Part shown: positions 1 to 64,000 of the stretch, one piece after another
Layout of the letters: each line of letters opens with the position of its first letter
Position numbering within the stretch: position 1 is the stretch's first letter
Notes under the pieces: model-generated
Told to the model about the DNA's origin: nothing
Database searches by the model: none
The model's input: only the letters and a program-made list of their open reading frames with translations
Position numbers and translations under genes: made by a program
Origin: Nitrospira sp.
GTDB taxonomy: Bacteria; Nitrospirota; Nitrospiria; Nitrospirales; Nitrospiraceae
DNA: 64,000 nucleotides
Direction of reading: 5' to 3'
Assembly: GCA_016873435.1 (NCBI GenBank)
Contig: VGXF01000007.1
Location: 1 to 64,000 of the forward strand

Positions 1-51
1 GGTGTGATGTTCGTGTCGGACGTGTCCGTTACCCGGCGCGAACGGTTTTAA
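1..51 (+). CDS. Possible C-terminal end of a gene entering from the left
   Basis: Reading from base 1 gives 16 sense codons and then TAA at 49-51. This could be the tail of a gene that starts outside the window. Sixteen open codons are weak evidence by themselves, no family can be recognised, and the stretch may be non-coding. Confidence 0.2.
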   Translation, partial: GVMFVSDVSVTRRERF

Positions 52-72
52 TCCGCCGCCACGTCCTCTTCA

Positions 73-102
73 TTGCAATTGTGCTCAGGCCTCACTTAGG
101 AT
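73..102 (+). promoter_or_regulatory. Weak sigma-70-like promoter
   Basis: TTGCAA (73-78), an 18-nt spacer and TAGGAT (97-102) lie upstream of the small gene that begins at 160. Both hexamers depart from consensus, so this is only a plausible promoter for the first transcription unit. Confidence 0.3.
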
Positions 103-159
103 GGGGTCTGCGGGGACGATCTGTGCATATCGAATCACAACGGTGCCAGCAGGGGTGAA

Positions 160-552
160 GTGGAAACGGCCATCCGCAACGCGGTCATCAAGTTCGAGCA
201 GGAATTCATGGGGCGCGGGCCGGAGGACGTCCGCGCCTTCATCTTAAAAGACATCGTGCTCGTGCGGCTCAAGGGCGTGCTGACGCCAGCCGAACGGCAG
301 TTGGCCAAGACTGCGGAAGGGGTTGAGATGGTCCGCCGGCTCCGCCAGACGCTAATTGCCCAGGGGCGGGAGCGGCTATGCCAGCAGATGGAAGAGATTA
401 CGGGCGCCAAGCCGACAGGGTTATTCACGGACATTGATACGCAATTGGGCGAGCGCATTATCGTGCTGACTCTCGACCGCGATCTGGAAGGCCTGCAGGC
501 AAAGCGCGAGACATCCGGGGAGTTGAACGGAATTCGCAAGAGCGCATCATAA
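160..552 (+). CDS. MpsC-type (DUF2294) small protein
   Basis: A 130-residue cytoplasmic protein resembling the DUF2294/MpsC family, which is named after a component of a sodium-dependent membrane-potential system; its biochemical role is not settled. The cues are the N-terminal helix with EQEFMGRGPEDVRAF, then LKGVLTPAERQLAK and a C-terminal TDIDTQLGERIIVLTL strand. There is no signal peptide or membrane segment. The start is GTG, preceded at close range by AGGGGTGAA. The gene ends 13 bases before the next gene on the same strand, so the two may be cotranscribed, although their products show no obvious link. The length is normal for the family. Confidence 0.7.
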   Translation: METAIRNAVIKFEQEFMGRGPEDVRAFILKDIVLVRLKGVLTPAERQLAKTAEGVEMVRRLRQTLIAQGRERLCQQMEEITGAKPTGLFTDIDTQLGERIIVLTLDRDLEGLQAKRETSGELNGIRKSAS

Positions 553-565
553 GGTTCACGCCTGT

Positions 566-2905
566 ATGCAACTGGGACATCATTATAGAAGGTCCACGTG
601 TGTCTTGGTGGTCGTTTTCCTGGCAGGTCTCTGCTGGGATGGGCTGGCGGCGGCCGCGCCGGCCGATCCGAATGGACGGCTGGCTGTGCAATATGCCGAG
701 GCGATGGCGAGCAGCCGCATCCAGCCATGGGCTGAACGGGATTTAGGCTGTCTCACGAAACGGCGGGCGACGAAAGCCACCACGGCTGAGGCTTGCTGGA
801 AAGAGACGCTGGCAGCTCACACGCGTGAATTGGCGGACGACCCCGAAACGGGCATCTTCAACGCGCAAGGCCGCGGCGTGGGATTCGGCCTCTTACACGA
901 ATCGCACCGCAAGGCTGACCTCTGGCGCGACTACGCGCCGGCCGCGTTTGTCTCGCCAGCCGTCTGGCAGCAGGGTGGCGGAAAATCTCCGCAGATCAAA
1001 TTGCTCAAAACGCTTCCGGTCCGCCTGACGGGCCTGCAGGCAGCGGGATCCTCCGCGTCCGTGCGGGTGCACGTGACACTGGTCGAACTGGTCGTGACCT
1101 ATCCCGATCCATTGACAGCCCCCATGGCGCTCCGGCCGGGTGAAGCCTGGTGGGCGAGCGGCGTCGTCCGGAATTATGGTCCGGTGCGCGAGCTCATCGT
1201 GCGCGTGCCGGTGCTGTCGGGCCTTAAGGCGGCGGGGTATCCCGTCGATCAGGCTGTACTTAGCGCGGGGCTTGCTGAAGCGCCGATGCTGCTCGGCACC
1301 GCCAGCGGTGGTATTGACGACATCGGTCGGGCAACCGAATCGGGCAGTAAGGATCTAGCTGGCGGTCTGCTGTTGGGCTCCGCCCGCTGGTGGGATCGGA
1401 CGTCGGCAGGAAAAATTTTTGACGCTGAGATGAAGGACATTCGAAAACTGGCGCCATCGCCGGAACGGCTGACGCGCCTGTTTCGCCTGATGCGGCTGGA
1501 TAAGACCGATCCCGGATTGAACCGAATCTTGGGCGACGACCTCTACGCCAATTTGTTGAAATCCGGACTGACGCTCAGTGGGATTTCGGCCGGCGATGAC
1601 GAGCTGCGCCGCCGCCTGGCTGAACTCTATTGGACGATCCAGGCGCCGACGTGGCGGCAGGAACTGACAGAAGTGGCTATGGGTCATTCAGAAGTGGCGG
1701 AGGCGCTCTATCGCGCGGCAGACGCCTATGACATCGTCGCCAGGAGCGGCCAGGCCGACGCCGATCTGTTGCGCCGCATCGGCACGTTACAGCGGTGGAA
1801 CAACGATTCGGAAGCCGCGCTTGACATCCACGAAAGTCTGCTGCGGAAGCTTGACCCGAAGGCGTCGCGCGCGCGTGGCGAACTGCTCTCGGAAATCGCC
1901 TGGGACCGCCTCCAATGGCTCTTCTGGACGCGCCGCTATGAGCATCCGTGGCTTGCGCAGGCTAAGCAGGAGGCCGAGCAGGCAAAGTCACTGGCGGACC
2001 TACCGGTGCACAAGGTGGTCGCTGAGGAAGCGTTGCTGGTTGCAGAGGCGCTGACCGTCCCCAGACAATCCGACCGCGTGCAGACGTCGGTCGAATCGTT
2101 GCGCCAGCACCATGCGCAACTGGCGAACGTTAGCGGCCTGTGGAGCTATCTGGTCGGCAACGACATGGTGAAGGCGCTGGTGGCCGAGGGCAAATCGGTC
2201 GGCCCACCCAAGATCATTAAATCACCGGAAGTACTCGACGTGCGCGTGCATGCCACACCGCCACCGCAAGACCTCTGGCGGACCTGGGATTTCGACAAGG
2301 ATCAGGTGGGCGTCGTGCCGCAGGGATTTTCGGCGGTCCCTGATGGAGCCTCGCCCTGGTCCGTCAAGGCGGACACCGATGCGCCGACCGCACCGCACGT
2401 GCTGGCCCATGCCGCCGGCTGCAAGGCTGCCGCCGGCGAATGTTTTGAGCTGTTGCTGGCCGAGGCAACGGGCTATGCCTATCCGGACGTGACCGTGCAC
2501 GTGCGTACGGACGCGGCATCGTCAGGGAGTGGAGCAGGCATCGTCATGACGACCTCGGAGAGGCGCCTCTCCTACGTGGTCACGCTGGATCAGACTTCTT
2601 CGACTGTGGCCATCCATCGGATCGCGGACGGACAAACGGAATTGCTGGACCGGCAGCCTGTGCAACTGATCAAGCGTCCCTGGCACGTGGTCCGCGTACA
2701 GCGCATCAACTTTGCCCACGTGAGCCGGCCCCGCCTGTCCATCTTCGTGGACGGTCGCGAGATTGCCGCCGTGACCGACGATGCGATTCCAAAACTGGAC
2801 CGCATCGGCCTCGCCACGCGGGGAACTGTGACTGCTTCGTTCGACGCATTGCACGTGTTGGATTTGGTTACGAACCAGCCGCTCTCAGCTCCCGCCGCTT
2901 ACTAA
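566..2905 (+). CDS. Secreted protein with C-terminal LamG-like domain, function unknown
   Basis: A 779-residue protein with a cleavable-looking signal peptide (hydrophobic residues about 12-30, ending in an Ala-rich stretch). The middle (about 270-550) is helical with repeat-like spacing and could be a degenerate solenoid. The last 190 residues alternate beta strands and resemble a concanavalin/LamG sandwich (VVRVQRINFAHVSRPRLSIF, then FVDGREIAAV). No catalytic motif is visible. It is probably periplasmic or surface exposed. The ATG start comes shortly after the previous gene with no strong ribosome binding site. I do not recognise a named family and assign no function. Confidence 0.65.
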   Translation: MQLGHHYRRSTCVLVVVFLAGLCWDGLAAAAPADPNGRLAVQYAEAMASSRIQPWAERDLGCLTKRRATKATTAEACWKETLAAHTRELADDPETGIFNAQGRGVGFGLLHESHRKADLWRDYAPAAFVSPAVWQQGGGKSPQIKLLKTLPVRLTGLQAAGSSASVRVHVTLVELVVTYPDPLTAPMALRPGEAWWASGVVRNYGPVRELIVRVPVLSGLKAAGYPVDQAVLSAGLAEAPMLLGTASGGIDDIGRATESGSKDLAGGLLLGSARWWDRTSAGKIFDAEMKDIRKLAPSPERLTRLFRLMRLDKTDPGLNRILGDDLYANLLKSGLTLSGISAGDDELRRRLAELYWTIQAPTWRQELTEVAMGHSEVAEALYRAADAYDIVARSGQADADLLRRIGTLQRWNNDSEAALDIHESLLRKLDPKASRARGELLSEIAWDRLQWLFWTRRYEHPWLAQAKQEAEQAKSLADLPVHKVVAEEALLVAEALTVPRQSDRVQTSVESLRQHHAQLANVSGLWSYLVGNDMVKALVAEGKSVGPPKIIKSPEVLDVRVHATPPPQDLWRTWDFDKDQVGVVPQGFSAVPDGASPWSVKADTDAPTAPHVLAHAAGCKAAAGECFELLLAEATGYAYPDVTVHVRTDAASSGSGAGIVMTTSERRLSYVVTLDQTSSTVAIHRIADGQTELLDRQPVQLIKRPWHVVRVQRINFAHVSRPRLSIFVDGREIAAVTDDAIPKLDRIGLATRGTVTASFDALHVLDLVTNQPLSAPAAY

Positions 2906-2980
2906 AATTATTCATAAGACCGTGAGAACATTGGCTCACGGAAGCCATTTGCTTGACGTTCCGAGAGGGCAAGATTTATA

Positions 2981-4321
2981 GTGAAGGTTCCGTTTTCGTT
3001 TAAGTGTGATGCGAGAGAAGTAATGGCGGAAGCACGGCTGCTTGAAAAATCGACCGGCGATCCCTGGGACCTCGAGGCCTATGCCTGCACGGGGGGCTAC
3101 GAGGCCTGGAAGCAGTGCGTTAAGGGCGGCAACCGTGAAGAAATCGTCAATGTGCTCAAGAAGTCCGGCCTGCGTGGGCGCGGCGGCGCCGGCTTTCCGA
3201 CCGGCATTAAGTGGGACAAGGTGCTCCACCACCGTATTTCAGAACATTACTTCGTCTGCAACGCGGGCGAACACGAACCGGGGACATTCAAAGACCGGTT
3301 TCTCCTCAAGAACCATCCGCATCAGTTGCTCGAAGGCTGCCTGATCGCTGCCTTCACGGCACAGGCGAAGGCTTCCTTCATCTACATCAACCACGATTAC
3401 ACCGATGAGCGAACGCATCTCGAGAAGGCGCTCGCGCAAGCCAAGGCCAAGGGGCTAATGGGCAAGAACATCCTCGGCACCGGCGTTGATTTAGAGATCG
3501 AGCTCTTCACTGGCATGGGCAGCTACGTGGCCGGCGAGGAGACGGCAATGTTGGAATCCATGCAGGGCCGGCCGGCGATGCCGCGGCAGAAGCCGCCCTT
3601 CTATCCGACGGACTTCGGTCTCTACGGCAAGCCGACGCTCGTGAACAATGTCGAGACGCTTTGCAACATTCCGCGCATTCTGCTTAAGGGCGCCGAGTGG
3701 TTCGTGCAGGTGGGGACGGAAAAATGCCCTGGCACGATGCTGTTCTCGCTGAGCGGCTCAGTGAACAAACCGGGCGTCTACGAACTGCCGATGGGGACGT
3801 CGCTGCGCACGCTGATCGAGCAGTGCGGAGGGGGCGTGCCGGGTGGCCGCAAGGTCAAGGCGGTGTTTCCGGGCGGCCCATCGTTCTCGATGGTGACGGC
3901 GGAGCAACTGGACCTGCCGATGGATTTCGACGCGCTCAAGAAGGCTGGCACGGGGCTGGGCTCGGCCGGCGTGATCGTCGTGGACGATGCGACCTGCATG
4001 GTGGCCCAGACACTGAAATTCTCCAATTTTTTTAAGAGTGAGAGCTGCGGCCAGTGCCCGCCCTGTCGGATGGGCACGAACAATCTGGCGACGCTCATGA
4101 CGAAGATCGAGAACGGCGAGGGGACGCAGAAGGATCTCGACAGCCTGCTGCAGCTCTGCGGCTTCGTGAAAGGCACCGGCTACTGCACGCTGGTGACCGG
4201 CGCGGCCGTGCTCGTGCAGAGCAGCCTGAAATTGTTTCGCCACGAGTTCGACGAGCATATTGCGCAGCAGCGCTGTCCCTTCGGCAACCGGCCGGCCGCT
4301 GCCGCCACCGCCGCGCATTGA
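2981..4321 (+). CDS. NuoF-like NADH dehydrogenase 51-kDa subunit (stand-alone)
   Basis: A 446-residue homologue of the FMN/NADH-binding subunit of complex I, normal in length. The RGRGGAGFPTGIKW glycine-rich FMN/NADH motif lies at 65-78. The N3 cluster cysteines are C356, C359, C362 (SCGQCPPCR) and C402. The usual NADE.EPGT motif reads NAGEHEPGT at 94-102, so a canonical Asp contacting flavin is Gly96. There is no nuoE or nuoG beside it. The next genes are a 2Fe-2S ferredoxin 28 bases downstream and then pterin genes. This suggests an NAD(P)H:ferredoxin-type module rather than a whole complex I, but that is inference. The GTG start has GAGAGGGC upstream; an ATG at 3023 with GAGAGAAG is a reasonable alternative. 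Confidence 0.85.
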   Translation: MKVPFSFKCDAREVMAEARLLEKSTGDPWDLEAYACTGGYEAWKQCVKGGNREEIVNVLKKSGLRGRGGAGFPTGIKWDKVLHHRISEHYFVCNAGEHEPGTFKDRFLLKNHPHQLLEGCLIAAFTAQAKASFIYINHDYTDERTHLEKALAQAKAKGLMGKNILGTGVDLEIELFTGMGSYVAGEETAMLESMQGRPAMPRQKPPFYPTDFGLYGKPTLVNNVETLCNIPRILLKGAEWFVQVGTEKCPGTMLFSLSGSVNKPGVYELPMGTSLRTLIEQCGGGVPGGRKVKAVFPGGPSFSMVTAEQLDLPMDFDALKKAGTGLGSAGVIVVDDATCMVAQTLKFSNFFKSESCGQCPPCRMGTNNLATLMTKIENGEGTQKDLDSLLQLCGFVKGTGYCTLVTGAAVLVQSSLKLFRHEFDEHIAQQRCPFGNRPAAAATAAH

Positions 4322-4349
4322 CCAGCAACCCGTTCAGGAAGTCTGTCCC

Positions 4350-4691
4350 ATGCCCAAGGTCACGTTCCTGCATCCCGACGGCAAAAGCGGAGAGGTACCG
4401 GAGCAGTGCTCGCTGCTAGAGGCGGCGGAGCGGCTGGGCTTTCCGCTCAATCACGACTGCGGTGGAAACGCGTCCTGCACGACCTGCCGCGTGGAGGTGC
4501 AGAGCGGCCCTGAGCATTTGTCCGAGATTGAGTTCGACGAACAGGACCTGCTGGACCGCGAGGCGCTGACCGAGTCCTGGCACCGGCTGGGCTGCCAAGC
4601 GAAGATTCATGGCGACGTGGTTGTGCGGGTACCCGAAAAGAAGTGGGAGGCGCCGATGCCCGCCAAGGAGGCGCAGGACGCAAAGCGATGA
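4350..4691 (+). CDS. 2Fe-2S ferredoxin, adrenodoxin/Isc type
   Basis: A 113-residue soluble electron carrier. Cluster ligands are C37, C43, C46 (CGGNASCTTC, spacing CX5CX2C) and C82, the pattern of adrenodoxin/IscFdx-type ferredoxins; a charged tail follows. The reading frame is open upstream, but the ATG at 4350 starts where family members start (MPKVTFLHPDG). It lies 28 bases after the NuoF-like gene, and its last codons overlap the start of the pterin synthase gene (ATGA), so it is translationally coupled. It is the likely redox partner of the NuoF-like protein. Confidence 0.88.
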   Translation: MPKVTFLHPDGKSGEVPEQCSLLEAAERLGFPLNHDCGGNASCTTCRVEVQSGPEHLSEIEFDEQDLLDREALTESWHRLGCQAKIHGDVVVRVPEKKWEAPMPAKEAQDAKR

Positions 4692-5122
4692 CGACCGCGA
4701 CCACCGACCTCACGCGCCGCTATACGTTCGCCGCCATGCACCGGCTGCACACGGACCATCTGTCCGAGGCTGACAACCGGAAGGTGTTCGGCAAGTGCAA
4801 CAATCCGAACGGCCATGGGCACAACTACGCGGTGCTGGTGACAGTGCGGGAAGCCATCGACGAGCGGACGGGACTGGCGGCTGACGTGGCCGCGCTCGAC
4901 CGGGTAGTGCAGGAGACGGTCGTGAGCCGGTTTGACCATCGGGATCTGAACGGGGATCCCGCCTTTGCCGACAAGACGACGACGGGCGAAAATCTGGCCA
5001 TTTTCATTTGGGACCTGCTCGTGGATAAGCTGGAGACAGGACAACTAGTCAAGGTTGTGCTGGTGGAGACGCGCGACAACTGGTTCGAATACGCCGGGCC
5101 GGCGGTGGCAGGAACGAGGTAA
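4688..5122 (+). CDS. 6-pyruvoyl-tetrahydropterin synthase family protein
   Basis: A 144-residue member of the PTPS/QueD superfamily, which converts dihydroneopterin triphosphate to pyruvoyl- or carboxy-tetrahydropterin. Zinc ligands are H18 (FAAMHRL), H43 and H45 (NGHGHNY); the catalytic Cys37 lies in [12 protein letters not shown]. That string is the pattern of the biopterin-type PTPS rather than the usual QueD spacing. The C-terminal [13 protein letters not shown] carries the conserved Glu. The ATG overlaps the ferredoxin stop (ATGA). folE follows 2 bases later, so the pair covers two successive steps from GTP. The end product (biopterin-like or queuosine-like) cannot be decided from the window. 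Confidence 0.85.
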
Positions 5123-5124
5123 TC

Positions 5125-5754
5125 ATGCCGACGAATAAACCGACTTTGTCAAAAGCGCGCGTGCAGGGCAATGGCCGGCCGCCCGACATCACCGATATGG
5201 AATCCCTGGTGACGCAGATGCTGGTCACGCTGGGCGAAGACCCCACACGCGACGGTCTCCGCAACACACCGTCGCGCGTGGCTAAGGCATGGCAGTTCAT
5301 GACAAGGGGCTACCGGCAGGACGTGGACCATCTGCTCAACGGCGCGCTGTTCCCGATTGATTACGACGAGATGGTGATCGTCAAGGACATCGACTTTTTT
5401 TCTCTCTGCGAACATCACCTCCTGCCGTTCTTCGGTAAGTGCCACGTCGGCTACATCCCCAACAAGAAGGTCGTGGGCCTCAGCAAAATCCCTCGCATCG
5501 TGGATACCTTCAGTCGCCGCTTGCAGGTGCAGGAGCATCTGACCGTGCAGATTGCCGAAACGCTCATGAAGAAGCTTAACGCGCAGGGCGTTGGTGTCGT
5601 CATCGAGGCGCAACACCTTTGCATGATGATGCGCGGGGTCGAAAAACAGAACACGGTGGCGGTTACCAGCCATATGATGGGCGATTTCCGAACCCAGCAG
5701 CAGACCCGCTCAGAATTTTTAAAATTGATCAACCGCGGACGGATTCGAGAGTAA
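5125..5754 (+). CDS. folE: GTP cyclohydrolase I
   Basis: A 209-residue enzyme that opens GTP to 7,8-dihydroneopterin triphosphate, the entry to folate, biopterin and queuosine synthesis. Zinc-site residues are C95 and H98 ([12 protein letters not shown]) and C166 ([11 protein letters not shown]). The N-terminal [19 protein letters not shown] is typical. The ATG has AACGAGG at good spacing and lies 2 bases after the PTPS gene, so the enzyme probably feeds it directly. Last gene of the four-gene plus-strand cluster; a minus-strand gene converges 16 bases on. Confidence 0.95.
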
Positions 5755-5770
5755 CAACCGCGGTCTCGCC

Positions 5771-6565
5771 TCACTTCAGTTTTTGGAGAAAATTCAGCAG
5801 TGCGGTGTTGAACGCTTCCGGCTGTTCGAGGTTGGAGAGGTGGCCGGCCTGCGGAATGATCGTCAGTCGCGCGCCGGGGATCGCCTCGACCATCAGCTTC
5901 CCTTCTGACGGGGGGGTCGGTCCGTCCAGTTCACCCATAAGAATGAGCGTCGGGCAGGTAATCTGCGGCAGTAGCGGCACCGAGTCGGGCCGTGCGGCCA
6001 TGGCCATCTGAGCGCCGGCGATGCCGTTCGGGTGTGTCTGCTCGATGCGCGCCCGTACGGAGCGGATCAGTTCCGGTTTGGTTTCTCGCGCGACGGAGGA
6101 CAGTAGCTTTGGCAGCATGATCTCGGCGACCCGCCCTGCGCCTGTTTTCTGAGCCGTCGCCGCGATCGCCAGCCGTCCCGCTTTTCCTTCTTCAGTGTCA
6201 GCTCCCGCCCGTGTATCTGCCAGCACCAGTGCCTTCACGTGTGAGGCATACTTTCGATAAAACACAAAAAGCGTGTAGCCGCCCATCGACAGGCCGACAA
6301 AGACGGCTGGCTTGATCAAGAGATGGTCCAGCAGGCCCTTGACGTCGTCAGCATATTGTTCCAGCGTATAGGCCCCAGCCGGTGCATCCGATTCGCCGAA
6401 GCCACGGCAGTCCGGCGCGATCACGCGATAGGTTTTCGACAGGGCCGCCACTTGCGACGCCCACATCATCCGGTCCTGCGGAAATGCATGGAGCATCACG
6501 ACGGGCATACCCTGTCCCTGATCCGTGTAGGCGAGGGTGATACCGTTGATCTTTGCGGTGCCCAT
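5771..6565 (-). CDS. Alpha/beta hydrolase
   Basis: A hydrolase of about 264 residues, related to 3-oxoadipate enol-lactonase-like and haloperoxidase-like proteins; the substrate is unknown. The catalytic triad reads as Ser in GLSMGGY, Asp in GELDGPTPP and His in AGHLSNLEQP. An oxyanion-type HAFPQDRMMW loop follows the first strand. I start at the inner ATG (MGTAKINGITLAY) because the preceding 12 residues are basic and unlike the family. It is cytoplasmic, with no signal peptide. The ABC-F gene lies upstream on the same strand, 79 bases away. Confidence 0.85.
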   Translation of the reverse strand: MGTAKINGITLAYTDQGQGMPVVMLHAFPQDRMMWASQVAALSKTYRVIAPDCRGFGESDAPAGAYTLEQYADDVKGLLDHLLIKPAVFVGLSMGGYTLFVFYRKYASHVKALVLADTRAGADTEEGKAGRLAIAATAQKTGAGRVAEIMLPKLLSSVARETKPELIRSVRARIEQTHPNGIAGAQMAMAARPDSVPLLPQITCPTLILMGELDGPTPPSEGKLMVEAIPGARLTIIPQAGHLSNLEQPEAFNTALLNFLQKLK

Positions 6566-6644
6566 GCGGCTGCGGTTTTTTTCTCGCCTGCGGCCTAGCA
6601 TCTGGCCGCGTCCCTGCGCGGAATTCTCCTGACGGTCGATCGAG

Positions 6645-8480
6645 CTAGCCCTCTTTCAGCTTCTGCTTCACCAACTCCAGCTCCTGCGACAGATCGCTCC
6701 ACCGGGCCGTCAACCGGTCCAGATCTTTCTTCCACGCCTCCTGTTCCTTATGCAAACCGTTCCAGCGGGAAAAATCCTGGTAGAGCGCCGGGTCAGCCAG
6801 TTCCTGGTCGCGTGATTTGATCCTGGCTTCGAAGGCGGCGATCTCGGATTCCGACCGCGCGATCTGTTTCTCCAGCCGGTCCTTTGATTTCACCATTTCG
6901 CGCCGCTGGGCCTGATTCTGCGCAGGCTGCGCCGGAGCCTGCTTGGCGGAGTTCTCGTTTCGCTGCTGCACCGCTGTCGGCTTCAATTCCTCGCTGGTTT
7001 CCTTGATAGACTCTAGCTCCTGCGCCCGCTTCCAGAGATAGTATTCGTAGTCGCCGTGGAAATCACGGGCCTTGCCTTCCTCGATTTCCACCACGCGCGT
7101 GGAGACACGCATAAGGAAGGTCGGGTCGTGCGAGATGAACACGATTGTCCCGGGAAAATCAGTCAGCGCATCAGTCAGCACGTCCACCGACGCTGGATCG
7201 AGATGGTTCGTCGGCTCGTCAAGCAACAACGTGTTCGCCGGCTCCACCAGCATGCGGGCCAGCGCCACGCGGTTGCGCTCGCCTCCGCTGAGGGCCTTGA
7301 TCGGTTTCTTCTGATCGGCGCCAGAGAACAAAAACGCGCCGGCCAGCCCACGCAGGAAATTCCGCTCGGCCGTGGTCGAGATCTCTTCCAGCGATTCGAG
7401 CACCGTATGTTCAGGATTGAGCGACTCGGCCTGGTGCTGGGCGAAGTATTGCACGGTCACAGCGTGCCCCAGCCTTCGCGTGCCCTTGTCGGGTTCCAGC
7501 ACACCGGCTAGCATTTTGAGCAGCGTGCTCTTGCCCGCGCCGTTCTCGCCAACCAGCGCGACCCGCTGGCCGCGCTCAAGCGAAAAATTCAAATCCGCAT
7601 AGACTACGTTTGCGCCGTAGCTTTTGGCGATGTGCCCCATCTCGATCACCTGTCGGCCGCTGGGCGAGGGCAGGGGGAATTTGAACCGCACGCGCTTTGT
7701 GTCGCGCCGGACCTCGAGCAGCTTGACCTTCTCCATCTGCTTAATCCGGGACTGGACTTGGCTGGCCTTATTGGCTTGGTAGCGGAACCGGTCGATGAAT
7801 TTCTGGACGCGGGCGACCTCCTTCTGCTGCCGGGTGGCGGCCGCTTGTTCGTGACTGTCCCGCTCGGCTCGCTGCTCCGTGAACTTTGTATAATTACCCC
7901 GGTACTCCTGAATCTGATGATGGCGCAGGTCCCAAACGTGGGTGGCGATCTTGTCGAGGAATTTCGTGTCATGGCTGATCATGAGGATCGTCATTTGCGA
8001 CTTGAGCAGGAAATCCTCGAACCAGGTTTGCGTTGGCTTGTCGAGGTGGTTTGTCGGCTCGTCGAGCATCAGCACGTCGGGATTCGATAGGAGCAAATGC
8101 GCTAGCGCCACCCGCATCCGGTAGCCGCCGGAAAGCGTCTCGATCGGCCGATCGAAATCCTGCTGCGCGAAGCCCAAGCCAGCCAGAATGCGCTTGGCCT
8201 CGTGCTCCGCATACTGATTGCGATGGGCCGCGTCCAGCACCGTCTTCCCGCCGAGCGTTTCCAACTCTTGTGGAAGGTAGCCGATCCGGAGTCGCGGGTG
8301 CTTGCGGATCGTGCCTTTGTCCGGCGATTCCTCGCTGAGGATCATGCGCAGGAGCGTCGTCTTGCCGGCGCCGTTGGGGCCAACCAGCGCGGTGCGCGTG
8401 TGCGGACGCAGGTGGGCGGACGCGTCCGTCAGGAGGATGCGGGAGGCAAACTGTTTCGAGACGTGCTCAATTTGGAGCAT
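6645..8480 (-). CDS. ABC-F family ATPase (ribosome-associated type)
   Basis: A 611-residue protein with two fused ABC ATPase domains and no membrane segments, the layout of ABC-F proteins that act at the ribosomal E site. The first domain has GPNGAGKTT, LSGGYRMRVALA and DEPTNHLD; the second has GENGAGKST, LSGGERNRVALARML and DEPTNHLD. Between them (about 200-270) lies a charged, coiled-coil-like linker. A C-terminal extension from about 515 is rich in Lys, Glu and Gln and likely a coiled coil, as in Uup/YheS-like members. Which subfamily it belongs to is not clear from reading. Confidence 0.92.
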   Translation of the reverse strand: MLQIEHVSKQFASRILLTDASAHLRPHTRTALVGPNGAGKTTLLRMILSEESPDKGTIRKHPRLRIGYLPQELETLGGKTVLDAAHRNQYAEHEAKRILAGLGFAQQDFDRPIETLSGGYRMRVALAHLLLSNPDVLMLDEPTNHLDKPTQTWFEDFLLKSQMTILMISHDTKFLDKIATHVWDLRHHQIQEYRGNYTKFTEQRAERDSHEQAAATRQQKEVARVQKFIDRFRYQANKASQVQSRIKQMEKVKLLEVRRDTKRVRFKFPLPSPSGRQVIEMGHIAKSYGANVVYADLNFSLERGQRVALVGENGAGKSTLLKMLAGVLEPDKGTRRLGHAVTVQYFAQHQAESLNPEHTVLESLEEISTTAERNFLRGLAGAFLFSGADQKKPIKALSGGERNRVALARMLVEPANTLLLDEPTNHLDPASVDVLTDALTDFPGTIVFISHDPTFLMRVSTRVVEIEEGKARDFHGDYEYYLWKRAQELESIKETSEELKPTAVQQRNENSAKQAPAQPAQNQAQRREMVKSKDRLEKQIARSESEIAAFEARIKSRDQELADPALYQDFSRWNGLHKEQEAWKKDLDRLTARWSDLSQELELVKQKLKEG

Positions 8481-8695
8481 GGCACACTACCCCGTTCTCT
8501 AATGTGTGATCGTCAGACGACTGGAAACAAACGGAACGGTCCGCTCAGAGGAGGAGGACGAAGTAGAGAGATGAACGCATCGTCAAGCTAACCGAAACAG
8601 AAGGTCCGTCGCGTAGCAACACCTGCGTCAGCAATCCCATGCCATGGCCCATTAGCGCTGCCTGCAGGGATTCAGCCAGGGTGCTTCAGTCGCGC

Positions 8696-8747
8696 ACCAG
8701 CGCGGGCAGAGGGTAACAAGAGCCGTCTGACCACAGACCGCGCTGGT
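8696..8747 (-). other. Long hairpin directly 3' of tRNA-Ala
   Basis: A perfect 10-bp inverted repeat (ACCAGCGCGG at 8696-8705, CCGCGCTGGT at 8738-8747) encloses a smaller GTCTG/CAGAC hairpin. It begins one base beyond the CCA end of the minus-strand tRNA-Ala, so it should form the structured 3' trailer of that transcript. No T run follows, so ordinary intrinsic termination is not certain. Confidence 0.45.
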
Positions 8748-8748
8748 T

Positions 8749-8824
8749 TGGTGGAGCTGGCCGGGATTGAACCGGCGACCTCCTGCATGCCATGCAGGCG
8801 CGCTCCCAACTGCGCCACAGCCCC
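8749..8824 (-). tRNA. tRNA-Ala(GGC)
   Basis: A 76-nt cloverleaf on the minus strand beginning GGGGCTG and ending CAGCTCC-ACCA. The anticodon stem CCTGC/GCAGG closes the loop ATGGCAT, giving anticodon GGC. The T loop reads GTTCAATCC, and the CCA is encoded. It lies between the ABC-F gene and purA with no other RNA gene beside it. Confidence 0.95.
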
Positions 8825-8881
8825 ACTTCAACCACGCATCATACCGAAAAACAAGGCGATGCTAGCACGGGGTCGCCTTGC

Positions 8882-8910
8882 TTGACAAGCTTGGCGGTGC
8901 ATCCTACTAT
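8882..8910 (+). promoter_or_regulatory. Consensus sigma-70 promoter for purA
   Basis: TTGACA (8882-8887), exactly 17 nt, then TACTAT (8905-8910). Transcription should begin near 8917, giving a purA leader of about 130 nt. It is one of the best promoters in the window. Confidence 0.8.
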
Positions 8911-8915
8911 TGAGC

Positions 8916-9024
8916 GCACCAGGCTCTGATTGGTGCTCGCAAGCTCCGGTCAGGGCTCTTCTTTTGTGAGGAGAAGCGAACAGATGGCACCTAATGGATG
9001 GTAGCCAAAGGACAAGATTTCGGT
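8916..9024 (+). promoter_or_regulatory. Hairpin-rich leader of purA
   Basis: Three successive hairpins fit between the promoter and purA. The first is GCACCA/TGGTGC around a 9-nt loop (8916-8936). The second is CTTCT/AGAAG near 8960-8980. The third is GGCACC paired with GGT-A-GCC across TAATGGAT (about 8984-9006). The leader could be a regulatory RNA or attenuator for purA, or a small RNA. I do not recognise a known riboswitch family in it. Confidence 0.35.
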
Positions 9025-9049
9025 TCTTCGCTATTCGCTAAGCAACGAC

Positions 9050-10357
9050 ATGGCTAATGTAGTGATCGTCGGCGTGCAGTGGGGCGACGAGGGCAAGGGA
9101 AAGATCGTGGACATCCTTGCCCGCGATGCGGATCTCATCGTCCGCTATCAAGGCGGCTCCAACGCCGGCCATACGGTCATCAATCATCACGGCACCTTTG
9201 TGTTTCATCTCGTGCCCTCCGGCGTGCTCTATCCCGGGAAGGTTTGCATCATTGGCAACGGCGTCGTGATCGATCCGGCCGCACTGATCGAGGAAATGGA
9301 TGGTCTGCAAACCAAGGGCGTGAAGTTCGGGCGCAACTTTGTGATCAGCGAGCGGGCCCACGTGATTCTGCCCTATCACAAGGCGATCGAGAAGGCGTCC
9401 GAGCAGTCCAAGGGGTCGCGCAAGATCGGCACAACCGGCCGCGGCATCGGTCCCTGCTATTCCGACAAGATGGCTCGGATCGGCATCCGCATGGGCGATC
9501 TGCTCAATCCGCATCTCTTCCGGCGCAAGCTGGAGGAGAATCTGGCCGAGATGAACACCTTCCTCGACCGTCTGTACAAGGCGGAAGGGTTCCAAGTGGA
9601 GAAAATTTTTCAGCAGTACATGGGCTATGCCGACCGGCTGAAGAATTCCATCGTGGATACAACCGTATTGCTCAATCAGGCGGTGGACCGCGGCAAGTGC
9701 GTGCTGTTTGAAGGTGCGCAGGGCACACACCTGGACGTAGACGGAGGGACCTATCCCTTTGTCACGTCCTCCAGCTCGGCGGCCGGTGGTGCCTGCACCG
9801 GCACGGGCGTGGGGCCGACGAAGATCGATGGCGTCCTGGGTATCGCCAAGGCCTACGCGACGCGCGTGGGCGGGGGGCCGTTCCCGACAGAATTGAAGGA
9901 CGACATTGGGGGCGGACTACAAGAAAGGGGAAAGGAGTTTGGTGCGACCACCGGGCGGCCCCGGCGCTGCGGATGGTTTGACGGCGTTGTCGCGCGCTAC
10001 GCCACGCGCGTCAACGGGCTGACCGCGCTCGCTGTCACCAAGCTCGACGTGCTCGACGGCTGTAAGGAGATCAAGCTCTGTAAGGGCTATCGGTACGGCG
10101 GCAAGGTCTACAGGGACATGCCGGCGGACCTGCACGTACTCGAGAACTGCGCGCCGGTCTACGAAACGTTCAAGGGCTGGGCCGCGCCGACCACTGGTAT
10201 CACGTCCTATGCCAAGCTGCCACGTGAGGCCAAGCGGTATCTAGCGCGTGTTGAAGAAGTCTCAGCCTGCCCGATTGATATCATCTCCACCGGATCGAAG
10301 CGTGGGGAAACCATCGTTCTGCGCAACCCAATGACCAAGTCCCGCCGGAAACGCTGA
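9050..10357 (+). CDS. purA: Adenylosuccinate synthetase
   Basis: A 435-residue enzyme joining IMP and aspartate with GTP, the first committed step to AMP. The N-terminal VQWGDEGKGKIVD loop is at 9-21, the HVILPYHKA segment at about 102-110, and TTGRPRRCGWFD (base-binding loop) at about 299-310. The family normally has about 430 residues. The start is the ATG at 9050; no strong Shine-Dalgarno precedes it. It is a single-gene unit behind its own consensus promoter and a long leader, followed by tRNA-Lys. Confidence 0.97.
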   Translation: MANVVIVGVQWGDEGKGKIVDILARDADLIVRYQGGSNAGHTVINHHGTFVFHLVPSGVLYPGKVCIIGNGVVIDPAALIEEMDGLQTKGVKFGRNFVISERAHVILPYHKAIEKASEQSKGSRKIGTTGRGIGPCYSDKMARIGIRMGDLLNPHLFRRKLEENLAEMNTFLDRLYKAEGFQVEKIFQQYMGYADRLKNSIVDTTVLLNQAVDRGKCVLFEGAQGTHLDVDGGTYPFVTSSSSAAGGACTGTGVGPTKIDGVLGIAKAYATRVGGGPFPTELKDDIGGGLQERGKEFGATTGRPRRCGWFDGVVARYATRVNGLTALAVTKLDVLDGCKEIKLCKGYRYGGKVYRDMPADLHVLENCAPVYETFKGWAAPTTGITSYAKLPREAKRYLARVEEVSACPIDIISTGSKRGETIVLRNPMTKSRRKR

Positions 10358-10469
10358 CGAGCGGTTCCCGGCAGCCGTCACTCGGCATTCGTTCTTGAAC
10401 AAGTACCCATCGAAAATGGTAAGCTGGCTTGCCTTCAACGAATGACGATTCACAAATAACGTCTTCGGA

Positions 10470-10545
10470 GAGCCGGTAGCTCAGTTGGTAGAGCATCGCC
10501 CTTTTAAGGCGAGGGTCCTGGGTTCGAGTCCCAGCCGGCTCACCA
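10470..10545 (+). tRNA. tRNA-Lys(UUU)
   Basis: A 76-nt cloverleaf from GAGCCGG to CCGGCTC-ACCA. The anticodon stem TCGCC/GGCGA closes the loop CTTTTAA, anticodon TTT. The T loop reads GGTTCGAGTCC, and the CCA is encoded. It lies 112 bases after purA. Confidence 0.96.
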
Positions 10546-10571
10546 TATTATTCAAGAGTTTGTGTGTCTCT

Positions 10572-10592
10572 CCGTCAGCGGCCAGCTGACGG
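10572..10592 (+). terminator. Hairpin after tRNA-Lys
   Basis: An 8-bp perfect stem CCGTCAGC/GCTGACGG with a 5-nt loop, 26 bases after the tRNA end. A weak T-containing tract (GCTATTTT) starts 6 bases later. It is probably the end of the tRNA transcript. Confidence 0.45.
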
Positions 10593-10703
10593 CCGGTGCT
10601 ATTTTAGGCTCCTCAGCCGGTGCAACTTAGAAAACCGCGCGAAGTGAGATACGACCTACAACTATTCAACGAGTGGGATCTGACGGCAAAACACGAGTGA
10701 CGC

Positions 10704-11015
10704 ATGCTGAAACTCACGCGCTCAGCCATTGAACGGCTTAAGGTGCTCGTCCTCGAGCATCCGGAGGATCCCGTTGTCCGCGTGCAGGTGACGGACGTGG
10801 ATGAGCAGCAGCTGGTCTTCGGCATCACGTTGGAGGATAAAGTCCAGCCGGATGATGAGGAGCAGTCTGTCGACGGTTTGACGGTCGCAATCCCTGCCAC
10901 CAGCGCGGCGCGGTTAGGCGGCATCACGATGGACTACCAGGAACCGGGCGGGTTCAAATTTCATCATGCAGAACCGGAGAAAGATTTCCGACTCGATCTC
11001 CTCAATCTCAACTGA
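10704..11015 (+). CDS. IscA/HesB-fold protein lacking all cluster cysteines
   Basis: A 103-residue protein with the A-type iron-sulfur carrier fold: an N-terminal helix LTRSAIERLKVLV, then strands, VDGLTVAIPATSAARLGGITMDY and GGFKFHHAEP. A-type carriers such as IscA use three conserved cysteines (one after the first strand, two near the C-terminus). Here there is no cysteine in the whole protein, and the C-terminal CGCG segment is replaced by DFRLDLLNLN. It therefore cannot carry a cluster in the usual way. It lies 25 bases upstream of an FKBP gene on the same strand. Confidence 0.75.
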   Translation: MLKLTRSAIERLKVLVLEHPEDPVVRVQVTDVDEQQLVFGITLEDKVQPDDEEQSVDGLTVAIPATSAARLGGITMDYQEPGGFKFHHAEPEKDFRLDLLNLN

Positions 11016-11040
11016 GTAACTTATTAACCAAGGAGCAGAC

Positions 11041-11385
11041 ATGGCTGACGTGACCACTGCCTCGGGACTGAAATACGACGATTTGAAAGTCGGCACCGGC
11101 GCTGAAGCGAAAGCCGGGCAGACCGTCAGCGTGCACTACACTGGCTGGCTGACGGATGGAAAGAAGTTTGACTCTAGCGTGGACCGGGGCCAGCCCTTTC
11201 AGTTTGCGCTCGGGCTCGGCCAGGTCATCAAGGGCTGGGATGAGGGCGTGCAAGGTATGAAAGTCGGCGGCAAGCGCAAGCTGACAATCCCGCCCGGGCT
11301 GGGGTACGGCGCGCGCGGAGCCGGCGGCGTCATTCCGCCGAACGCCACGCTGGTCTTTGACGTGGAACTGCTCGGCGTGAAATAA
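11041..11385 (+). CDS. FKBP-type peptidyl-prolyl isomerase
   Basis: A 114-residue single-domain FKBP. Family landmarks are [38 protein letters not shown] and [17 protein letters not shown]. There is no signal peptide, so a cytoplasmic folding catalyst is likely. The AAGGAG ribosome binding site (bases 11030-11035) is well placed before the ATG. It is close behind the IscA-like gene and 11 bases before the methyltransferase gene, so it probably belongs to the same operon. Confidence 0.95.
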
Positions 11386-11396
11386 CCGCCGGTAGC

Positions 11397-12569
11397 ATGG
11401 GCGGTTCGCTCCAGCAGTTTTTTGCGCCGTGCCCGCGCGGATTGGAGTCCGTGCTGGCCGGTGAACTGACCGCGCTCGGCGCGCAGGATCTCATCCCGAC
11501 GCCGGGGGGGGTGGGTTTCGCTGGTCCGTTTGATCTTTGCTACCGTGTCAACCTCGAAAGCCGGATCGCCAGCCGCGTCCTCTGGCGGCTCTGGCACGGG
11601 CCCTACCGTTCCGAGCAGGATCTCTACGATGCCGCGCGGAGGCTTCGCTGGACAGACTGGTTCTCCGTCGGCCGTTCGATCAAGGTGAAGGTCAGCGCGC
11701 AGAAGTGCCCGCTCAAGAGTCTCGACTTCGCTACGCTCCGTATCAAGGACGCTGTCTGCGACGCCTTTCGTTCCGCGGGGCAGGCACGCCCCAACGTGGA
11801 CACGGCTACGCCCGACCTGCGGATCGACACCTTTCTGGATGCGACGTACGCCACCATGTATCTTGACACTTCCGGTGAGCCACTCTTCAAGCGCGGCCTG
11901 CGCCAGGTGCGTACCGAAGCGCCGCTGCGAGAGAATCTGGCTGCGGGCATTCTCAAGCTGGCTGGTTGGACGCCGGAGCAGATATTGCTCGATCCCATGT
12001 GTGGCAGCGGAACGTTCTTGCTCGAAGCGGCGCAGATCGTACGGGGTATTGCGCCGGGATCCGGCCGCCGCTTTGCGTTCGAGAAACTGGCTGGGTTCGA
12101 CGAGCGTATGTGGCGGGGCATCTGTGACGAGAGTCGTGCGCGCCAGCGCCCAGGCATGCTCCGTACACTCTATGGCAGTGACGTGAACGGTGCCACACTG
12201 GCGACGACAAAGGTTAATCTGGAAGCGGCCGGTCTGGCGGAGGCTGTCTCGCTGAAGCAGGTGAGCGTGCTCGACGTGAAACCGCCGGAGGCGTCCGGTC
12301 TGCTCGTCATGAATCCGCCTTATGGCTTAAGGACGGGGGAGGAAGCTGAGCTGGCCTCGTTTTATCCGAAGCTCGGCGATGTGCTCAAACAGCGGTTTGC
12401 CGGCTGGCGCGCCTGTATTTTTACCGCCGATTTGCGTCTGCCAAAACTGATCCGCCTGACGCCGTCCCGCCGCACACCGCTCTCTAACGGTGCCTTGGTA
12501 TGCCGACTCTATGAGTTTGCGCTCGTGCAGGGTTCGATGCGGCGGACGCCGTCGAAGCAGGAGGTCTGA
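11397..12569 (+). CDS. RlmL-like 23S rRNA (guanine-N2) methyltransferase
   Basis: A 390-residue protein with an N-terminal ferredoxin-like/THUMP region (residues 1-150) and a C-terminal Rossmann methyltransferase. SAM-binding motif I is LLDPMCGSGTFLLEA (about 197-211) and the catalytic NPPYG box is at about 303-308 (VMNPPYGLRTGEE). This matches the RlmL/YcbY N-terminal half, which methylates G2445 in E. coli; the RlmK half is absent, as in many bacteria. The start at the first ATG follows the FKBP stop by 11 bases and lacks a clear ribosome binding site. Confidence 0.88.
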   Translation: MGGSLQQFFAPCPRGLESVLAGELTALGAQDLIPTPGGVGFAGPFDLCYRVNLESRIASRVLWRLWHGPYRSEQDLYDAARRLRWTDWFSVGRSIKVKVSAQKCPLKSLDFATLRIKDAVCDAFRSAGQARPNVDTATPDLRIDTFLDATYATMYLDTSGEPLFKRGLRQVRTEAPLRENLAAGILKLAGWTPEQILLDPMCGSGTFLLEAAQIVRGIAPGSGRRFAFEKLAGFDERMWRGICDESRARQRPGMLRTLYGSDVNGATLATTKVNLEAAGLAEAVSLKQVSVLDVKPPEASGLLVMNPPYGLRTGEEAELASFYPKLGDVLKQRFAGWRACIFTADLRLPKLIRLTPSRRTPLSNGALVCRLYEFALVQGSMRRTPSKQEV

Positions 12570-12619
12570 CGTGCGCGTACTAGAGTTCCGCCCTGCGTTG
12601 GGGGGGGCGGGCGGGCTGG

Positions 12620-13279
12620 CTGTCGACCGCTGAACCAATGTGAGATCGGTAAACACGAACCCGTCGCGCGTGGCGACTGGGCCGGGCGGGATGGGAATCG
12701 GTCGATTGAACATGGGCCCGGCGTAGGTAAAGGTGTGAAATTCGCTCCGCTCGCCGCAGGGGTCCACCGTCGTTGGCAAGTCTCTCAGCAGCCACTCGTC
12801 GAAGGCCGTCCGGCAAAGACCGGATCGAACTGGTTCGGATCCACGCAGGTCAGATGGGCGTGCAATCCGGAGGCGACCATGCAGGTCGCCAGTTGTCCGG
12901 TGGACTGCCCCCACAGCGGGAAGATTGGCTCGATGCCGGTACCGGCCAGCCGCCGCTCGGGGTATTGCCGCACATCCTCCAGAAACAGATTGCCGAACGC
13001 CATCTGGGTGATACCCTCCGCTCTGGCCCGGGCGGTCGTGCCGTGCATCGTGTTTTCGTAACGGTCAGTTGAGCAGGGAAGGGGAAGTGGCACTTTGATC
13101 AGCGGCAGACCCGTTGCTGCGGCCTGGGGTCCAGTAGGTCCTCGCGCACGGCGTGCATGGCCACACGGGCGACCGTTTGATTGACGGCCGTCAGGAGTCC
13201 CACCACGTCCACGTCATGCTGGGTCCGCAGCACGTAGAGCGTCCAGGCGCTGTCCTTGCCGCTGCTTCAGGACAGCCAT
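12620..13279 (-). pseudogene. Frameshifted PP-loop (diphthine-ammonia ligase-like) gene
   Basis: The minus strand here reads as a member of the MJ0570/Dph6-type PP-loop ATPase family, split over frames. The first part (13279 to about 13100) holds the PP loop SGKDSAWTLYVLRTQ. The second (about 13125 to 12790) holds LPLIKVPLPLPCSTDRY, LFLEDVRQYPERRLAGTG and LTCVDP. The third (about 12830 to 12640) holds VDPCGERSEFHTFTYAGPMF and RDGFVFTDL. The order of the parts is that of one intact protein, so at least two frameshifts broke the gene, and a third seems to lie just before the PP loop. No intact copy is nearby. Confidence 0.8.
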
Positions 13280-13418
13280 GTCTTTGGTCGCCGAGAGGAT
13301 GCATTCGCCACGGCGGGGAGGTATCATAGGGTACCGAGCCGTTCAATGATTTCTCGCGGAGTGGGTACGGTCCTCGGTTTCAAACGACCAAGGGAATAGG
13401 AAGAAAGGAGGCCGCCCC

Positions 13419-13853
13419 ATGAGCGATAAAAAGGCAAATCCCGTGTCCATTCCTGATCCGATCGAGAAAGTGGTCAAAACCGAATCCGAGTGGAGAGCCC
13501 TTCTGACAGCAGAGCAGTTCAACGTTCTGCGGCACGAGGGTACCGAGCGGGCCTTCACCGGCAAGTACCACGACAACCATGCCGCCGGCCTCTACCAGTG
13601 TGCCGGCTGCGCATTGCCGCTGTTTTCCTCCGAGCACAAATTCGACAGTGGCACCGGCTGGCCGAGCTTTTGGCAGCCGATCGATTCGCGTGTAGTGGGG
13701 ACCACGACCGACACGAAATTCTTCATGCGGCGGACCGAAGTCCACTGTGCGCGGTGCAACGGTCACCTGGGACATGTGTTCAACGACGGGCCCCGCCCAA
13801 CGGGCTTGCGGTACTGCATCAATTCGGCGGCGCTGCAGTTTCGCTCCGCGTAA
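13419..13853 (+). CDS. msrB: Peptide-methionine (R)-S-oxide reductase
   Basis: A 144-residue repair enzyme for the R-epimer of methionine sulfoxide. Structural zinc cysteines are CAGC and CARC (in CARCNGHLGHVFNDG). The catalytic cysteine lies in RYCINSAALQF near the end. GTGWPSFW is diagnostic of the family. It has no signal peptide, so it is cytoplasmic. AGAAAGGAGG, one of the strongest ribosome binding sites in the window, lies 7 bases before the ATG. It stands alone between a pseudogene and a gene-poor stretch. Confidence 0.96.
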   Translation: MSDKKANPVSIPDPIEKVVKTESEWRALLTAEQFNVLRHEGTERAFTGKYHDNHAAGLYQCAGCALPLFSSEHKFDSGTGWPSFWQPIDSRVVGTTTDTKFFMRRTEVHCARCNGHLGHVFNDGPRPTGLRYCINSAALQFRSA

Positions 13854-13907
13854 GACGATGCCAGGAGCCGCTCGGCAGGGTTCCTGATCTCCTGCCCGGT
13901 GCTTTCC

Positions 13908-14180
13908 TCACGCAGGCCTGAGCACGGCGTTGATGCCGCCGAGACGGAGGGCGGCGTAGGAGCAGTCCATCTCGGGCAATTGCGTCACATGAACGGCCGG
14001 GTGCCCACCCGTGCCGACCGGGCCTTCCACGTTCTGCCCAGACCGCACCCGTATGCCTGCCCGCGGCGCGAGCGTTGTGATAATCCAGATCAGATCGTGG
14101 GCTTTGCTGCTGGGCTCGTCGGTTTGTGGAACTGGCACAGTGAATAGCAAATCGGCAACCAGCCCGGCAGGTAGAACCAT
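13908..14180 (-). CDS. Doubtful small ORF or gene remnant
   Basis: In the 611-base gap between msrB and the Phd-like gene, the minus strand has a 90-codon frame. Some stretches look protein-like (SSKAHDLIWIITTLAPRAGI, then EMDCSYAALRLGGINAVL). The frame is open upstream back to the palindrome at 14221-14252. I recognise no family, and it may be the relic of a longer gene. The rest of the gap is an AT-rich run (14290-14450) with no gene. Confidence 0.25.
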   Translation of the reverse strand: MVLPAGLVADLLFTVPVPQTDEPSSKAHDLIWIITTLAPRAGIRVRSGQNVEGPVGTGGHPAVHVTQLPEMDCSYAALRLGGINAVLRPA

Positions 14181-14220
14181 CTGACGAGACAGAGGCGTGC
14201 ACAGGAGTTGCGTGAGGCCT

Positions 14221-14252
14221 CCTTAGTTACAGAATTGGAATTCTGGCTAAGG
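14221..14252. repeat. Near-perfect 32-bp palindrome
   Basis: CCTTAG (14221-14226) pairs with CTAAGG (14247-14252), and CAGAATT (14230-14236) with AATTCTG (14239-14245). Only a TTA/G mismatch separates the two stems. The site begins the AT-rich gap ahead of the orphan antitoxin gene. It could be an operator, a terminator or the end of a lost element. Confidence 0.55.
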
Positions 14253-14464
14253 TCGCCAGGTGCTTATGCAGAGCGTGGCACGGCTGTGATGCTCAAGTCC
14301 CCACTTTTTTTTCAACAGCAAACAGTAGCTTTTTGAACATCATCAGTATATATTTACGCATATGCAAGTATATTGACGCCTTTTTTCTAACTCGTCTGCA
14401 ATGAAATAATAGCTCTGAAGAATACGGCAGTAAATGTTTTGGTGTACGTAGAGGAGGTCGAGGC

Positions 14465-14770
14465 ATGAAGACCATCGCGGTCCGCGAACTTCAGAAATGC
14501 ATCAAGGAATGCGTGGATCATTCGCAAAAATCCTGTGTCGTTGTGACGCGACATGGCAGACCCTCGGCTATTCTAATCGGTGTGGAGGGGCGGGATTGGG
14601 AGGAATTGATCACGCGCACCGCTCCCGAATTAGCCAAGCACATTCCGACCTCGTTCCAGGCGACCCAGCACAAGGCAGAATCAACTGACCACGGGGACCA
14701 CGAACCGGCGTCCAGGCAGCCACCGACAGAATTCATGTCCAAGCTCCGGCGATTTCTACCGGGACTCTAG
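14465..14770 (+). CDS. Phd/YefM-type antitoxin, no toxin partner visible
   Basis: A 101-residue protein whose first 60 residues match Phd/YefM DNA-binding antitoxins (KTIAVRELQKCIKECVD, VVVTRHGRPSAILIGVEG, DWEEL). These normally repress their own operon and neutralise a toxin encoded next to them. Here the next coding gene is 237 bases on and is a radical SAM enzyme, so it is an orphan or has another role. The C-terminal tail (about 65-101) is polar and Pro/His-rich. AGAGGAGG lies at good spacing before the ATG. The upstream DNA is AT-rich, unlike its surroundings. Confidence 0.75.
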   Translation: MKTIAVRELQKCIKECVDHSQKSCVVVTRHGRPSAILIGVEGRDWEELITRTAPELAKHIPTSFQATQHKAESTDHGDHEPASRQPPTEFMSKLRRFLPGL

Positions 14771-15007
14771 CCCGGAGTAATCATCAGTGCTGCTGTAATC
14801 ACGCAAGTGCTGCTGCGTCAAGCCAGGCTGCGCGTTCCGTGGCCCGGTGAGCTCACCGCGTTCCTTCCTCGTGCCGGGGGCCTAGCACTCCGACAGTGTA
14901 CAGCGGGCGGACCAGACCTAGCGCAAGGTGCGCAAGCAGCGCGCGCCGGGTAGAGCGTCGTCTGTGTCTGGCGCAGGGAGGGCGCGGTGTGATAGTTCTA
15001 GACGGCC

Positions 15008-17161
15008 ATGACGCCGTCCGTTCTGCTCGTCATTCCTCCACTAACCCAGCTTAATACACCCTATCCCTCGACCGCCTATCTCATGGGCTTTCTACGCGCG
15101 CGGGGCTGGCGCGTGCGGCAGGCCGATCTCGGCATCGAGATGGCGCTGGCCCTGTTTTCGCGCGGAGGATTGTCGCGCGTGTTCGAGGGGGTTCGTGCCA
15201 TAGGTGGCGCAGCCCCCGGCGAGGCCCGGCAGATGCTCGCGCTTGAGGTGGCCTATCTGGATACAATAGATCCGGTCGTGGCGTTTCTCCAGGGACGGGA
15301 CTTGAGTCTGGCGCCGCGCATCTGTCAGGGGCAATTCCTGCCGCAGGGGCCCCGGTTTGCAGCCCGTTCCCGTGTGCCGGCAGCGTCGACAACTGATCAG
15401 GCCAAGCATCTGGCCACGCTCTATCTGGAAGACCTTGCTGATCTGGTGCAGGCCACCGTGGCGCCGCAATTCGCGCTCAGCCGTTACGCGGAGCATGTGG
15501 GTGTGTCGGCCACGCGTTTCGATACCGTACTGGAAGCTCTCGCGCCGCCACCAAGCCTGACCGACAACTGGATGCTGGAGGCCTTCTGGCGGCATGTGGA
15601 CTCAACGGCGCCGACTGTGGTCGGCCTGTCCGTGCCGTTTCCGGGCAATCTTTATGGAGCGTTTCGCGTCGCGCAGGCGCTCAAAACAAAGCGGCCTGAC
15701 GTAAAGATCGTGCTCGGTGGTGGCTATGTCAACACGGAATTACGGCGACTGTCCGATCCGCGCGTGTTCGACTATTGCGACTACATCATGCTTGACGACG
15801 GAGAGTGGCCCTGGCAGTGCCTACTCGAACATATGTCAGGGACGCGCGAGGAGGGAGATTTGAAGCGGACCTTCGTACGTACGAGCGGGGCAGTGGTCGT
15901 TCGCAACGGGACGCGCGACCCAGACGTCACAATGGCCCAGGCGGGCACACCGACGTATGACGGTCTACCGCTGGACCGCTACCTCTCCATTCTGGACACA
16001 CTCAATCCGATGCACCGGCTCTGGTCGGACGGCCACTGGAACAGGCTGACGGTTGCGCATGGCTGTTACTGGAAGCAATGCACCTTTTGCGATGTCGGGC
16101 TGGACTACATCGGCCGGTATGAGGCCGCGCCGAGCGCGATTCTCGTCGATCGCATCGAGGCCCTGATCGCCGAAACGGGCCGGCGCGGATTTCACTTCGT
16201 GGACGAGGCGGCACCGCCGCACGGACTCAAAGATTTGGCTCTGGCCCTGCTGGAGCGGCATGTGACCATCAGTTGGTGGGGCAACATTCGCTTTGAGGAG
16301 GCCTTCACGCCGGATCTCTGCCGCCTGCTGGCGGCCTCCGGCTGCGTGGCGGTGAGTGCGGGGCTGGAGGCGGCGTCCGACCGGCTGCTGGCTGAGATGA
16401 AAAAAGGCATTACCGTGGACCAGACGGCGCGTGTGGCGCAGGGATTTCGTCAGGCGGGCATTCTCGTGCATGCCTATTTGATGTACGGTCTGCCGGGCGA
16501 GACGATTGCCGAAACCGTCGATGCGCTGGAGCGGGTCCGCCAATTGTTCGCCGCCGGGCTGATTCAATCTGCCTTCTGGCATAAGTTCGTGGCGACGGCG
16601 CACAGTCCGGTCGGATTGAATCCGGCAGCGCACGGTATCCGCATTACCGGCCCGTCGTTCAGCGGATTTGCCGAAAACGATCTTATGCACGAGGATCCCA
16701 AGGGGCAGGCGCCGGCTTGGCTCGGCGAAGGACTGCGCCGGGCCACGATGAATTATCTGGAAGGGGAAGGGCTGGCGCTGCCGGTGCGGCACTGGTTTTC
16801 GCATCGGGTGTCGTCGCCACGCTTGCCGAAACGATGGGTTGCCGGTGTCTTGGCGCAGCCGCTGGACCGCGAGGATCACGCCGTGGAGCGACGGCTGGTC
16901 TGGACCGGTGGCGAATCGGTCGTCGAATCCGCCGGGCGTGGCCGGTCCCGCGTGATTCTGCCGACGAGAGCCGACGATGTGACACTGGAGCTGCCGTCTC
17001 AGCAGGCCGTGTGGCTGGGGGATCTGCTGCGTGCGTGCACACCGAAATCCGGGACTCGCTATCCGGTCTGGAAAGACGTGATGGCTGCGAAGCACGGCAC
17101 GGCATTTGCCAAATCGGGCGGGTGGAAAAAAGTCAGGACGGCGGGGCTGCTGCTCGTCTAG
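15008..17161 (+). CDS. B12-binding-type radical SAM protein with CX4CX2C cluster motif
   Basis: A 717-residue enzyme. Residues 1-290 hold an N-terminal region with a cobalamin-binding-like segment (VVGLSVPFPGNLYG, VLGGGYVNTELRRL). The radical SAM core follows, with the cluster cysteines at C353, C358 and C361 (HGCYWKQCTFCD), spacing CX4CX2C instead of the canonical CX3CX2C. A helical C-terminal domain runs from about 540. Family members typically perform methylations or carbon rearrangements; the substrate is unknown. It stands alone, closed by a strong terminator. Its start is the first ATG, with a GGGAGGG tract about 20 bases upstream. Confidence 0.85.
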   Translation: MTPSVLLVIPPLTQLNTPYPSTAYLMGFLRARGWRVRQADLGIEMALALFSRGGLSRVFEGVRAIGGAAPGEARQMLALEVAYLDTIDPVVAFLQGRDLSLAPRICQGQFLPQGPRFAARSRVPAASTTDQAKHLATLYLEDLADLVQATVAPQFALSRYAEHVGVSATRFDTVLEALAPPPSLTDNWMLEAFWRHVDSTAPTVVGLSVPFPGNLYGAFRVAQALKTKRPDVKIVLGGGYVNTELRRLSDPRVFDYCDYIMLDDGEWPWQCLLEHMSGTREEGDLKRTFVRTSGAVVVRNGTRDPDVTMAQAGTPTYDGLPLDRYLSILDTLNPMHRLWSDGHWNRLTVAHGCYWKQCTFCDVGLDYIGRYEAAPSAILVDRIEALIAETGRRGFHFVDEAAPPHGLKDLALALLERHVTISWWGNIRFEEAFTPDLCRLLAASGCVAVSAGLEAASDRLLAEMKKGITVDQTARVAQGFRQAGILVHAYLMYGLPGETIAETVDALERVRQLFAAGLIQSAFWHKFVATAHSPVGLNPAAHGIRITGPSFSGFAENDLMHEDPKGQAPAWLGEGLRRATMNYLEGEGLALPVRHWFSHRVSSPRLPKRWVAGVLAQPLDREDHAVERRLVWTGGESVVESAGRGRSRVILPTRADDVTLELPSQQAVWLGDLLRACTPKSGTRYPVWKDVMAAKHGTAFAKSGGWKKVRTAGLLLV

Positions 17162-17173
17162 CGCACACAAATA

Positions 17174-17199
17174 GAAAGGCCGCCTGGCGGCGGCCTTTC
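17174..17199. terminator. Bidirectional intrinsic terminator
   Basis: An 11-bp stem GAAAGGCCGCC/GGCGGCCTTTC with the loop TGGC. The A and T ends of the arms provide U tracts in both directions, so it can stop both the radical SAM gene and the convergent peroxiredoxin gene. Confidence 0.85.
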
Positions 17200-17241
17200 G
17201 CGGGAAGACGTTCCAGTTCCCTGGTGCTACGCGTCAGGTCC

Positions 17242-17877
17242 TCACTTGTTCGGTTGCGGCGTGTAGCGCAGGTACGGCTTCACGGCCTTGAACCCCTTGG
17301 GGAAAAGCTTCTTTGCCTCCTCGTCGTTGACCGCTGGCGTGATGATGCAGTCCTGCCCGTCCTTCCAATTGACCGGCGTAGCCACTTTGAACTTCGCCGT
17401 GAGCTGCAGCGAATCGATCACGCGGAGCAGTTCGTCAAAGTTCCTTCCGCAGGAAGCAGGGTACGTAAGCTGGAGCTTGATCTTCTTGTCCGGCCCGATC
17501 ACGAACACTGAGCGGACGGTCATGTTGTCCAGCGCGTTCGGATGGATCATGTCGTAGAGTTGCGCGACCTTTTTTTCAGGGTCGGCGATGAGGGGATAGG
17601 CCACCGTGCACGACTGCGTTTCGTTGATGTCCTTGATCCAGCCCTTGTGTGAGTCCAGCGGGTCCACGCTGATAGCCAATACTTTGACTCCTCGCTTTTC
17701 AAATTCGCCCTTAATCTTCGCCATGTAGCCCAGCTCGGTCGTGCAGACCGGCGTAAAGTCCTTGGGGTGCGAGAAGAGAATGCACCAGCCGCCGCCAATC
17801 CATTGATGGAAGTCAATCTTGCCCTCGGTCGTGTCCGCCGTAAAATTCGGCGCTTCGTCTCCCAATCGCAGTGCCAT
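17242..17877 (-). CDS. 1-Cys (Prx6-type) peroxiredoxin
   Basis: A 211-residue thiol peroxidase reducing hydrogen peroxide and organic peroxides. The peroxidatic Cys45 lies in DFTPVCTTELG. The Prx6-like C-terminal domain has RVIDSLQLT and VNWKDGQDCIITPAV. In the family the segment before RNFDELLRVIDSLQ is normally PATTG; here it is PASCG, which adds a cysteine. An AAGGAGG site precedes the ATG. It has its own promoter about 60 bases upstream and ends at the shared bidirectional terminator. Confidence 0.95.
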   Translation of the reverse strand: MALRLGDEAPNFTADTTEGKIDFHQWIGGGWCILFSHPKDFTPVCTTELGYMAKIKGEFEKRGVKVLAISVDPLDSHKGWIKDINETQSCTVAYPLIADPEKKVAQLYDMIHPNALDNMTVRSVFVIGPDKKIKLQLTYPASCGRNFDELLRVIDSLQLTAKFKVATPVNWKDGQDCIITPAVNDEEAKKLFPKGFKAVKPYLRYTPQPNK

Positions 17878-17938
17878 GGCCGGCCTCCTTTCACTGACTG
17901 GCTCGGATGAAGTGATGCGTCACGAATGATTGACGCGT

Positions 17939-17968
17939 AGCATACTCTTCGGCTTTGAACGAGTGCAA
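17939..17968 (-). promoter_or_regulatory. Promoter for the peroxiredoxin gene
   Basis: On the minus strand: TTGCAC (17968-17963), 18 nt, then TATGCT (17944-17939). Transcription would begin near 17931, about 55 nt before the start codon. The rest of the 312-base gap up to 18189 shows no gene. TATACT at about 18139 could be a -10 for the plus-strand lipoprotein, but a matching -35 is not clear. Confidence 0.5.
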
Positions 17969-18189
17969 GGGCATTGTCTTAAGTTACGGAACGACCAAAC
18001 AGTCTTATCCAATCTCTCGTGAGACCGCGTATTCACTAGCCTCAGATTTGATCAGTTTTATCGACATATGAAACCTGACCCGGCCAGCGCATCTCGCAGG
18101 GTGGCGACGGAAGAAGAATCACAAATAGTCCTTTTAGTGTATACTTACCCCTGCTCGCTCTCCCGTAGTCTCTTCTCGGAGGTTCATCT

Positions 18190-18462
18190 ATGAATCTTCG
18201 TTATCTCCTTCTCGTCAGCACTCTCGTCACTGCGTGTGTCTTTTCAAGTTGCTCAAGCGCAGGCGAGTCCCAGGAAGTCAAAGACTACAAAGTACAATGC
18301 GACCGAGGCGATGCGATAGGGTGTTTCAATCTGGGTACGATGTATGAGAACGGCGACGGCGTGAAACAAAGCGACACCGATGCCCTCAACTATTACGGAA
18401 AAGCGTGCGATTTGAAGGACGAGGATGGGTGCGAGAACTACGCACGAATGAAGAAGAGGTGA
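18190..18462 (+). CDS. Small Sel1-repeat lipoprotein
   Basis: A 90-residue protein with a signal sequence ending in a lipobox-like LVTACVFSSC, so it is probably a lipoprotein. The mature part is a single Sel1/Hcp-like repeat: GDAIGCFNLGTMYENGDGV, then DTDALNYYGKACDLKDEDGC. Regularly spaced cysteines (GC..., KAC, GC) resemble the disulfide-locked repeats of Hcp proteins. CTCGGAGG lies before the ATG. GC content is visibly lower than in neighbouring genes, which suggests later arrival. Function unknown. Confidence 0.75.
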   Translation: MNLRYLLLVSTLVTACVFSSCSSAGESQEVKDYKVQCDRGDAIGCFNLGTMYENGDGVKQSDTDALNYYGKACDLKDEDGCENYARMKKR

Positions 18463-18499
18463 CTTACTGAAAGCTTTCCCCCTTTAGAAGGTCGTAACA

Positions 18500-18688
18500 A
18501 TGGAATGTCCAGCATGTGGAAAATCTGGTCAGCGAATTTCCGTTCGCTGTAATACATGCGGGTGTTCCTTTTGTCTCGATGGGAACTGCAGTGGTACTTT
18601 TGGTGGGAAGTTAGTGATCGCAGGTTCTGGAAGAGCTCCAGGGTCTAAATGTAAGGCTTGTGGCAAGGGAGCGCTTGAACGCATTTAA
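18500..18688 (+). CDS. Small Cys-rich zinc-ribbon-like protein
   Basis: A 62-residue protein with four cysteine pairs or near pairs: CPAC, CNTCGC, CLDGNC and CKAC. It could bind two zinc ions as paired zinc ribbons. There is no signal peptide. AGAAGG lies before the ATG, 37 bases after the lipoprotein gene. Base composition is low in GC like its neighbour. I know no named family. The even Cys spacing makes a real gene likely despite its size. Confidence 0.55.
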   Translation: MECPACGKSGQRISVRCNTCGCSFCLDGNCSGTFGGKLVIAGSGRAPGSKCKACGKGALERI

Positions 18689-18783
18689 ATGATCTATCCT
18701 TATCGCGTTGACCTCTTTAGGAATTTATTCACTTGTTAGGTGTATTAACTCCCTCCTTTGAAGATCACGACGTGGGTAAAGTG

Positions 18784-18833
18784 GATGAGCTCGAAGAGGG
18801 CCGGCTCTAAGGTTTGACTCCCCTCAGCTCATC
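18784..18833 (+). other. tRNA-like relic
   Basis: A 50-base segment has an 8-bp outer stem GATGAGCT/AGCTCATC, an inner AGAG/CTCT hairpin, and GGTTTGACTCCCC, close to the tRNA T-loop consensus. It resembles a tRNA that has lost its D arm. It lies 63 bases before the intact tRNA-Glu. It may be a decayed tRNA or a chance structure. Confidence 0.3.
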
Positions 18834-18896
18834 TGTTAGATTTCACGGCCGTGCCCCGGGGCTCTCCGGTGCATCGCTTCAAAGCAGCAATCGAAC

Positions 18897-18974
18897 GTCC
18901 CCATCGTCTAGCCAGGCCTAGGACATTGCCCTTTCAAGGCAGTAACACGGGTTCGAATCCCGTTGGGGACACCA
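18897..18974 (+). tRNA. tRNA-Glu(UUC)
   Basis: A 78-nt cloverleaf from GTCCCCA to TGGGGAC-ACCA. The anticodon stem TTGCC/GGCAG closes the loop CTTTCAA, anticodon TTC. The T loop is GGTTCGAATCC. A two-gene low-GC patch lies just upstream; no duplicated 3' end (attachment-site copy) was found. Confidence 0.95.
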
Positions 18975-19105
18975 CGCCACGCTTGTGGGGGGCGCACGCT
19001 TTTTATCGGGACATCGGATTCGATGCGTGCAGAGAAACACCCTAAGTGTATCCAGTCTTGAAACCGGATCGTGTCCTGTATCCGTCGATTAGTCCGAGGT
19101 TGCAC

Positions 19106-19972
19106 ATGACGTCGTCTCAAGTCTCCGTTCAGGTGCTCGGCCTGTTTTTCGCAGGGCTGCTTCTCCTCGGCGCCGCCGATGACAACAAGGCGCCGGTGAT
19201 TCCACCCGGCGAGCCGAAGGGGGCGGACGCCGCGCCGATGAAATTGATCCCTGAGGGTGAATTCACGATGGGAACGGAGGATGTCGGGTTGAACTGGCAT
19301 CAGGGCAATCCCAACGAGCATCCGCCACATGCCGTGAAACTGCGCGCCTATTGGATCGATCAGTTTGAGGTGACCGTTGAGCGGTACGCGAAGTTTCTCG
19401 AGGCCACTAAGCACGATCCACCGCTGTGGGAAGAGGATGCAACCGGTTCGGCGCCAGACCGTCCCGTGGTCGGTGTGACCTGGAAGGACGCCATCGACTA
19501 TTGCAAGTGGGCGGGTAAGCGCCTGCCGACTGAGGCCGAATGGGAAAAAGCGGCTCGCGGAACGGATCTGCGCCGGTTTCCGTGGGGGGAGATGCAGCCT
19601 TTCGTGGACATTGTTAATTACAACCGCGGTCCCTGGGTGAGCTACCCGGTGACGTTGATCGCGGTTACGGCCGGGCTCGAGGGCATGAGTATCCGGCACG
19701 GCTTGAAGACGGGCGGCACCAGTCCCTATGGGCTCTATCACATGTCCGGCAACGCCAGCGAATGGGTGGCAGACTGGTATGACGCCGAGTATTACGCAAA
19801 AAGCTCGAAGGAGAATCCGCCCGGACCCGAGAAGGGCGAGAAAAAAGTGATTCGCGGCGGGAGCTGGAGCGATCCGCCGCGCAATCTGCGCGTGACCGTC
19901 CGGTTGAAGGCCACGCCGGATTATCAGGACTCAACCATCGGTTTCCGGTGCGCCATGGACACGGCCAAATAA
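19106..19972 (+). CDS. SUMF1/FGE-domain secreted protein
   Basis: About 288 residues: a signal peptide (hydrophobic 10-25) followed by a complete formylglycine-generating-enzyme-like sulfatase-modifying domain. Landmarks are IPEGEFTMGTED, HAVKLRAYWIDQFEVT, KRLPTEAEWEKAARG, SGNASEWVADWYD and VIRGGSWSD...GFRCA. The catalytic cysteine pair of true FGE is not seen, so it is more likely a binding or structural member. I chose the inner ATG at 19106 (GAGG upstream, signal peptide directly after) over the frame opening at 19046. A second such protein lies at 58649-59545. Confidence 0.85.
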   Translation: MTSSQVSVQVLGLFFAGLLLLGAADDNKAPVIPPGEPKGADAAPMKLIPEGEFTMGTEDVGLNWHQGNPNEHPPHAVKLRAYWIDQFEVTVERYAKFLEATKHDPPLWEEDATGSAPDRPVVGVTWKDAIDYCKWAGKRLPTEAEWEKAARGTDLRRFPWGEMQPFVDIVNYNRGPWVSYPVTLIAVTAGLEGMSIRHGLKTGGTSPYGLYHMSGNASEWVADWYDAEYYAKSSKENPPGPEKGEKKVIRGGSWSDPPRNLRVTVRLKATPDYQDSTIGFRCAMDTAK

Positions 19973-20038
19973 CAAGGGAGCAGGTTAGTTCCGGATGATG
20001 GCCCAGCAGAATGAAGGCCGTTCCCGCCGTACGATCCC

Positions 20039-20066
20039 CATTCACCATCAACCATTGACCGTCAGC
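20039..20066. repeat. Four tandem heptamers before the thioredoxin-like gene
   Basis: CATTCAC, CATCAAC, CATTGAC and CGTCAGC follow one another without gaps and end one base before the start codon at 20068. They belong to the 7-bp-period repeats seen elsewhere in this window. Confidence 0.6.
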
Positions 20067-20067
20067 T

Positions 20068-20598
20068 ATGTCCCTTCAGATCGGTGACCTCGCCCCTATT
20101 TTTTCGTTGCCCGGCACTGACGGACGCACGCATGCTCTCGATGATTGGCTGGACGCGACAGCGCTCGTCGTCGTCTTTTCCTGCAACCACTGTCCCTACG
20201 TGCAAGCCTATGAGAGCCGCCTCATCGACATCCAACGCGACTACGCCGGACGCGGTGTGCAGGTGGTCGCGATCAATTCCAACGACGATGTGCGTTATCC
20301 GGAGGATGGCTTCGAGCCGATGGGGGAGCGCGTGAAGGCCAGGGGATTCAACTTCCCTTATCTGCGGGATGCCACGCAAGTGGTTGCGCGGGCGTATGGC
20401 GCCACCCATACGCCGCAGCTCTTCGTCTTCGATCGTGCGCGGCGGCTGCGCTATACGGGGAAAATCGACGATAACTGGCAGTGCCCGAACGCGGTGACGC
20501 GCCATTTTCTGCGCGAGGCGATCGAAGCAATACTGGCCGGCCGCGCGCCAGCTGAGCCGCAAACGCACGCGATCGGCTGCACTATCAAGTGGGCCTGA
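20068..20598 (+). CDS. Thioredoxin-fold (AhpC/TSA-like) protein
   Basis: A 176-residue protein with the TlpA/peroxiredoxin-like thioredoxin fold. The redox motif is CNHC in VVVFSCNHCPYVQAY, followed by GATHTPQLFVFDRARRLRYTG with the cis-Pro. There is no signal peptide, so it is probably cytoplasmic. Relatives are called thioredoxin family proteins and their partner is unknown. The next gene, a c-type cytochrome, starts inside its last codons, so the two are translationally coupled. Confidence 0.88.
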   Translation: MSLQIGDLAPIFSLPGTDGRTHALDDWLDATALVVVFSCNHCPYVQAYESRLIDIQRDYAGRGVQVVAINSNDDVRYPEDGFEPMGERVKARGFNFPYLRDATQVVARAYGATHTPQLFVFDRARRLRYTGKIDDNWQCPNAVTRHFLREAIEAILAGRAPAEPQTHAIGCTIKWA

Positions 20599-21089
20599 CT
20601 GTGGCCGAACGTGAGTCGACTGGACAGGCGTGGACCTTTCTGATCGCCGGCATCATCCTAGCCGGAGCCACCTATGCCCTGCTCAAGCCCGTTCCCGAGC
20701 CGGTTCCAATTTCCGAGCAGTCGTCTGTTCCGAAACTCGATCCGGCGATGATTCCGTTGGTGACCGGCGAAGAGCCGATCGAGCTGCTCTTCATCAAGGC
20801 CGGCTGCCCAGTCTGCCATACCATTCCCGGCATCGCGGGTGCGGATGGGCGCGTGGGGCCGAAACTGGTGCTAGGTACCTCGGGGCCGCAGCGGCTGGCA
20901 GACCCTCAGTACAAGGGACGGGCCAGCACGGTCCGGGCCTATATCGTGGAATCGGTGCTGGAGCCGGGGGCCTATGTGGTGCCGGGTTTTCCGGATCAGG
21001 CAATGCCGCGCTGGTACGGGCAGAAATTGAGCGCCGGCGCGGTAGAGAAAATCGCGGAGTATCTGGAAGGAGTGCAGGAGGCACCCTGA
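20589..21089 (+). CDS. Membrane-anchored mono-heme c-type cytochrome
   Basis: A 166-residue protein with one N-terminal membrane helix (about 13-32, WTFLIAGIILAGATYALL) and a periplasmic cytochrome c domain. The heme motif is CPVCH; a methionine in DQAMPRWYG is a likely sixth ligand. The GTG start at 20589 overlaps the end of the thioredoxin-like gene; GTG at 20601 is an alternative. It is probably a small electron carrier in the periplasm. Confidence 0.85.
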   Translation: MGLTVAERESTGQAWTFLIAGIILAGATYALLKPVPEPVPISEQSSVPKLDPAMIPLVTGEEPIELLFIKAGCPVCHTIPGIAGADGRVGPKLVLGTSGPQRLADPQYKGRASTVRAYIVESVLEPGAYVVPGFPDQAMPRWYGQKLSAGAVEKIAEYLEGVQEAP

Positions 21090-21120
21090 CCGGTCCTCCA
21101 AAAGAGGAGTCTGGGCGTCC

Positions 21121-21258
21121 TCACATCTCCTTGATGCTGAACCCGCCGGACGAGGCCGGTGCCGCGCCGGGCCTGAGAGGAACAACCGCGGGGGCCGCAG
21201 GCTGGGCTGCAGCGGGAGCGTCTAGTCCAGCGGCCGTCGGTGCCTCGTCCGCCTGCAT
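21121..21258 (-). other. Pro/Ala-rich short frame downstream of bioF, possible remnant
   Basis: The minus strand has 45 codons from an ATG at 21258 to TGA at 21121, open a little further upstream to a TAG. The product is very rich in Ala and Pro and ends SSGGFSIKEM. It lies downstream of bioF on the same strand and could be the C-terminal remnant of a lost gene or chance. The other bases between 21090 and 21354 show nothing. Confidence 0.2.
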
Positions 21259-21354
21259 GTCGGCGAGCGGGATCTTCAGCAGAGCCTGCTAAATTGTGAT
21301 TGAAACCGTTGTGCAGTGCAAATCCATGGTGGGAAGGCAGCATACCATTTCGAA

Positions 21355-22515
21355 TTAGATTAACCGCAGTGCCTCGCCCGCCGTCCGAAAGGCGCCCAGA
21401 ACCCGGTCCATCTGCGTGTGGCTGTGCGCCGAGGTGACAGTGACCCGAATGCGGCTGGTGCCCTTCGGGACGGTTGGCGGGCGGATGGCGGGTGCGTAGA
21501 CGTCCAATGCAAGCAGCCGCTCAGCCATGGCCACAGTTTTTTCAGTATCGCCAATCACGATCGGCAGGATGGGGCTGGCGCTGTCGGCTATCCGAAAGCC
21601 CAGCGTCGTCAGACCTCCATGCAGATACCGGCGGTTTTCCCACAGTCGTGCCCGGCGCTCCGGTTCCTGCTGCACGAGGCGGAGCGCGGCGACCGTCGCC
21701 GCCGCTGTCGCAGGCGGCAGCGCGGTCGCGAAGAGAAAAGTCCGGGCCGTGTTGAGCAGATACTGAATCGTGGCGGATGACCCGACAATGTAGGCGCCGC
21801 CGGTACCAAGCGCCTTGCCGAGCGTCCCCATGTGAAACGGCACTCGCGATTCCAGATTGAAATGTTCCGGCGTGCCTCTTCCGTGTGCTCCCATCACGCC
21901 CGTGCCGTGGGCGTCATCGATGTAGAGCTGCGCACCGTAGTGGCCGGCCAGTTCGACTAATTGAGGTAGCGGGGCGAGATCGCCGTCCATGCTGAACACG
22001 CCGTCCGTGACGATCAACGTTCTACGTTGGGCTGTTCGTCTGGCAAGCAGGGATTTCAAGTGGGCCATGTCGTTGTGACGGTAGACGCGGAAGTCCGCGC
22101 TGCTTAGCCGGCAGCCGTCCACCAGGCTGGCGTGGCAGAGCCGGTCGGCCAGAATGAGCCCGCCGGTTTCGATCAGGGCGGGAATCACGCCGAGATTGGC
22201 CAGGTAGCCGGAACCAAACGTGAGTGCCGCCTCGGTACCTTTGAATTTGGCTAGCGCGGCCTCGAGCTCTGTGTGCGGCGGCAGCGTGCCAGAGATCAAA
22301 CGCGCTGCGCCGGCCCCCACACCGAACCTCTCGGTGGCGTCGATTGCGGCCTGCTTGAGAGCCGGATGGGCGGCCAGACCTAGATAATCGTTTGAGGCCA
22401 TGAGGATCACTGGCCGGCCGGCGAGCGTCACTTCGGGGCCTGAGGCCGATGCAATCGTGCGCAGCTGGCGTAGGAGCGACTGTTGAGCGAGGTCATTCAA
22501 CCGCTGCTGGAACAT
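21355..22515 (-). CDS. bioF: 8-amino-7-oxononanoate synthase
   Basis: A 386-residue PLP enzyme of the alpha-oxoamine synthase family, condensing pimeloyl-thioester and alanine in biotin synthesis. The PLP lysine lies in GTLGKALGTGGAY; the cofactor-binding DDAHGTGVMGAHGRGT precedes it. Length and order fit BioF; KBL or another family member cannot be fully excluded by eye. GAAGGAACC precedes the ATG and overlaps the stop of the small upstream gene, so the two are coupled. The other biotin genes are not in this window. Confidence 0.9.
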   Translation of the reverse strand: MFQQRLNDLAQQSLLRQLRTIASASGPEVTLAGRPVILMASNDYLGLAAHPALKQAAIDATERFGVGAGAARLISGTLPPHTELEAALAKFKGTEAALTFGSGYLANLGVIPALIETGGLILADRLCHASLVDGCRLSSADFRVYRHNDMAHLKSLLARRTAQRRTLIVTDGVFSMDGDLAPLPQLVELAGHYGAQLYIDDAHGTGVMGAHGRGTPEHFNLESRVPFHMGTLGKALGTGGAYIVGSSATIQYLLNTARTFLFATALPPATAAATVAALRLVQQEPERRARLWENRRYLHGGLTTLGFRIADSASPILPIVIGDTEKTVAMAERLLALDVYAPAIRPPTVPKGTSRIRVTVTSAHSHTQMDRVLGAFRTAGEALRLI

Positions 22516-22527
22516 GTTCCGGTTCCT

Positions 22528-22851
22528 TCAATGTATTCTGGGCCTGTGCCGGACAGGCCCCGCTTCCAAGACGACGGAGAGTAGCACGCCGGCCCCCGAA
22601 GTGCCGAGACCGGCGGTTAGAAACGGTGTCTGATACATAAAGGTAGCCACGTGCATACCGGCCGGGACGACGACGGCCCCAGCAGCAGGAGATTGCCCCA
22701 CATAATTAGACCGCTCCCCGCCGTTCTCCAACGTGGCCAGCAGGAGTATGCCCAGCGCGATGGCAGCCGAGCCCCGCCAATTTGCAGCTGGGTAGGGCGG
22801 TGCGCCTGATCCGGAATCAGCGGTGCTGGAAGGCGACAGCGGCAACATCAC
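22528..22851 (-). CDS. Hypothetical small membrane protein upstream of bioF
   Basis: A 107-residue frame with a GTG start and two hydrophobic stretches (about 28-40 and 78-95). It ends 12 bases before bioF, and its stop codon overlaps the bioF ribosome binding site. A well-formed minus-strand promoter (22902-22929) would transcribe it together with bioF. No family is recognised and no Shine-Dalgarno is seen, so it may be just a leader. Confidence 0.4.
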   Translation of the reverse strand: MMLPLSPSSTADSGSGAPPYPAANWRGSAAIALGILLLATLENGGERSNYVGQSPAAGAVVVPAGMHVATFMYQTPFLTAGLGTSGAGVLLSVVLEAGPVRHRPRIH

Positions 22852-22901
22852 CGTATGGGGGAAGGAGGTTTACGCCGCGCAAGAATGAAACGTGGCCGTA
22901 C

Positions 22902-22929
22902 GTTATACTGGGCTCTTCGACACTGTCAA
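22902..22929 (-). promoter_or_regulatory. Minus-strand promoter for the bioF unit
   Basis: Reading leftward: TTGACA (22929-22924), 16 nt, then TATAAC (22907-22902). It is divergent from, and mirrored by, the promoter at 22952-22981. Confidence 0.65.
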
Positions 22930-22957
22930 TGTGAGCATGCCCGCGGGCGCATTGACA
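22924..22957. promoter_or_regulatory. Inverted repeat linking two divergent promoters
   Basis: TGTCAATG (22924-22931) and CATTGACA (22950-22957) form a perfect 8-bp inverted repeat with an 18-bp GC-rich spacer. Each arm contains the -35 hexamer of one promoter. It may be a shared operator, or simply two back-to-back -35 boxes. Confidence 0.55.
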
Positions 22958-22981
22958 AAGGTGGAATAACATTAGTATAAG
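22952..22981 (+). promoter_or_regulatory. Plus-strand promoter for the TPR protein gene
   Basis: TTGACA (22952-22957), 18 nt, TATAAG (22976-22981). Transcription would begin near 22988, about 40 nt before the ATG at 23030. Confidence 0.7.
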
Positions 22982-23029
22982 CGCGGCGCGCGGTCAGGGA
23001 CGGCCGCACGGAAGACGGACGGGTGTTCG

Positions 23030-23806
23030 ATGACGTATCGGATCAGACGCGACGCACCTGAGATTCACGCGGACGAAGCCCATCTCATGAGTGGGATGGA
23101 GCGCCTGCTGGGCACGCTCGAGCAGAACCGGGCGAGCGTGCTGATCGGCCTGCTGGTAGCCGTGCTGGCCATTGCGGCGGTGGCTGGTGCGCTCTGGTAC
23201 GAGAGTCGGCAGGACGCGGCTGCCGAGGATTTGTACCGGGAGGCCACGCGTTTGTACCTGGACCGTCCGGTGGACAGTCTGGCTAAGGCGAACGAGCATC
23301 TTCAACAGGCCATTGAGAAGTTCCGCCAGGTCATCAATCAGTATCCGCGCAGTCACGGCGCCCCGCTCGCCCTTTTCCAGCTCGGCAACGCGCTCGTGCA
23401 GCACAAGGAACTCAAGGACGGGATCGAGGCCTACAATAAATACGTGACGACCTACGGCACGAACAAGATGATGCTGGGGCTGGTCTATCAGCGGATGGCC
23501 TACGCGCATTTACTAAATAACGACCAGGATGCGGCCGTCAAGGCCTTTACCATGGTGGTGACGCTGCCCGGGACGTTAAACAAAGACCAGGTGCTGTTTG
23601 AACTCGGTAAGTTAGAGGAGGCGGTTTCGCGTCCGGAAGGCGCGCTGGCCCACTATCAGGATCTGGTCAAGATTTTCCCAAACTCGCCGTTTGCCGGAGA
23701 GGCAACGGTGCGCATGAAGGCGCTGGAAGCAAAGAAGGCGCCTGGAAGCTCCGCGCCCACGGTTACACCGCCACCCGTGCCCTCAAGCAAACCAGCCACA
23801 CGCTGA
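23030..23806 (+). CDS. Membrane-anchored TPR protein (YfgM/BamD-like)
   Basis: A 258-residue protein with a short cytoplasmic N-terminus, one membrane helix at about 40-58 (SVLIGLLVAVLAIAAVAGAL) and a periplasmic helical part with TPR-like repeats (residues 65-230; for example FRQVINQYPRSHGAPLALFQLGNALV). The tail is Pro/Ser/Thr-rich. The architecture matches YfgM-type ancillary envelope chaperones and BamD-like repeats; which of these applies is unclear. It has its own promoter and converges with the mltD gene, 13 bases away. Confidence 0.78.
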   Translation: MTYRIRRDAPEIHADEAHLMSGMERLLGTLEQNRASVLIGLLVAVLAIAAVAGALWYESRQDAAAEDLYREATRLYLDRPVDSLAKANEHLQQAIEKFRQVINQYPRSHGAPLALFQLGNALVQHKELKDGIEAYNKYVTTYGTNKMMLGLVYQRMAYAHLLNNDQDAAVKAFTMVVTLPGTLNKDQVLFELGKLEEAVSRPEGALAHYQDLVKIFPNSPFAGEATVRMKALEAKKAPGSSAPTVTPPPVPSSKPATR

Positions 23807-23819
23807 TCGAGGAACACTC

Positions 23820-25313
23820 TTAGCGACCGATGAGGAGCATCTGGCCGACTTTGATGGAGCGGCCGGAGAGCTTGTTGCGCTCCTTCAATTTGTCTACCGT
23901 CAGATGAAACCGTTTGGCGATCGTGCTGAGACTGTCGCCCATCTGCACCCGATACCACCGCGGGGTCGTCTCCGCAGCTTTCGGGGGGCGGGTTACAACG
24001 ACCGGCCCCGTCCAGGTTTTGATGGCGGCCACGGCCTGCTCGGTCGTTCCGTGGCTGCCCACGGGCACTTTTAAATGGTAGGCACGGTCGTCGGGCGGCG
24101 TCACGTCGCGGCGCAGCTCCGGATTCAACCGGCGCAGTTCGTCATAGGAGAGATCCGCGGCCGCGGCGATGGCCTTGAGGTGCAGCGGCCGTGAGATGAT
24201 GATTTCCTCGAACTGGTGCATCTCCGTCGCAGCGGTCTCGAATCCGTACTGATCCGGATTTTTGGCAATGATCGCCGCTGCCATGAAACGGGGAACATAT
24301 TCCCGAGTTTCCGGCTTGATGAATTTCGTCTGCGCGATCTCCCAGAAACTTTCCGCGCGCGCTTGCTTGAGCGCGCGCTGAATCTTTCGCTCGCCAGCGT
24401 TGTAGGCGGCCATGGCCAGCGGCCAGGTACCAAAGAGATCGTAGAGGTCGCGCAGGTAGCGCGCGGCAGCGACCGTAGATTTGATCGGATCGCGGCGCTC
24501 GTCGACGTAATCGTCCACGCGCAGGCCGTAGCTCTTGCCGGTCGCCTGCATGAACTGCCAGGGGCCTGCCGCCCGGGCCCGTGAATAGGCTTTCGGGTTG
24601 AACCCGCTTTCGACCAGCGACAAAAACACCAGATCAGCCGGCAATTGGAACTGCGCGAAGATTTTTTCGACGAGCGGCTTGTAATGGTTCAGCCGGGTGA
24701 GCCACTGGTCGAAGTGATCGTGCTTGGACGTTTGGAAATAGCGAATGTGGCGCTCCACGCGGGCGGTCCGGACCAACGGAATGTGCGAGAGATGTTCTGC
24801 AAGCTCTTGGATCGAATCCGGCATGTCACCCATGCCGCCGAAGAGCGTTTTGAACCGCCAGAGCAGTTGCGGCGGTTGCGGTTCGGGCAGTTCGCCGTAG
24901 GCGACGGTCTCGCCGTGGTCAGGCAGATCCGTCGCGATTAATGTATCGCCCTCCTGCGCGTCGGTTTCAGCCACCAGGTCTGTGTCCGGCTCGTCCGCAG
25001 CATTGCTGTCGTTGGCATCGGGCGGCTCCGTCGGCAGTTCCTCAGCGACAACGGGTGGCAGCTTCAGAGTTACAGCCGCGGCGTCGCTGTCGGGCGAAGC
25101 GGGCGCTACGGCGTTTTCGGATTCGGCGACTGCGAAATCGTCGAGCGTGTTGTCAAAAACGGAGGCTTGAAAGGATGGCACGCCTGTGTCGAGCCGATCC
25201 GCAAGAGCGGGCGTACCACCGTACAGCAGCAGGCCTGCGCACAGGAGACCCGCAGCGATGAAAGTCAGAATAATCCGGTGTCGGGGGAGGTGTGATTTGA
25301 TGTTTAAACGCAT
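23820..25313 (-). CDS. mltD: Membrane-bound lytic murein transglycosylase D-like
   Basis: A 497-residue peptidoglycan hydrolase with an N-terminal hydrophobic anchor (15-33), an acidic linker, and a lytic transglycosylase domain at about 200-330. The catalytic Glu is in LVESGFNP, with AGPWQFMQATGKSYGL and AMAAYNAGERKIQRAL. A LysM domain (YRVQMGDSLSTIAKRF...VGQMLLIGR) ends the protein. One terminal LysM is clear; the middle region may hold a second, weaker one. It cleaves glycan strands to 1,6-anhydro-MurNAc products, which the AmgK/MurU pair at 45-47 kb can recycle. Confidence 0.92.
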   Translation of the reverse strand: MRLNIKSHLPRHRIILTFIAAGLLCAGLLLYGGTPALADRLDTGVPSFQASVFDNTLDDFAVAESENAVAPASPDSDAAAVTLKLPPVVAEELPTEPPDANDSNAADEPDTDLVAETDAQEGDTLIATDLPDHGETVAYGELPEPQPPQLLWRFKTLFGGMGDMPDSIQELAEHLSHIPLVRTARVERHIRYFQTSKHDHFDQWLTRLNHYKPLVEKIFAQFQLPADLVFLSLVESGFNPKAYSRARAAGPWQFMQATGKSYGLRVDDYVDERRDPIKSTVAAARYLRDLYDLFGTWPLAMAAYNAGERKIQRALKQARAESFWEIAQTKFIKPETREYVPRFMAAAIIAKNPDQYGFETAATEMHQFEEIIISRPLHLKAIAAAADLSYDELRRLNPELRRDVTPPDDRAYHLKVPVGSHGTTEQAVAAIKTWTGPVVVTRPPKAAETTPRWYRVQMGDSLSTIAKRFHLTVDKLKERNKLSGRSIKVGQMLLIGR

Positions 25314-25415
25314 GCAGTTTGAGAATAAATTCAGCGGGAAAACTTGTCAAGACAATCTGGGAGTCCAAACCGCGCGGTACCGGTGATTGCACGCGAAAAT
25401 CGGCCTCCGGTTGCC

Positions 25416-25445
25416 TTGACCCTTCCCGGACGCCTGTGGTAGCGT
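25416..25445 (+). promoter_or_regulatory. Promoter for the aminotransferase-serA unit
   Basis: TTGACC (25416-25421), 18 nt, TAGCGT (25440-25445). It lies about 55 bases upstream of the ATG at 25499. Confidence 0.45.
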
Positions 25446-25498
25446 GACCTTCTTCCTGCCGGTCGAACACGATCTGGAATTTACTGAGGGGACCATTC

Positions 25499-26644
25499 AT
25501 GCTGAAACGGTATTTGCTGGCTCCAGGGCCAACACCCGTGCCTCCAGAGGTACTGCTGGCCATGGCGCGGCCCATCATTCACCACCGCGCTCCCGAGTTC
25601 GACCCGATTTTCGCCGAGGTGCGGGAGGGGCTCAAGTGGCTCTTCCAGACCCGGAACGACGTGCTGATGCTGGCCTCCTCCGGCACCGGCGGGATGGAAG
25701 GCTCAGTGTCCAACTTTTTGTCGTGCGGCGACAAGGCGCTGTGTGTCAACGGCGGCAAGTTCGGCGAGCGCTGGGGCAAGCTGTGCAAGACGTTTGGCGT
25801 ACAGGCTACGGAGATCAAAGTCGAGTGGGGCCACGCGGTCGATCCGCAACAGGTCGCTGACGCGCTCAAGAAGGATCCGTCCATTAAAGCGGTCTACGTG
25901 CAGGCGAGTGAAACGTCCACTGGCGTGTCGCACGATGTGAAGGCGCTGGGCGAGATCGTCAAGGGCTGCGCTGACACGATTCTGGTGGTGGACGCAATCA
26001 CGGCGCTTGGCGTGTTCGACATTAAGACGGACGTTTGGGGGCTGGATGTGGTGATTACCGGTTCGCAGAAGGCGCTAATGCTGCCGCCCGGCATGGCCTT
26101 CGTGAGCGTGAGCGAGAAGGCGTGGCGGCTGGCCGAGAAGGCGAAGAACGCAGCGTTCTATTTTAATTTCAAGAAGGAACGTGAAAACCAGGCTAAGAAC
26201 CAGACAGCCTTTACCCCCGCGGTGTCGCTGATCATCGGTCTGCAGGAAGTCTTCAGGATCATGAAGGCCGAAGGATTGGACAAGATGTTCGCGCGGCAAG
26301 GGACGCTGGCCCAGGCGACGCGCGAGGGCCTCCAGGCGGCCGGACTGAAGTTGTTTCCGAAGCAATCGCCGAGTGACGCGCTCACGGCAGTCTGTGCGCC
26401 GGAGGGCGTTGACGGGCAGGCGATCTACAAGAATCTGCGTGTGCAGTACGGGATGACGGCAGCCGGCGGACAGGATCATCTCAAGGGAAAGATCTTCCGC
26501 CTCTCTCATATGGGCTACGCGGACCGGTTCGATGTGATTGCGGCGCTGGCGGCAACCGAAATGGTGCTCAAGGGACTCGGCCATCCGGTCAAGCTGGGTA
26601 GCGGCGTCGGCCGGGCGCAGGAAATTTTGATGGCGCAGAAGTAA
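25499..26644 (+). CDS. Class V PLP aminotransferase (alanine-glyoxylate/serine-pyruvate type)
   Basis: A 381-residue aminotransferase of the AGXT/soluble hydrogenase small-subunit family. Signatures are APGPTPVPPEVLLAM, MLASSGTGGMEGSVSN, a VVDAITALGVFDI aspartate for PLP and the lysine in TGSQKALMLPPGMA. The CTGAGGGG site precedes the ATG. It sits 13 bases before serA. That pairing points to amino-group exchange between serine, glyoxylate or phosphohydroxypyruvate; here it could supply the serine pathway transaminase, since no serC is in the window. Confidence 0.92.
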   Translation: MLKRYLLAPGPTPVPPEVLLAMARPIIHHRAPEFDPIFAEVREGLKWLFQTRNDVLMLASSGTGGMEGSVSNFLSCGDKALCVNGGKFGERWGKLCKTFGVQATEIKVEWGHAVDPQQVADALKKDPSIKAVYVQASETSTGVSHDVKALGEIVKGCADTILVVDAITALGVFDIKTDVWGLDVVITGSQKALMLPPGMAFVSVSEKAWRLAEKAKNAAFYFNFKKERENQAKNQTAFTPAVSLIIGLQEVFRIMKAEGLDKMFARQGTLAQATREGLQAAGLKLFPKQSPSDALTAVCAPEGVDGQAIYKNLRVQYGMTAAGGQDHLKGKIFRLSHMGYADRFDVIAALAATEMVLKGLGHPVKLGSGVGRAQEILMAQK

Positions 26645-26657
26645 CGGGGCAGGAAAG

Positions 26658-28262
26658 ATGAACAGCGCTAAGAATATGAAGATTCTTGTCAGCGACAGTC
26701 TCTCCAAACAGGGCGTGGCTATTTTGGAGAAAGCCGGTTTCACGGTGGACGTGAAGACCAAGATGCCGAAGGAGGAACTGCTGAAGGAGATCAAGCAGTA
26801 CGATGGGTTGATCGTGCGCTCGGGCACGAAGGTCACGGCAGAGGTGATCGCAGCGGCCGACAAGCTGAAAGTGGTCGGACGGGCCGGATCAGGTCTCGAC
26901 AACGTGGACTCCCAGGCGGCAACCAAGCGCGGCATCGTCGTGATGAACACGCCGGGTGGCAACACGGTGACGACGGCCGAACACACGATGGCGATGATTT
27001 TCTCCGCCTGCCGGAAGATTCCGCAGGCGACGGCATCCGTGAAGCAGGCCAAGTGGGAGAAGGACAAGTTCATGGGCATCGAGCTCTACAACAAGACGCT
27101 CGGCATCGTAGGAATCGGCCAGATCGGCGGGTATCTCTCAAAGCTCGCGCAGGGGGCCTCGATGAACGTGATCGCCTACGATCCCTATCTGGCGCCGGAG
27201 CGGGCCGAGAAGATGGGCGTCTCATTGGTGGATCTGCCAGAACTGTTCCGGAGGGCCGACATCGTCTCCGTGCACACGCCGCTGACGGCCGAGACAAAAT
27301 CATTGATCAATGCCAAGGTCATCGAGACGATGAAACAGGGCGTGGTGATCGTCAACTGCGCGCGCGGTGGCATCGTCAACGAAGCGGATCTTGCTGAGGG
27401 GCTGAAGTCGAAAAAAGTCGCGGCCGCGGCCTTCGACGTCTTCGAGGAAGAGCCGGTTAAGGCGGACAATCCGTTGCTGGCGCTGGACAATTTTATTTGC
27501 ACGCCACACATTGGCGCCCAGACGAGCGAGGCGCAGGAGAATGTGGCGGTCGGTATCGCTGAGCAGGTTGTGGACTATTTCACGCGCGGTATCGCGCGCG
27601 GTGCGGTGAATATCCCCTCTGTGCCGCCGGACCTGCTGCCGAAGCTGCAGCCGTACCTGACGCTGGCCGAAAAGATCGGCATGCTCCAGTCGCAGCTCTA
27701 CGAGGGCGGGCTCGAACGGGTGACGATCGAATATTGCGGCGAGGTGGCGAGTCTCTCATCCGCTCCGCTGACCATCGCCGTGCTGAAGGGACTGCTGACG
27801 CCAATTCTGGAGGACGCGGTCAATTTCGTGAACGCACCCGTGATCGCAAAGGAGCGCGGCATCGAAGTCAAGGAAGTCAAAAGCGGCGATGCGGGGGATT
27901 TCACTAGCGTCATTCGCGTGCGCGTCGAGGCCGGGAAGAAGATCCACCGGCTGGCCGGTACGCTGCATAACCGGAAGGAGTCCCGGATCATCGAACTCGA
28001 CGATTTCCAGGTCGAGGTGGTGCCGGAAGGGCACATGATGCTGATCCTCAACGAGGACAAGCCCGGCGTGATCGGTGCGGTGGGTCAGGCGCTCGGTGAC
28101 CATAACGTCAACATCGCCCGGATGCAGTGCGCCCGCGCGGAGCGTGGCGGCAACGCGCTGTTGATTCTTGGATTGGACGCGCCGCTGCCGCTCAAGGTGC
28201 TGGAAGAGATCAAGCGGGCGAAGCACATTCTCTCCGTCACACTGGTGAGTCTGTCGCGCTGA
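26658..28262 (+). CDS. serA: D-3-phosphoglycerate dehydrogenase (long form)
   Basis: A 534-residue enzyme starting serine synthesis. The catalytic and NAD-binding domains (residues 1-320) show VVGRAGSGLDNVD, a GIVGIGQIGGYLS Rossmann loop, and CTPHIGAQTSEAQENVA with the active-site His. The intervening ASB domain spans about 325-460 and a C-terminal ACT domain spans about 460-534 (MLILNEDKPGVIGAVGQALG), which usually mediates serine feedback. The ATG is preceded by GGGGCAGGA. It probably shares an operon with the aminotransferase upstream and hisZ downstream. Confidence 0.96.
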   Translation: MNSAKNMKILVSDSLSKQGVAILEKAGFTVDVKTKMPKEELLKEIKQYDGLIVRSGTKVTAEVIAAADKLKVVGRAGSGLDNVDSQAATKRGIVVMNTPGGNTVTTAEHTMAMIFSACRKIPQATASVKQAKWEKDKFMGIELYNKTLGIVGIGQIGGYLSKLAQGASMNVIAYDPYLAPERAEKMGVSLVDLPELFRRADIVSVHTPLTAETKSLINAKVIETMKQGVVIVNCARGGIVNEADLAEGLKSKKVAAAAFDVFEEEPVKADNPLLALDNFICTPHIGAQTSEAQENVAVGIAEQVVDYFTRGIARGAVNIPSVPPDLLPKLQPYLTLAEKIGMLQSQLYEGGLERVTIEYCGEVASLSSAPLTIAVLKGLLTPILEDAVNFVNAPVIAKERGIEVKEVKSGDAGDFTSVIRVRVEAGKKIHRLAGTLHNRKESRIIELDDFQVEVVPEGHMMLILNEDKPGVIGAVGQALGDHNVNIARMQCARAERGGNALLILGLDAPLPLKVLEEIKRAKHILSVTLVSLSR

Positions 28263-28316
28263 CGCGCATCCACGCCGTCCGGCATCCCGGGCGTTCCAGA
28301 GATTAACGGGGACTCC

Positions 28317-29612
28317 ATGAAGAAACACGAGCGGTCGCTTGTACCGTCGGGCATGGCGACCATTTTGCCTCATGCCGCGCAGCGCGTCCGTCAACTCGAG
28401 ACCGCGCTGCTGGGGACGCTGACGCGGTGGGGCTATCAGGAAATCATTCCGCCCACGTTCGAGTACCTCGACGTGCTGTCGCCAGGGCTCGAGCCAGATG
28501 TTATCGAACAATGCTACAAGTTTGCGGATCGTGCGACGGGCCGGATGCTCTTGCTGCGCCCAGATGTCACCGCGCAGATTGCCCGTATGGTCGCGATGGG
28601 TATGGCCGGATCCGCCGCGCGGCACCGGCTCTGCTACCGGACGACCGTCTTCCGCCACGCGCCGGAACATGCCGGCCGCGAGCGCGAGATTTTTCAGGTC
28701 GGCGCTGAATTGATCGGTGTGGACGGTGTCAGCGCGGATGCTGAGATCATTGCGTTGATGGGTAGCTGCCTGGCGCAGATCGGACTGACCTCGTTCACCG
28801 TCTCGCTGGGCCACGTCGGCTTTTTCAAAACCCTGCTGGCCAAGTCCGGCCTGTCTGCTGAGGGGCAAAAGCGCGCGGAGCAGGCGGCCGCGCGCAAGGA
28901 CCTGCCCCGTCTTGAGGAGATTTGTGCGGAGGAGGCCGTCTCGCGCACGCTGATGCGCGCGATTCTCGAGACGCCGGGGCTCTACGGTGGGATTGATGTG
29001 CTGGAACGGGGCCGCAAACTGGCCGGACGTGACCGCGCGCTCCGTGCGCCGCTCGACCGACTGGCCGAGGTCTATCGGTTATTCACGGCTTCCGGACTAA
29101 AGGACCAATTGCTGATCGACCTCGGCGAGTTCCGCGGGTTTGACTATTACGACGGCGTGGTATTCGAGGTTTTTGCCAAGGGGCTCGGCTGCGAGCTGGG
29201 CGGGGGTGGGCGGTATAACCATCTCGTCGGCCGTTTCGGCCGCGATCTGCCGTCCACCGGGTTCGCATTCGATATGGACCGGCTGTTCCAGGCTATGGAG
29301 GCGGGCGGCAACAGTTTCACAAAACCGGCAACAGATTTTTTCCTGTCCGCCCCCGAGCAGGCCGGCAACCGGCTCTTCCGCGCCGCGCAGACGCTGCGCG
29401 GCGCTGGCTACGGCGTCGTCCAGGGCACGCTGGAGAAGGCCGGCGAAGAAGGGCTTCGCCGCGCCGCGCAGGAGGGCTGCACGCTCCGCGCGTCGGTCAC
29501 GGCAGTGGTCGGGCTCTCCTCGCTCGGTGCCGACCAGGCGCTGGTGCTCACTGCACCGTCCAGCACAGGCCGCAAGAAGATATTGATCAAGGACCTGTCT
29601 GCTCTGTTGTGA
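28317..29612 (+). CDS. hisZ: ATP phosphoribosyltransferase regulatory subunit HisZ
   Basis: A 431-residue paralogue of histidyl-tRNA synthetase that lacks the tRNA anticodon part and works with the short HisG in histidine synthesis. Class II-like motifs are RPDVTAQIARMV (motif 2), FRHAPEHAGREREIFQVGAEL, and YYDGVVFEVFAKGLGCELGGGGRYNHL (motif 3-like). HisG is not in the window. It begins 54 bases after serA on the same strand and ends 24 bases before dnaB, so the unit mixes amino acid and replication genes. Confidence 0.88.
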   Translation: MKKHERSLVPSGMATILPHAAQRVRQLETALLGTLTRWGYQEIIPPTFEYLDVLSPGLEPDVIEQCYKFADRATGRMLLLRPDVTAQIARMVAMGMAGSAARHRLCYRTTVFRHAPEHAGREREIFQVGAELIGVDGVSADAEIIALMGSCLAQIGLTSFTVSLGHVGFFKTLLAKSGLSAEGQKRAEQAAARKDLPRLEEICAEEAVSRTLMRAILETPGLYGGIDVLERGRKLAGRDRALRAPLDRLAEVYRLFTASGLKDQLLIDLGEFRGFDYYDGVVFEVFAKGLGCELGGGGRYNHLVGRFGRDLPSTGFAFDMDRLFQAMEAGGNSFTKPATDFFLSAPEQAGNRLFRAAQTLRGAGYGVVQGTLEKAGEEGLRRAAQEGCTLRASVTAVVGLSSLGADQALVLTAPSSTGRKKILIKDLSALL

Positions 29613-29636
29613 TGCGTTGACAAGGACCGTGCATTC

Positions 29637-30986
29637 ATGACGCCTCCGCCCGATCTCTCCGATCCACGCCTGCCGCCGCAGAGCCTCGAGGCCGAGCAAT
29701 CGGTCCTCGGCGCCATTTTGCTCGAAAACGGCGCGATGAGCAAGGCGATGGAACTCCTCACCGAGGAGGATTTCTACAAGACCGCTCATCGAAAGATTTA
29801 CCTGGCCATGCTCGATCTCTCCGAGCACGGCGAGGCGATCGATCAGATCACGATGACCGAGCATCTCAAGCGGAAGGGCGCGCTGGAATCGGTCGGCGGG
29901 TCGGCCTATCTCGCTGAATTGGTGCAGGTCGTGCCGACGGCGGCCAACGTCAAATACCATTGCAAGATCGTCCGGGACAAGGCGCTGTTGCGCGGTCTGA
30001 TCGGCACGGCGACGGAGGTGATCACGCGAGGCTACGATAACGCAGGCTCGGTGGACGAGCTGGTGGACTACGCCGAGCGTTCCGTCTTCAGCCTGGCGCA
30101 GGGCAAGCTGGGTCGATCGTTCACGGAACTCAAGCATGCGATCATGGAGAGCCTCGAGTTCGTCAACACGCTCTTCCAGCGCAGCGAGCGCATCACGGGC
30201 GTGCCTACCGGATTCGAGGAGTTGGACGACCTAACAGCTGGCCTGCAGCCCTCCGATCTAGTCGTGATTGCGGGCCGACCCAGCATGGGCAAGACGAGCC
30301 TTGCGTTGGGCATGGCGCAGTACGCGGCGTTGAAAAGCAGAAAAACCGTCGGCGTGTTCAGTCTCGAAATGTCTAAGGCGCAGCTTGTGCTGCGTATGCT
30401 GAGCTCGGAGGCGCACGTCGACTCGCACCTTCTGCGTATCGGCAAGCTCACCCAAAAAGACTGGGGGGATCTTTCGGAGGCTGCGAGCCGGCTCGAAAGC
30501 GCGAAGATTTTTATCGATGACACGGGCGCCATGACGGTCCAGCAGATGCGGGGGAAGGCGCGCCGGCTGAAGGCCGAGCACGGGCTGGATTTATTGATCG
30601 TGGACTATCTGCAGCTGGTGCAGGGGAAAAGCGATGCCGAGTCCCGGCAGCAGGAAATCTCAGACATCTCGCGCTCGCTCAAGGCTCTGGCTAAGGAGCT
30701 CAACGTGCCGGTGCTGGCGCTCTCGCAGTTGAGCCGGGCGGTCGAAGCGCGGACGGACAAGCGCCCCATGTTGGCCGATCTGCGCGAGTCGGGTGCCATC
30801 GAGCAGGACGCCGACGTGGTCATGTTCATTTACCGGGACGAGGTCTACCATCCTGACACCGAGGATAAGGGCATTGCCGAAATTCTCGTCAGCAAGCACC
30901 GCAACGGGCCAACGGGTATCCGTAAACTGGTCTTCCTAGAAAAATTCGCCTGTTTTGGCGACCTCTCCAAGCACGAATCGGTGTGA
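29637..30986 (+). CDS. dnaB: Replicative DNA helicase DnaB
   Basis: A 449-residue ring helicase. The N-terminal domain runs 1-150 (LPPQSLEAEQSVLGAIL). The RecA-like ATPase has Walker A GRPSMGKTS (with VVIAGRPSMGKTSLALGMAQ), Walker B LLIVDYLQL, and VPVLALSQLSRAVEAR with the sensor/arginine region; LRESGAIEQDADVVMFIYRDE follows. There is no intein. The product length is typical (about 450-470). The ATG at 29637 follows hisZ by 24 bases. Confidence 0.97.
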   Translation: MTPPPDLSDPRLPPQSLEAEQSVLGAILLENGAMSKAMELLTEEDFYKTAHRKIYLAMLDLSEHGEAIDQITMTEHLKRKGALESVGGSAYLAELVQVVPTAANVKYHCKIVRDKALLRGLIGTATEVITRGYDNAGSVDELVDYAERSVFSLAQGKLGRSFTELKHAIMESLEFVNTLFQRSERITGVPTGFEELDDLTAGLQPSDLVVIAGRPSMGKTSLALGMAQYAALKSRKTVGVFSLEMSKAQLVLRMLSSEAHVDSHLLRIGKLTQKDWGDLSEAASRLESAKIFIDDTGAMTVQQMRGKARRLKAEHGLDLLIVDYLQLVQGKSDAESRQQEISDISRSLKALAKELNVPVLALSQLSRAVEARTDKRPMLADLRESGAIEQDADVVMFIYRDEVYHPDTEDKGIAEILVSKHRNGPTGIRKLVFLEKFACFGDLSKHESV

Positions 30987-31238
30987 GCGAGCCCCCGCCG
31001 CAGCTTGCGGGCCTTGTGGCGGTCCTGCTTATCCCTAAAGACCAGAGCAGCATCGCCGCCGCGTACCACGGGGGCAATTCATGTATCGCCCACCAGGGCG
31101 TGCACTCAGTGCCCCGGGTTCCCTCACCGGACCGTTGGTCTGCGCAGGTCTCTGGGGGGCACGCTGCGCGGGGCGATCGTGCGGAGCGGTCGTATGCCAC
31201 TACCCGTCTCACACGTACGCACGAGCCCTTCGTGCGGT

Positions 31239-31268
31239 TTGACACCTTTTCAGCGTCCTCCGTATAAT
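31239..31268 (+). promoter_or_regulatory. Consensus promoter for the TPR lipoprotein gene
   Basis: TTGACA (31239-31244), 18 nt, TATAAT (31263-31268). An ATG at 31267 lies inside the -10 and cannot be in the transcript, which places the true start downstream, at GTG 31333. The remaining bases of the 346-base gap (30987-31238) show no gene. Confidence 0.85.
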
Positions 31269-31332
31269 GTTGTATCTACACAACCTCCTTCGACGTCACC
31301 ACCAATTACCAGTAGTCAAGGGAGTTCCGATC

Positions 31333-33207
31333 GTGAGCCGGCCATGCGACGTCAGTGGTGTCATGTCCCCGGTGCCCCGATCACTCCGGACCGGATGGCC
31401 GAGATTCGCTGCGGCGATGCTGGCGCTGGGAGCCCTGCCAATCGGGTGTACCGGGCTGCTGCCGTCTAGATCGGCCGAGGTTTCCGCGCCGGTCATTTCC
31501 ACACACGCTGCGGCGCAGCCAGTGGTCGAGGCCCGTGCCGCAGACCCCCGTGCCTATTACCATTTTATCCTGGGCTATCAGGCCGAACTCACACAGGATA
31601 CGGAACGGGCGATCCGGGAATATCTGCTGGCTTTGCGGGCCGACTCGTCGTCGATCCAGCTCAAGACTCGGCTGGCACTCCTGTATTTTTCAGCCGGCGA
31701 GCCGGCCAGCGCGGTCCGTTTCGCCGACCGCGTGGTCGAGGCCGACCCCCCGGAGGCCGCCGTCCTGTCGCAGATGGCGGGCATCTATGCCTCGGCCGGG
31801 CAGACGGACAAGGCGCTGGCCCTCTACGGACAGGTGATCGAGCGCACTCCGGCCGACAGCGAACCCTATTTTTTGAAGGGGCTTCTGCTCGTCAACGCGC
31901 AGCGCCTCGACGAGGCCGAGCAGGTTCTGCAGCAGGGCGTCGAGCGGAACAAGCAGTCGCCGGTCGGCCATTACTCTCTGGGTCGGGTCTACGCTGAGTC
32001 GAAGCGATGGGAGCAGGCAGTTGCCAGTTACGAGCGAGCGATCGAAATCAATCCGTCGTTCGAGCCCGCCTATCTAGCGCTGGCGTCCGTTCACGAAACG
32101 CAGCAGATGCAGGGCAAGGCCATCGAGGTGTACCAGCGCTATCTGCAAAAGATCAATCCGCACAGCCGGGACATGCGCCGCAATCTGATTCGGGTGTATA
32201 TCACCGGCAAGGCCTACCAGGAGGCGCTGAGCGAACTGAACCGCATGTTGCAGGACGATCCGGAGGATTTGGAAGCGCAACTGCGCATCGGTCTGGTCTA
32301 CCGCGAGATGCAGGAGTACCCGAAAGCCGTTCAGCAGTTGACGGCGCTGTTGGCAGCGCGGCCGGCCGAGCTCAAAATCCGTGATTACCTCGGCCTGATG
32401 TACGAGGAGATGAAGGAATATGATAAGGCGCTGCAGGCCTATCAACAAAATCTTACGCTCCAGCCCAATTACACGGACGGGCACATGCATATGGGGTATC
32501 TGTTCTACCGACAGAAACGGTATGCCGAAGCAGTCCCGCATTTCGTCTCGGTGACGGGGCTCAATCCACAGGGGGCCGACGGGCACATTCTCCTGGGGCT
32601 GACCCACTTGCAGATGGAGCAGCATGCCAGGGCGGTGGAGGTATTCGAGACGGGCATCCTGCACAATCCGGGTAGCGCCGATCTCTATTTCAATCTTGGA
32701 ACGGCCTACGACAAGCTGAACCAGTTCGACGACGTCGTGCGGGCCATGGAACGGGCTCTGCAATTGGACGCTGCGCATGCAGACGCGTTGAACTATCTTG
32801 GGTACAGCTATGCTGAGCGGGACGTGAGGATTGAGGAGGCGCTCTCGCTGACCAAGCGCGCCGTAGCCTTGAAGCCCACCAACGGCTACTATGTCGACAG
32901 CCTCGGCTGGGCCTTGTTTAAGAACGGTCTGTTGAAAGAGGCCTTGGCTGAAATCCGCCGCGCGATCGAGCTGGTTGGAGATGACCCGGTACTCTTCGAG
33001 CATCTGGGCGAGATCTATCACCGGCAAAATCAGGTGAGTCAAGCGCGGGAAGCCTGGTTGCGCTCGCTGGAGCTGGACCCGTCCAATTCAAAACTGATCG
33101 AGCGCTTCCGTGAGCGGGGGCTGGGCGATCCGACGCAGGAAGATCGAGTGCGGCAGGCTAAGCAGCGAGTGCCTCAGAAACCGACTGCCCCCTCGCTTTC
33201 CCATTAG
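31333..33207 (+). CDS. Large TPR lipoprotein
   Basis: About 624 residues, starting at GTG 31333 with AAGGGAG 8 bases upstream. The signal sequence ends in a lipobox (ALGALPIGC), so the protein is probably lipid-anchored. The rest is a long superhelix of tetratricopeptide repeats, about 14-15 copies from about 80 to 600, recognisable by A..L...G.Y.... patterns such as AEPYFLKGLLLVNAQRLDEA, PVGHYSLGRVYAESKRWEQA and ADLYFNLGTAYDKLNQFDD. Such proteins act as scaffolds for envelope complexes. The partner is unknown. Confidence 0.88.
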   Translation: MSRPCDVSGVMSPVPRSLRTGWPRFAAAMLALGALPIGCTGLLPSRSAEVSAPVISTHAAAQPVVEARAADPRAYYHFILGYQAELTQDTERAIREYLLALRADSSSIQLKTRLALLYFSAGEPASAVRFADRVVEADPPEAAVLSQMAGIYASAGQTDKALALYGQVIERTPADSEPYFLKGLLLVNAQRLDEAEQVLQQGVERNKQSPVGHYSLGRVYAESKRWEQAVASYERAIEINPSFEPAYLALASVHETQQMQGKAIEVYQRYLQKINPHSRDMRRNLIRVYITGKAYQEALSELNRMLQDDPEDLEAQLRIGLVYREMQEYPKAVQQLTALLAARPAELKIRDYLGLMYEEMKEYDKALQAYQQNLTLQPNYTDGHMHMGYLFYRQKRYAEAVPHFVSVTGLNPQGADGHILLGLTHLQMEQHARAVEVFETGILHNPGSADLYFNLGTAYDKLNQFDDVVRAMERALQLDAAHADALNYLGYSYAERDVRIEEALSLTKRAVALKPTNGYYVDSLGWALFKNGLLKEALAEIRRAIELVGDDPVLFEHLGEIYHRQNQVSQAREAWLRSLELDPSNSKLIERFRERGLGDPTQEDRVRQAKQRVPQKPTAPSLSH

Positions 33208-33216
33208 CGGCGATTC

Positions 33217-33531
33217 GTGGGATGCGATGATGCTCTGTCCAGTTTTCTAGCCACGAAGGCGGTCCAGGACACAACGAACCATGTGGTGGTGCTCTAGGGA
33301 TTCCACGAAGATCCCGAGGCTTGTTTCCTCAAGACCGCAATGACCATGGGATCCGACGCGACACGTCCATAGGACGCGGTCCGCCAGCGGGGCAAACTGG
33401 CCGCGCTATTTGTGTTTGCGATGGGTGCTGCGGCGATGGCGTTGGCCGCGGGGATATCGGCACGCTCGTCGTCAAACTTAGGTTTCAGCATTGCGCAGTA
33501 TGAGCGGATGCGCGCTGATGTCGGTGTCTGA
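33217..33531 (+). pseudogene. Small membrane protein gene with two in-frame amber codons
   Basis: After the TPR gene, one frame stays open except for TAG at 33295-33297 and TAG at 33370-33372. It ends with TGA at 33529-33531. The last part encodes a hydrophobic helix (KLAALFVFAMGAAAMALAAG) followed by a polar tail; the middle reads VQDTTNHVVVL-stop-GFHEDPEACFLKT. The continuity suggests a decayed gene. The family is not recognised. The rest of the 33208-33651 gap holds no gene. Confidence 0.4.
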
Positions 33532-33651
33532 ACCCAGCTCATTCAGAAGCGGTGGGGCTTCTGGGTTCAGCGGTATCGAATGAAACCGCGTATTTCTTGA
33601 GCACGGCCCGAGGCTGTGATACATCAACCCAGCGGTTGTCGGAGCGCAGGC

Positions 33652-34770
33652 ATGCACGTTCCCTTACTCGACCTCAAGGCGCAATATCGGACAACCAAGT
33701 CCGAGATCATGACGGCCATCGAGGCCGTCTGCGATGAGCAGGGGTTCATCCTCGGCCCGCGCGTCTTGGAGCTCGAGCGGGCCATCGCGCACTATGTCGG
33801 CAGCGCACACGCCGTCGGCTGCGCCTCCGGCACGGACGCGATTCTCCTGGCCCTGATGGCGGTCGGCGTCGGCCATGGCGACGAGGTCATTACAGTCCCG
33901 TTCACGTTTTTTGCCACCACCGGCTCGATCTCACGCCTGGGTGCAAAGCCCGTGCTGGTGGATATCAAGGCGGACTCTTTCAACATCGATCCCGCGCAGA
34001 TCGAAAAAAAGATCACAGCCAAAACCAAGGCCATCATTCCGGTCCATTTGTTCGGCCAGTGTGCCGAGATGGAAGCGATCACTGCCATCGCCAGGAAGAA
34101 AACCATTCCGGTCATCGAGGATGCGGCCCAGGCCATCGGCGCCGCGCGGCATGGCACAAAGGCCGGCGTGCTGGGGGCGATGGGGTGCTTCAGTTTCTTT
34201 CCATCAAAAAACCTGGGCGGGTTCGGCGACGGCGGTATGGTCACGACCGACGATAAGGCGCTGGCCGACTCGCTGGCTAGCTTGCGCGTACACGGGAGCA
34301 AGGCGAAATATGTACACGACCAGATCGGCTTCAACAGCCGGCTGGATGCGCTCCAGGCGGCAATTTTGCTAGTCAAGCTCAACCATCTCGACGCGTGGGC
34401 GGAGGGTCGACGGGCCAACGCGGTGCGCTATGAGTGGTTATTCAAGGAGGCAAAGCTGGCCGACCATGTCACGCTACCGGCGACAACGCCGGGCAACCAT
34501 CATGTCTTCAATCAGTTCACAATCCGTGCCCGGAAGCGAGACGCACTCAGAGATTATTTGAAGGAGCAGGGGATCGGCAGCGAGGTCTATTACCCCATCC
34601 CGATGCACCTCCAGAATTGCTACAAGAACCTCGGACACATGAAGGGCGATTTCCCCGTCTCCGAGCGCGCCTCCGAAGAGGTACTCTCGCTGCCTATCTA
34701 CGCCGAGCTGACCGCCGAACAGCAGACCTACGTTGTCCAGACGATCGCGGCCTTTTACCGGCACCACTGA
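33652..34770 (+). CDS. DegT/DnrJ/EryC1 sugar aminotransferase
   Basis: A 372-residue PLP enzyme of the sugar aminotransferase family that installs amino groups on nucleotide-linked keto-sugars for polysaccharide synthesis. Start MHVPLLDLKAQY; cofactor motifs are CASGTDAILLALMA, IPVIEDAAQAIGA and the PLP lysine in SFFPSKNLGGFGDGG; later VYYPIPMHLQNCY. The ATG at 33652 is preceded by GGAGCGCAGG. No other sugar genes adjoin it. It ends in a shared terminator against ilvD. Confidence 0.9.
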   Translation: MHVPLLDLKAQYRTTKSEIMTAIEAVCDEQGFILGPRVLELERAIAHYVGSAHAVGCASGTDAILLALMAVGVGHGDEVITVPFTFFATTGSISRLGAKPVLVDIKADSFNIDPAQIEKKITAKTKAIIPVHLFGQCAEMEAITAIARKKTIPVIEDAAQAIGAARHGTKAGVLGAMGCFSFFPSKNLGGFGDGGMVTTDDKALADSLASLRVHGSKAKYVHDQIGFNSRLDALQAAILLVKLNHLDAWAEGRRANAVRYEWLFKEAKLADHVTLPATTPGNHHVFNQFTIRARKRDALRDYLKEQGIGSEVYYPIPMHLQNCYKNLGHMKGDFPVSERASEEVLSLPIYAELTAEQQTYVVQTIAAFYRHH

Positions 34771-34939
34771 GGATCGGCCGGCCTCCGGCCGGACCGCCTG
34801 ATGAACACGTCCGAGTACGACCGACGTCTGTAATCCCTGCCCCCGACTCTGCGCCTGCTCTATCAAGACAGCAGGAGCGATGTCTTTGCCGTGCCGAAGG
34901 GGATCGTATGATGGCGGTTGGTTGTCAAGGGAGACGATG

Positions 34940-34971
34940 AACGGGGCAGGCCTGTGCAGGCCAGCCCCGTT
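34940..34971. terminator. Bidirectional terminator between the DegT gene and ilvD
   Basis: AACGGGG/CCCCGTT forms the outer 7-bp stem (34940-34946 with 34965-34971), and GGCCT.../...AGGCC stacks within it. A TTTCTCTTT tract follows on the plus strand. It stops the plus-strand gene, and ilvD in the other direction. Confidence 0.7.
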
Positions 34972-34976
34972 TCTCT

Positions 34977-36650
34977 TTAGCTAGTCACCGCGCCTTCGGA
35001 GGCGGAGGACACATGCCGGGCATACTTGGCCATCACGCCAGATTTATAACGCGCTACCGGCTGCTTGACCTTCTTGAGTCGTGCCTTGATCTCGGCCGTG
35101 GAGAGTTTCACGTCCAGCCGCCGCCTAGCGATGTCGAAGGTGATCGTGTCGCCGTTTTTCACGGCTGCGATGGGGCCGCCACGGACCGCTTCGGGCGTGA
35201 CGTGGCCGGCCATCAGGCCGTGCGTGGCGCCCGAGAAACGCCCGTCCGTCAATAACGCCACCGAATCGCCAAGCCCCTCGCCCACGATTGCCGCCGTCAC
35301 GCCAAGCATTTCGCGCATCCCCGGGCCGCCTGACGGGCCTTCGTAGCGGATCACGACCACGTCACCCGCCTTGATCTGCCGGGCCTTGACAGCCGCGAAG
35401 GCATCTTCCTCACGGTCGAAGACCTTCGCCGGTCCGGTGAACCTCATCATGGAGTGGCCTGCCACCTTCACGACGCAGCCCTCGGGAGCCAGATTGCCTT
35501 TCAGAATAACCAGGCCGCCGGTAGGCTTGATCGGATTGGACAGCAGCCGCAAGACCTGCTGGTCGGGTTTCTCAGCCGCCCGATCCGCTTCCTCACCGAT
35601 TGTTCGTCCGGTCACGGTCGGCTGGCCGGCATGCAGAATCCCAGCGTCCTTCAGCCGCTTGGCTACAAGTGTCGTACCGCCGGCAGCGTAGAGATCCGCT
35701 GCCATGAAGCGGCCTCCTGGCTTGAGATCGGCCAGGAGCGGGACTTTCCGGTTGATCTTGTCGAAGTCGTCGATCGTCAGCCGTACGCCGGTTTCCTTGG
35801 CGATGGCTAGTAGATGGAGCACCGCGTTCGTAGAGCCACCTGTCGTGGCCACAGCGGCGATGGCATTTTCAAGCGCCTTGCGCGTGATGATCTGGCGCGG
35901 GCGGAGGTCTTTTTTCACAAGCTCCATCACCATTTGCCCACACCGGAACGCGACATCGTCCTTGTGCGAGTCCATGGCCGGGACGCCATTCATGCCCATC
36001 GGCGAGATGCCGAGGAATTCGAAGGCGATGGCCATTGTGTTGGCCGTGAACTGGCCGCCGCAGGCGCCGGGGCCTGGACAGGCATGGTCTTCTAGATCTT
36101 TCAATTCCACGTCGGTCATCTTTCCCGACGCGTGCTTGCCGACCGCTTCGAAGACGTCTTGGATCGTGACGTCATGGCCCTGAAATTTTCCAGGCATGAT
36201 GGAGCCGCCGTAGAGCATGAGCGACGGCAGGTTGAGCCGTGCCAGGGCCATGACGGTGCCGGGGATTGTCTTGTCGCAGCCGGAGAGGGCTATGACGGCG
36301 TCGAACAAATGGCCACGTGCGACCAATTCGATCGAATCGGCGATCACCTCGCGGCTAATGAGCGACGCTTTCATGCCCTCCGTACCCATGGAGATACCGT
36401 CCGACACCGCGATCGTGTTGTATTCGATCGGCGTGCCGCCTGCCGCGCGGATGCCGGCCTTGACCCGTTCTGAGAGGCGGCGCAGGTGATAGTTGCAGGG
36501 CATGACCTCAATCCAGGTGTTGGCAACACCGACCAGCGGCTTGGAAAGGTCGGCGTCGGTAAATCCGACGGCTTTCAGCATAGCGCGGGCGGGAGCCCGA
36601 CCGGGGCCGTCCAGCAACTCGTGACTCTTGCAGCGTGGATCGTTCGTCAT
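34977..36650 (-). CDS. ilvD: Dihydroxy-acid dehydratase
   Basis: A 557-residue iron-sulfur dehydratase in valine, leucine and isoleucine synthesis. Cluster cysteine motifs are [12 protein letters not shown] (about 123-134) and [20 protein letters not shown]. The family's [18 protein letters not shown] and [23 protein letters not shown] are also present. Length is normal. An AAGGAGC site lies before the ATG. It is transcribed on its own or with the upstream FNR-like gene, 60 bases away on the same strand. Confidence 0.97.
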
Positions 36651-36710
36651 GAGGGCTCCTTACTCCTGGAACTTTGAGGGGTGCACTTTCTCATAGACGG
36701 AGCAAAACGG

Positions 36711-37454
36711 TCAACGGGACTCGGCAGGCGGCACCAGCGCATCATCATAATACTTTTCTTGGTAGATCGGGCAGAGGCCCTTCGCATTGATCAGTGCTGC
36801 CACCTCAGTAATCATGCCGCTGTTCCCGCACAGGTACACGGCCAGAGTTGCAACGGTAGTCACCTTTTCCGCAACCAGCTTCGTTACGCGGCCGGTGGCT
36901 CCGGTCCAACCAGGCTCGGGCTGTGAGAGGGTGGTGACAAACGAAAAGTTCTGGTGCTGGGCAGCCAGACCGGCCAGCGCATCCTGATAATAGAGATCCC
37001 GCTGGCTTCGCAGGCCCCACAGCAGCGTGATCGTTCGCTCAAAACCCCGTTCGAGACAGTCGTGCAGCATGGACCAGACTGGCGCGATGCCGGTGCCGGT
37101 GGCGACGAATAGGAGATCCTTTGACGGATCATCCCGCAGATAGAAATTTCCAGCCGGGCCCTTAAACTGTGTCTCGTCGCCGTCCGTGAGGCTGAATAAA
37201 TAGGTTGTGCCGGGTCCGCTCGTAACTTGATTGAGCACCAGGGTCATGGTGTCGCGTCTAGAAGGCGGGGAGGCAATGGAGTAGGGGCGCGTCACCGCCC
37301 GGCCGGTCACGGGATTCGGCACGTTGAAGGAGACGAACTGCCCCGCCTTGAACGGCATCTCCTTCGGCTCCAGGAGGCGCAGACTGATTTCGCGAACGTC
37401 GTGCGTCAGGTTCCTGATGGCGACGGTCCTGGCGGTGAATAGCTGGATGGCCAT
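36711..37454 (-). CDS. FAD/NAD(P)-binding ferredoxin reductase-like protein
   Basis: A 247-residue two-domain flavoprotein of the FNR family. FAD-binding RPYSIAS lies at about 60-66 and the pyridine nucleotide GTGIAP at about 117-122; YLCGNSGMI is the C-terminal NAD(P) motif. No extra iron-sulfur domain is fused. It could pass electrons between NAD(P)H and a ferredoxin or flavodoxin; the specificity is unresolved. Its start is only 7 bases downstream of a strong hairpin in the mRNA direction (37462-37497), which carries the only GGAGAG near it. Confidence 0.85.
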   Translation of the reverse strand: MAIQLFTARTVAIRNLTHDVREISLRLLEPKEMPFKAGQFVSFNVPNPVTGRAVTRPYSIASPPSRRDTMTLVLNQVTSGPGTTYLFSLTDGDETQFKGPAGNFYLRDDPSKDLLFVATGTGIAPVWSMLHDCLERGFERTITLLWGLRSQRDLYYQDALAGLAAQHQNFSFVTTLSQPEPGWTGATGRVTKLVAEKVTTVATLAVYLCGNSGMITEVAALINAKGLCPIYQEKYYDDALVPPAESR

Positions 37455-37461
37455 AGAAATA

Positions 37462-37497
37462 ACGACGCTCTCCGACAGAACCGCCGGAGAGCGTCGT
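37462..37497 (-). terminator. Strong 13-bp hairpin upstream of the FNR-like gene
   Basis: ACGACGCTCTCCG pairs perfectly with CGGAGAGCGTCGT around a 10-base loop. On the minus strand TTATTTCT follows, so it can terminate the PepSY transcript. It also encloses GGAGAG, the only visible ribosome binding candidate for the FNR-like start. Confidence 0.7.
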
Positions 37498-37512
37498 GGT
37501 GTCCTCGCGGCG

Positions 37513-37869
37513 TTACTTCTTGCCTTTGCTCTTCTTCTCGTCCTTCTTGGCTTCGACGTCGATTACGGCTCCGGTAGCGGCATCGATATGGACTTCCGAG
37601 ATTTTGCCGTCCGCGCCGACAACCTCCACCTCCCAGATTGTCTTGTCGTGCTTCTTTTCCAATTCGACTTCGACGACCGTGCCCGGCACCTTTTCCGTCG
37701 CGGTTCTGATAGCCTGATCCGCCGTGACCGTGGCACCCTTGACCATGTCGGCGACGTTGCCTTCCTCTTCGCTCTTGCCCTTCTTGTCGCTCCAAGCCGG
37801 TCCGGCGAGGAGGAGACTGGAACCGATTAGCACGGTAAACATGGTCACGTACAGTCTGGATGTATGCAT
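37513..37869 (-). CDS. PepSY-domain secreted protein
   Basis: A protein of about 118 residues with a signal peptide (MHTSRLYVTMFTVLIGSSLLLAGPAWS) and one PepSY domain (QAIRTATEKVPGTVVEVELE..WEVEVVGADGKISEVHIDAATGAVI). PepSY domains occur in periplasmic protease inhibitors and envelope proteins. The tail is Lys/Glu-rich. The inner ATG at 37869 is preceded by GGAAGG; the longer frame adds ten residues before the signal peptide. It lies 30 bases after the Spy-like gene and is probably in the same operon. Confidence 0.85.
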   Translation of the reverse strand: MHTSRLYVTMFTVLIGSSLLLAGPAWSDKKGKSEEEGNVADMVKGATVTADQAIRTATEKVPGTVVEVELEKKHDKTIWEVEVVGADGKISEVHIDAATGAVIDVEAKKDEKKSKGKK

Positions 37870-37899
37870 GGCGGTTTCCTTCCGTAATGAGGCGATCAT

Positions 37900-38466
37900 T
37901 TAGTGCACGGGCATCTGTTCTTGGCCATGACCGGCTCCCCCCGGTATCATGCCCCCGCGGTGGCCCCCGTCCTTGCGACGCTCACTGCGCATCTTCATCA
38001 TTTTTTCGTGCTCAGCTTTTTCCTTGTCCCGCTGCTCTGGCGTGAGCAGCGCCATGGCCTCCCGGCGCGCCTTGATGGCTGAGAGGTGGAGGCTGACTTC
38101 AAGATCGGCCCCCTTCCGGAGCTTCGCCTCGATCGCGGCCAGGTCTGCTTTCTCATCATGAGCCAGTTCGTGCATCTCGCGTTGCGCGATCTCCATTTCA
38201 GCCTCAGTGCGGATGCGCGTCTTGTCCATCTCGAGCTGGAGAGTCTTGATCTTGTTGACCTGGTCCTCCGACAGGCCGATCTCCTTTTGGTGCATCAGCA
38301 GATGGCGGAGAAAATGGCCCGGCCCTCCGTGCCGACCCGTCATTCCTTCGCCGTGCCCGCCGCCGTAGCCCTTGCCGTGCTCTTTCAGTCCCCCCGGCTC
38401 GTTCGCCCACGCCGGCGCGGCCGTCAGGGCCAGGGCCAGCATCGCACAACCGATCCATCGTGTCAT
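37900..38466 (-). CDS. Spy/CpxP-family periplasmic protein
   Basis: A 188-residue protein with a signal peptide (LALALTAAPAWA), a Gly/His-rich segment (about 30-55) that could bind metal, and a helical LTXXQ-type core (EIGLSEDQVNKIKTLQLEMD; ALLTPEQRDKEKAEHEKM). Family members are periplasmic chaperones or metal-stress sensors. The tail is again Gly/His-rich. MarC follows upstream on the same strand with 17 bases between, so the stretch from 37513 to 40111 looks like an envelope-stress operon. Confidence 0.82.
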   Translation of the reverse strand: MTRWIGCAMLALALTAAPAWANEPGGLKEHGKGYGGGHGEGMTGRHGGPGHFLRHLLMHQKEIGLSEDQVNKIKTLQLEMDKTRIRTEAEMEIAQREMHELAHDEKADLAAIEAKLRKGADLEVSLHLSAIKARREAMALLTPEQRDKEKAEHEKMMKMRSERRKDGGHRGGMIPGGAGHGQEQMPVH

Positions 38467-38483
38467 AAGCCCGCTCCTTTCTC

Positions 38484-39128
38484 TTACCTCCCCAGTAATC
38501 CGCCTTCTGATTTCAGGGCATTAAAAATAAACTGAATTGCCAGCGCCGCCAGCAACAGTCCCATCAACCGCGTGACGATCCGCTCCGCGATCGGGTTCAG
38601 CCAGGAGGACGCGCCCTTCGCGGCAACAGCAAAGGTTGCGTAGCTGAGCAGCCCGACGGCGAACACGCAGGCCAGCAGCACGCCGCGATAGGTCCAGTCG
38701 GGTGCCTGCGATTCCAGCAGTATCACCGCTGAAATCGCGCCGGGGCCAGCCATCATGGGAATGGCTAGCGGCGTGATGGCGATGTCGTCCTTGCACGCGC
38801 CGGCCGCGGTCTCCTCCGCCGTTTCCTGCACGGCGGAGCGCTGCGCGCGCAGCATATCTAGCGCAACCAGGAGCAGGACCAATCCACCGGCTGCCTGAAG
38901 GGCGGGAAGCGAGACGCCCAGCGCGCGGAAGAGCCCCTGTCCGATCAAGGCGAACAGGGTGAGAATGCCGATGGTGGCCGCGCAAGCAACCTGCGCCATG
39001 CGCAGCCGCTGGGTTACGGTGTCCTGCGCCGTCATGGAGAGAAATGCCGGCACGGCAGCGATCGAGTCGACAATCAAAAACAGCGATCCGAACGAGAACA
39101 GGGCATATTCCGTGTGCGACATCGTCAT
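38484..39128 (-). CDS. MarC-family integral membrane protein
   Basis: A 214-residue protein with six predicted hydrophobic segments, the MarC/NAAT layout (FGSLFLIVDSIAAVPAFLSM; TPLAIPMMAGPGAISAVILL). The family was once tied to multidrug resistance and its transport role is uncertain. It has no signal peptide; the N-terminus is short. Its start codon overlaps the stop of the DnaJ-like gene (ATGA), so it is translationally coupled. Confidence 0.88.
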   Translation of the reverse strand: MTMSHTEYALFSFGSLFLIVDSIAAVPAFLSMTAQDTVTQRLRMAQVACAATIGILTLFALIGQGLFRALGVSLPALQAAGGLVLLLVALDMLRAQRSAVQETAEETAAGACKDDIAITPLAIPMMAGPGAISAVILLESQAPDWTYRGVLLACVFAVGLLSYATFAVAAKGASSWLNPIAERIVTRLMGLLLAALAIQFIFNALKSEGGLLGR

Positions 39129-40111
39129 GATTGCACCTGTCCGGCGGTGCGCAGCAGGGCGTGGCGCGGATCGGGACGCGCCACCTTCCTCAACCGCTCG
39201 TAGAGTCCGCGTTCCTCATCGGAGAGATCAGCCGGCATCACGATCTGCACGGTGAAGAACAGATCGCCTTTGCCCCCGGAGGCCGTCGGCAGGCCCTTGC
39301 CCTTGAGCCGCAGCTTGCTGTCGGCGCGGCTGCCGGGTGGGACTTTCACGCGCACCGGATCGGCCAGCGTCGGCGCCAGCACTTCTGCGCCCAGCGCCGC
39401 TTCCCAGGGCCAGACGGGGAGGGTGACGTAGAGATCGGCGCCCTCGCGTTTGAACACCGGGTCCGGCACAATCTGCACGCGCAGGTAGAGATCGCCGTCC
39501 TTGCCGCCGCCGCGTCCGGCCGCGCCCTTGCCCGGTACGCGCACGCGCATGGCGTCCTGCACACCGGCCGGGATTTTGACATCGATAATCTTTGATTCCA
39601 TGCGGCCGTTTGGGCCGCTGGGGTCCGTGACCTCCACGCGGTGGGTCACGCCCGTGAGCACCTCGCGCAGCGTCAGCTTTGCCTCGGTTTCCAGGTCCTG
39701 GCCCGCCGTGGCGGTCTGGCGGAATCCCGCGCCGCCACGCCCGCCGAATAGATTTGCAAAGACGTCGCCGAATTCAAAACCCTGGTCGGCCGTGAAGCCC
39801 CCCCGTTGCTGCCAGCCACCGCCATATCCCGCTCCGGCGCCGGTCTGCTGGTGGGCCTTTTCGTAGGCCCCGACGTCCTGCCAGCGATGTCCGTAGCGGT
39901 CGTACTTTTTCCTGGTTTTGGGATCGCCGATGACCTCGTGCGCCTCATTCAGTTCCTTAAACTTCTTTTCCATCTCGACCTTGCGGTTGCCGGTATGGAG
40001 GTCGGGATGGTACTGGCGGGCCAGCTTGCGATAGGCCTTTTTAATGTCGTCGGGCGTGGCAGTGCGCGGCACGCCTAGGATGTGGTAGTAGTCACGTTGC
40101 GTCGTTGGCAT
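39125..40111 (-). CDS. CbpA-like DnaJ co-chaperone
   Basis: A 328-residue J-domain protein. The J domain (residues 1-75) has HPD in YHPDLHTGN; a Gly/Phe-rich stretch follows (GAGYGGGWQQRGG) and then two C-terminal beta domains (LTLREVLTGVTHRVEV; VPGKGAAGRGGGKDGDLYLRV). The zinc-finger domain of DnaJ proper is missing, so it is the CbpA/class B type. It stimulates DnaK. The ATG at 40111 is preceded by AGGTGGAGAA. Confidence 0.92.
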   Translation of the reverse strand: MPTTQRDYYHILGVPRTATPDDIKKAYRKLARQYHPDLHTGNRKVEMEKKFKELNEAHEVIGDPKTRKKYDRYGHRWQDVGAYEKAHQQTGAGAGYGGGWQQRGGFTADQGFEFGDVFANLFGGRGGAGFRQTATAGQDLETEAKLTLREVLTGVTHRVEVTDPSGPNGRMESKIIDVKIPAGVQDAMRVRVPGKGAAGRGGGKDGDLYLRVQIVPDPVFKREGADLYVTLPVWPWEAALGAEVLAPTLADPVRVKVPPGSRADSKLRLKGKGLPTASGGKGDLFFTVQIVMPADLSDEERGLYERLRKVARPDPRHALLRTAGQVQS

Positions 40112-40240
40112 CGGTTCTCCACCTAATCGTACTTGAAGCTTACGGCGTCAGGAAGGGCTTTGCAAGAAGGGGCTAGCGGGCAGCTACAAGTAAGTCGTAC
40201 ATAGCCGGCCTAGGGTGGGCAGGCCTCGCCGGGCTATCAA

Positions 40241-41197
40241 CTATTGACTCACTTTCGCGCGAACCATCATTTTGCAATAGGAGCAGATGAGACCGGTGGT
40301 CGGCTGGCCGCACGTGGTGCAGGGATGAAGCGACGCACGATCCTTGTCAGCTATGAAATCGGCGGAGGGCGCGGCCGTAGTCTGCCCTTCGACACGGCTT
40401 AGGGCAGATCGGTCGAGGAAACCGAGAAAGAACCGGTGTTTAGTGCCAGGGGATTCGGTTTCGAGGCGGTTGAGTGCCTCCTTATAAAGCAGCATCGAGG
40501 ACCCTTTGGCCATGGGACATTCCTCGACGATGTAATCAATCCGGTTGAGTACGGCGTAGGCGGCCGCTTCACGTTCGGCGATCCGGTAGAGCGGCTTCAC
40601 TTTTTTCGCGAAGCCTTCGAGCGAGGCCGGCAGGCTGGGCGACTGCTTGTCCAGATACTCCGCCTGCCAGTGCAGGACGTTGCCCAGCAGGCGGGCCGCC
40701 TCGTCGTCCAGATTGTGGCCGGTCGCCATGACATCGTAGTCCTGCTCCACTGCCGTCTTGTTGAAGTGGTAGCGCTTGATCGTTCCACACGTGGCGCAGG
40801 TCGGGCGGTGGACAAGTTGCGAGAGTTCCTTGATGCCTGCGCCCTCTGTTGCCTGCACCGTATGGACCAGCAGTTTCGATCCGTGTGGGGCGGCCACGGT
40901 CTCGGCAAAGCGCTCCACCTTTTGTTTTGATATCGTCGAATAGCCGGGAATGCCAAGGTCGACGTAGAGCGCGTCAGCCGTGTAGCCGAGTTTCAGCAAA
41001 ATGTCCCAGAGGGCCAGGCTATCCTTGCCACCTGACACAGCGACGAGAATGCGGTCGCCCTTGCCGAACATGCGGTCATGCTTGATCGCGTAGCGTACTT
41101 GATCGTGGACGTAGGCGTTAAAACAGGGCGGGCAGAAGGCGGCATTGTGCCGGGGAAGATCGAGAACCGCCTTGGTTTTACATTTGGTGCAATTCAT
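40241..41197 (-). CDS. TtuA/Ncs6-type tRNA 2-thiolation ATPase
   Basis: A PP-loop enzyme of about 318 residues that thiolates a uridine in tRNA. Two zinc fingers flank the core: CTKC...CPPC at the N-terminus and CTTC...CSYC at the C-terminus. The PP loop is AVSGGKDSLALWD; CATC carries the paired catalytic cysteines; TGHNLDDEAARLLGN is the second nucleotide motif. A 71-base gap separates it from the ubiquitin-like gene on the same strand, matching TtuA with its sulfur donor TtuB. Whether position 54 or 34 is modified is not visible. Start at 41197, where the first finger begins. Confidence 0.9.
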   Translation of the reverse strand: MNCTKCKTKAVLDLPRHNAAFCPPCFNAYVHDQVRYAIKHDRMFGKGDRILVAVSGGKDSLALWDILLKLGYTADALYVDLGIPGYSTISKQKVERFAETVAAPHGSKLLVHTVQATEGAGIKELSQLVHRPTCATCGTIKRYHFNKTAVEQDYDVMATGHNLDDEAARLLGNVLHWQAEYLDKQSPSLPASLEGFAKKVKPLYRIAEREAAAYAVLNRIDYIVEECPMAKGSSMLLYKEALNRLETESPGTKHRFFLGFLDRSALSRVEGQTTAAPSADFIADKDRASLHPCTTCGQPTTGLICSYCKMMVRAKVSQ

Positions 41198-41284
41198 ACT
41201 ACTCAACGCAGAATGATGATGGCGGACCACTGAACGGCCGGTTCGGATGTTCGGTCAGCGTTCATGCGTCGTCGTTTCGCGGTG

Positions 41285-41479
41285 TCACCCGCCTGAGATC
41301 ACCGGTCGAATCTCCACCCGGTCCTCATCAGCCAGGATATCATCTTCGGTCACCAAATCGTCGCCACGGATGACGAGATGGGCTTCCTGCACAAGGTTGA
41401 GCTCGTGCAGCATATCCTTGACCCGCTTGGGCCCCTTGATTGTCACCGATCGTTCGGGATGACTGAGCTTGACTTGCAT
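41285..41479 (-). CDS. Ubiquitin-like sulfur carrier (TtuB/MoaD-ThiS type)
   Basis: A 64-residue beta-grasp protein (MQVKLSHPERSVTIKGPKRV, then ADEDRVEIRPVISGG) ending in the Gly-Gly needed for thiocarboxylation. It lies immediately upstream of the TtuA-like gene on the same strand. It resembles TtuB, which delivers sulfur for tRNA thiolation; an E1-like activating enzyme must be elsewhere. The inner ATG at 41479 is chosen because the longer frame adds seven residues unlike the family. Confidence 0.85.
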   Translation of the reverse strand: MQVKLSHPERSVTIKGPKRVKDMLHELNLVQEAHLVIRGDDLVTEDDILADEDRVEIRPVISGG

Positions 41480-41519
41480 GGGACGATGATACGCCCGCAT
41501 GCGGAACGGGGCAAGGGGG

Positions 41520-42524
41520 CTAGAGGTCTATTTCACGCAGGAATTTTGCAGCTTCCTCCGGCGTGACCGGATTGATGTAGAAATCGGTGCCCGACTGGAA
41601 GCCGGCCACCGGTGTGAGTTTGGGAATGAGTTCGATGTGCCAGTGATAGTAGTCGCCAGTCTTTTCGTGCAGCGGGGAGGTGTGTAGGACGAAATTGTAG
41701 GCCGGCCGCCGGACTGCCCGGTCCATGCGTCGCAGCGTCTCGGAGAGGATCAGCGCCAGCATCTCAAGCTGGCTTTCCTGGCTTTCTTCGAAGTAGGCAG
41801 CGTGGCGTTTCGGGAGAATCCACATCTCGAAGGGATAGCGCGACGCAAAGGGCGTCACGCAGACAAACTCCGGATTCTCCGCCACGATGCGCTCGCGGTC
41901 GGACAGTTCCTGCCGAATGATGTCACAGTAAATGCAGCGCTCCTTGTGCTGGTAGTGCGCTCGACAGCTGTCGAGTTCCGTCAGCACGCTGGTCGGGATG
42001 ACGGGAAGTGCGATCAGCTGAGAGTGCGTGTGTTCCAGCGTCGCACCCGCGGCGGCCCCGTGATTTTTAAAGACGAGGATGTAGCGGAAGCGCAGGTCGC
42101 GCTTGAGATCCGCCATCCGGTCGCGGTAGGCCCGGAGCACGCCTGTGATGTGCTTGGCCGGTAGGTCAGCCAGCATGTCCTTGTGATCCGGTGTTTCAAT
42201 GATGACTTCGTGCGCACCGACGCCGTTCATTCGGTCGTACAGCCCGATCCCCTCGCGGCCCATTTCGCCCTCCACTTGCAGCGCCGGATATTTGTTCGGG
42301 ACAACGCGGACCGTCCAGCCGGGCGAGTTCGCCGTGCCGCCCTGCGGCCGGTAGGCCAGTACTTCGTTGGGCGTCAGCGATTCCTGCCCAGGGCAAAAGG
42401 GGCAGCGCGCCGTGGACGGCTGGCGCGCCGGCTCGGCCGGATAAAAGTCGCGCGGACGTCCGGCCCGCTCGGTCGAGATGATGACCCACCGCCCGACGAT
42501 GGGGTCCCGGCGCAGGTCAGGCAT
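41520..42524 (-). CDS. galT: Galactose-1-phosphate uridylyltransferase
   Basis: A 334-residue enzyme of the GalT/HIT superfamily (Leloir pathway). It opens with DPIVGRWVIISTERAGRPRDF; the zinc-site CPFCPG follows; the active-site HxHxQ is present as HTHSQ. YRDRMADLKRDLRFRYILVFKNHG is typical. Repeated TGTTGAA heptamers lie just upstream of the start. It sits between the TtuB gene and the GH57 gene, and may serve nucleotide-sugar or glycogen metabolism. Confidence 0.92.
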   Translation of the reverse strand: MPDLRRDPIVGRWVIISTERAGRPRDFYPAEPARQPSTARCPFCPGQESLTPNEVLAYRPQGGTANSPGWTVRVVPNKYPALQVEGEMGREGIGLYDRMNGVGAHEVIIETPDHKDMLADLPAKHITGVLRAYRDRMADLKRDLRFRYILVFKNHGAAAGATLEHTHSQLIALPVIPTSVLTELDSCRAHYQHKERCIYCDIIRQELSDRERIVAENPEFVCVTPFASRYPFEMWILPKRHAAYFEESQESQLEMLALILSETLRRMDRAVRRPAYNFVLHTSPLHEKTGDYYHWHIELIPKLTPVAGFQSGTDFYINPVTPEEAAKFLREIDL

Positions 42525-42537
42525 GGCCTTCCGAAAA

Positions 42538-42565
42538 TGTTGAAGGATAAATTTTCAATGTTGAA
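42538..42565. repeat. Heptad-spaced repeat upstream of galT
   Basis: TGTTGAA occurs at 42538-42544 and again at 42559-42565, exactly three heptads apart, with AT-rich related sequence between. It lies in the 82-base galT-GH57 gap and resembles the other 7-bp-period repeats of the window. Confidence 0.45.
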
Positions 42566-42606
42566 TTAAACGGGGACTGTTTCAATGCACAACTCAACTT
42601 TGCGCG

Positions 42607-44775
42607 TTACACGCGCCAAACCGTCGCCTCGAAATCGGCGTCTGGCACGGTCAGCGGTACCGATTGCTGATGCGGGTAGCGCTCCACCTCGATGCCGTCT
42701 TGTAAGACGGCCACACTCAATTTGAAGGCCTGGCCCGACGAAAGGCGCAGGTCCTTGAACGCCACGGCCAGCTCCAGAATCGCGCGCAGGCAGATCGTGC
42801 CATAACAACCGACGTCGGTCCAGGCCTGCCCATTGGCTGCACTAGAGAGCGTGAAGGTGTCTGGCGCGGACGTACAGGGAAACGAGAGTTTGTACTGGCC
42901 CGAGTCAGAGACGACATGCAGTTCCACGGCGACTCGCGTGGCTGCATTGGCACAGGCGGCGCCAGGGTCCAGGCGCAGGAACAGCGCGTCCACACTGAAG
43001 CCGAACATAATGGTTGAGAAAAATTGTTGCGGCTTCCACATGGCGTCGAGTGGGGGCGCCGGATCGATCGTCCCCGCGCCGTGCCACTCGAAAAAGTCCG
43101 ACACACGGCCGTCCAGCGACGGGGTCAGCAGCGTGACTGGCAGTTGGAACGGACGAACCTCGTGGACGCCGATCAGCGGATCGTTGAGGAGCGTGGGCGC
43201 GGGCAGGCCGGCGCGCGTATAGACGTTGCGCAGGTGCATGCGGAAGAGGCGGTCAAACTCGGGCTTGTAGTCCGTGTCGAAATCGTCACCGTACCACCAG
43301 CACCAGTCGCTGCCTTCAGCCGCGTAGAGCTCCTCCCAAGCGCCGCGGGCCTGTTCCGGGGATAGCGCGCCGGAGACCTCCTCTAGGCGCGTGCGTGTGA
43401 GCTTCACCAAATCCCAGGCCCGGTTGTCCTCTGCGTGGCCGATCCAGACTTTGAAGTCTTGATTGATCCAGGAGCCGCTGTGGAGATGTTCGAGGCGTGT
43501 CCGGTGGGGATGCGCAGCAATCGCTTCGCTCATCGTAGCGGTGACTGGTGTCATGGTGTCGGCTGGTGAGGAGAGCGCGGCGTAGAGGCCGGAGAGAAAT
43601 TTCTCGCCGCCGTCGTGATAATGTTCCCAGGGATTTTCGCCGTCGAGAATGATGGGGATCAGCACCTGCTCCCCCGGCGCATGCACGACGATGTCGCGTA
43701 TGCGTCGGAGGACATCCTCTATCGCCGCCGCCGGGGCAAGTTTTGCGTACACGAACCCGAACGCGTCGGAAATCTCCCGGTCACGGAAGACGATCGTCGT
43801 TTCTGAACCCGGCTGTCCGGCATCGTAGGGCCGATAAAGCGAGGCCGTGCGGTCCCAGTGGCCGAGCGAGCGGGCCAGTACGCCCTCGTCGGTCGCGGCC
43901 CAGTGAATGCCGGCTTGATGCAGGAGCGGCAGCAGTTCGGGACTGACGGAACCTTCCGACGGCCAGAGGCCCTTTGGTGCAGCGCCGAACAGGTCTCGAT
44001 GTAATGCGACGGCCTTCCGGATCTGCGCCTCCGCATCGGCCGGCGCCTGAAACCGCGGTGGCAGGTGCGCCTCCGGGCGCGCGCGCCGCGCGATATCGGT
44101 ATCGATGAGCAGGGGCAGAATGGGATGGTAGAAGGGGCTCGTCGTGAGTTCGATGCGGCCGGCTTTTGCAAGATGGCGGTAAGAGGGAATAATGGATGAC
44201 ACGACCTCACGCTGGATCGCCAGCATTTCCTGCTTCTCGTCTTCCGTGAAGCCGCGGTCCTTCGCGCACAGTTCGCTCAGGCGGGGGTGATGTGCCGCCG
44301 CGCCAAAGCCGAACCAGGCTAGGTTGTGCCACATTTGCAGATCGAGTAGTTCCTGCGTCGAAAATTGTGCGGCCATCTGGTCGAGCGGCTGATGCCGCAC
44401 GTCCAATCCGCGTTTGACCAACAGTTCGTGGTAGCGGGGATACGGACGGACCATCGTGCTCCAGTTGGCAGAGAAAAAATGCCGGATGATGAAGGCGCGT
44501 TCAGCAGCCGTCAACTCGGCGGCCGTCTTGGCGGTATGCTCCAGAAACAGATCGCGAACGGATCCTGAGGACAGTTCCTGCAGCTGGATCAGCAGCGAGG
44601 GCGTGAAATTAAAAGTGGCCTTGATGGACGGGAACCGCTCTATCTGCCAGGCCATGTCGTAGTAGGCCTTGGTGGCGTGCAGCCGGACCCACGGCATGCT
44701 GGCAGTCCCACACACCGGATCGGTGTAATAGGGCTGGTGCATGTGCCACAGAAAACAAAGGTGCGCGGTTTTCAT
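42607..44775 (-). CDS. GH57 family alpha-glucan hydrolase/branching enzyme
   Basis: A protein of about 722 residues of glycoside hydrolase family 57. The N-terminal CFLWHMHQPYY opens the barrel; GLWPSEGSVSPELL carries the catalytic Glu nucleophile; HWAATDEGVLARSLG has the catalytic Asp. A DUF1957-like insert and a C-terminal beta domain follow. Family members act on alpha-1,4 glucans (amylase, amylopullulanase or branching enzyme). The ATG at 44775 is chosen; the 74 extra residues of the longer frame run antisense through the amgK promoter and start region. Confidence 0.88.
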   Translation of the reverse strand: MKTAHLCFLWHMHQPYYTDPVCGTASMPWVRLHATKAYYDMAWQIERFPSIKATFNFTPSLLIQLQELSSGSVRDLFLEHTAKTAAELTAAERAFIIRHFFSANWSTMVRPYPRYHELLVKRGLDVRHQPLDQMAAQFSTQELLDLQMWHNLAWFGFGAAAHHPRLSELCAKDRGFTEDEKQEMLAIQREVVSSIIPSYRHLAKAGRIELTTSPFYHPILPLLIDTDIARRARPEAHLPPRFQAPADAEAQIRKAVALHRDLFGAAPKGLWPSEGSVSPELLPLLHQAGIHWAATDEGVLARSLGHWDRTASLYRPYDAGQPGSETTIVFRDREISDAFGFVYAKLAPAAAIEDVLRRIRDIVVHAPGEQVLIPIILDGENPWEHYHDGGEKFLSGLYAALSSPADTMTPVTATMSEAIAAHPHRTRLEHLHSGSWINQDFKVWIGHAEDNRAWDLVKLTRTRLEEVSGALSPEQARGAWEELYAAEGSDWCWWYGDDFDTDYKPEFDRLFRMHLRNVYTRAGLPAPTLLNDPLIGVHEVRPFQLPVTLLTPSLDGRVSDFFEWHGAGTIDPAPPLDAMWKPQQFFSTIMFGFSVDALFLRLDPGAACANAATRVAVELHVVSDSGQYKLSFPCTSAPDTFTLSSAANGQAWTDVGCYGTICLRAILELAVAFKDLRLSSGQAFKLSVAVLQDGIEVERYPHQQSVPLTVPDADFEATVWRV

Positions 44776-44869
44776 GGCATCCCCGTCAATCTGACGCAAG
44801 TATTGCACAGGGTTTTCAGGCGTGCAACTTGGCGCCCTGTCAGGCATCAACGCGCGCTTCGGCAACGCC

Positions 44870-44898
44870 GTGACAAGGTGGATAGCCCTGCGTATAAT
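44870..44898 (+). promoter_or_regulatory. Promoter immediately before amgK
   Basis: GTGACA (44870-44875), exactly 17 nt, then TATAAT (44893-44898). The start codon at 44908 follows only 9 bases later, so transcription would begin at or within a few bases of the ATG. Confidence 0.7.
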
Positions 44899-44907
44899 GC
44901 GCCCGCG

Positions 44908-46002
44908 ATGGCGACCCTCGATCCCGCTCAACCCAAAATAGCGCTCGCTCCGCCCGATCGTGCGCGCGTGGCTCGCACGGTCGAAACCCACCTGCACGTT
45001 CGCGCGGCGCTGATCGATCTAGTGGCACTCCCGGGCGATGCCTCCAACCGTTGCTACTTCCGTCTGATGCTATCTGGAAATCGTTCAGTCATTTTGATGC
45101 AACTGGCTGAGCCGGAGACCTTCAAACAGTCGGAGGAGGCGGTCAGCGGGGCTGTCGCCGTCACGGAGCTGCCTTTTCTGAATGTGCACCGCCGTCTGGT
45201 GAAGGCCGGGGTGACGGTGCCCACGCTCCATTATTATGACCAGGAGGCGGGCCTGCTTTATCTGGAGGATTTCGGCGACGCGCTGCTGGTGCAGGCCTGC
45301 GACGAGGGGCGGAGCGCGGACACGGCGCGGTACTACCGCCGCGCGATCGACATGCTCGTGCGGATCCATTCAAAAGCCACATCGCCGGCTGATGATCAGT
45401 GCATCGCTTTCCATCGTGCGTTCGATGTGCCGTTGCTCATGTGGGAGTTCGACCATTTTCTCGAGTACGGCGTGGGGGCGCGTCATGGCAAGCCCATGTG
45501 CGCGGATGACTTCCAGCCGGTCCGGGATGTGTTTCAACAGATTGCCGAATTGATCGCTGGCCAGCCTCGTCTGTTTACTCATCGTGATTATCATTCCCGA
45601 AACTTGATCGTGGAGGGGGACCGTCTGGGCGTCATTGATTTTCAGGATGCACTGATGGGGCCGGCGGCCTACGATCTAGCTTCGCTCCTGCGCGACGCGT
45701 ACATCGTGCTGGAGGAATCGCTCGTGGATGCATTGATCGCGGCCTATCTGGACGGGATGGCGAAGGCGGGCATGGATCTGGGGGACCGGATGGCCTTCCG
45801 GCGGGTGTTCGATCTCACCAGCTTGCAGCGCAACCTCAAGGCTGCGGGCCGGTTTGTTTACATCGATCGCGTGAAGAAGAATTCTAAATTCCTGGCCGAC
45901 ATTCCGCGCGTGCTCGGCTATGTGCGCCGCAATCTGGCAAAGTATCCGGAATTATTCCCGCTGCGAAAACATCTGGCGCCGTATGTACTCGAACTTCGAT
46001 AG
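44908..46002 (+). CDS. amgK: AmgK-like N-acetylmuramate/glucosamine anomeric kinase
   Basis: A 364-residue kinase of the aminoglycoside phosphotransferase fold. Catalytic loop FTHRDYHSRNLIV (HxD...N) and metal-binding VIDFQDALMGPAAYDLASLL match AmgK, which phosphorylates MurNAc/GlcNAc at C1 for recycling. It is followed by the murU nucleotidyltransferase, and the pair is the known bypass around de novo UDP-MurNAc synthesis. The start may be leaderless (see promoter); GTG at 44968 is an alternative. In some bacteria this bypass lowers fosfomycin susceptibility. Confidence 0.88.
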   Translation: MATLDPAQPKIALAPPDRARVARTVETHLHVRAALIDLVALPGDASNRCYFRLMLSGNRSVILMQLAEPETFKQSEEAVSGAVAVTELPFLNVHRRLVKAGVTVPTLHYYDQEAGLLYLEDFGDALLVQACDEGRSADTARYYRRAIDMLVRIHSKATSPADDQCIAFHRAFDVPLLMWEFDHFLEYGVGARHGKPMCADDFQPVRDVFQQIAELIAGQPRLFTHRDYHSRNLIVEGDRLGVIDFQDALMGPAAYDLASLLRDAYIVLEESLVDALIAAYLDGMAKAGMDLGDRMAFRRVFDLTSLQRNLKAAGRFVYIDRVKKNSKFLADIPRVLGYVRRNLAKYPELFPLRKHLAPYVLELR

Positions 46003-46004
46003 GG

Positions 46005-46077
46005 GCCGGAGGCTGGAGGCTAGGGGTAAAAAGGGATGCCCTCTCGCCACTTGTCGCTCGTCTCTTGCCTGCATGAG
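46005..46077. repeat. Composite heptad repeat between amgK and murU
   Basis: GCCGGAG-GCTGGAG-GCTAGGG (46005-46025) and, after 17 bases, CTCGCCA-CTTGTCG-CTCGTCT-CTTGCCT (46043-46070) then GCATGAG. The right part closely matches one in the CopA linker (49233-49260). The two halves are purine- and pyrimidine-rich, so they are roughly complementary. Confidence 0.7.
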
Positions 46078-46083
46078 CATGCC

Positions 46084-46812
46084 GTGCGAGCGATGATCCT
46101 CGCGGCGGGTCTTGGTGTCCGTCTCCGGCCGCTGACGGAGACCTTGCCCAAACCGTTGTTGCCAGTCGCGGGCCGGCCGCTGATCGTCTGGAATCTTCTG
46201 CTGCTTCGGCGTTACGGTCTCACCGAGGCGATCATCAATCTCCATCATCTGGGGCATCTGATCGAGCAGGAGCTGGGAAACGGATCGTCGCTCGGTATGC
46301 GGCTGACCTATTCACGCGAGCCGGTGCTGTTGGGCACAGGCGGCGGACTGAAGCAGGCCGAGCCGTTCTTGGGCGGGGAGCCGTTTCTGGTTCTCAACAG
46401 CGACACGCTGCTGGAGATCGATCTCAGCGCCATGATGGCCGCGCATCGCGCCGGCCACGCGTTGGCCACGATGGCGCTGCGGGCGGATGCCGACGCCGAC
46501 CGTTGGGGCGTGCTGGAGGTGGATGGTTCGAATCGCATCGTCCGCATCAACGGACGGGGTCGGCAGCCGGAGGGGGCAGTTCGCAAGCGGATGTTTGCGG
46601 GTGTGCACATCGTGCATCCGCGGCTGCTCGCGGCCGTGCCTGCGGGCCGCCAGTCGTCGATCATCGAGGCTTATGTCGGTGCGATTCAGGGCGGAGAGAC
46701 AATTCAGGCATATGAATTTTCCGGCTACTGGTCTGACATCGGCACGCCGGAACGCTACGCGCAGGCGCAGCGGGATGCTGAGAATGGCGCGATCGATCTG
46801 ACGACGAGGTGA
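46084..46812 (+). CDS. murU: MurNAc-1-phosphate uridylyltransferase MurU-like
   Basis: A nucleotidyltransferase of about 242 residues of the sugar-phosphate nucleotidyltransferase family. MILAAGLGVRLRPLT has the GxGxRxxPxT loop, followed by LPKPLLPVAGRPL; FLVLNSDTLLEIDL has the catalytic Asp. It converts MurNAc-1-P to UDP-MurNAc after AmgK. The exact start is uncertain: GTG 46084 gives MRAMILAAG, the usual family start, and ATG 46093 is also possible. The longer upstream frame is repeat-derived and rejected. Confidence 0.9.
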   Translation: MRAMILAAGLGVRLRPLTETLPKPLLPVAGRPLIVWNLLLLRRYGLTEAIINLHHLGHLIEQELGNGSSLGMRLTYSREPVLLGTGGGLKQAEPFLGGEPFLVLNSDTLLEIDLSAMMAAHRAGHALATMALRADADADRWGVLEVDGSNRIVRINGRGRQPEGAVRKRMFAGVHIVHPRLLAAVPAGRQSSIIEAYVGAIQGGETIQAYEFSGYWSDIGTPERYAQAQRDAENGAIDLTTR

Positions 46813-46844
46813 ACGCAAAACCGGAAAGGATGGCAACGAATCTG

Positions 46845-46876
46845 CGGAAAGGCATCGGGCCAGCTGGCCTTTTCCG
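46845..46876. terminator. Imperfect hairpin between murU and copA
   Basis: CGGAAAGGC (46845-46853) pairs with GCCTTTTCCG (46867-46876) with one bulged T. It lies in the convergent gap and could end transcripts from both sides. Confidence 0.5.
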
Positions 46877-46913
46877 GAAGCGGGCTAAATTGTTGGCTCT
46901 GTGCGTCGAACAC

Positions 46914-49457
46914 TTAGGCGGAAAAACGGCGCAGGCGAAGGGCGTTTCCCACCACGCTGACCGAGGAGAGGGCCATGGCTCCGGCCGCCCACATAGGGCT
47001 GAGCAGGCCCAGGGCAGCCGCCGGGATCAGCACCACATTGTAGACGAAGGCGGCGGCCAGGTTCTGTTTGATGTTGCGCGTAGTCGCCCGCGAGAGGGCG
47101 ATGGCGGTCACGATGCCGCGCGGATCACCCGTAATAAGCGTCAGATCCGCAGCTTCCATGGCAACGTCGGTGCCAGTGCCAATGGCGATGCCGATATCCG
47201 CCTGGGCTAGGGCCGGCGCATCGTTGATGCCGTCACCGACCATTGCCACAACATGTCCCTCTGATTGCAGTTGCTGAATCGTCCTGGCCTTCTGGTCCGG
47301 CAACACCTCCGCCAGCACGCGCGTGATGCCTAACTGCCCGGCGATGGCCTGGGCGGTGAGCTTGTGGTCGCCGGTCAGCAGTATGGTCTCCAATCCCATC
47401 GCGCGCAAGGCTCCCACCGTCTCGCGGGCGTGGTCTTTCAACGTGTCGGCCACCTCGATGAGACCGATGATGCGGGTGGCGGTTGCCGGATCTGACACCT
47501 TCCGGACCGCGACGTACATCGGCGTCACACCGGTAGCCGCCAGATGCTGCGCCGCCTGCCGGGCTTGATCGGGCACCGGCACCTGCTCGTGTTCCATCAG
47601 GCGGAGATTGCCGAGCAACACGGCCTGCGATTCCGTCGTGTTGCCCACCGTCGCGCGGATGCCGTGGCCTGGAATAGCCGCGAAGCCGCGTACTGGCTGC
47701 AGCGGCAGGCCCTGCGCCTGCGCGTGGCGGACGATGGCGGCGCCCACCGGGTGTTCGGACTGTTGCTCGGCCGAAGCTGCGAGCGCCACAATCTGCTCGG
47801 CGGTCCATTTGTCGGCACAGGGCAGAATGGCGCCCACAGACGGTTCACCCCGCGTCAGGGTGCCAGTTTTGTCGAGCACGACGGCCGTGAGGGCCTGTGC
47901 CCGCTCCAACGCGTCGCCGCCTCGAATGAGAATCCCGTGCTCGGCTCCCCGGCCGATGCCGACCATGACGGAGGTGGGTGTTGCCAATCCGAGCGCGCAG
48001 GGGCAGGCGATGATGAGGACGGCCACGGCATTGAGCAGCGCGTGTGTGACGGCCGGCGTGGGGCCGAGCAGGAGCCAGAGGATAAAAGTAAGCGCTGCAA
48101 TTCCCAACACCGCCGGCACGAAGACGGCGGCGATGCGATCGGCCAGTTTCGCCAGCGGCGGTTTGGCAGCCTGGGCCTGGTCCACGATCCGGATGATCTG
48201 CGCCAGCATCGTGTCGCGGCCCACCTGCCTGGCCTCGATGCGGAGACCGCCTTCGCGGTTGAGCGTCGCGCCGATAACGCGGTCGCCCGGCTGCTTGTCC
48301 ACCGGCAGGCTTTCGCCCGTAACCATCGATTCGTCCACAGCGGAGGCGCCCTCGCGGACGATGCCGTCCACGGGAATTTTTTCGCCCGGCCGGACGAGGA
48401 GGAGATCGCCGACCCGTAGCTCTTCCACCAGGAGATTCTGCTCATGTCCGTTTCGGACCACGCGCGCGTGTTTCGGTTGCAGGCTAGCCAATGTGCGGAT
48501 GGCTTCCGATGCCCGGCCCTTCGCTCGCGCCTCTAGCAGGCGGCCAAATAGAATGAGCGTCACAATGGTGGCCGAGGTGTCGAAGTAGACTGCTGGCTCT
48601 CTTCCGGTCGCCGCGAAGAACGACGGAGCCAGCACCGCGCCCACGCTGTATAGATAGGCGGCCGAGGTGCCGAAGGCGATCAGCGTGTTCATGTCTGTTG
48701 CGCCGTGCCGGGCGACGACGAGCGCACCGCGATAAAACCGCCAGCCGACCCAGAATTGCACGGGCGTCGCGAGCGCCAGTTGAATCCAGCCGCGTGTGGC
48801 CGCGGACACCGGAATGATCAGATGCTCGGCCATCCCCAGTATCATGATAGGCACGGTGAGTGCAGCGGCGATCAGACACTCGAGAACAAGTCGTCCCGAG
48901 GTGTCGTCTTTTTTGATGGCTGGTGCCGCGGCGCCGGCTGTGGGGGGGGCCGGCAGGTGCGGCGTATAGCCCAGTGCGCGAATGGCATCGGCAATGGCGT
49001 CGGGTGTGACCGTGCTGGGCTGATAGTCCACCACCGCCTGCTCGGTCGCCAGATTGACGGAGGCTTGCGTGACCCCGTGAAGTGATTGCAAACCCTGCTC
49101 GATCCGGGCGACACAGGACGCGCAGGACATACCGTCGATGAGAATGGTCAGCGTTTGGTCAGGCGAGGGGCGAGAGACGAGGGGCAAGGGAGCATCTAAA
49201 GGCAGCGGGTTCGGACGAAATGCCTCGAGTCCCTTGCCGCTGTCCTCTCGCCTGCATGTCAGGCCCAACGTCACCATCTGAACGGCGGGAGGGGCGGGCA
49301 TGCCCTGCGGCCCGGCCTTCAGAATTGTTTCCGGTTCAGCCTCGAAGCGCCGTTTGCAGCCGGGCGCACAGAAATAATAGGTCGTGCCTTTATGAACCGC
49401 TGTTGCGACAGCCGTCGTTTCATCCACAAACATTCCGCAAACAGGGTCAATGGCCAT
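46914..49457 (-). CDS. copA: Cu+-exporting P1B ATPase with N-terminal YHS domain
   Basis: An 847-residue heavy-metal pump. A YHS domain ([11 protein letters not shown]) begins the protein; a linker (about 65-100) follows; then an HMA metal-binding domain with MSCASCV. The membrane core has the CPC motif ([12 protein letters not shown]), phosphorylation DKTGTLT, SEHPVG and [19 protein letters not shown] and HP place it in the Cu+ class. Start at ATG 49457 (MAIDPVCG); the longer frame begins in an unrelated hexamer repeat. The linker contains a heptad repeat (see the next entry). Confidence 0.95.
49161..49260. repeat. Heptad repeat inside the CopA linker
   Basis: On the plus strand AGGCGAG-GGGCGAG-AGACGAG-GGGCAAG (49161-49188) and CTTGCCG-CTGTCCT-CTCGCCT-GCATGTC (49233-49260). 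The two halves form a rough inverted repeat. It encodes the joint between the YHS and HMA domains without breaking the frame. Confidence 0.7.
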
Positions 49458-49756
49458 ATCGTATTCTACAACAAGAGGTACGAGCACGAGCACGAGGGCA
49501 GAGGAAGAGAGCGCCGTTCCTTGCCGCGGACCTACGCGACGCTATGGTAGCAGATAACCCGAGTGGCGTGGAAAACAACTTCGATGGGAATTGGTGACGC
49601 AGAGGCCCTGTTGTTTGATAAGCCGGGCGAGGTAAGTTCGCTGAAGCCCCAGTCGCTCGCCGCCTGCATCAGGTGGCCGACGGATTAGGCTGGGGAGGGG
49701 TGTTGGGTAAAGTAGATTAGAGTTGTGGGGCAGCCCTGCTCCACGGGCTCAGCGAC

Positions 49757-51046
49757 TCACTCCATTACGTTCATCACGAGGCCGGTGAGGGGCTTGGGAA
49801 AGAAGTACGTGGATTTGTGCGGCATGCGTTCGCCAGCTGCGGCCACGGCGCGGACTTCGGTCACTTTGGTCGGATTTAGCAGCAACGACGCGGTTGCTCG
49901 GCCCTGGACGGAAAGATCGATCGCTTCGCGGTCGTCTTTCGTATAGATCAGCGCGTGCTGCTCCTTTTCGCTCGGGCAGAGCTTGTTGATCACAAGCGTT
50001 TGGAGAAGCGACACGTCGAGTTTGTCGCGCTCTGAGGAACCTGTCGGTCTGTAAGCGGGCGTCACCGTCAATAACAGCGGGGAGGCTGTGCCCTTGAGCA
50101 CCAGACCGAAGACGGGTGCGTTCAGCCCGCGCTGCCGCAACGTCTTGAGAAAATCTTTTGAAGAGACTTCTTCGATGGCGCACGTGTCGCCAAGCAGCCG
50201 CATGATCTCAGGGAGCGCCGGCACTGGCGTCGTGAGCACGCGGTGTGTCGGCAGGACGGTCAGGCCCGGATCCTCGAGGCTGGCAAAGAGCATCAGCACG
50301 CTGTCGTAGGGCTTCGGGCCCTTCGCGGAGCCGGCGCGCCCGCGCTGGCTATTGCGGTAATTAAGCGCGGTTTCATAGCGGTGATGGCCGTCGGCGATGA
50401 AGAGCGGCGTAGCCTTCACAAAGGCGACGATCTCGTTCAGCACGGCCTTGTCCGTGATGGCCCAGAGCCGCTGGCGGAAGCCCTCGTCGTCCGTGAAGTT
50501 GACGCGCGGCTTGTCCGCATTGACGGATTTGTCGATGAGTGAGACAACCGCTCCGTTCGGGTCTGAGAACAATGAGAAAATCGCGCTGAAATTGGCACTG
50601 CAGGCTTCGATCAAATGCAATCGGTCCGTCTTAGCGGCGGCGCGCGTGTTTTCGTGCGGATAGATTTTCCCGGTGCCGAATTCCTCTAATTCGACAGTCG
50701 AGAAAAATCCCTTCAGGATCTTCGTCGAAGAGCCGGGCTCATCGAACGGCGAGCGGTAGTCGATCATGTAGGGATAGATGGCCGGTTCACGGTCGCGTTG
50801 GAGCACGTCGTGCGCCATCCACTCTTTCAGCGCTGCGGCCGCACGGGTGTAGCGGTTGTTTGCGGGGCTATCACCGGCATGATCCTGCCCCAGCTCGAGC
50901 CGGATGACGTTGTTCGCGTGACGGTCGTGCAGCGCCTGCTGGAAGACGGCGTCGATGATGTCGTAGGGAGGCGCGACCACCCGGCTGATGTCCGGCACCT
51001 TCGCCGGATTGTAGAGGACACCGCGGAATGGAATCAGGTTGGCCAT
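49757..51046 (-). CDS. DUF1015 family protein
   Basis: A 429-residue conserved protein of the DUF1015 family (begins IPFRGVLYNPAKVPDISRVVAPPYDII; later FIADGHHRYETALNYR). The family is widespread, often near serine or cofactor genes, with no established activity. It has no signal peptide or membrane helix. GAAGGAGC lies before its ATG. A weak GAGCCC/GGGCT hairpin lies just past its stop. Function unknown. Confidence 0.9.
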   Translation of the reverse strand: MANLIPFRGVLYNPAKVPDISRVVAPPYDIIDAVFQQALHDRHANNVIRLELGQDHAGDSPANNRYTRAAAALKEWMAHDVLQRDREPAIYPYMIDYRSPFDEPGSSTKILKGFFSTVELEEFGTGKIYPHENTRAAAKTDRLHLIEACSANFSAIFSLFSDPNGAVVSLIDKSVNADKPRVNFTDDEGFRQRLWAITDKAVLNEIVAFVKATPLFIADGHHRYETALNYRNSQRGRAGSAKGPKPYDSVLMLFASLEDPGLTVLPTHRVLTTPVPALPEIMRLLGDTCAIEEVSSKDFLKTLRQRGLNAPVFGLVLKGTASPLLLTVTPAYRPTGSSERDKLDVSLLQTLVINKLCPSEKEQHALIYTKDDREAIDLSVQGRATASLLLNPTKVTEVRAVAAAGERMPHKSTYFFPKPLTGLVMNVME

Positions 51047-51243
51047 GCGCGCTCCTTCTTAATGATGGCGTGTGACAGTGAAACGAAAAACCTCGATCGA
51101 CTCGTGCGAGCCGATGCCGGCCTTCACCCAGACGGCCGCGAGTTGCTGTGCGCTGGAGTCCGCGTGCGTACGGTTCAGTAGCAGCGCCCCCCGGCGGTGG
51201 TGATCACGTCGCCAACCCGCGCCACGAGGGGAGGGAAAGAGTG

Positions 51244-51285
51244 GTGAGTGACGAGTGAGGTGCGATGAGTGATGCGTGAGAGGTG
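51244..51285. repeat. Six tandem heptamers in the DUF1015-ispB gap
   Basis: GTGAGTG, ACGAGTG, AGGTGCG, ATGAGTG, ATGCGTG and AGAGGTG follow without gaps. They lie in the 299-base gap between the DUF1015 gene and the polyprenyl synthase gene, which shows no gene of its own. Confidence 0.65.
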
Positions 51286-51345
51286 CAGCAGTCATAAAGC
51301 AGACTCGTACGCGGACGTTACTTGTAACGCATCACTGCCTAAGAG

Positions 51346-52350
51346 CTATCGGTCGCGGTGGACCATGTAATCGGCCACGATCACCAGCGCGCGTCTGGCC
51401 GGCGACTCTTCGAACAGGTCCAGGCTCCGTGTGGCCGCGGCAACATAGGCCCGCGCCCGGTCCATCGCGTAGGCGATGGAGCCGTAGTCCTGCATCAGCG
51501 CGATGATCTGTTTCAGGTCGGTGTCGGATAGCGTCCGGGTTTCCAGCCGATCTTTGATCATCTTCCGGTCGGGCTCGGCGCAGTGCTGCAGCAGATGAAG
51601 CAGCGGGAGCGTGATCTTGCCCTCGAACAGGTCTTTTCCGAGCGTTTTGCCGAGCGAGGCGCCGTCGGCCATGTAGTCGAGCGTGTCGTCCGCCATTTGA
51701 AACGCGATCCCGATGTATTCGCCGAACCGGAACAGCGCGGTGCGCTGTTCCTCAGAGGCCCGACCAGAGATTGCGCCGATACGGCAAGCGGCGGCGATCA
51801 GGCTCGCAGTCTTGTGCTCGACGATCCGGATATAGTGCTCCTCGGTCATGGCGATGCTGCGATGATGGTAGAGCTGCAGCACCTCGCCCTCCGCCATGCT
51901 GCGGCAAGCCTCTGCCAGCGTCTCGTTGATTGCCTGGTTCTTGAACGTGACGATCTGACGCATCGCGTGCGAGTACAGATAATCACCCACAAGGATGCTG
52001 ATCTGGTTGCCCCACACCTTCCGGGCGGTCTGCCGGCCGCGGCGCAGGTCGGCGTCGTCCACGACGTCGTCGTGCAGCAGTGTGGCGGTGTGAATGAACT
52101 CGACGAGGCTGCCGAGGCGGTGCGGATCGGAGGATGTATCGCCGCACAGCCGGGCTGAGAGTAACAGGAGAAGCGGCCGGATGCGCTTGCCGCCGCTGCT
52201 CAAAATGTGTGCGGCGACAGTGTTGACGAGTGTGACAGAGGAATCGAGGTTCAGGCGGATGTGATCATCGACGCTGTGGAGCTCCGTGCGGTATGTCGCC
52301 CACACGTCGGTCATCGTGCGCAGCGTCGAAGTCGTGGGACCCTGTGACAT
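51346..52350 (-). CDS. Long-chain polyprenyl diphosphate synthase (IspB/octaprenyl-type)
   Basis: A 334-residue trans-prenyltransferase that elongates isoprenoids for the quinone side chain. FARM motif: LLHDDVVDDADLRRG. SARM motif: QMADDTLDY. It also has SSGGKRIRPLLLLLSARL. Small residues before the first DDxxD suggest a long product chain, but the length cannot be read from sequence. It is cytoplasmic, with no signal peptide, and the start is the first ATG. It may make the tail of the quinone used in respiration. Confidence 0.93.
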   Translation of the reverse strand: MSQGPTTSTLRTMTDVWATYRTELHSVDDHIRLNLDSSVTLVNTVAAHILSSGGKRIRPLLLLLSARLCGDTSSDPHRLGSLVEFIHTATLLHDDVVDDADLRRGRQTARKVWGNQISILVGDYLYSHAMRQIVTFKNQAINETLAEACRSMAEGEVLQLYHHRSIAMTEEHYIRIVEHKTASLIAAACRIGAISGRASEEQRTALFRFGEYIGIAFQMADDTLDYMADGASLGKTLGKDLFEGKITLPLLHLLQHCAEPDRKMIKDRLETRTLSDTDLKQIIALMQDYGSIAYAMDRARAYVAAATRSLDLFEESPARRALVIVADYMVHRDR

Positions 52351-52443
52351 GGGGGCGAGTCTGAGGGAGCGGCGCGGGTGTTGTCAAGCACCGAAACGGC
52401 GAATTTCACGTTCGGAATTGCGGAGTTGAGCGCGATTCATGGC

Positions 52444-52473
52444 TTGACAGATTTGAAGGGCGTCCGGTAAGTT
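52444..52473 (+). promoter_or_regulatory. Promoter for gltBD
   Basis: TTGACA (52444-52449), 18 nt, TAAGTT (52468-52473). Transcription would begin near 52480, leaving a leader of about 27 nt. No Shine-Dalgarno is evident before the ATG at 52507. Confidence 0.6.
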
Positions 52474-52506
52474 TGGGAAACAATACACGGACGTTTCACG
52501 CTAAAA

Positions 52507-55500
52507 ATGAACATTCCGGGACTGCCTCCCAAACAGGGTCTCTACGATCCGCAATTTGAGAAGGATGCCTGTGGCATCGGCTTTGTCGCAAGCATCAAGG
52601 GCGACAAGTCGCACAGCATTGTCGAGCAAGGTCTCCAGGTATTGGTGAACCTTTCGCACCGCGGTGCGCAGGGCTGCGATCCCTGCACGGGCGACGGCGC
52701 CGGCATTCTTCTTCAAGTGCCGCACGAGTTTCTCTCCCGCGCCGCGGCTGATGCGGGCGTAAAGCTGCCTGGCACGGGCGAGTATGGCGTTGGCATGGTG
52801 TTTCTGCCGCCGAACGCGGCGGCCCGGAAACAGTGCGAGTCGCTGGTCGAGAAAATCGTGGGGCAGGAGGGCGCGCGGTTCCTCGGCTGGCGCGACGTGC
52901 CGGTCAAGAGCGACGCCATCGGTGAGCAGGCACGGCGTACGGAGCCGGCAATCCGGCAGCTCTTCATCGCGCGCGACGTACTCGACGCCGCCGCGTTCGA
53001 ACGGAAGCTCTACATCATCCGTAAGCGCGCTGAGCGGGCTGTGCGTGAGTCTGCCATCGAGGGCCGCGAGTATTGGTACATCCCCAGCCTCTCAGCCAAC
53101 ACCATCGTTTACAAGGGCCTGCTGCTGCCGGAGCAGATGGCGGCCTACTATCAGGACCTTGCGGACAGCAGTCTGAAAAGCGCGCTGGCGTTGGTGCACT
53201 CACGTTTCAGCACGAACACGTTTCCGACCTGGCCGCTGGCGCATCCGTACCGCTACATCTGCCACAACGGCGAGATCAATACGCTCAAGGGCAACGTCAA
53301 CTGGATGAAGGCCCGGCAGGGGCGGCTGCAGTCCGACCTGTTTAATAAGGACGCGGAAAAACTCTTCCCGATCGTCTACGAGCAGCAGAGCGATTCGGCC
53401 TGCCTCGACAACGCGCTCGAATTCCTCGTGCTGGGTGGCCGGTCGTTGCCGCACGCGATGATGATGTTGATTCCGGAGCCGTGGGTCGCCAATCCGCAAA
53501 TGGATCTCGACCGCCGTGGCTTCTATCAGTATCACGCGGCGGTGATGGAGCCGTGGGACGGTCCCGCGGCGGTCTGCTTCACTGACGGAAAACTGATCGG
53601 TGCCACGCTGGATCGCAACGGCCTGCGGCCCTGCCGCTATCAGGTGACAACCGACGGGCTCGTGGTCCTTGCGTCCGAGGCGGGCGTGCTGCCGGTCGAT
53701 CCGCGGAACATTCGTCTCAAGGGCCGTCTTCAGCCGGGCCGCATGTTCCTCGTGGACACGGCGCAGGGCCGCATCGTGGACGACGAGGAGATCAAGGCCG
53801 ATATCGTCGGGCGCAAGCCATACCGCTCGTGGGTTGGCCAGTACGGCATCTCGCTCGACGAGCTCCCCGCTCCGCTCAACGTGCCGCAGCCGGACCATCC
53901 AACCACGCGCCAGCGCCAGCAGGCCTTCGGCTACACGGTCGAGGAACTCAAGATGGTCATTACACCGATGGTCGTCACTGGCGAAGAGCCCGTGTCCTCC
54001 ATGGGGACAGATACGCCTTTGGCGGTGCTGTCCGAACGACCGCAGCTGCTGTTCAAGTACTTCAAGCAGCTTTTCGCGCAGGTCACGAACCCACCGATCG
54101 ATCCGATCCGCGAGCAGCTGGTCATGTCGCTGGTCACCAATATCGGCCCCAAGCCGAATCTGATGGACGAGCGGCCGGAATCCTGCCGCCGGATCAAGGT
54201 CCAGCAGCCGATTCTGACCAACGCGGACCTGGCAAAGATCCGCACACTGGCCGATCCACATTTTAAGAGCAAGACGCTCCGCATGCTTTTCCGCGTGGCA
54301 GAGGGGCCGGATGGCCTCGGGTCAGCGGTGGACACGCTCTGCAAGGAGGCCTCGCAGGCGATCAAGGACGGTTACAAGTTCCTCATTCTGAGCGATCGGG
54401 ACGTGGACGAACACTGGGCGCCGATTCCGAGCCTGCTCGGGATTGCGGCGGTGCACCATCATCTGGTGCGCGAATGCACGCGGACAGAAGTCGGATTGAT
54501 TCTCGAAACTGGCGAGCCGCGTGACGCCCATCACTTCGCCTGCCTCATCGGCTACGGCGCGGGCACGATCAATCCCTATCTCGTGTTCGAGTCCCTCGTG
54601 GACATGGAGCGCGACAACTATCTGCCAGAGGGCATCGACGCCGCGACGGCCGAGGGCAAGTTCATTAAGGCCATCGGCAAGGGTCTGCTGAAAGTTTTCT
54701 CCAAGATGGGGATCTCGACGGTGCAATCCTACTGCGGCGCGCAGATCTTCGAGGCGATCGGTTTGAACCGGGACGTGATCGGCCGGTACTTCACCGGGAC
54801 ACCGTCGCGGGTCGAGGGCATCGGCATCCGCGAGATCGGCGAAGAAACGCTGCGCCGACACCGCCTGGCCTACGAGCCGGCAGCGATCCGACAGCTCGAC
54901 TTCGGCGGTGAGATCCACTACCGCATCCAGGGCGAGCACCACAACTGGAATCCGGAGACGATCGCCAAGCTACAGCACGCGACCCGCGCCAACGACGTGA
55001 AGACTTTCGCCGAGTTTTCGCAGGCGGTGGATGACGAGAGCACGCACCGGTCGAATCTTCGCGGACTGCTCGAGTTCAAGTTTGCGCCAACGCCGATTCC
55101 CATTGAGGAGGTCGAGTCGGCCAAGGACATCGTGAAGCGCTTCAACACGGGCGCCATGTCCTTCGGCTCGATCAGCAAGGAGGCGCACGAGACGCTGGCC
55201 ATCGCCATGAACCGCCTTGGCGGCAAGAGTAACACGGGCGAGGGGGGGGAGGACTCGGAGCGCTTCGGAGCGCTGGGCAACGGCGATTCGAAGAATAGCT
55301 ACATTAAGCAGGTGGCGTCCGCGCGGTTCGGCGTGACAACGCACTATCTCGTCAATGCACGTGAGCTGCAGATCAAGATGGCGCAGGGCGCTAAACCCGG
55401 CGAGGGCGGGCAGTTGCCCGGCCACAAGGTAGACGAGAACATCGCGCGGCTGCGCTATTCCACGCCAGGCGTCCAGCTCATTTCGCCGCCGCCGCACCAC

Positions 55501-57027
55501 GATATCTATTCCATCGAGGATCTCGCGCAGTTGATCTTTGATCTCAAAAACGCGAATCCCGACGCGGACGTATCGGTGAAGCTCGTCTCCGAAGTCGGCG
55601 TCGGCACCGTGGCGGCGGGTGTTGCCAAGGCTCATGCGGACAAGGTGCTGATCAGCGGCGACTCGGGCGGGACCGGTGCCTCGCCGCTTTCTTCCATTAA
55701 ATATGCGGGCGTGCCGTGGGAGTTGGGGTTGGCCGAGACGCACCAGACGCTCGTGCTCAACGATCTGCGCGGCCGCATCCGGGTCGAGACGGACGGACAG
55801 ATGAAGACGGGCCGCGATGTGGCGATCGCGACCTTGTTGGGCGCGGAGGAGTACGGCTTCGCGACGGCGCCGCTGATCGTTGAAGGCTGCATCATGATGC
55901 GTAAGTGCCACCTCAACACCTGCCCGGTGGGCATCGCGACGCAGGACCCGGAGCTGCGCAAGAAGTTCGCCGGCAGCCCGGACCATATCGTCAATTACTT
56001 CTTCTTCGTCGCTGAGGAGTTGCGGCAGCTCATGGCGAAGCTGGGCTTCCGGACAATCCATGACATGGTCGGACGCGTGGACAAACTGAAAATCCACAAG
56101 GCGGTGGATCACTGGAAGGCCAAGGGGCTCGACCTCACGCCGCTGCTCACCCGGCCGGACGTCGAAGACGGCATCGCGCGCTACTGCCAGCAGAAGCAGG
56201 ACCACGGCATCGCTGACGTGCTCGACCGTACGTTGATCGACAAGTGCACGCTGGCGATTGAGAAGAAGCAGAAAGTCACGCTCGCGCTGCCGATCAAGAA
56301 CGTCAATCGTACGGTCGGTACGATGCTCTCGAGCGCGATCGCGAAGAAGCACGGATTGGCCGGCCTTCCTGAAGGCACGATCTCGATCGCGTTCACTGGG
56401 TCGGCCGGGCAATCATTCGGGGCCTTCCTCGCGCACGGCGTCACGCTTACCCTGGAAGGGGAGTCCAACGATTATCTTGGCAAGGGGCTCTCCGGAGGGA
56501 CGATCGTCGTCTATCCGCCGAAGCACGTCATTTTCAATCCGGAGGACACGATCCTGATCGGCAATGCGTCGCTCTACGGCGCGACGCAGGGCGAGGCCTA
56601 CTTCTACGGGATGGCCGGCGAGCGGTTTGCCGTGCGGAACAGCGGCGCCTCCGCCGTTGTCGAGGGCACGGGTGACCATGGCTGCGAATACATGACGGGG
56701 GGCGCGGTGGTCGTGCTTGGTAAGACCGGCCGCAACTTCGCGGCGGGCATGTCCGGCGGCGTGGCCTTCGTGCTCAACGAGCACGGCAAGTTTGAGGGCC
56801 AGTGCAACCTCGGCATGGTCGAATTGGAACCGGTATCTGCGAAGGATGACCAGCAACTGCTCCATGGCCTCATCACCAGGCACTTCATGCAAACCGGTAG
56901 CCGCAAGGCGAAGGCAGTGCTTGATGCCTGGGAGGCGATGCTGCCGAAGTTCGTGAAGGTCATGCCGGTGGATTACAAGCGTGTTCTCGAAGAGCGGAAG
57001 CGGAAAGCGGCAGCCCATCCGGCGTAA
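52507..57027 (+). CDS. gltB: Glutamate synthase large subunit
   Basis: A 1506-residue enzyme of the usual bacterial length. The N-terminal glutaminase nucleophile is Cys22 ([11 protein letters not shown]), implying removal of a propeptide. The central and FMN domains follow; the [3Fe-4S] cysteines are in [19 protein letters not shown] at about 1128-1146. The C-terminal alpha helix-type domain has a run of glycine repeats ([11 protein letters not shown]). With GltD it forms NAD(P)H-dependent glutamate synthase, fixing ammonium-derived nitrogen onto 2-oxoglutarate. Confidence 0.97.
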
Positions 57028-57053
57028 TGCGTCATTGGTGGGGCGCAAGACGG

Positions 57054-57074
57054 ATACGAGATACGAGGAACGAA
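57054..57074. repeat. Three tandem heptamers between gltB and gltD
   Basis: ATACGAG, ATACGAG and GAACGAA are contiguous and end 4 bases before the gltD start. They may provide the purine-rich ribosome binding region of gltD. Confidence 0.55.
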
Positions 57075-57078
57075 GCGA

Positions 57079-58515
57079 ATGGGTGATCCAAAGGGTTTCA
57101 TGAAATATGCCCGTGAGGGCCCGCAGCGGAAGCCGGTCGAGTTGCGCGTACTTGACTGGAAGGAGATGTACGAGCCGATCTCTGAAGACAAACTCAAGAT
57201 CCAGGGCGCGCGCTGCATGGATTGCGGCGTGCCTTTCTGCCAGGGGAACACTGGCTGTCCGGTCGTCAATCTGATTCCTGAGTGGAATGACCTTGTCTAT
57301 CGCGGGCGCTGGAAGGACGCGCTCAAGGCGTTGCATACCACGAACAATTTCCCTGAGTTTACCGGCCGGCTCTGTCCCGCACCCTGCGAAGGCGCCTGCG
57401 TACTCGGCATCAACAGCGATCCGGTGTCCATCCGCATCATTGAATGGAACATGATTGACCGCGGCTTTAACGAGGGCTGGGTGGAACCGATTCTGCCGGT
57501 GGCGAACACTGGTAAAACGGTGGCGGTCGTGGGGTCAGGTCCGGCCGGTTTGGCTGCGGCGCAGCAGCTTGCGCGGGCAGGCCATGCGGTCACGGTTTTC
57601 GAAAAGGCCGACCGGATCGGCGGCCTGCTCCGCTACGGCATCCCAGATTTCAAGATGGAAAAACACGTGATCGACCGCCGGCTGGAGCAGATGACCGCTG
57701 AAGGCGTCGTCTTCAAAACTGGCGCGACCATTGGGAAAGATATCAGTGGCGAGGAGCTCCGGAAGAAATTCGACGCCGTGTGTCTCGCCATGGGCGCCGA
57801 GCAGCCGCGCGACCTGCCGGTGCCGGGGCGGGAGCTCAAGGGCGTCCATTTCGCGATGGACTATCTCGTGCAACAGAACAGGCGCAACGCTGGCCGCACG
57901 GTCACCACCGAGGCGATCATGGCCACGGGCAAGAACGTTGTCATCATCGGCGGCGGCGACACGGGCTCGGACTGTCTCGGTACGGTACACCGACAGGGCT
58001 GTGCGGAAGCGCATCAGTTTGAATTGTTGCCGGAGCCGCCGCTACAGCGTGCCGCTTCCACGCCCTGGCCGCTGTGGCCCATGCAGTTGCGCAGCTCGCA
58101 CGCGCATGAAGAGGGCTGCGACCGCCAGTGGAGCGTTTCGACAACGAAATTCTCCGGTCCCAACGGGCAGGTGACGACCCTCCACGCGCATCGCGTGAAG
58201 TTCGAAGCTGGAAAGTTTGTGCCGATCCCTGGCACCGAGTTTGAGTTGCGCGCCGATCTTGTGCTCCTGGCCATGGGTTTCACGGGGCCGGTGAAGAACG
58301 GCCTGCTCGATAACCTCGGCGTCAAATATGACGCGCGCGGCAATGTCATGGCCGACGACAACTTCATGACCAACCTCGACGGCGTCTTCGCTGGCGGCGA
58401 CACGCGGCGTGGGCAATCCCTTATCGTCTGGGCCATCGCGGAGGGCCGCAAGATGGCTGCTGGAGTGGACAAGTATCTTCGCGCTGGTAAATCCGCCAAG
58501 ACCATTGCCGCCTAG
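57079..58515 (+). CDS. gltD: Glutamate synthase small subunit
   Basis: A 478-residue iron-sulfur flavoprotein passing electrons from NAD(P)H to GltB. Cys clusters: GARCMDCGVPFCQ and GRLCPAPCEGACVLG. FAD loop VGSGPAGLAAAQQLARAGH; NAD(P)H loop IIGGGDTGSDCLGT. It starts 51 bases after gltB. Its C-terminal tail (RKMAAGVDKYLRAGKSAK) recurs as a degraded copy just downstream. Confidence 0.96.
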   Translation: MGDPKGFMKYAREGPQRKPVELRVLDWKEMYEPISEDKLKIQGARCMDCGVPFCQGNTGCPVVNLIPEWNDLVYRGRWKDALKALHTTNNFPEFTGRLCPAPCEGACVLGINSDPVSIRIIEWNMIDRGFNEGWVEPILPVANTGKTVAVVGSGPAGLAAAQQLARAGHAVTVFEKADRIGGLLRYGIPDFKMEKHVIDRRLEQMTAEGVVFKTGATIGKDISGEELRKKFDAVCLAMGAEQPRDLPVPGRELKGVHFAMDYLVQQNRRNAGRTVTTEAIMATGKNVVIIGGGDTGSDCLGTVHRQGCAEAHQFELLPEPPLQRAASTPWPLWPMQLRSSHAHEEGCDRQWSVSTTKFSGPNGQVTTLHAHRVKFEAGKFVPIPGTEFELRADLVLLAMGFTGPVKNGLLDNLGVKYDARGNVMADDNFMTNLDGVFAGGDTRRGQSLIVWAIAEGRKMAAGVDKYLRAGKSAKTIAA

Positions 58516-58568
58516 ACTCGAGACTCTTCCCTTCCCTGTAGTCCAACGTAATCCTCTGGAGTGACCGC

Positions 58569-58628
58569 AAGAGTCGCAAGAAGGCCGCCGGAAGGGACCA
58601 ATACCTCCGCACGGGTAAATCCGCCCTA
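58569..58628 (+). pseudogene. Degenerate copy of the gltD 3' end
   Basis: These 60 bases align without gaps to the gltD tail at 58441-58500; by hand I count 43 identical bases and 13 of 20 identical residues (RKKAAGRDQYLRTGKSAL versus RKMAAGVDKYLRAGKSAK). Many differences fall at third codon positions. It is probably the remnant of a second gltD-like tail left by an old duplication or recombination. Confidence 0.6.
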
Positions 58629-58648
58629 GCCGACGGAGGCCGCGCGGC

Positions 58649-59545
58649 TCAGCGGGGGGAGGACAAAGGTGCGGACGCAGCGCAGCGGAAGCCGACGGTT
58701 GCGGCGCGCTGATCTGGCGGCGCGCCGCTGCGCGTGGCCGCGCGTAGCATCATCGGCTTGCTTTTCCAGGAGCCGCCACGTACGCCCCGGTAGCGGCCGT
58801 CGCGCGGGCCGGCCGGATTTCGATTCGGCGTGATGGCATAGTAGTCGAACAGGAACCAGTCCTGCACCCACTCGGCCACGTTACCGGCCATGTGGCGTGC
58901 CCCGTAGGGGCTGGCGCCCGTCTCGCCGCTGCCGACGGGCTGCACGAGCGGAATTTCATGCACATGATACTGGCCAAACACCGCCAGCCTGTCTGCCGGT
59001 GCCTGCGTGCCCCAGGGAAACAGGTTCGCGGACTCGCCGCGTGCGGCCTTTTCCCATTCGGCTTCGGTCGGCAGCCGTTTACCGATGGATCGGCAGAAGT
59101 TGTCTGCGTCGGCCCAGGTGACGTAGAGGGCGGGCCAGCGGGCCAGGCTCTCGTCCGTTGCTGCATGCACCGTGATCATGTGCCAGATGAGTTTCCGCAA
59201 TTCGTCTGGTGTCGGCCGCTGTTGTTTGCTGAGATGCGCGAGATATTCGCCGAGGCTGACTTCGTCGCGATCGATGGCATAGGCGTCGAGCCAAACTTTA
59301 TGCTGCGGTAATTCCGTGTCGTCGTATTGGGTGTGCAATCCATAGGGATCGTCGTCCACGCGAGTCGACCCCATCAGAAACCAGCCGGCGGCAATGGGAA
59401 GGGCGGGCGAAGGCATCCCAAGATTTGCAATGCCGGCCAAGCGGGCGGACAGGTCTTTCGCTGCCGGCGGAGACGATTCGGCCGCTGCGGGCAGTGCGCA
59501 GACCACAACAAGCGCACCGGTGAGCAGCATCCATGCAGCACGCAT
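58649..59545 (-). CDS. SUMF1/FGE-domain secreted protein
   Basis: A 298-residue protein with a signal peptide (AAWMLLTGALVVVCALPAAA) and a formylglycine-generating-enzyme-like domain: FLMGSTRVDDDPYG, HKVWLDAYAIDRDEVSL, KRLPTEAEWEKAARG, GNVAEWVQDWFLFDYY, RGVRGGSWKS, VGFRCA. The FGE cysteine pair is not seen, so enzyme activity is doubtful. It is similar in layout to the protein at 19106-19972. It is divergent from the secreted unknown at 59601, 55 bases apart. Confidence 0.85.
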   Translation of the reverse strand: MRAAWMLLTGALVVVCALPAAAESSPPAAKDLSARLAGIANLGMPSPALPIAAGWFLMGSTRVDDDPYGLHTQYDDTELPQHKVWLDAYAIDRDEVSLGEYLAHLSKQQRPTPDELRKLIWHMITVHAATDESLARWPALYVTWADADNFCRSIGKRLPTEAEWEKAARGESANLFPWGTQAPADRLAVFGQYHVHEIPLVQPVGSGETGASPYGARHMAGNVAEWVQDWFLFDYYAITPNRNPAGPRDGRYRGVRGGSWKSKPMMLRAATRSGAPPDQRAATVGFRCAASAPLSSPR

Positions 59546-59600
59546 GGGCGGATTGTAGCAGGATGTTGGAAAAGGCCGCCAGCCGCGTTATTCTGCGGCT

Positions 59601-60257
59601 ATGCAATGCGTCTCACGCACCGTGCTCGTGCTGTCCATATTGTTGTCGATGGTGACGTCGGGTGTTGCGGCGACGGAACCGTCCGCCCCAAAGCCCGGCC
59701 CGGTGCCCGAGGAAGACTACCCCCTCTACGACCTTGTCGTGCGGACCAAGTACCTCCGGTCTGACACGGCGCTCGTGCTTGTGGAGCGGATGACGATGAC
59801 GCGGCGTGAAAAAGACGAGCGCGAATATCTGCGCCGGGAATTTTTCGACGAGCAGGGCATCTTCGATGGCCGGCTGCCGGCCGAGCTTCTAGCTAGTTTC
59901 TTTGCCGGACTGAAAACGCAGGCCCGCTTGGAGAGCCGGTTCACGTTCGGCACGCAGGTGAAATTTTTCCATGACGGCGTGCCGGAGGAGGCGGAAGTCT
60001 CGCTGGCGCCGATTCTGGTGTCGTTCAAGCGTCCGGCCCAGCGTGCGCCGCATGCGATCGGCGTGCTGCGCTTTTCCCGCATCGGCTACACCGCGAAGGA
60101 GGACCAGGCGCTGCTCCTCGTGGAAGAAGACCGGCCGGACGGCAGCGGCGGCGGTCTGCTTATCTGGCTGCGGCGGCAGGGGCTAGTCTGGAGGATCGCT
60201 GAGACCGAGGTGCTCTGGACAGCGCGGACGACTGAACCCGGATTGCAAGGCCCCTAG
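59601..60257 (+). CDS. Secreted protein of unknown function
   Basis: A 218-residue protein with a signal peptide (VLSILLSMVTSGVAA). The mature part is beta-rich (LYDLVVRTKYLRSDTALVLVER; ESRFTFGTQVKFFHDG; SFKRP) and ends in an antiparallel strand pair (LVWRIAETEVLW). No catalytic motif or known family is recognised. It lies 36 bases before the 20-codon ORF and HExxH gene on the same strand, so they may form an operon. Confidence 0.6.
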   Translation: MQCVSRTVLVLSILLSMVTSGVAATEPSAPKPGPVPEEDYPLYDLVVRTKYLRSDTALVLVERMTMTRREKDEREYLRREFFDEQGIFDGRLPAELLASFFAGLKTQARLESRFTFGTQVKFFHDGVPEEAEVSLAPILVSFKRPAQRAPHAIGVLRFSRIGYTAKEDQALLLVEEDRPDGSGGGLLIWLRRQGLVWRIAETEVLWTARTTEPGLQGP

Positions 60258-60292
60258 CATTGATCGGGGTCCCGCGCTAGCATGGAGGCGCA

Positions 60293-60355
60293 ATGATCAT
60301 TTTCAAGATGCCCAGTCTCGTTGGGCGCAGGGCTGAAAGAGCAGGGTGGCGCTGA
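60293..60355 (+). CDS. Possible 20-codon ORF overlapping the HExxH gene
   Basis: ATG at 60293 has GGAGG four bases upstream and runs to TGA at 60353-60355, encoding MIIFKMPSLVGRRAERAGWR. Its last ten bases overlap the GTG start of the HExxH gene in another frame. It could be a leader peptide that couples translation, a very small modified peptide, or chance. Confidence 0.35.
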   Translation: MIIFKMPSLVGRRAERAGWR

Positions 60356-61797
60356 AACGCTGTAGCCTCTTCGACGATACTGCGCTCGCGGCACTTCAGG
60401 GTGAGTTCCGCTCGTCCATGCGCCGGCTGCTGTCCGATCTGTGCAGGGAACTCTCCGGGCGGTATCGCCGCCAGTCGCGCGCCCTACGCCTGACACCGGG
60501 TCATTTTCGTGAAGTTAGCCGTGCGCTCAGGCCTGAAGACTTCTCGAACTGGAAAGTCGTCGGCTGGGTCGAAGAGCTGAACGACCTCATCTATTTTCTA
60601 GACGTCCAGTGGCAATTGAGTAAAGAGCGGTTTCCCGCAGATTTTGCCGTATCCTTCCTCGTTGCCTGCGATAAGCAGTTCTACGAGCACACCTACCTCG
60701 ACGAACTATTTCCAAACAGAAAGCCAGAGCCTGCGAAATTATCTGCACGCCTTGGCGCACTCTGTGCGCGGCTGGCGCGCAGCGTGAAGCGGGAGGCCCT
60801 GTTTCTCATCCCAGGTCTGTTGCCAAACCAGGCGGAGAGGGTTCGGGTGACGGAGCCTAATTTCGAGCGGGCCGAGCCGGCCGGTTTCGTAGCGGTCGGG
60901 CTGGACGGCGCGGGCGTCGAACTACGGCACGGTCGTGTCGCGCCCCCGCACTGGATCAGGCAGGGGGGACCGGATGGGCCAGGCAGGCTGACCCTTGGCC
61001 CTACCATTATATATAAGCGGGACAAGACGCCTGCCCGTATCAGCCCAACACGGGGCGATATCGCGGCTCGGATTCAGCGAGCCCTGGGCACGATCGAGTT
61101 GGCCTGGCCTAAGGGGGCACAGGGGCTGGCCCATCTCACCAATCGAATCGTACCGTTAAAAGCAAAAGGCGTTGTCAGCTTTAGCTATCGTCACAGGCCA
61201 GGCCTATCTTTTATTAATGTGTTTGATCGAGACGATCTTGATCTGATTGATGATCTGATTCACGAAAACAGCCACCATCATTTGAATCTCTTGTTGCGCG
61301 AAGCTGTGCTCTATCGCATGGACTGGAATCAGGAGATTTTTTATTCCCCTTGGCGCCGCAGCTTCCGCCCGCTGCGCGGTATCCTCCATGCGACGTTCAC
61401 CTTCACGATGGGCGCGATTCTCTTTGAGCGGCTGTCGTCGTTCGAGGCGAGAGGCGAGGGGCGATCGGTTCGCGGAACGATAAGGCTCACGCCCAAGCAG
61501 ATTCTCCGCGCGCGCTTTCGCTGTCTCGAAGAAGTCGCCTCCGTCCGCTACTCGCTCAAGGATCTGGCCTATGCCCGGACGCTCGGCTGGCTCACTTCAG
61601 CCGGATGGGGCGTAGTCTGTTCGCTGAAACGGGAGATTGATAAGGTCGCACGCCGCATTGCACCGTTCGAGCGGGCCGTCCTGCGATCAAAATATGGGCG
61701 AGAACTCTCACGCCATCGGAAGGCGCTCGCAACCGCACGGGCAAGGAACTCGATCAAAGACTATTCGCGCTACGGCTCCACCGTGACATCGACATAG
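60346..61797 (+). CDS. HExxH-motif putative peptide-modifying enzyme
   Basis: A 483-residue protein with HENSH (HExxH) at residues 306-310 in DDLIHENSHHHLNLLLREAV, followed by FYSPWRRSFRPLRGILHATF, the arrangement of the HEXXH-motif family (TIGR04267-type). Some members are 2-oxoglutarate-dependent peptide beta-hydroxylases acting on ribosomal peptides. The first 300 residues are helical and family-variable. GTG start; an in-frame TGA at 60334 rules out an earlier one. The substrate is unknown. The last 28 bases overlap the convergent gene's end, and a heptad repeat lies inside (61444-61464). Confidence 0.75.
   Translation: MALKRCSLFDDTALAALQGEFRSSMRRLLSDLCRELSGRYRRQSRALRLTPGHFREVSRALRPEDFSNWKVVGWVEELNDLIYFLDVQWQLSKERFPADFAVSFLVACDKQFYEHTYLDELFPNRKPEPAKLSARLGALCARLARSVKREALFLIPGLLPNQAERVRVTEPNFERAEPAGFVAVGLDGAGVELRHGRVAPPHWIRQGGPDGPGRLTLGPTIIYKRDKTPARISPTRGDIAARIQRALGTIELAWPKGAQGLAHLTNRIVPLKAKGVVSFSYRHRPGLSFINVFDRDDLDLIDDLIHENSHHHLNLLLREAVLYRMDWNQEIFYSPWRRSFRPLRGILHATFTFTMGAILFERLSSFEARGEGRSVRGTIRLTPKQILRARFRCLEEVASVRYSLKDLAYARTLGWLTSAGWGVVCSLKREIDKVARRIAPFERAVLRSKYGRELSRHRKALATARARNSIKDYSRYGSTVTST
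61444..61464. repeat. Three tandem heptamers inside the HExxH gene
   Basis: GAGGCGA, GAGGCGA and GGGGCGA follow without gaps within the reading frame, encoding residues around EARGEGR. It is the same class of sequence as the CopA linker repeat. Confidence 0.6.
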
Positions 61798-62834
61798 GCC
61801 GGCATCGAATCTGCCCCTTTCCCATCCGTCACCCTCAGCCGAAACCGATACAATCGTTTTTCGGATACCTGCGGTGCTTGGAACGTCGCTTCCGGGCCGT
61901 TCGCATCGAGCAGTGAGACCTTACTCCCACGCACCTGGCTCCACTGATAGAACAGCGCCTCGCCTTCCAAGTCGTGGCTTTTTAAGCCTGAGAGTTTGAC
62001 CTTGGCCCCAGCTTTCACGGTCTTGTTCGGTCCCGCGTTGGCAACGGGCAGCTCATTCGGTTCGGTGTTCACTTCAACGAAGACATCCAACGTTGCCTGC
62101 TTACCGCGGTTTGTCACCGTGACAACAGTCTTGCCGTTGCCGACAATCTGAAGCAAGCCGTCGGCGAGAATCCTGATGACGGTCTCATCGGAAGATTGAT
62201 AGGTCGTTCCAGACGCAGGCGCGCTGATCTTCCGTTCAATGCCGTCTGTGAAGGAGCCAATGACCGGCAGCTCGAACGTCTTGCCCAGTGAGTCGATCTG
62301 CCCATAGGCGGCGGCCTGTCCGGCGCGGCCGAGTTTGAGCGGCTTATCGGTTTCAAAATCGATCGCGGTCAATTCTGAACCCGGGTCCACGCTCACGAGG
62401 ATCTCATCGAAGACGGTCCGCGTGCCGAGTCGCCCGCGGGAAATTTCCGCGACGGCCAGTAGGCGCATGGGGCCAATGGCGTCTTTCGGTACGGTCAGCG
62501 CGCCGCCAAAGGGAGGATTTTGATGCGAGTCGGCGACGAGCGCAGCAACTTTGACAATGGCGCCAGCGGAAGTGTTGCCCTTCTGCTCGACGAGCGTTTC
62601 GTCCAATTCGCCGTACCAATAATAGCTGACCTGGACGCCGCCAGTGTCCTGTCCCAAATCCACGTTCGCGGTCATGGACTTGCCGGCCGTGACCGTGGCA
62701 CCGTCCCTCGGTTCGACAATCTTAAAGGCAAGGGCCGTGTGTGTGTAGGCGAGGCCGATGGCGAGGGCAAGCAATCCTGACATGAAGCTCCAGTCCAAAC
62801 GCTTCATGCAATACCGTTCGCGCGTCACGGTCAC
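61770..62834 (-). CDS. Secreted PKD/Ig-like domain protein
   Basis: A 354-residue protein with a signal peptide (GLLALAIGLAYTHTALA). Beta-sandwich regions follow: an Ig-like part (FKIVEPRDGATVTAGKSM), a Big2-like segment (SSDETVIRILADGLLQIVGNGKTVVTV) and a C-terminal PKD-type domain (VANAGPNKTVKAGAKVKLSG...GKGADSMPAYVDV). It is probably a surface or periplasmic adhesion or scaffold protein. The GTG start overlaps the stop of the upstream permease gene (GTGA); the inner ATG at 62807 is an alternative. Its end overlaps the HExxH gene convergently. Confidence 0.8.
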   Translation of the reverse strand: MTVTRERYCMKRLDWSFMSGLLALAIGLAYTHTALAFKIVEPRDGATVTAGKSMTANVDLGQDTGGVQVSYYWYGELDETLVEQKGNTSAGAIVKVAALVADSHQNPPFGGALTVPKDAIGPMRLLAVAEISRGRLGTRTVFDEILVSVDPGSELTAIDFETDKPLKLGRAGQAAAYGQIDSLGKTFELPVIGSFTDGIERKISAPASGTTYQSSDETVIRILADGLLQIVGNGKTVVTVTNRGKQATLDVFVEVNTEPNELPVANAGPNKTVKAGAKVKLSGLKSHDLEGEALFYQWSQVRGSKVSLLDANGPEATFQAPQVSEKRLYRFRLRVTDGKGADSMPAYVDVTVEP

Positions 62835-64000
62835 CTCTCGAGGTGAAATGGCACGTCAGTGAGAATCACCCGTTCTTTGAACAGCAGGGCGCCCTTGAGC
62901 AAGAGAGCGCGCTGGTTGTGGAGAACGTTCTGCCACCACTTGGCCGGAAGGATTTCTGGAATGACGACCGTGACCCAGCCTTGCGGGTCCTGCTCCAACT
63001 GTTCCTCCACATAATTGAGTAGGGTGGCCATGACCGAGCGGTAAGGCGAGGGCAGGACGACGAGCTGCACGCCGCAGCCCCACTGCGCCCACTGGATTTC
63101 GATCTTGGCGGTTTGCTCAGGGTCGATGTCTACGAGCACGGCGCGCAGATCTACGGACCGGCTGCGCGCATAGTCTACGGCACGAATCACCGCGCGATTC
63201 ACACCGCTGATCGGGATAATGACGGTGTTCTTACGTGGCTGCGGGGGGCGGTGGTCGCGCGCGAGCGTGACCTGTTCGTCGACCGCCAGATAATGCGCGT
63301 GGATGGATCGGAACCAAAGCATGATCAGCGGCAGCAGTGCGACGACGATCCAGGCGCCGTGCATGAACTTGGTGCTACCGATGATGAGCGTGGCGATGCC
63401 GGTGGCGACCGCACCCGTGGCGTTGATGGCCAGTTTTTTTCTCCAGTGCGGGCCTTTTTTCTCCAGCCAGCGCTTCACCATGCCAGCCTGCGAGAGGGTA
63501 AACGATAGGAACACGCCGACGGCGTAGAGCGGGATCAGCGCATGGGTGTCACCCTTGAAGAACCAGATCAGGAAGCAGGAGAAGGCACCGAGGAAGACGA
63601 TGCCGTTGGAAAACACGAGCCGATCACCCATGAGTGCCATCTGGTGCGGCATGTAGCTGTCTTGCGCGAGCAACGAGGCCAGCCGAGGAAAGCCATTGTA
63701 GGCGCTGTTGGCTGCGAGGAACAAAATTAGCATCGTCGAAATCTGGATCAGGTAGTACATGAAGCCGGTGCCGAACGTGCCGCGGGCAATCTGCGAGACG
63801 ACGGTCTCATCGGCGCAGGGCGTGATGTGCAGGCGATCTGCCATGAGGCTAATGCCGATGAACATCGTGCCGAGGATTGTGGCCATGCCGACCATGGTGA
63901 TCGAGGCGTTGCGCGGCTCCGGCTTGTGGAAGGCCGACACGCCATTTGAAATGACTTCCACGCCGGTCAGCGCGGTACAGCCGGACGAAAAGGCGCGGAG
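62831..64000 (-). CDS. APC-superfamily amino acid permease, partial (N-terminus beyond window)
   Basis: An open minus-strand frame that runs off the right edge. It begins (as seen) with SSGCTALTGVEVISNGV, an APC-family helix motif, and shows at least four more membrane segments (MVGMATILGTMFIGISLM; ILFLAANSAYNG; LIPLYAVGVFLSFTLS; ALLPLIMLW). The C-terminal third (about 140 residues) is soluble, with VIIPISGVNRAVIRAVDYARS resembling a nucleotide-binding/USP-like tail. It probably imports amino acids or another cation-linked solute. Its stop overlaps the next gene's start. Confidence 0.85.
   Translation of the reverse strand, partial: LRAFSSGCTALTGVEVISNGVSAFHKPEPRNASITMVGMATILGTMFIGISLMADRLHITPCADETVVSQIARGTFGTGFMYYLIQISTMLILFLAANSAYNGFPRLASLLAQDSYMPHQMALMGDRLVFSNGIVFLGAFSCFLIWFFKGDTHALIPLYAVGVFLSFTLSQAGMVKRWLEKKGPHWRKKLAINATGAVATGIATLIIGSTKFMHGAWIVVALLPLIMLWFRSIHAHYLAVDEQVTLARDHRPPQPRKNTVIIPISGVNRAVIRAVDYARSRSVDLRAVLVDIDPEQTAKIEIQWAQWGCGVQLVVLPSPYRSVMATLLNYVEEQLEQDPQGWVTVVIPEILPAKWWQNVLHNQRALLLKGALLFKERVILTDVPFHLER

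Follow-up and report, generated by a model that had tools for sequence, protein, structure and literature searches.

The locus examined here raises the question of what an enzyme of the HExxH peptide beta-hydroxylase family does when its gene has no precursor gene beside it. The window that we analyzed is a stretch of 64,000 nucleotides from a genome of 1.72 Mb (33 contigs, 98.5% complete). A first-pass annotation had described three objects in it, a secreted-type gene, a 20-codon ORF, and an HExxH gene, and all three are present in the sequence. The secreted protein gene (59601 to 60257, forward strand) encodes 218 aa with a signal-peptide-like start. The HExxH gene (60346 to 61797, forward strand) has a GTG start and encodes 483 aa. 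Between them lies the 20-codon ORF (60293 to 60355, forward strand; ATG start, MIIFKMPSLVGRRAERAGWR), which, just as described, has its own GGAGG (60284 to 60288, forward strand), four bases before the ATG, and overlaps with its stop the first 10 bases of the HExxH gene. Downstream, a gene on the reverse strand for a PKD-domain protein (61770 to 62834; PF22352 and PF18911) converges on the HExxH gene and overlaps its end by 28 bases. At the other side of the locus, a gene for an FGE-sulfatase domain protein with a signal-like start (58649 to 59545, reverse strand) is divergent from the secreted protein gene and occupies the same position in the loci of five close relatives.

Taking the evidence below together, we consider it probable that the HExxH gene encodes a solitary core hydroxylase of the Fe(II)/2-oxoglutarate type that likely acts in trans, that the 20-codon ORF is a scar, and that the secreted protein gene is a neighbor rather than a dedicated partner.

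Family, motifs, and predicted fold of the HExxH protein

The HExxH protein scored 69.1 bits against TIGR04267, above the curated cut-off of 40, in a match covering residues 244 to 371. Its best PDB relative by sequence in a phmmer search was ChlH (8s5f; E = 1e-9; residues 275 to 356 of the HExxH protein). A structure model built with 40 sequences as input had a pLDDT of 86.0 and a pTM of 0.85, and this predicted model matched the crystal structure of the ChlB HExxH domain (8s5f) with a Z score of 25.6 and a deviation of 3.3 A over 300 residues; a Foldseek search was concordant (E = 1e-9). Because the 8s5f match covers model residues 1 to 435, the N-terminal part of the protein also has a counterpart in 8s5f. 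The second fold match was SjiH-Ni (22ob, Z 21.1), and the next row reached only 9.5. We set aside the Foldseek and VIA rows ranked under the two HExxH entries as common helical arrangements.

The HExxH motif reads HENSH in this protein (61261 to 61275, forward strand; residues 306 to 310), and H306, E307, and H310 are invariant in an alignment of 40 sequences (alignment A1, consisting of the window protein and proteins from 39 of the 80 HExxH loci). In the same alignment, S334, P335, W336, R337, R341, P342, G345, and H348 are invariant; the SPWR...RP..G.LH region that they define (61345 to 61389, forward strand; residues 334 to 348) is common to ChlH. Approximately 40 residues (about 195 to 235) that most other family members possess are absent from the proteins of the window and of the loci L002, L003, and L044. 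Comparison of the HExxH gene with that of L002 gave a dN of 0.17 to 0.19 and a dS of 1.06 to 1.40 by two methods, values that show purifying selection. Overall, the TIGR04267 score, the motifs, and the predicted fold show that the window protein is a complete member of the aKG-HExxH-type peptide beta-hydroxylase family, and the family assignment made by the first-pass annotation stands.

Distribution, descent, and gene context of the HExxH gene

Those relatives of the HExxH gene that carry a name come nearly all from Nitrospira or from Nitrospirae/Nitrospiraceae bins. In a first survey, 33 of the 37 genomes of the window's bacterial family had an HExxH match (G028 and G031 as fragments only), and the four family genomes without a match were 70 to 85% complete. 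In a survey of 345 genomes of the phylum, TIGR04267 matches were detected in 102 genomes; 96 of these were among the 98 genomes of the window's family, and 93 of the 96 had a single match. The phylum survey gave no HExxH match in G215 and G227, which belong to the window's family and are >90% complete; these could be real losses, and if so they would show what accompanies the enzyme.

Pairwise distances between HExxH proteins correlated with those of the NFACT neighbor (r = 0.91, 60 loci) and of the APC permease (r = 0.81, 48 loci), and in neither case was the correlation as high in any of 999 permutations; only HExxH proteins of >500 aa entered this comparison, which leaves out the window, L002, L003, and L044. 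Given that NFACT and the permease are linked neighbors, the correlations show shared descent of the region. These data show the HExxH gene to be a near-universal, almost always single-copy, vertically inherited core gene of the family. A second, partial copy of the HExxH 3' end (approximately residues 400 to 467) lies downstream of the gene in three cases (L002:7750-8046, L006:6021-6443, and G012:C46:224-433). In L002, a gene for a DUF4143/AAA_14 ATPase separates the HExxH gene from the partial copy, possibly as an insertion into the gene end.

The genes that recur around the HExxH gene are NFACT, the BFN and MBL genes, the PKD gene, and an amino acid permease; no other maturase or peptide transporter lies alongside. 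With 60 bits required for a neighbor to be counted, a divergent NFACT gene was upstream in 52 of the 61 loci whose upstream flank is complete, a BFN gene was upstream in 5 of those 61 (9 of 80 over all loci), and a relative of the PKD gene was found in 57 of 80. No neighbor gene is kept throughout the HExxH loci. In the window itself, the HExxH gene is flanked by the putative scar upstream and the opposite-strand PKD gene downstream, which bears out the earlier observation that neither a conventional precursor nor a conventional transporter adjoins it. A gene of a recognized family with neither a precursor nor a peptide transporter adjacent implies a minimal or different system, as had also been proposed.

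Surveys of small ORFs upstream and downstream of the HExxH gene found none present in all loci. One of them, a small zinc-ribbon ORF (MKCxRC) that reads in the same direction as the HExxH gene, was upstream in 41 of the 80 loci (L009, L010, and 39 more). For some family members, this ORF may be a partner of the enzyme. As a dedicated partner it was ruled out, given that the zinc-ribbon family is multi-copy across the order, with members in 59 of 61 genomes, often in many copies and sometimes in genomes that have no HExxH gene. Downstream of the HExxH gene in seven loci (L006:5823-5942, L009, L016, L019, L033, L036, and L064), we detected orphan peptides of 39 to 47 residues that end near YGPMLKRL. 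They match the tails of AbrB-like antitoxin ORFs located downstream of the HExxH gene in other loci, where an ORF of approximately 131 aa follows that we take to be Doc-like. We rejected these peptides as HExxH precursors on the basis of their likeness to antitoxin tails and of their distribution, with matches in 6 of 61 genomes and the window genome not among them.

The phylum does contain HExxH genes in a biosynthetic setting. Outside the window's family, TIGR04267 was matched above its cut-off in four genomes of the phylum survey (G052, G302, G326, and G314). The G052 locus (L150, C28) encodes a YhhB radical SAM protein (495 bits), a YhhA precursor (53.6 bits, cut-off 36), a YhhC 2OG oxygenase, and the HExxH protein, and in G314 (L151, C24) YhhB and YhhC genes accompany the HExxH gene; the ORFs in the G302 and G326 regions resemble those of the typed Yhh clusters by eye only. 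PtuA- and PtuB-like genes (retron/Septu) stand beside the G052 cluster with scores below their cut-offs, and a pairing of an HExxH cluster with PtuA/PtuB-like genes recurs by eye in all four fetched loci, two of which (L150 and L151) are Yhh-type cyclophane RiPP clusters. The Yhh-type HExxH genes in L150 and L151 share with the window gene the phylum and a TIGR04267 score above the cut-off, but they are rare and come with YhhB and YhhC, and in L150 with a YhhA precursor, whereas the window gene has none of these. The Yhh-type clusters illustrate a RiPP setting in this phylum, and the window gene lies outside any RiPP cluster, without any part of that setting.

These clusters bear on the foremost alternative to a solitary core enzyme, namely, that the HExxH enzyme serves a RiPP pathway in trans, modifying a true precursor encoded elsewhere in the genome, with the other maturases also elsewhere. 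The existence of Yhh-type clusters with an HExxH gene in the phylum is consistent with such a pathway, as is the activity of the characterized family members, which, in the available portions of their descriptions, modify RiPP precursors (PMC12636437, PMC13060819). However, near-universal, single-copy, vertical inheritance is unlike the sporadic occurrence of a biosynthetic cluster, and neither the zinc-ribbon ORF nor the antitoxin-like peptide has the constancy that a precursor should have. We therefore regard a RiPP pathway in trans as unlikely, and we prefer the reading of the gene as a solitary core form.

The 20-codon ORF as a deletion scar

The first-pass annotation had treated the 20-codon ORF as encoding a candidate peptide. 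By itself the ORF is not above chance expectation: counting ORFs of 15 to 60 codons with an ATG 4 to 10 bases after a GGAGG on both strands of the window, we found 10, and 50 first-order Markov simulations gave a mean of 8.0 (range 3 to 16). In sister genera, whole genes occupy the position of the ORF, one for a metallo-beta-lactamase (MBL)-fold protein (Pfam Lactamase_B) and one for a secreted protein with a bifunctional-nuclease (BFN) domain (BFN_dom). In L044, for example, the secreted protein gene is followed by the MBL-fold gene, then by the BFN gene, and finally by the HExxH gene, and in both L002 and L044 the BFN gene extends 20 bases into the HExxH gene.

The ORF in the window appears to join remnants of these genes. 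At 60297 to 60327 (forward strand) lies a remnant of the BFN (DUF151-like) gene, with the codons FKMPSLVGR against FKAPILVGR. When this stretch was compared with the BFN codons HFKAPILVGR, 0 of 1,000 shuffles were as good for L002 and 3 of 1,000 for L044; no significant match to the remnant was found in L003, L004, or L005. A frame shift, which we read as a small further loss, separates this remnant from a second one in another frame (60333 to 60365, forward strand), in which the BFN 3' end, LKEQGGAETL-stop, sits at its usual spot over the HExxH start; L002 has MKEQGGAETL-stop at the same place. This likeness is partly shared because the HExxH gene itself begins there. The 5' part of the scar aligns to sequence preceding the MBL start, with 2 of 1,000 shuffles as good for L044 and 32 of 1,000 for L003, and the spacing behind the secreted protein gene is 35 bases in the window and 39 in L044. 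The GGAGG thus probably once served as ribosome site for the MBL-fold gene that was deleted.

Both the MBL-fold gene and the BFN gene are absent from the window locus, and elsewhere in the genome we found only remote relatives (BFN, 38% and 35%; MBL, 32%). When 37 other genomes were searched for each gene, matches at threshold, remote ones among them, were obtained in 36 for BFN and in 35 for MBL. Because remnants of the MBL start region and of the BFN end are joined and both genes are gone from the genome, we interpret the 20-codon ORF as a frame read by chance across a deletion scar from which the MBL-fold and secreted BFN-domain genes were removed, a deletion read from one genome of the window's genus and with a 5' junction that rests on short alignments. 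As a precursor, the ORF would then be a false lead and not worth pursuing.

A scar may nevertheless acquire a use, and the 20-codon ORF could act as a leader whose translation delivers ribosomes to the HExxH gene with its weak GTG start, in place of the overlap with the BFN gene that would provide coupling in L002 and L044. This proposal is compatible with our preferred reading of the enzyme, and the scar ORF does retain a ribosome site, while its stop overlaps the HExxH start. We nonetheless consider a leader role rather doubtful, given that such ORFs are expected by chance and that no examined relative has the scar.

Proposed activity and its meaning

Returning to the enzyme as a solitary core hydroxylase, its activity, metal, substrate, and action in trans would follow what is known of its family. 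The substrate would be a cytosolic protein or peptide that is resident in the cell and encoded elsewhere, and the helical N-terminal part would present it to a zincin-like metal site. Fe(II) would be held at the HExxH motif, as family knowledge suggests, and O2 and 2-oxoglutarate would be consumed to hydroxylate the side-chain beta carbon of the presented substrate. Known members of the family hydroxylate His, Asp, Phe, Gln, and Pro residues (PMC13060819).

Among known systems, the HExxH domain of ChlB/ChlH (8s5f) shares with the window enzyme the predicted fold over 300 residues and both the HExxH and the SPWR...RP..G.LH motifs; however, ChlB is a radical SAM fusion that, in the available text, acts on a RiPP precursor (PMC12636437), whereas the window enzyme has neither a radical SAM partner nor a precursor and is encoded by a lineage-wide core gene. 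PflC and PosC, from Pseudomonas RiPP clusters, belong to the same family and are stand-alone polypeptides like the window enzyme, but, unlike the window gene, their genes lie next to those for a precursor, for a GNAT, and for an MNIO-nitroreductase (PMC12636437). The ribosomal protein hydroxylase YcfD/RoxA offers an analogy only: it is described as a 2OG enzyme that stands alone and has a resident protein as its substrate, the role that we propose here. Its target is ribosomal, and no such target is implied for the window enzyme. YcfD/RoxA has a JmjC fold and is unrelated in sequence to the HExxH enzymes.

HExxH is also the classical zincin motif, and the protein could instead be a zinc metallopeptidase that hydrolyzes a peptide bond at this site. 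PflC lends some substance to the idea, given that, according to the available text, this member of the same family also cleaves, hydrolyzing a truncated substrate (PMC12636437). The top sequence and fold matches of the window protein are nevertheless HExxH oxygenase entries rather than peptidases, and no Pfam family, peptidase families included, was matched at E <= 1, leaving a peptidase very unlikely.

The secreted protein encoded upstream had itself been suggested as the target of the HExxH enzyme. It matched no Pfam family at E <= 1, and its AlphaFold model was poor (pLDDT 46.5, 5 sequences). The family of this protein occurs in 24 of 61 genomes, every one within the window's own family. 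In the window its gene ends 88 bases upstream of the HExxH gene on the same strand, and among the 19 genomes of G000 to G023 that carry the family, the distance to the HExxH gene is <3 kb in 6 but 40 to 140 kb in 8. The secreted protein gene stays instead by the MBL gene, at <300 bp in 14 of the 18 genomes having both (counted from coordinates). The two families do not always occur together: 10 of the 37 family genomes (G001, G003, G022, G024, G025, G026, G032, G034, G035, and G036) have the HExxH gene without the secreted-protein family. Because it stays by the MBL gene, is often 40 to 140 kb away, and is missing from these 10 genomes, the secreted protein is probably a member of the neighborhood beside the MBL gene and not a dedicated HExxH partner, and its modification by the HExxH enzyme before export is highly improbable. 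The 20-codon frame is not conserved, and the HExxH gene is found in varied contexts without the secreted-protein family; these are the observations that the first-pass annotation had itself named as refuting, and the linkage of the three objects that it suggested is accordingly not upheld.

The enzyme family is already known. We found no earlier description of a solitary, core, lineage-wide HExxH form in the literature searched, which left most subscription journals outside its scope, and within those limits this form is apparently undescribed. The HExxH gene has been retained in a 1.72-Mb genome although adjoining genes were deleted. We tentatively suggest, as a possibility that falls somewhat short of even, that in Nitrospira and its kin a RiPP-tailoring family was domesticated to serve as a core protein hydroxylase, which could modify a central protein of nitrite oxidizers in an oxygen-dependent manner. 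If the suggestion is true, HExxH chemistry, described on precursors inside biosynthetic clusters, would also have a part in core physiology, and this in the lineage to which the Nitrospira nitrite oxidizers belong.
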